From Deltaproteobacteria bacterium (GTDB lineage Bacteria > Desulfobacterota_B > Binatia > UBA9968), in assembly GCA_005879255.1 (NCBI GenBank), contig VBKY01000191.1:1-10188 (forward strand): 10,188 bases of DNA, given 5' to 3'. The notes beneath the pieces are model-generated. The model did no database searches, was not told where the DNA came from, and saw only the letters and a list, made by a program, of their open reading frames with translations. Shown here piece by piece: positions 1-10,188 of the stretch. The position numbers were made by a program, and so were the translations under genes. Each line of letters starts with the position of its first letter. Position 1 is the stretch's first letter.

Positions 1-352
1 CCTCCATCGCGCCGTCGACCTCCGATGGTACGTAGAGGCCGTGCCAATGCACTAGCTCGGGAACGTCGCTGTCATTGTGGACTTCGACGGTCACTTGCTG
101 GCCTTCCTTCATTCGGAGCAAAGGCCCGGGGGCGCTGCCGTTGTATCCAATCGTCTGGATGGATTGATTCGGTGAAAGCTCGACATTCACCGGAGCGATA
201 CGAAGTGAAAAATGCGCGGTGTCGCCAACCCGCTTGTCAGTTGAGCCGGCAGACGTAGCGGTTCGGTCGACCACAGAGCCGCAGCCCGAGAGAATTGAAA
301 CGCCGGACAATGCGGACACACCAGCCAGCTGGAGAAACTCTCTACGGTTCAT
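1..352 (-). CDS. Multicopper oxidase, Tat-exported lipoprotein (N-terminal part, runs off the left edge)
   Basis: This is the first 117 codons of a multicopper oxidase, an enzyme that couples one-electron oxidation of a substrate (phenol, Cu(I), Fe(II) or Mn(II)) to reduction of O2. The N-terminus has a twin-arginine motif (NRREFLQLAG, residues 2-11), then a hydrophobic stretch ending in a lipobox LSGC with Cys24, so the protein is probably folded before export and lipid-anchored outside the cytoplasm. Residues 46-117 form the first cupredoxin domain: the family pattern YNGSAPGP (70-77), then HWHG (102-105), whose histidines bind the type 2 and type 3 coppers. The start ATG follows GGAGGAAGCATC, an excellent ribosome binding site. 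It is the last visible gene of a minus-strand series behind a PadR promoter. The substrate and the later copper motifs cannot be judged because the gene leaves the window. Confidence 0.88.
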   Translation of the reverse strand, partial: MNRREFLQLAGVSALSGVSILSGCGSVVDRTATSAGSTDKRVGDTAHFSLRIAPVNVELSPNQSIQTIGYNGSAPGPLLRMKEGQQVTVEVHNDSDVPELVHWHGLYVPSEVDGAME

Positions 353-373
353 GATGCTTCCTCCAATCGGAAC

Positions 374-685
374 TTACCGCGACATTCTCTTTCGCAAGAC
401 CTCCAGCGCGCTGACACGGTTCGGTGGACGCCCCGGAGTTCGCAAGATTACGTGCGCGGATGCCGTTCGGCCAATTCGGGCGCGTGGCCGTCCGGATCGT
501 GGATCCAGGCGCTCAAGCCCATCAAGAACCACTTCCACCTTCCGCGCCTCACTCGCGTGCCGCTCCTTCACCTTCATGCCGAGTAGGCGTGTGTAGAAGG
601 CAACGGACCGGTCGAGATCAGCCACCGGCAGCATGGTGTGGTGAACGCGGAAGCTAAGATCTTTGACTAAACAATCGTCATTCAT
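374..685 (-). pseudogene. Glyoxalase/VOC-fold protein, internally deleted and frameshifted
   Basis: The N-terminus is a clear vicinal oxygen chelate (glyoxalase/bleomycin resistance) start: HHTMLPVADLDRSVAFYTRLLGMKV at roughly residues 15-39, covering the first beta-alpha unit and a candidate metal-ligand histidine. The open frame then turns arginine/proline-rich and runs to 374 with no family resemblance. Shifting frame near position 520 gives GLSAWIHDPDGHAPELAERH and a stop at 448-450. This is the typical VOC C-terminus with its DPDGH...E motif. Even with the frames joined, the product is only about 79 residues against the usual 120-130, so a central segment of some 40-50 residues is also missing. 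The start ATG at 685 has a strong GAGGAGGAG site upstream; the in-frame start 15 bases earlier has none. It lies between chrA and the multicopper oxidase gene. I read it as a decayed gene; a sequencing indel would explain the frame but not the missing middle. Confidence 0.7.
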
Positions 686-724
686 AAATCTCCTCCTCAA
701 AAAGTTCCGTAGATGTTCTAGTGT

Positions 725-1942
725 TTAGGTCGCGGACAACAGCTTGGAAAGCAATCCAATGATTCCCCCTCCAAGTACAAGCCATGCGGAGTTGATTTTG
801 AGACGGAAGACAAGCACGGCTGAGATCAGCGCCAAAACAGCGGTGAACCAGTCGATCACGGCGGCGCGGCCAAGTTGCCAGGTTACAGCAGCCATAAGCC
901 CTAGCGATGCCACGTTGACGCCGTCGAGAAAGCCGGAAGCCCAGGGGGATCTTCGCAACTTAGGAATGAATGGACTGCTAATTAACACAAAGACAAAGGC
1001 AGGGAGAAAAATCCCGATGGTCGCTAGTATGGCGCCGGATGAACCAGCCACCACGTAACCAACAAAAGTTGCGGTAGTGAAAACCGGACCGGGAGTAAAT
1101 TGCCCTATAGCAATTGCGTCGAGAAGTTGTTGGTCAGTGAGCCAGTGCCAACGGTCCACGAGATCAGCTCGGAGAAACGCCAGAAGCACGTAACCACTGC
1201 CAAATAGCACCGAGCCGATTTTGAGAAAGAAGAGAGTTAATTTCAGAAGACTTACGGGAACTACGGGGGTCATGGCGATTGCTGAGCTAGCATCCACTGA
1301 GCCGGAAAACATCGAGAGGATCGAGAACCCGATTAGCACACGCGTTCCTTGTTTCCAGCGACGCCAGAGATTCTCTACGGCCATCGCGACGAAGCCAGCA
1401 GAAAAAAGGAGAAAGATCTCGTTAGTCCCTAGGAAAAATAAGACCATCACGGCTGCGCCAATAAGTGCGGTGAGCGGCCCTTTAATCGCGCTTTTCCCCA
1501 ATCCCCAAAGCGCTTGGACGACGATAGCGATGATGACCGGTTTGATCCCAGAAAGTAGGAATGTTGCTTCCGGCAAAGAGCCATATCTGACGTAGAGCGA
1601 AGCCAGAATCCAGACGATCAACATGGCGGGCAGGATGAAGCAGCTTCCCGCAACGACTAAGCCTCTCCACCCAGCCCGTACTAAGCCGATGTGTATCGCC
1701 ATCTCTGTGGAGTTAGGTCCGGGAATCAGATTGGTGGCGCCAAGAAGGTCGAGAAATCGCTCGTGGTCGAGCCATCTTCGTCGGCGCACGACCTCTTCTT
1801 CCATCATAGCGATATGGGCGGCAGGACCGCCGAAGGCGATTGTTCCGAGTTTCAAGAACAGCCGTGCGAGTTCTCCCAGAGAGGTTTCTGAACGGTCCTG
1901 GTTTCCCGTCGCATGGACGACTGTCCCTGCCGGCTCACTCAT
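725..1942 (-). CDS. chrA: Chromate transporter, long-chain CHR family (paralog 1)
   Basis: A 405-aa inner-membrane transporter of the CHR family, which exports chromate using the membrane gradient. It has the two homologous halves of long-chain ChrA. The first has FGGPAAHIAMM (37-47) and NLIPGPNSTEMA (71-82); the second has FGSGYVLLAFL (247-257) and QFTPGP (281-286). The rest is mostly hydrophobic helices, with a linker at about 192-230. The ATG lies in the sequence ATGAGTGA, overlapping the end of the upstream small helical gene by 8 bases, so the two are probably translationally coupled; GAGGTG sits about 10 bases ahead. Its companions (cytochrome, isochorismatase-fold protein, multicopper oxidase) differ from classical chr operons, so the true anion could be chromate, sulfate or another oxyanion. 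It is clearly different from the other ChrA in this window. Confidence 0.9.
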   Translation of the reverse strand: MSEPAGTVVHATGNQDRSETSLGELARLFLKLGTIAFGGPAAHIAMMEEEVVRRRRWLDHERFLDLLGATNLIPGPNSTEMAIHIGLVRAGWRGLVVAGSCFILPAMLIVWILASLYVRYGSLPEATFLLSGIKPVIIAIVVQALWGLGKSAIKGPLTALIGAAVMVLFFLGTNEIFLLFSAGFVAMAVENLWRRWKQGTRVLIGFSILSMFSGSVDASSAIAMTPVVPVSLLKLTLFFLKIGSVLFGSGYVLLAFLRADLVDRWHWLTDQQLLDAIAIGQFTPGPVFTTATFVGYVVAGSSGAILATIGIFLPAFVFVLISSPFIPKLRRSPWASGFLDGVNVASLGLMAAVTWQLGRAAVIDWFTAVLALISAVLVFRLKINSAWLVLGGGIIGLLSKLLSAT

Positions 1943-2312
1943 AGTGCTCGGCCACCTCTTCGAGTGAACCCTCGGCGATTTCCAGTGCTTTCAGCGCGGT
2001 TTCTAAATCCTCGCTCGGATGCATTTTAAGAAACCTGCTGCCTTGAACTCGTAAACCTTTCACGATCTTATGCCATTGCTTAGCCTGCCGGTGTGCTTTT
2101 GGATTTCGCTTGTGTTGAATCTCGCCACCCAGGCCGGTGTGTTCGAGAGTCTCTTCCACTGTATGTTCAGCGATTTCGAGCGCGAGTGCTCCATGCGCGA
2201 GGTCTTCGTATCCGGTTTTTTTGTGGATCGCCTCGAGCTGTTTTTGCAGTCGTTTACATTCCTTCTTAAGCGCTGTCAGCTGATTTTTTTGAGCTTGCCC
2301 TAGTTGAATCAT
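1935..2312 (-). CDS. Small helical, charged protein with internal repeat, coupled to chrA
   Basis: A 125-aa soluble protein that I do not recognise. There is no signal peptide or membrane segment. Residues 4-31 look like a coiled coil rich in Lys, Gln and Leu. A motif occurs twice: ALEIAEHTVEETLEH (44-58) and ALEIAEGSLEEVAEH (109-123), with 10 of 15 positions identical. The stretch between them is basic and His-rich (residues 64-82). Histidines recur through the protein (about ten), which could allow metal binding, but no defined site is visible. AAGGAA lies about 9 bases before the ATG. Its 3' end overlaps the chrA start by 8 bases, which suggests balanced production and possibly direct partnership with this transporter. 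Confidence 0.8.
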   Translation of the reverse strand: MIQLGQAQKNQLTALKKECKRLQKQLEAIHKKTGYEDLAHGALALEIAEHTVEETLEHTGLGGEIQHKRNPKAHRQAKQWHKIVKGLRVQGSRFLKMHPSEDLETALKALEIAEGSLEEVAEHYE

Positions 2313-2362
2313 TGTCGGGTTTTCCTTTCCGTGCTTCGATATGAATGTTTTTGTCTTGCCGG

Positions 2363-3031
2363 CTATTTGATCAGATCGATTTTGGTCAACGTCACCTGTT
2401 GCCCGACGCCGGGAGAATTCGCCAAGTGATAAGCGGTATACTGCTCAAAATAAGTGTTTTCCGCCGACATACCGTCTACGGGGATGATGACTTGCAGTCC
2501 CCGGAACGCGGCCTGGCTGGCAGTGTTGAGCACGGCGCCCTGAGCAGCGGTGCCCACGATCACGACCATCTTGATGCCTTTGTCGTTTAGGATTTTTTCC
2601 AAGTCAGTCTTAAAAAACTTATCCGCCGGCGCTTTAACTATCGGTTCCCCCTCGGCTGGAGTTAATTCTTTCGCGATATCAGCCGGAGTCGCTGCCGTAG
2701 TGATGCTATGGACGACCACCACCCCTTTGTCTCTGGCGAGTTTCAACAGAGCTTGAACCTTAGGGACCGACGTCAGGCAGCGCGGCCGCCTCTCGGCATT
2801 ACAGGTCTGTTTAACAAAATCGAGAACCAGCAGTGCGGTTGTCTTGGAATCGAGCGTTACAGGTTTCAACTCCGGAGGCTTCGGCGCCTGCACTTTATCC
2901 CATTCGTCCACAATGGTTTGGGCCGATGCCGAGACGGCCCCTTGGCAGAGAAAAACACTAACCGCGATCGCAAGCGCGGCAAGCATTTTCCTGAGAATTG
3001 AATATCGCGTCTGAATAGATGTTTTTGTCAT
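2363..3031 (-). CDS. Exported isochorismatase-fold protein lacking the catalytic cysteine
   Basis: A 222-aa protein of the isochorismatase / cysteine hydrolase superfamily. The ATG at 3031 is chosen over one 12 bases upstream because GGAGGAGACC directly precedes it. Residues 1-37 form a signal peptide (basic n-region, hydrophobic 16-33, likely cleavage after ASA37), so the mature protein is periplasmic. This is unusual, because most relatives are cytosolic. The Asp of the usual triad is present in LLVLDF (Asp71). A Lys sits six residues before the conserved Phe in VKAPADKFF (Lys133). The nucleophile position in the GTAAQGAVLNTA segment is Ala166 instead of Cys. The C-terminal PVDGMSA segment matches the family. 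Normal thiol-dependent hydrolysis is therefore unlikely; a binding or scaffold role, or different chemistry, is possible. Cys29 (in the signal peptide), Cys77 and Cys85 are the only cysteines; the last two could form a disulfide. It lies 22 bases after the cytochrome gene. Confidence 0.85.
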   Translation of the reverse strand: MTKTSIQTRYSILRKMLAALAIAVSVFLCQGAVSASAQTIVDEWDKVQAPKPPELKPVTLDSKTTALLVLDFVKQTCNAERRPRCLTSVPKVQALLKLARDKGVVVVHSITTAATPADIAKELTPAEGEPIVKAPADKFFKTDLEKILNDKGIKMVVIVGTAAQGAVLNTASQAAFRGLQVIIPVDGMSAENTYFEQYTAYHLANSPGVGQQVTLTKIDLIK

Positions 3032-3053
3032 GGTCTCCTCCAAATATTAAAAT

Positions 3054-3608
3054 TTACCACTGCTGGTTGGTGACGGGCGGAGCGCTGGGTCGGATGATAC
3101 GAATGAACTTATAACCGGCCTCGGTGTGACAGCCGTTGCACGCGCTTAGAGTCTCATCGTAGGATTTTTGAAATTCAGTTTGGCTTTTGCTCTTTATGGA
3201 TTTATCTAACTCGGCAATTTGAGTCTGAAGAACGGAGTCCAGAACGTTTGAGATTTTGATTCCGTTCTTCTCCGCGTTTAAGCCTTTAGCTGCTTCCATC
3301 GTTTCCTTCAGTTCGTCAAGCTCGTATTGCGCCAAGTCCCAATTCGTAGCCCTGGCGGCAAACCAAAGTTTACCCGCGTGCATCTGAATCGTTGTCATGT
3401 ACTCGCCTAGCCCGGGTGCTAGTTCTTTTACACTTGTGAGGTCTGCCTGTACACGCTTTAGAGAATCTTGAAGAGTGGTTAGTGCACCTCGATTCGGGTC
3501 GCCAAGACTACGCATCCGGTTGTCCAATCTATTGATCCAAATTAAAAGAACAACGATCAAAACCACACAGATTATTAATGCGCTCCAAAGGTAGGTGGCA
3601 TATTTCAT
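3054..3608 (-). CDS. Membrane-anchored c-type cytochrome with C-terminal CXXCH
   Basis: A 184-aa protein with one N-terminal membrane helix (about residues 8-25) that should anchor it with the body in the periplasm. The body is predicted all-helical: an amphipathic segment at 40-64, then segments at about 68-85, 90-108 and 118-150. A single heme c site, CNGCH (157-161), is followed by a short proline-rich tail. A CXXCH close to the C-terminus of a helical bundle is the layout of class II cytochromes (c' and c-556), in which a residue in the first helix is the distal ligand. Met71 or Met76 (in MTTIQMH) could serve that role, but this is inference. The ATG follows GGGAGGATCAC. The gene begins 55 bases after padR, and a TTGACA in that gap might support a secondary promoter, though I see no good -10 box. 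It probably carries electrons for the neighbouring envelope proteins. Confidence 0.85.
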   Translation of the reverse strand: MKYATYLWSALIICVVLIVVLLIWINRLDNRMRSLGDPNRGALTTLQDSLKRVQADLTSVKELAPGLGEYMTTIQMHAGKLWFAARATNWDLAQYELDELKETMEAAKGLNAEKNGIKISNVLDSVLQTQIAELDKSIKSKSQTEFQKSYDETLSACNGCHTEAGYKFIRIIRPSAPPVTNQQW

Positions 3609-3663
3609 GTGATCCTCCCTTCATTGTTCGTTTCATTGGTTGTCAATCGCTTGATGATTCGGT

Positions 3664-4002
3664 TCATTCCTCTTCCAATAGCTCGCCAAAGAGCTCGCTG
3701 ACTTTTTGTCGCGCGGCCGCTAATGCTTTGCGCCCCAGAGCAGTCGCCTGATACATCCGCCGCACGCTCCTGCCCGACCGTTCGCTCGTTGATCGGAGGT
3801 ATCCTTTTCGTTCGAGGCCATGAAGCAAAGGATAAAGAGTCCCAGGACTGAGCTTGTAACCGTGCCGTCCGAGTTCTTCGATGAACCAGAGACCGAAAAC
3901 CGGCGCTTTGGCGGCGTGGTGAAGAATGTGGAGACGGATCAAGCCTGCGTATAGGTCCTGATCCCGTCTGTCATTAGTCGTGTTCTTAATAGATTCCTGC
4001 AT
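3664..4002 (-). CDS. PadR-family transcriptional regulator, likely autoregulated
   Basis: A 112-aa PadR-family DNA-binding protein, usually a dimeric repressor released by a small ligand. The winged helix spans about residues 18-88. The recognition region is visible in YKLSPGTLYPLLHGLERKGYL, the most diagnostic PadR signature, preceded by GLWFIEELGRHG. The C-terminal helix (about 92-112) is short, as in compact PadR-s proteins. The frame is open upstream to a GTG at 4071. I chose the ATG at 4002 because a strong promoter and a 15-bp palindrome lie between the two and the extra residues are non-family. The 5' untranslated region would then be only about 10 bases with no clear Shine-Dalgarno sequence, so translation may be near-leaderless. 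The downstream cytochrome-to-oxidase series on the same strand is the likely regulon. Confidence 0.9.
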   Translation of the reverse strand: MQESIKNTTNDRRDQDLYAGLIRLHILHHAAKAPVFGLWFIEELGRHGYKLSPGTLYPLLHGLERKGYLRSTSERSGRSVRRMYQATALGRKALAAARQKVSELFGELLEEE

Positions 4003-4007
4003 TTCGT

Positions 4008-4047
4008 TATCGATTTTCGATATAGAACCATTCGTGTCTTCTGTCAA
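4008..4047 (-). promoter_or_regulatory. padR promoter overlapping a perfect palindromic operator
   Basis: Read on the minus strand, TTGACA (4047-4042) is followed by a 17-base spacer and TATATC (4024-4019), a near-ideal sigma-70-type promoter. A perfect inverted repeat, TATCGA-TTT-TCGATA (4008-4022), overlaps the -10 box and the expected start of transcription, and ends five bases before the padR ATG. A repressor bound here would block RNA polymerase directly. This is the expected arrangement for PadR autoregulation. That PadR itself binds the site is inferred from position only. Confidence 0.75.
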
Positions 4048-4326
4048 GGAAGCCTGACCTTTTGAGCGCACCCACTAGGAATTAGAATAACCGCCCGTGA
4101 TGAGCGCTTTCACCGGGCGAAATTGCGTGAGCCAACTCCGCAGTAAATCGGGCGCGTTTGTGCGCTCTCTACTAACGGATCTGGACGGGCGCAATTCACA
4201 CGTCCGCTGATTTCCTCGGAGCCACGGCCTCGGATTGTTGCTGTTCTGAAAGTGGCCACTCTAGCTCGCAGTTGTGCCCACGGCGGTTGGAGGAGAGCTG
4301 CATGCCAGCGTTGTCGGTGGAAGGTC
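4048..4326. other. Gene-poor spacer between padR promoter and the CorC-family gene
   Basis: I see no convincing gene here. A long minus-strand frame (4110-4646) overlaps the tail of the CorC-family gene and has a basic composition unlike a real protein. Two direct copies of CCTCGG occur at 4214-4219 and 4228-4233. I found no hairpin followed by a T-run that would clearly terminate the CorC-family transcript. Confidence 0.5.
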
Positions 4327-5646
4327 TTAGGTGTCTTGGCTCTCTTTGTTCTGAACAGACGACACGAGGACCTTGTCGATGCGTTTTCCGTCCATGTCGA
4401 CGACCTCAAAACGCAAACTGTTCCACTCAAACTGTTCAGACTCTGACGGAACGCGCCCCATCTGAGTGAAGATAAATCCACCCAAGGTTTGAAACGTGTC
4501 CTTCTTTTCTCCCGGTAGATTGTCCAGGTCGAAGATTTCTTTGAACTCGTCCACCGACAGCATTCCATCGAGTAACCAAGAGCCATCTTTTCGCTGTACG
4601 GCCTTGGGCTCCGGCGGCGTTTTACCGAGCGGCATATCGCCGGCAATCGCTTCGAGCATATCGTGGTGGGTAAGCAGTCCCTCGATACCGCCGTATTCGT
4701 CGACTACCAGGACAATGTGGCTGCTCGATTGCTTGATATGGTCGAGCACCTGAAACGCCGTCATACTCCTCGGCACGAAAGCCGGTTGCTGTGTGGACGC
4801 TTTAAGGTCAACACTCTTGCCCGAGAGCAGGCTCGCCAACAAATCTTTCGCCTGCACCACACCCGTGACATTATCCAGGCTTCCCGCACAGACCGGGAAG
4901 CGAGAATGACCGCTATCGGTTAATTTCGCGCGAATCCGGTCGACGGAATCGTCAGCATCGAGCCAGACAATTTGAGTCCTGGGTGTCATCAATGCGCGGG
5001 CGCTCTTGTCGCCGAGCTGGAACACGGCTTCAACCATGTCCTGCTCAGATTCTTCGAAAACGCCGGCCTCTGTACCCTGCCGAACCAACGTTCTGACCTC
5101 TTCCTCCGTCACCGACGGTTGTTCGTCGAAGCGCTTACCGAATAGGCGAAAAACTAAATCGGTGGAGATGCTCAAGAGATGGACCGCAGGAGCGCAGAGC
5201 TTGAGCAGCAAACCCATAGGCGGAGCCATGAACATGGCGATCGATTCGGGATGGCCCAGGGCCAGACGTTTGGGCACCAGCTCGCCGATGATCACGGAGC
5301 AGTAGGTGATACCAAGCACTACGATGCCAAGAGCGAGCGATCGACTGTAGGGAGCGATCACCGGGAACGTGCTCAATCCCGCCGCCGTCCACTCGGTAAG
5401 ACCGCCGCCGCCAAAGGCACCGGCCAGGATGCCGACGAGAGTTATGCCGAGTTGAACCGTGGAGAGAAAAGGATTGGGGGCATTGGCCAAATCCAATGCC
5501 GCGCGTGCCCTGGCCTTGCCTTTGTTGGCCAAGTCCTGCAAGTGCGATTTGCGCGCGGTAACCACGGCAATCTCCGACATGGCAAAGATGCCGTTCGCGA
5601 TGAGAAGTAAGAAGATCGCGATCATTTCAAGTGCAATAGTGGACAC
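4327..5646 (-). CDS. CNNM / CBS / CorC-family membrane protein (HlyC/CorC hemolysin family)
   Basis: A 439-aa inner-membrane protein of the CNNM/CorC family, whose members are linked to divalent cation (Mg2+, Co2+) transport or efflux; the hemolysin name is historical. The DUF21/CNNM membrane domain spans about 1-175, with hydrophobic helices near 5-24, 62-80, 103-125 and 136-165 and the family motif SEIAVVTARKSHL (24-36). GELVPKRLAL (121-130) is also typical. A pair of CBS domains follows at about 210-340, with MTPRTQIVWLD (220-230) and VDEYGGIEGLLT (315-326). The C-terminal CorC_HlyC domain covers 350-430. The length is normal. The start is GTG, eight bases after a perfect GGAGG. No partner gene adjoins it; it may contribute to metal tolerance, but it could equally be a resident gene. 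Confidence 0.92.
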   Translation of the reverse strand: MSTIALEMIAIFLLLIANGIFAMSEIAVVTARKSHLQDLANKGKARARAALDLANAPNPFLSTVQLGITLVGILAGAFGGGGLTEWTAAGLSTFPVIAPYSRSLALGIVVLGITYCSVIIGELVPKRLALGHPESIAMFMAPPMGLLLKLCAPAVHLLSISTDLVFRLFGKRFDEQPSVTEEEVRTLVRQGTEAGVFEESEQDMVEAVFQLGDKSARALMTPRTQIVWLDADDSVDRIRAKLTDSGHSRFPVCAGSLDNVTGVVQAKDLLASLLSGKSVDLKASTQQPAFVPRSMTAFQVLDHIKQSSSHIVLVVDEYGGIEGLLTHHDMLEAIAGDMPLGKTPPEPKAVQRKDGSWLLDGMLSVDEFKEIFDLDNLPGEKKDTFQTLGGFIFTQMGRVPSESEQFEWNSLRFEVVDMDGKRIDKVLVSSVQNKESQDT

Positions 5647-5791
5647 GCTTCCGGCCTCCTAAAATTAGTCAAGCCGATCACTGTACGAAATCGTGTAGAG
5701 CTTACAAAATCCACAAGCATTTGTCATATAAGGTTGTCAGCTGGATAACCGATAAGAAAAGGATGATCGATTAGAAGCTGAGAAAACGGAT

Positions 5792-5806
5792 TCGAAACAC
5801 TTTCGA
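5792..5806. promoter_or_regulatory. Palindrome upstream of the 102-aa protein promoter
   Basis: A perfect inverted repeat with 6-base arms, TCGAAA-CAC-TTTCGA, ends 19 bases before the -35 box at 5826. It has the same arm length and spacer as the padR palindrome and shares the TCGA core, but the arms differ otherwise. It also lies between two divergent genes. It could be a regulator site; which protein would bind is unknown. Confidence 0.4.
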
Positions 5807-5825
5807 TGTCATACGAAACGGATCG

Positions 5826-5854
5826 TTGACAATTGCTTGCTTTGGTTCGATATT
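5826..5854 (+). promoter_or_regulatory. Promoter of the 102-aa exported protein gene
   Basis: TTGACA (5826-5831), a 17-base spacer and GATATT (5849-5854, four of six matches to the -10 consensus). The ATG at 5863 starts only eight bases beyond the -10 box, so the transcript would be leaderless or nearly so. The padR promoter has almost the same geometry, with the start codon very close to the -10 box. Confidence 0.5.
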
Positions 5855-5862
5855 CTGACCTG

Positions 5863-6171
5863 ATGCTAAGAAAGTCTCTGGCCATCTTGCTGCTATTTTC
5901 CTGGGTCATTCTTTCAGGGATTGATCTGTTAGAAGACCTTGAGTTTGACAGCGAGGCCACTGCTTATAGCCAGGGTCCACTTGACCAGTCTCTGCCCTAT
6001 TTAAAGCACCGCGCCAACCTGGCAAATAACATTGTTGAATCGGCAGACCATGTGCAGCTATTTTATCCTGCGCTCCTTCGACTGACGGCCGCTCAGTCGC
6101 CTATTCACCCGGTCTTATCATTCCAGAGGGTCTCCCAACTCCATAAGCTTCACCGCGTATTTCTCATCTAG
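5863..6171 (+). CDS. Small exported protein of unknown function
   Basis: A 102-aa protein. The frame is open to a TTG at 5833, but that lies inside the promoter, so the ATG at 5863 is preferred. Residues 1-24 are a basic n-region and a hydrophobic core (LAILLLFSWVILSGIDLLEDL), read as a signal peptide or membrane anchor. The rest is a mix of polar and helical segments with four histidines and no cysteines, ending in LHKLHRVFLI. I do not recognise a domain. Small exported proteins of this kind occur beside RND heavy-metal efflux genes, and a metal link would fit the broken CDF gene nearby, but this is inference from context. The stop codon lies in the left arm of the 10-bp inverted repeat described separately. 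Confidence 0.6.
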   Translation: MLRKSLAILLLFSWVILSGIDLLEDLEFDSEATAYSQGPLDQSLPYLKHRANLANNIVESADHVQLFYPALLRLTAAQSPIHPVLSFQRVSQLHKLHRVFLI

Positions 6172-6248
6172 ACCAACTCTCCTTTTCCACTGTCACTCTA
6201 AATTAGAGGTAGCCACCCTTGGCTGAGCCTTTGTCGGGGTTGGTCTAG
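6168..6248 (+). other. Possible structured RNA closed by a 10-bp inverted repeat
   Basis: CTAGACCAAC (6168-6177) is perfectly complementary to GTTGGTCTAG (6239-6248). Within the 61-base interior there are two further small hairpins: CTCTA/TAGAG (6196-6200 with 6204-6208) and AGCCA/TGGCT (6211-6215 with 6220-6224, four-base loop). Together these could fold as a three-way junction RNA of 81 bases, placed after the 102-aa gene stop and 48 bases before a small membrane-protein gene. It has no T-run, so it is not a simple terminator. The alternative is a tiny mobile-element relic with terminal inverted repeats, since both ends carry CTAG. I could not match it to a known riboswitch. Confidence 0.4.
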
Positions 6249-6296
6249 GTAACCTTCTTTGGCGGCATACCAAATCCGTCGGAAAGGAAGAGAATC

Positions 6297-6401
6297 GTGG
6301 AAGATTTCCCTTTGTGGATGAAGATCCTTATTTGGTTAGTCGTGGGCGGAACAGTGATCTACGCTGTCGGGGCCATGCTTTATACCGGCTTCGGCGGTTG
6401 A
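6297..6401 (+). CDS. 34-aa single-helix membrane protein
   Basis: A small reading frame, GTG to TGA, encoding 34 residues. After the N-terminal EDFPLW it is almost entirely hydrophobic (MKILIWLVVGGTVIYAVGAM), then ends in LYTGFGG: a single membrane helix with glycine and small residues on one face. GGAAAGGAAGAG lies just before the GTG at good spacing, which argues that it is translated; an internal ATG at 6318 has no such site. It follows the possible structured RNA on the same strand and may be in the same transcript as the 102-aa gene. Small single-helix proteins often stabilise or regulate a larger membrane complex, but no partner is evident. Confidence 0.5.
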   Translation: MEDFPLWMKILIWLVVGGTVIYAVGAMLYTGFGG

Positions 6402-6466
6402 TTGGACGATCTTCTACGTCGGGCACTCGGTAAAATACGCCGCAATCGAGTGATTAGCTTCTCACC

Positions 6467-6721
6467 ATGAATGTGCTAATTGAGATGTCTCTCGATCATT
6501 ACGACGGTCTTACCGAGAAGTGTGCAGTGGATTCTGTTGAGTTTGCGATCTTGCAAGATGCCGTCATTGTCGGCCATCCGAAGGACGGCCACTACGTGCG
6601 CACGGTGGAAATTCTGTGCAAACTGGAAGAGGCGAAAATAGTTTTCGTGTTCGCAACCAGAGCCTATCCCAACGCTGTTCCGGACATCGAAAAAGCTATT
6701 GCTGGGTCGCCGCAGAGCTAG
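6467..6721 (+). CDS. 84-aa hypothetical protein
   Basis: An 84-aa soluble protein that I do not recognise. The residue pattern looks genuine: alternating hydrophobic segments such as SVEFAILQDAVIVG and AKIVFVFATRAYP suggest beta strands with a terminal helix (DIEKAIAG), so a small alpha/beta domain is likely. No signal peptide, metal motif or catalytic motif is visible. No clear Shine-Dalgarno sequence precedes the ATG, and a second ATG lies 18 bases inside. Its stop codon overlaps the end of the CDF gene on the other strand by three bases, so the two genes converge with no room for a separate terminator. Confidence 0.6.
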   Translation: MNVLIEMSLDHYDGLTEKCAVDSVEFAILQDAVIVGHPKDGHYVRTVEILCKLEEAKIVFVFATRAYPNAVPDIEKAIAGSPQS

Positions 6722-7747
6722 AATCTCATGCGCGGTTCTCTCGCACCGTAACGACTAGCCATCGTGGTTTGCTCTGTGAAGCCATGATGTTTTTCTCCGG
6801 ACAGATCTTCCGGATCGACGTGGACCGTGACATCGAAAGATAAGGCAGGCTGTGCATCAGCTGGTGCCTCGCTTCCACAGCAATCGCGTGTCCTTCAGCG
6901 ACCGACAGCTTTGGACTTACAGCAAGATTGATCTCGGCGTGTAAACGATGGCCCGACCAGCGTAGCCGTATTTCTGTAGCGTCGCGTACACCGTGGGCAT
7001 GGTTCAGCGCATGGGTGATTTCGTCGGTCACTTCAGGATCAACACCGTCAAGCAAGCGGGTAAAAACAGTTTTTCCTGACTCCCAAACAATGGCCAGGAT
7101 GGCAACCGTGATGACGAGGCCTACGATCGGATCTGCCAATGGATAACCGAGCCAGACTGCAACCGCGCTGAACAAGACCGCTAGGCTAGTGAGACCATCC
7201 ACACGCGCATGGTAACCGTCGGCTACGAGCGCGGCGCTGTTGATTTGCTTACCTACTCGGATGCGTAAGATCGCCACAGCCTCGTTACCGGCGAACCCAA
7301 TGATCGCCGCCAACACTACTACCCATAAATGGTCAATGGGTTGCGGATTGCGTAGACGGTAGATGGATTCGTAGCCGGCCAGAAGCGCGCTGGATAAGAT
7401 GGTCAGGACGATCATGACCCCGGCTACGTCTTCCACACGGCCATAACCGTAAGTGAAGCGACGGGAGGATTGTCGCCGCGCCAGGGTAAACGCAATCCAC
7501 AAAGGAATGGCGGTCGCCGCGTCGGCAATGTTGTGTATCGTGTCGGCAAGCAGAGCCACACTTCCAGAAAAGAAGACGACAACCACTTGGAATGCAGCCG
7601 TGACAGCCAGGCCGATGAGAGACCACTTGTGACCGCCCAAATACCGCGCTCTGTGGTGAGCAGTTCCGGATCGATCGTCCCGTGGGTGTGATCATGATGG
7701 CTATGATCTGAATCGCTATGAGGATGAGAATGGTCGACAGCGCTCAT
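6718..7747 (-). pseudogene. Cation diffusion facilitator (CzcD-like), two frameshifts
   Basis: This encodes a CDF-family divalent cation/proton antiporter (Zn, Co or Cd efflux), but the frame is broken twice. From the ATG at 7747 the product begins with a His-rich region (HSHPHSDSDHSHHDHTHG), then GTIDPELLTTERGIWAV. Near 7636 two extra bases (a repeated CA) break the frame, and the transporter resumes as KWSLIGLAVTAAFQ. The middle is intact, with metal-site motifs HNIAD in helix 2 and HARVD in helix 5 (the HxxxD pair of zinc-type CDFs). Near 6821 one base is missing; the true C-terminus, FDVTVHVDP, continues to TAG at 6718-6720, while the uncorrected frame stops at 6726. The two changes leave 1030 bases, one more than the 343 codons of a normal gene. 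Either this is a recent pseudogene or both are indel errors. Confidence 0.85.
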
Positions 7748-7843
7748 AAAAAAAATCATACTCCACGGCAATGCGATACGCCACGTAAACGATGTTGGAT
7801 TAACTACATCATAGAATTTCATTGCCTGCAGTCTGCCGGTTAC

Positions 7844-7888
7844 ACCGTGTTTAACCCATTCGTACAGCACGGGCAGTAGCACCAGCGT
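7844..7888 (-). pseudogene. Possible C-terminal scrap of an RND metal efflux pump
   Basis: The minus-strand peptide TLVLLPVLYEWVKHG resembles the last membrane helix of CzcA/CusA-type RND pumps, which typically end in a TLLVLPVLYRWF-like stretch. A stop codon in the same frame lies immediately upstream, so nothing else of the pump remains. It sits ahead of the CDF gene and in the same frame, as expected if a czc-type RND-CDF operon was truncated when chrA came to lie next to it. The match is short and could be chance. Confidence 0.35.
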
Positions 7889-7913
7889 TTAGTGTGCCGA
7901 CTCTAGAAATATC

Positions 7914-9152
7914 TTAGACCCTGGCACGAAGACTCATGAAGAACGTTTGCTGCACTCCTGGAAGCGAAAAGAATCGACTTCGCAGCACACCGAAAACCGA
8001 ACCGGCAATCATGATTTTAACTGGGCCAGTGCGCGACATTAGCAATGCGATAACCGTCGCGATTAAAATGGCGACGGCCGCAGAATCAGGAAGAGCATGA
8101 GGCGCCATCTGGACAAGTTTAACTGCAAGAATTGCCATTACAGCTGGTCCGATGCCTTTCATCGCTGCTGTGGTCCACACGAGCTTTCTGACGCGCTCAA
8201 AGATTGGAAGAATTGGCAACGTGATGACGAACGACGGCAAGAAAATCGCCGCGGCCGCGATCGCCGCTCCGCCCAACCCCGAAACCTTATAGCCGACGTA
8301 CGCTGCAACGATTATCATCGGCCCTGGAGTGAACTGGCCGAGCGCAAGCCCGTCAATGAACTCTTGATGTGTGAGCCAGTGATACTGATCAACCGCCTGT
8401 TCTTGGATAAGCGCTATTATCGTTAAGCCGCCCCCGAATGTCAGTGCCCCGATCTTGGAAAAGAACGTACCAATATCCGTGAGGCTTGCTGGGTGTGCCG
8501 ACGCGGTTGCTTGCGTTGTAGACGCGACGAGTGACAATGGAACCCACGGACCAAAATTCGCACCGACGAGAAAGGCGGTCATTACAGCGAGGGTCAACGC
8601 GCCTGCGCGCAGCGAATGAAAGATTAAGATTCCCGCCCCCGCCGCGAGTGCTAAGGTTGGCACAACGCCAACGGGGCTGAACGCCACCGCAGCTGCGGCT
8701 GTGAGCGCAATCAAAATTTGGGGAAACGTCGAGACCTCAGACCTGCTGAGACGATAGACAGCAACAACGAAAATCCCCACCACCACAGGTCCCAAGCCGT
8801 AGAGCCCGCCGCGCATGATCGGTGTCGCACCCAGGTGCGCGTAAATCAGTGTGAGTGCGAGCATGACGCCGAAGGCGGGAAGCACGAAACAGAGTCCCGC
8901 GAGCAAACCGCCCCAGAAACCTCCACGCGCATACCCGAGGAACATGCAGAACTGTGTCAGAGTAGCTCCAGGAATTAGGTTGGCCAGGGAAAGCCCTTCG
9001 ACGAAGCGTTCTTTAGATACCCACCGACGCTTTTCTTGCAGCTCGGCCTGCAAGATACCATAAATGGCAGGACCACCATAAGCTGTGGCCCCCAACTTCA
9101 GGAAACCTGATACGATTTCTTTCCAATTTTTTTTAAAATCGGCTTGTTCCAT
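7914..9152 (-). CDS. chrA: Chromate transporter, long-chain CHR family (paralog 2)
   Basis: A 412-aa ChrA, the chromate efflux pump of the inner membrane. Two homologous halves are visible: YGGPAIYGILQAE (25-37) and ANLIPG (57-62) in the first, FGGGLTIIALIQEQ (239-252) and QFTPGP (273-278) in the second, with hydrophobic helices between and a polar linker around 211-225. The length is normal. AAGGACGTGGATC precedes the ATG. It is third in a chrB-chrC-chrA series, 37 bases after the superoxide dismutase gene, and so is the better-supported chromate exporter of the two in this window. It differs from paralog 1 over most of its length, so the two are not a recent duplication. No terminator was found after its stop. 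Confidence 0.93.
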   Translation of the reverse strand: MEQADFKKNWKEIVSGFLKLGATAYGGPAIYGILQAELQEKRRWVSKERFVEGLSLANLIPGATLTQFCMFLGYARGGFWGGLLAGLCFVLPAFGVMLALTLIYAHLGATPIMRGGLYGLGPVVVGIFVVAVYRLSRSEVSTFPQILIALTAAAAVAFSPVGVVPTLALAAGAGILIFHSLRAGALTLAVMTAFLVGANFGPWVPLSLVASTTQATASAHPASLTDIGTFFSKIGALTFGGGLTIIALIQEQAVDQYHWLTHQEFIDGLALGQFTPGPMIIVAAYVGYKVSGLGGAAIAAAAIFLPSFVITLPILPIFERVRKLVWTTAAMKGIGPAVMAILAVKLVQMAPHALPDSAAVAILIATVIALLMSRTGPVKIMIAGSVFGVLRSRFFSLPGVQQTFFMSLRARV

Positions 9153-9189
9153 GATCCACGTCCTTTTTTGGGGTGCGTGACGACGAACT

Positions 9190-9783
9190 CTAGGCGCGCT
9201 CGTGGTTTCGATAAAGAGCGGAAACGTTTTCCCATTTGATATTGTTCATAAAGGCGTCTACATAAGCTGGCGCCTTGGCGCCGTAGTCAATGTGATAGGA
9301 ATGTTCATACATATCCAGCGCGAGGATTGGGCTTGCTCCGGCCAAACAACAGGTATGATCCGCAGCCCACTGGTTGACGAGTTTCTTGTCTCGAGGTGAG
9401 TAAGTCAGCAATACCCAACCTGATCCGCCACCAAGCGCTTTGCCCATCGCGGCAAATTGGATTTGCCACTTTTCCACACTGCCAAAGTCTCGGGCCAGTG
9501 CACCTCTCAAATCTCCTTCGGGCTGGCTCCCGCCGCCCAGACTGTCAAAATAGAGTTCATGCAGGATCATGGAGTTGCTAGCGATTAGCTCTTCACGCTT
9601 GAGCCCGTTGATCACGAAGACCGGCGCAGTGGCAAAATCTAGAGACTCTAGCTGCGCTGTGATGGCATTGAGACGCTTTACCGCACCGCCGTAGTTGTTT
9701 TCATAATGGCTGACGATAAGTTTTTCGGACAGGCCTTTCAGTTTGGCAGGGTTGCAGGATAGCGTTTTGATTTCGTATGTCAT
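9190..9783 (-). CDS. chrC: Fe/Mn superoxide dismutase, ChrC type
   Basis: A 197-aa Fe/Mn superoxide dismutase with all four metal ligands in place: His26 (SHYENNYGG), His75 (ILHELYFDSLGG), Asp157 and His161 (LDMYEHSYHIDYG). GGGSGWVLL (118-126) is also typical. At the hydrogen-bonding position usually held by Gln there is probably His143 (WAADHT), as in some actinobacterial iron enzymes. Two residues of the canonical substrate gate differ: His30 is Asn and Tyr34 is Ala, judged by spacing from His26. There is no signal peptide, so it is cytosolic. Placement between chrB and chrA matches ChrC of known chromate operons, which protects against superoxide formed as Cr(VI) is reduced. AAAAGGAAGAGGAACC before the ATG is a good ribosome binding site. 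Confidence 0.92.
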   Translation of the reverse strand: MTYEIKTLSCNPAKLKGLSEKLIVSHYENNYGGAVKRLNAITAQLESLDFATAPVFVINGLKREELIASNSMILHELYFDSLGGGSQPEGDLRGALARDFGSVEKWQIQFAAMGKALGGGSGWVLLTYSPRDKKLVNQWAADHTCCLAGASPILALDMYEHSYHIDYGAKAPAYVDAFMNNIKWENVSALYRNHERA

Positions 9784-9824
9784 GGTTCCTCTTCCTTTTG
9801 GTCACTGTGGTTTCTAACGCTTCA

Positions 9825-10188
9825 CTAATTCGTGGGACCTCCGGCGGATCTGTTTTGCCCAGTCGTTTGCTGGCAATACGCGTACAGCGCGTCGTACACG
9901 GACGACTCCCGTTCCAGTAGCTCGTGGTCATTGCTGTAGACGAGTCTGAAACCCTCGGCAATTGCCTCTAAGCCTGGTGATTCTGGGGTCAGATGCTTCG
10001 CGGCCGTATCGGCTCCTCTGACAATCACCGCAAGTCGCTGCAGCGCCTGATCGGTGAGCTGATACTTTTTTATGATGGCGTCAAAGCTACACTCAGGGCC
10101 ATTGTGTCCGAGTTCGACGTTCGCCACATCGAAAGGAATAGCGTCTTCGCGCTTCGCAATCTCCATCACCTGATCGGGCGGCACGTAT
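9825..10188 (-). CDS. chrB: Chromate resistance protein ChrB, C-terminal part (runs off the right edge)
   Basis: The last 120 or so residues of ChrB, with the upstream part outside the window. The C-terminal ChrB domain is recognisable from YVPPDQVMEIAKREDAIPFD, then the segment with GPECSFDAIIKKY, then LAVIVRGADT and NDHELLERESSVYDALYAYC. ChrB proteins are chromate-responsive regulators or accessory factors of chr operons. This domain carries conserved Asp, Glu and His residues that may bind metal or chromate; in some relatives it occurs alone without the DNA-binding half, and this window cannot tell which form it is. A GTG inside the frame at about 10184 has no ribosome binding site visible, and homology continues upstream of it. 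The gene lies 41 bases ahead of chrC and heads the operon in view. Confidence 0.88.
   Translation of the reverse strand, partial: YVPPDQVMEIAKREDAIPFDVANVELGHNGPECSFDAIIKKYQLTDQALQRLAVIVRGADTAAKHLTPESPGLEAIAEGFRLVYSNDHELLERESSVYDALYAYCQQTTGQNRSAGGPTN

What the first reader, a model, noticed from the sequence alone, without database searches (positions are those of the whole stretch)
1..4047. Undescribed PadR-controlled envelope redox operon built around a ChrA transporter
Seven consecutive minus-strand genes with short gaps or overlap and strong ribosome binding sites: PadR, membrane cytochrome c, exported isochorismatase-fold protein, small repeat protein, ChrA, VOC-fold remnant, Tat-lipoprotein multicopper oxidase. 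Several gene products (cytochrome, isochorismatase-fold protein, oxidase) act outside the cytoplasm and two or three are redox proteins. ChrA operons are normally linked to ChrB, ChrC or ChrF. A plausible idea is oxyanion or metal redox detoxification at the envelope with transport, but the substrate is unknown.
Basis: partly seen in the sequence, partly recalled or inferred. Interest (0 to 1): 0.72.

Follow-up and report, generated by a model that had tools for sequence, protein, structure and literature searches.

The report
PadR-controlled chromate-efflux operon with new partner
In DNA that probably comes from an uncultured bacterium, genes thought to pump out toxic chromate sit in one row behind a likely switch, and a small uncharacterised protein gene in that row overlapped a chromate-pump gene in each of the six genomes where it was found.

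Summary
The row of seven minus-strand frames is real. PadR beside chrA is also described: chrIA1 of Bacillus cereus SJ1 is chromate-induced (PMC2936356). Chromate is the likely substrate (inference). New here: (1) a 125-aa predicted four-helix protein without Pfam or NCBIfam match above cut-off; in 6 of 6 genome loci found, from three phyla by record title, a chrA starts 8 bases inside its 3' end, with two ChrA types; (2) a candidate operator, TATCG-N5-CGATA, upstream in 18 of 29 loci of this PadR type, against 40 sites in about 40.6 Mb of eight genomes. The cytochrome is a lineage-limited partner and the oxidase recurs in one relative. The isochorismatase-like gene (0 of 18 homolog places near ChrA) and the frame-broken VOC gene look like passengers. 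Against a fixed system: 27 of 33 close ChrA orthologs lack all these partners. Verdict: new variant of a known kind.

The parts
4008..4022 (-). Candidate PadR operator, perfect palindrome TATCG-N5-CGATA, just 5' of the inferred PadR start
   Evidence: 1 match at up to 2 mismatches, 0.01 expected; exact in 18 of 29 PadR-type loci; 40 sites in about 40.6 Mb of eight genomes
3664..4002 (-). PadR-family repressor (Rv3488-like in sequence, ChrI-like by context); listed frame runs to 4071, start at 4002 inferred from where homologs begin
3054..3608 (-). Membrane-anchored cytochrome c'-like protein: N-terminal hydrophobic helix, helical bundle, C-terminal CxxCH
   Evidence: beside ChrA in L002/L007 and L009
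2363..3043 (-). Exported isochorismatase-fold protein without the catalytic cysteine; probably a passenger
   Evidence: Cys site is Ala in 121 of 121 rows; 0 of 18 homolog places near ChrA
1935..2312 (-). 125-aa predicted four-helix protein with internal duplication (residues 35-60 and 100-125), ChrA-linked family
725..1942 (-). ChrA (second copy in window), long two-domain CHR transporter; its ATG lies 8 bases inside the 125-aa gene
   Evidence: (TIGR00937, 355 bits, cut-off 171.7)
374..700 (-). VOC/glyoxalase-fold remnant, frame-broken
2..352 (-). Start of Tat-type lipoprotein multicopper oxidase (CueO/CopA-like; signal read by eye), cut by window edge
   Evidence: 71% identical stretch directly after ChrA in L002
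7914..9152 (-). First ChrA of the window, upstream part of the same chr locus
   Evidence: in L002 a ChrA 3' end 62% identical over 45 aa lies before the cytochrome
9190..9783 (-). Fe/Mn superoxide dismutase in ChrC-type position between chrB and chrA
9825..10187 (-). ChrB C-terminal domain, cut by window edge
   Evidence: PF09828, 102 bits

Best explanation
This is the downstream half of an extended chromate-resistance (chr) locus of an uncultured bacterium, probably of the Binatia (inferred). A PadR repressor of the ChrI kind sits on the palindrome TATCG-N5-CGATA at its own start and, when chromate enters the cell, releases a polycistronic message (shown: palindrome and gene order; inferred: repression and inducer). 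ChrA then exports chromate from the cytoplasm (inferred from family). The 125-aa four-helix protein is made together with ChrA through a start codon inside its 3' end and is most likely a cytosolic ChrA partner, either part of the transporter complex or a binder that hands over the oxyanion or masks Cr(III) or another metal (conserved overlap shown; role inferred from its pairing with two ChrA types and from conserved His/Glu positions). The anchored cytochrome c'-like protein and the oxidase act on the outer face, where they could handle electrons or reactive products of chromate reduction (inferred). ChrB, superoxide dismutase and the first ChrA upstream belong to the same system (inferred from context and two relatives).
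For: ChrB_C, SOD and a first ChrA in the same window and strand; L009/L038 has ChrB divergent from ChrA-CDF-cytochrome-ChrA, and L002 has ChrA-cytochrome-125 aa-ChrA-oxidase. A PadR-chrA pair with chromate induction of chrI and chrA1 is in print (PMC2936356, passages seen); PadR of 69-72% identity directly follows chrA in 4 of 4 Pseudomonas plasmid records read (two carry the same proteins). In the class of G002, 11 of the 20 PadR genes with at least 65% identity have ChrA in the stretch held. The palindrome is exact upstream of 18 of 29 such loci and within one mismatch in 24 of 29; it occurs 40 times in about 40.6 Mb of eight genomes and once in 571 kb of 96 fetched loci without this PadR. 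125-aa family: 6 of 6 genome loci followed by chrA, ATG at the same 8-base overlap in 6 of 6 plus the window.
Against: 27 of 33 close ChrA orthologs in the class lack every other gene of the window in the stretch fetched, so partners are optional. The 125-aa family was found in only 4 of 148, 1 of 95 and 1 of 29 genomes searched, and the scan that found it used two conserved peptides only, so 6 of 6 is a small sample. G002 has no PadR of this type and its L002 has none before the cytochrome. The same PadR type also precedes outer-membrane efflux (OEP) genes in five loci, so operator and PadR alone do not prove a chromate response. L004 has PadR-125 aa-ChrA without the palindrome within 301 bases. 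No expression data were available.
Confidence: 0.62

Rival explanations
1. The unit exports another oxyanion or relieves sulfur-oxyanion stress (sulfate, sulfite, thiosulfate), with chromate as a look-alike.
For: TauE/SafE sulfite-exporter-like genes stand before PadR-ChrA in six loci (L096, L097, L099, L100, L105, L106; Pfam tested for one); TauE/SafE is divergent beside chrA-padR in L092, and SulP follows PadR in L093 and L094.
Against: ChrB and the SOD in the same window are typical of chromate loci; the one tested PadR-chrA pair that I found responds to chromate.
Confidence: 0.17
2. Cytochrome, isochorismatase-like protein and oxidase are a separate envelope or copper module that merely lies between PadR and ChrA or behind it; only PadR-125 aa-ChrA is the working unit. 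(Not exclusive with the best explanation's core.)
For: PadR-125 aa-ChrA without a cytochrome between them in L001, L003, L004, L005; isochorismatase-like gene near ChrA in 0 of 18 places; oxidase start is CueO/CopA-like.
Against: The close cytochrome was beside ChrA in both genomes that hold it (G002, G139), a distant one (26% identity) follows ChrA in L004, and an oxidase follows ChrA in L002.
Confidence: 0.3
3. The neighbourhood is a loose island of metal-stress genes under several promoters, without a shared function.
For: Most ChrA orthologs read lack the partners (27 of 33); CNNM, CDF and a plus-strand frame lie between the two halves; VOC and CDF are frame-broken.
Against: 8-base overlap conserved in six genomes from three phyla by title; gaps of at most 55 bases; PadR with its palindrome at the head.
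Confidence: 0.13

Closest known systems
chrIA1 operon of Bacillus cereus SJ1 (PMC2936356)
   Same: PadR-family regulator gene and chrA in one operon; there both are chromate-induced (passages seen)
   Different: Here a cytochrome, an isochorismatase-like gene and the 125-aa gene lie between PadR and ChrA, and an oxidase follows; the ChrI sequence was not compared
chrBCA-type chromate determinants (recalled from the literature)
   Same: ChrB, SOD (ChrC position) and ChrA are in the window in that order
   Different: A second ChrA with its own PadR and extra envelope genes; no ChrF among the frames scanned
chrA-padR units on Pseudomonas and other plasmids
   Same: PadR 69-72% identical; chrA directly before padR in the four annotated Pseudomonas records read; palindrome upstream of chrA exact in two and with one mismatch in two
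   Different: Order chrA-padR, ChrA only about 30% identical, no 125-aa match in plasmids
Arthrobacter FB24 chromate determinant with accessory chrJ, chrK, chrL (PMC2751784)
   Same: Precedent for extra genes next to chrA that raise chromate resistance (passages seen)
   Different: Its text holds neither 'cytochrome' nor 'multicopper'; sequences of chrJ/K/L not compared here
Class II cytochromes c'
   Same: Predicted helical bundle, C-terminal CxxCH; weak PF01322 match E 0.0042; Foldseek 1jaf E 0.064
   Different: Membrane anchor, below Pfam's cut-off, extra His77 invariant in the 28 aligned sequences

Membership tests
ChrA (CHR superfamily, long two-domain form) | Two Chromate_transp domains, score above TIGR00937 cut-off | tested here: met
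   PF02417 with 2 stretches; TIGR00937 355 bits against 171.7
ChrA (CHR superfamily, long two-domain form) | Chromate efflux activity | not testable with these tools
   needs transport or resistance assay
ChrI/chrIA-type PadR-chrA operon | PadR gene in one operon-like row with chrA | tested here: met
   three genes intervene in the window, PadR directly before ChrA in L051, L058, L063
ChrI/chrIA-type PadR-chrA operon | Sequence relationship to ChrI of B. cereus SJ1 | not tested
   ChrI sequence was not fetched
ChrI/chrIA-type PadR-chrA operon | Induction by chromate | not testable with these tools
   needs expression data
Rv3488-type PadR (NF053635) | Score above NCBI's cut-off | tested here: not met
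   105.4 bits against 140; related to, not filed in, this equivalog
chrBCA determinant | ChrB, ChrC (SOD) and ChrA in one row | tested here: met
   ChrB is cut by the window edge, so only its C-terminal domain was tested; the SOD was filed as SOD, its ChrC role is by position
Cytochrome c' (PF01322) | Score above Pfam's gathering cut-off | tested here: not met
   18.5 bits against 26.5
Cytochrome c' (PF01322) | Four-helix bundle with C-terminal CxxCH | tested here: inconclusive
   mean pLDDT 72.6, best c' match Foldseek E 0.064; CxxCH in 119 of the 120 listed homologs
Isochorismatase-type cysteine hydrolase | Catalytic Asp-Lys-Cys triad | tested here: not met
   window plus 120 best of 2824 homologs: Asp75 121 of 121, Lys137 120 and Lys142 121 of 121, Cys site is Ala170 in 121 of 121 (sites assigned by motif, recalled)
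125-aa protein in any Pfam or NCBIfam family | Match above cut-off | tested here: not met
   none above a curated cut-off
Ferritin/rubrerythrin-like or hemerythrin-like bundle (for the 125-aa protein) | Clear fold match and metal-ligand motifs | tested here: inconclusive

The most novel reading that the evidence does not exclude
The 125-aa family is a dedicated cytosolic subunit or oxyanion/chromium-binding gate of ChrA, co-translated with it and exchanged between distant ChrA types, and together with an anchored cytochrome c'-like protein it forms a chromate efflux machine that couples export with periplasmic redox handling, under a PadR switch whose 15-bp operator is shared from a Chloroflexi genome to Pseudomonas plasmids.
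Probability: 0.25. Interest if true: 0.62.

Novelty: new variant of a known kind. Interest (0 to 1): 0.42.

Why it matters
ChrA is usually treated as a stand-alone pump (general knowledge). A protein family that preceded it in all six genome loci found, with the pump's start codon inside its gene, in three phyla and with two ChrA types, is a concrete candidate for a missing partner and can be tested in one genetic experiment. The palindrome gives this PadR type, close to the regulator beside chrA on many plasmids, a DNA target that can be tested directly and used to find further members of its regulon.

Tried and rejected
Rejected: (a) that the ChrA is unlinked to ChrB/ChrC. (b) Isochorismatase-like protein as a core member (stretches held reach about 1.5 kb to each side); it belongs to a large exported-looking family (2824 hits, best 120 listed). 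Against this rejection: the equal-contig-length test below leans towards co-location with the 125-aa gene in close metagenome relatives. (c) VOC as an active partner (frame-broken). (d) A known fold for the 125-aa protein: only common helical-bundle matches; the cytochrome model is of middling confidence. (e) Equal longest-contig lengths among the three tables of 120 homologs as a sign of co-location: 6, 5 and 7 shared lengths against null means of 2.4, 2.2 and 2.1 (null maxima 6, 6, 7); for lengths of 2000 or more, 3, 2 and 4 against 0.33, 0.62 and 0.53 (cytochrome-small, cytochrome-isochorismatase, small-isochorismatase). Suggestive, not used. (f) The 125-aa protein in 72,556 plasmid records: no match at E 0.01. 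(g) Papers: PadR with 'chromate transporter' 2; Rv3488 6, listing only; 'chromate', 'cytochrome c', 'chrA operon' none; 'padr family', 'tatcga', 'operator' none; Binatota with chromate 1, listing only; listing only apart from the two papers named. The library holds open-licence PMC text only.

Rows dropped before counts: five partial ChrA hits (G108 twice, G036, G112, G039) and all weaker ChrA hits were left out of the 33; nine weaker ChrA loci that I read (L082-L090, 30-36% identity) have ChrB beside ChrA in five. In the 29-locus table L094 was left out (same motif stretch as L093) and re-fetched copies of L001, L003, L051, L058, L063 were counted once; upstream of TauE or chrA was taken where these lead the unit. 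Two of the 29 (L116, L117) are distant PadR at 43% identity, and L004 and L005 are 50-52%. A first background count (0 in 564 kb of 95 loci) had wrongly left out L042, which holds one site; the mended count is 1 in 571 kb of 96 loci.
Full report
Observation. Pfam finds PadR, isochorismatase, ChrA (two domains), a short VOC match and the start of a multicopper oxidase; the 125-aa protein and the cytochrome have only sub-threshold matches. Gaps are at most 55 bases (read), and the 125-aa gene and chrA overlap by 8. The VOC gene is broken: its Pfam match stops at profile position 32 of 121 and VOC-like residues continue in another frame.

Wider context. On the same strand upstream are the ChrB C-terminal domain, an Fe/Mn superoxide dismutase and a first ChrA, then a cation-efflux gene and a CNNM/CorC gene. 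No whole genome is held for the window. Few homologs carry an organism name: Candidatus Binatia (P0073, P0101, P0193, P0281, P0287), one Deltaproteobacteria (P0219) and one Acidoferrales (P0343, a more distant isochorismatase). Near-syntenic loci lie in the class of G002, where the records that I saw titled say Deltaproteobacteria; the tool names no group. I take window and class as probably Binatia, which is inference.

The 125-aa family. The protein search gave 716 relatives at E 0.001, 120 listed. A scan of genomes of 84,980 species, through two conserved peptides, gave 6 loci, titled Deltaproteobacteria (4), Rokuibacteriota (1) and Chloroflexi (1). In all 6 a ChrA gene follows directly, and in 6 of 6 plus the window an ATG stands 8 bases before the end of the stop codon. 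In L006 only the last 38 residues match, so that copy looks truncated. PadR is directly upstream in 4 of 6 (L001, L003, L004, L005); the cytochrome is upstream in L002. The ChrA is 63-64% identical to the window's in L002 and L005 but about 30% in L001, L003, L004 and L006: the small gene keeps company with two ChrA types. Profile searches found it in 4 of 148, 1 of 95 and 1 of 29 genomes, the same six. The model is four helices, mean pLDDT 88.4, pTM 0.67. Residues 35-60 and 100-125 look like an internal duplication, 13 of 26 identical, a score not reached in 300 shuffles. Tyr35, Asp37, His50, Glu54, His58, Trp80 and Asp102 are invariant in the 121 rows aligned (window and 120 best homologs).

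The cytochrome. 32 of 148 genomes in the class have a match at E 0.001, but only G002 and G139 have a close one (E below 1e-50), and in both it is beside ChrA: L002 is ChrA end-cytochrome-125 aa-ChrA-oxidase, L009/L038 is ChrA-CDF-cytochrome-ChrA with ChrB divergent. In the 28 loci fetched for distant relatives (L010-L037) no other window gene was seen in the short stretches held. A distant relative (26% identity) follows ChrA in the Rokuibacteriota locus L004. The protein has an N-terminal hydrophobic helix, a C-terminal CxxCH in 119 of 120 listed homologs and a weak resemblance to cytochromes c'.

Isochorismatase-like protein. 18 homolog places in 11 of 148 genomes; none has ChrA in the stretch held. 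It is absent from L002 and L009. I treat it as a passenger, though shared contig lengths hint that it stays beside the 125-aa gene in some close metagenome relatives.

ChrA orthologs. 33 of 148 genomes have a near-full-length one at 54% identity or more. Of these, 27 show none of the window's other genes in the fetched stretch; the six others: PadR in L051, L058 and L063, ChrB also in L051, a weak SOD match (23%) and a second ChrA in L062, the cytochrome, CDF, CNNM and ChrB in L038, and cytochrome, 125-aa gene and oxidase in L002. Some stretches end at contig ends, so these are lower bounds. The seven-gene row is thus not general for this ChrA; it looks like a lineage-specific build-up.

PadR and its operator. 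TATCGAAAATCGATA lies at 4008-4022, just before the inferred PadR start. In a table of 29 distinct loci of this PadR type (22 from the 148 genomes; the window; L004, L005; four plasmid records) TATCG-N5-CGATA is exact within about 300 bases upstream of the unit in 18 and within one mismatch in 24. The five without are L004, L097, L109, L116, L117. Eight whole genomes hold 40 exact sites in about 40.6 Mb, against 13 for the pattern read backwards; 96 fetched loci without this PadR hold one in 571 kb. Where TauE/SafE leads the unit the site lies before TauE in five of six loci, and on plasmids it lies before chrA, exact in two and with one mismatch in two of four, as expected for an operator. In nine loci two sites overlap at a 13-base step, one or both of them inexact. 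Of the 20 PadR genes with at least 65% identity in the class, 11 have ChrA in the stretch held. Five others precede outer-membrane efflux (OEP) genes (L103, L108, L109, L113, L115), with one exact site (L115), three at one mismatch (L103, L108, L113) and none in L109, so the operator marks the PadR type, not chromate alone.

Literature. In Bacillus cereus SJ1 chrI (PadR family) and chrA1 form an operon and are induced by chromate, and the authors note PadR-chrA neighbours in other genera (PMC2936356; passages seen). Arthrobacter FB24 shows accessory genes beside chrA that raise resistance (PMC2751784; passages seen). Five papers hold chrA, padR and IS6100 together (listing only). I found no paper on the operator sequence and none on such a cytochrome-chrA operon; the 125-aa family has no name to search for. 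These searches cover only open-licence PMC text.

Mechanism. Shown: gene order, conserved overlap, palindrome and its distribution. Inferred: repression by PadR and release by chromate; chromate as substrate; partnership of the 125-aa protein with ChrA; periplasmic redox role of cytochrome and oxidase. The periplasmic redox step is the weakest link, since the oxidase was seen beside this ChrA in one relative only and the close cytochrome in two.

Verdict. It is a new variant of a known kind, with one new element, the ChrA-coupled 125-aa family, and one testable regulatory prediction.

Noticed in passing
window 7424-7882 and 6726-7640 (-): The cation-efflux gene is split over two frames: a His-rich N-terminus in one frame and the rest in another, whereas G139 has it in one frame. 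Could be a frameshift or a sequence error.
   Followed up: no
L103, L108, L109, L113, L115: The same PadR type precedes outer-membrane efflux (OEP, PF02321) genes; palindrome exact in one, one mismatch in three, none in one, hinting at a wider PadR efflux regulon.
   Followed up: partly
L096, L097, L099, L100, L105, L106: TauE/SafE-PadR-ChrA recurs as a three-gene unit in the class of G002 (Pfam tested for L051/L105 only).
   Followed up: partly
L038, L082, L084, L085, L087: A DUF1259 (PF07485) gene stands near ChrB and/or ChrA; possible further chr accessory (Pfam tested for L038).
   Followed up: no
L001 7095-9443: A row that looks like arsenic genes (HTH regulator, LMW phosphatase-fold ArsC-like, SBF-family ACR3-like; a VOC gene between them by eye) is divergent from PadR-125 aa-ChrA.
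   Followed up: partly
window 6467-6721 (+): An 84-aa plus-strand frame without a Pfam match lies between the CNNM and cation-efflux genes.
   Followed up: no
plasmid records: 1865 of 72,556 plasmid records hold a relative of this PadR (1822 of them at 60-80% identity), mostly in Klebsiella and Escherichia.
   Followed up: partly
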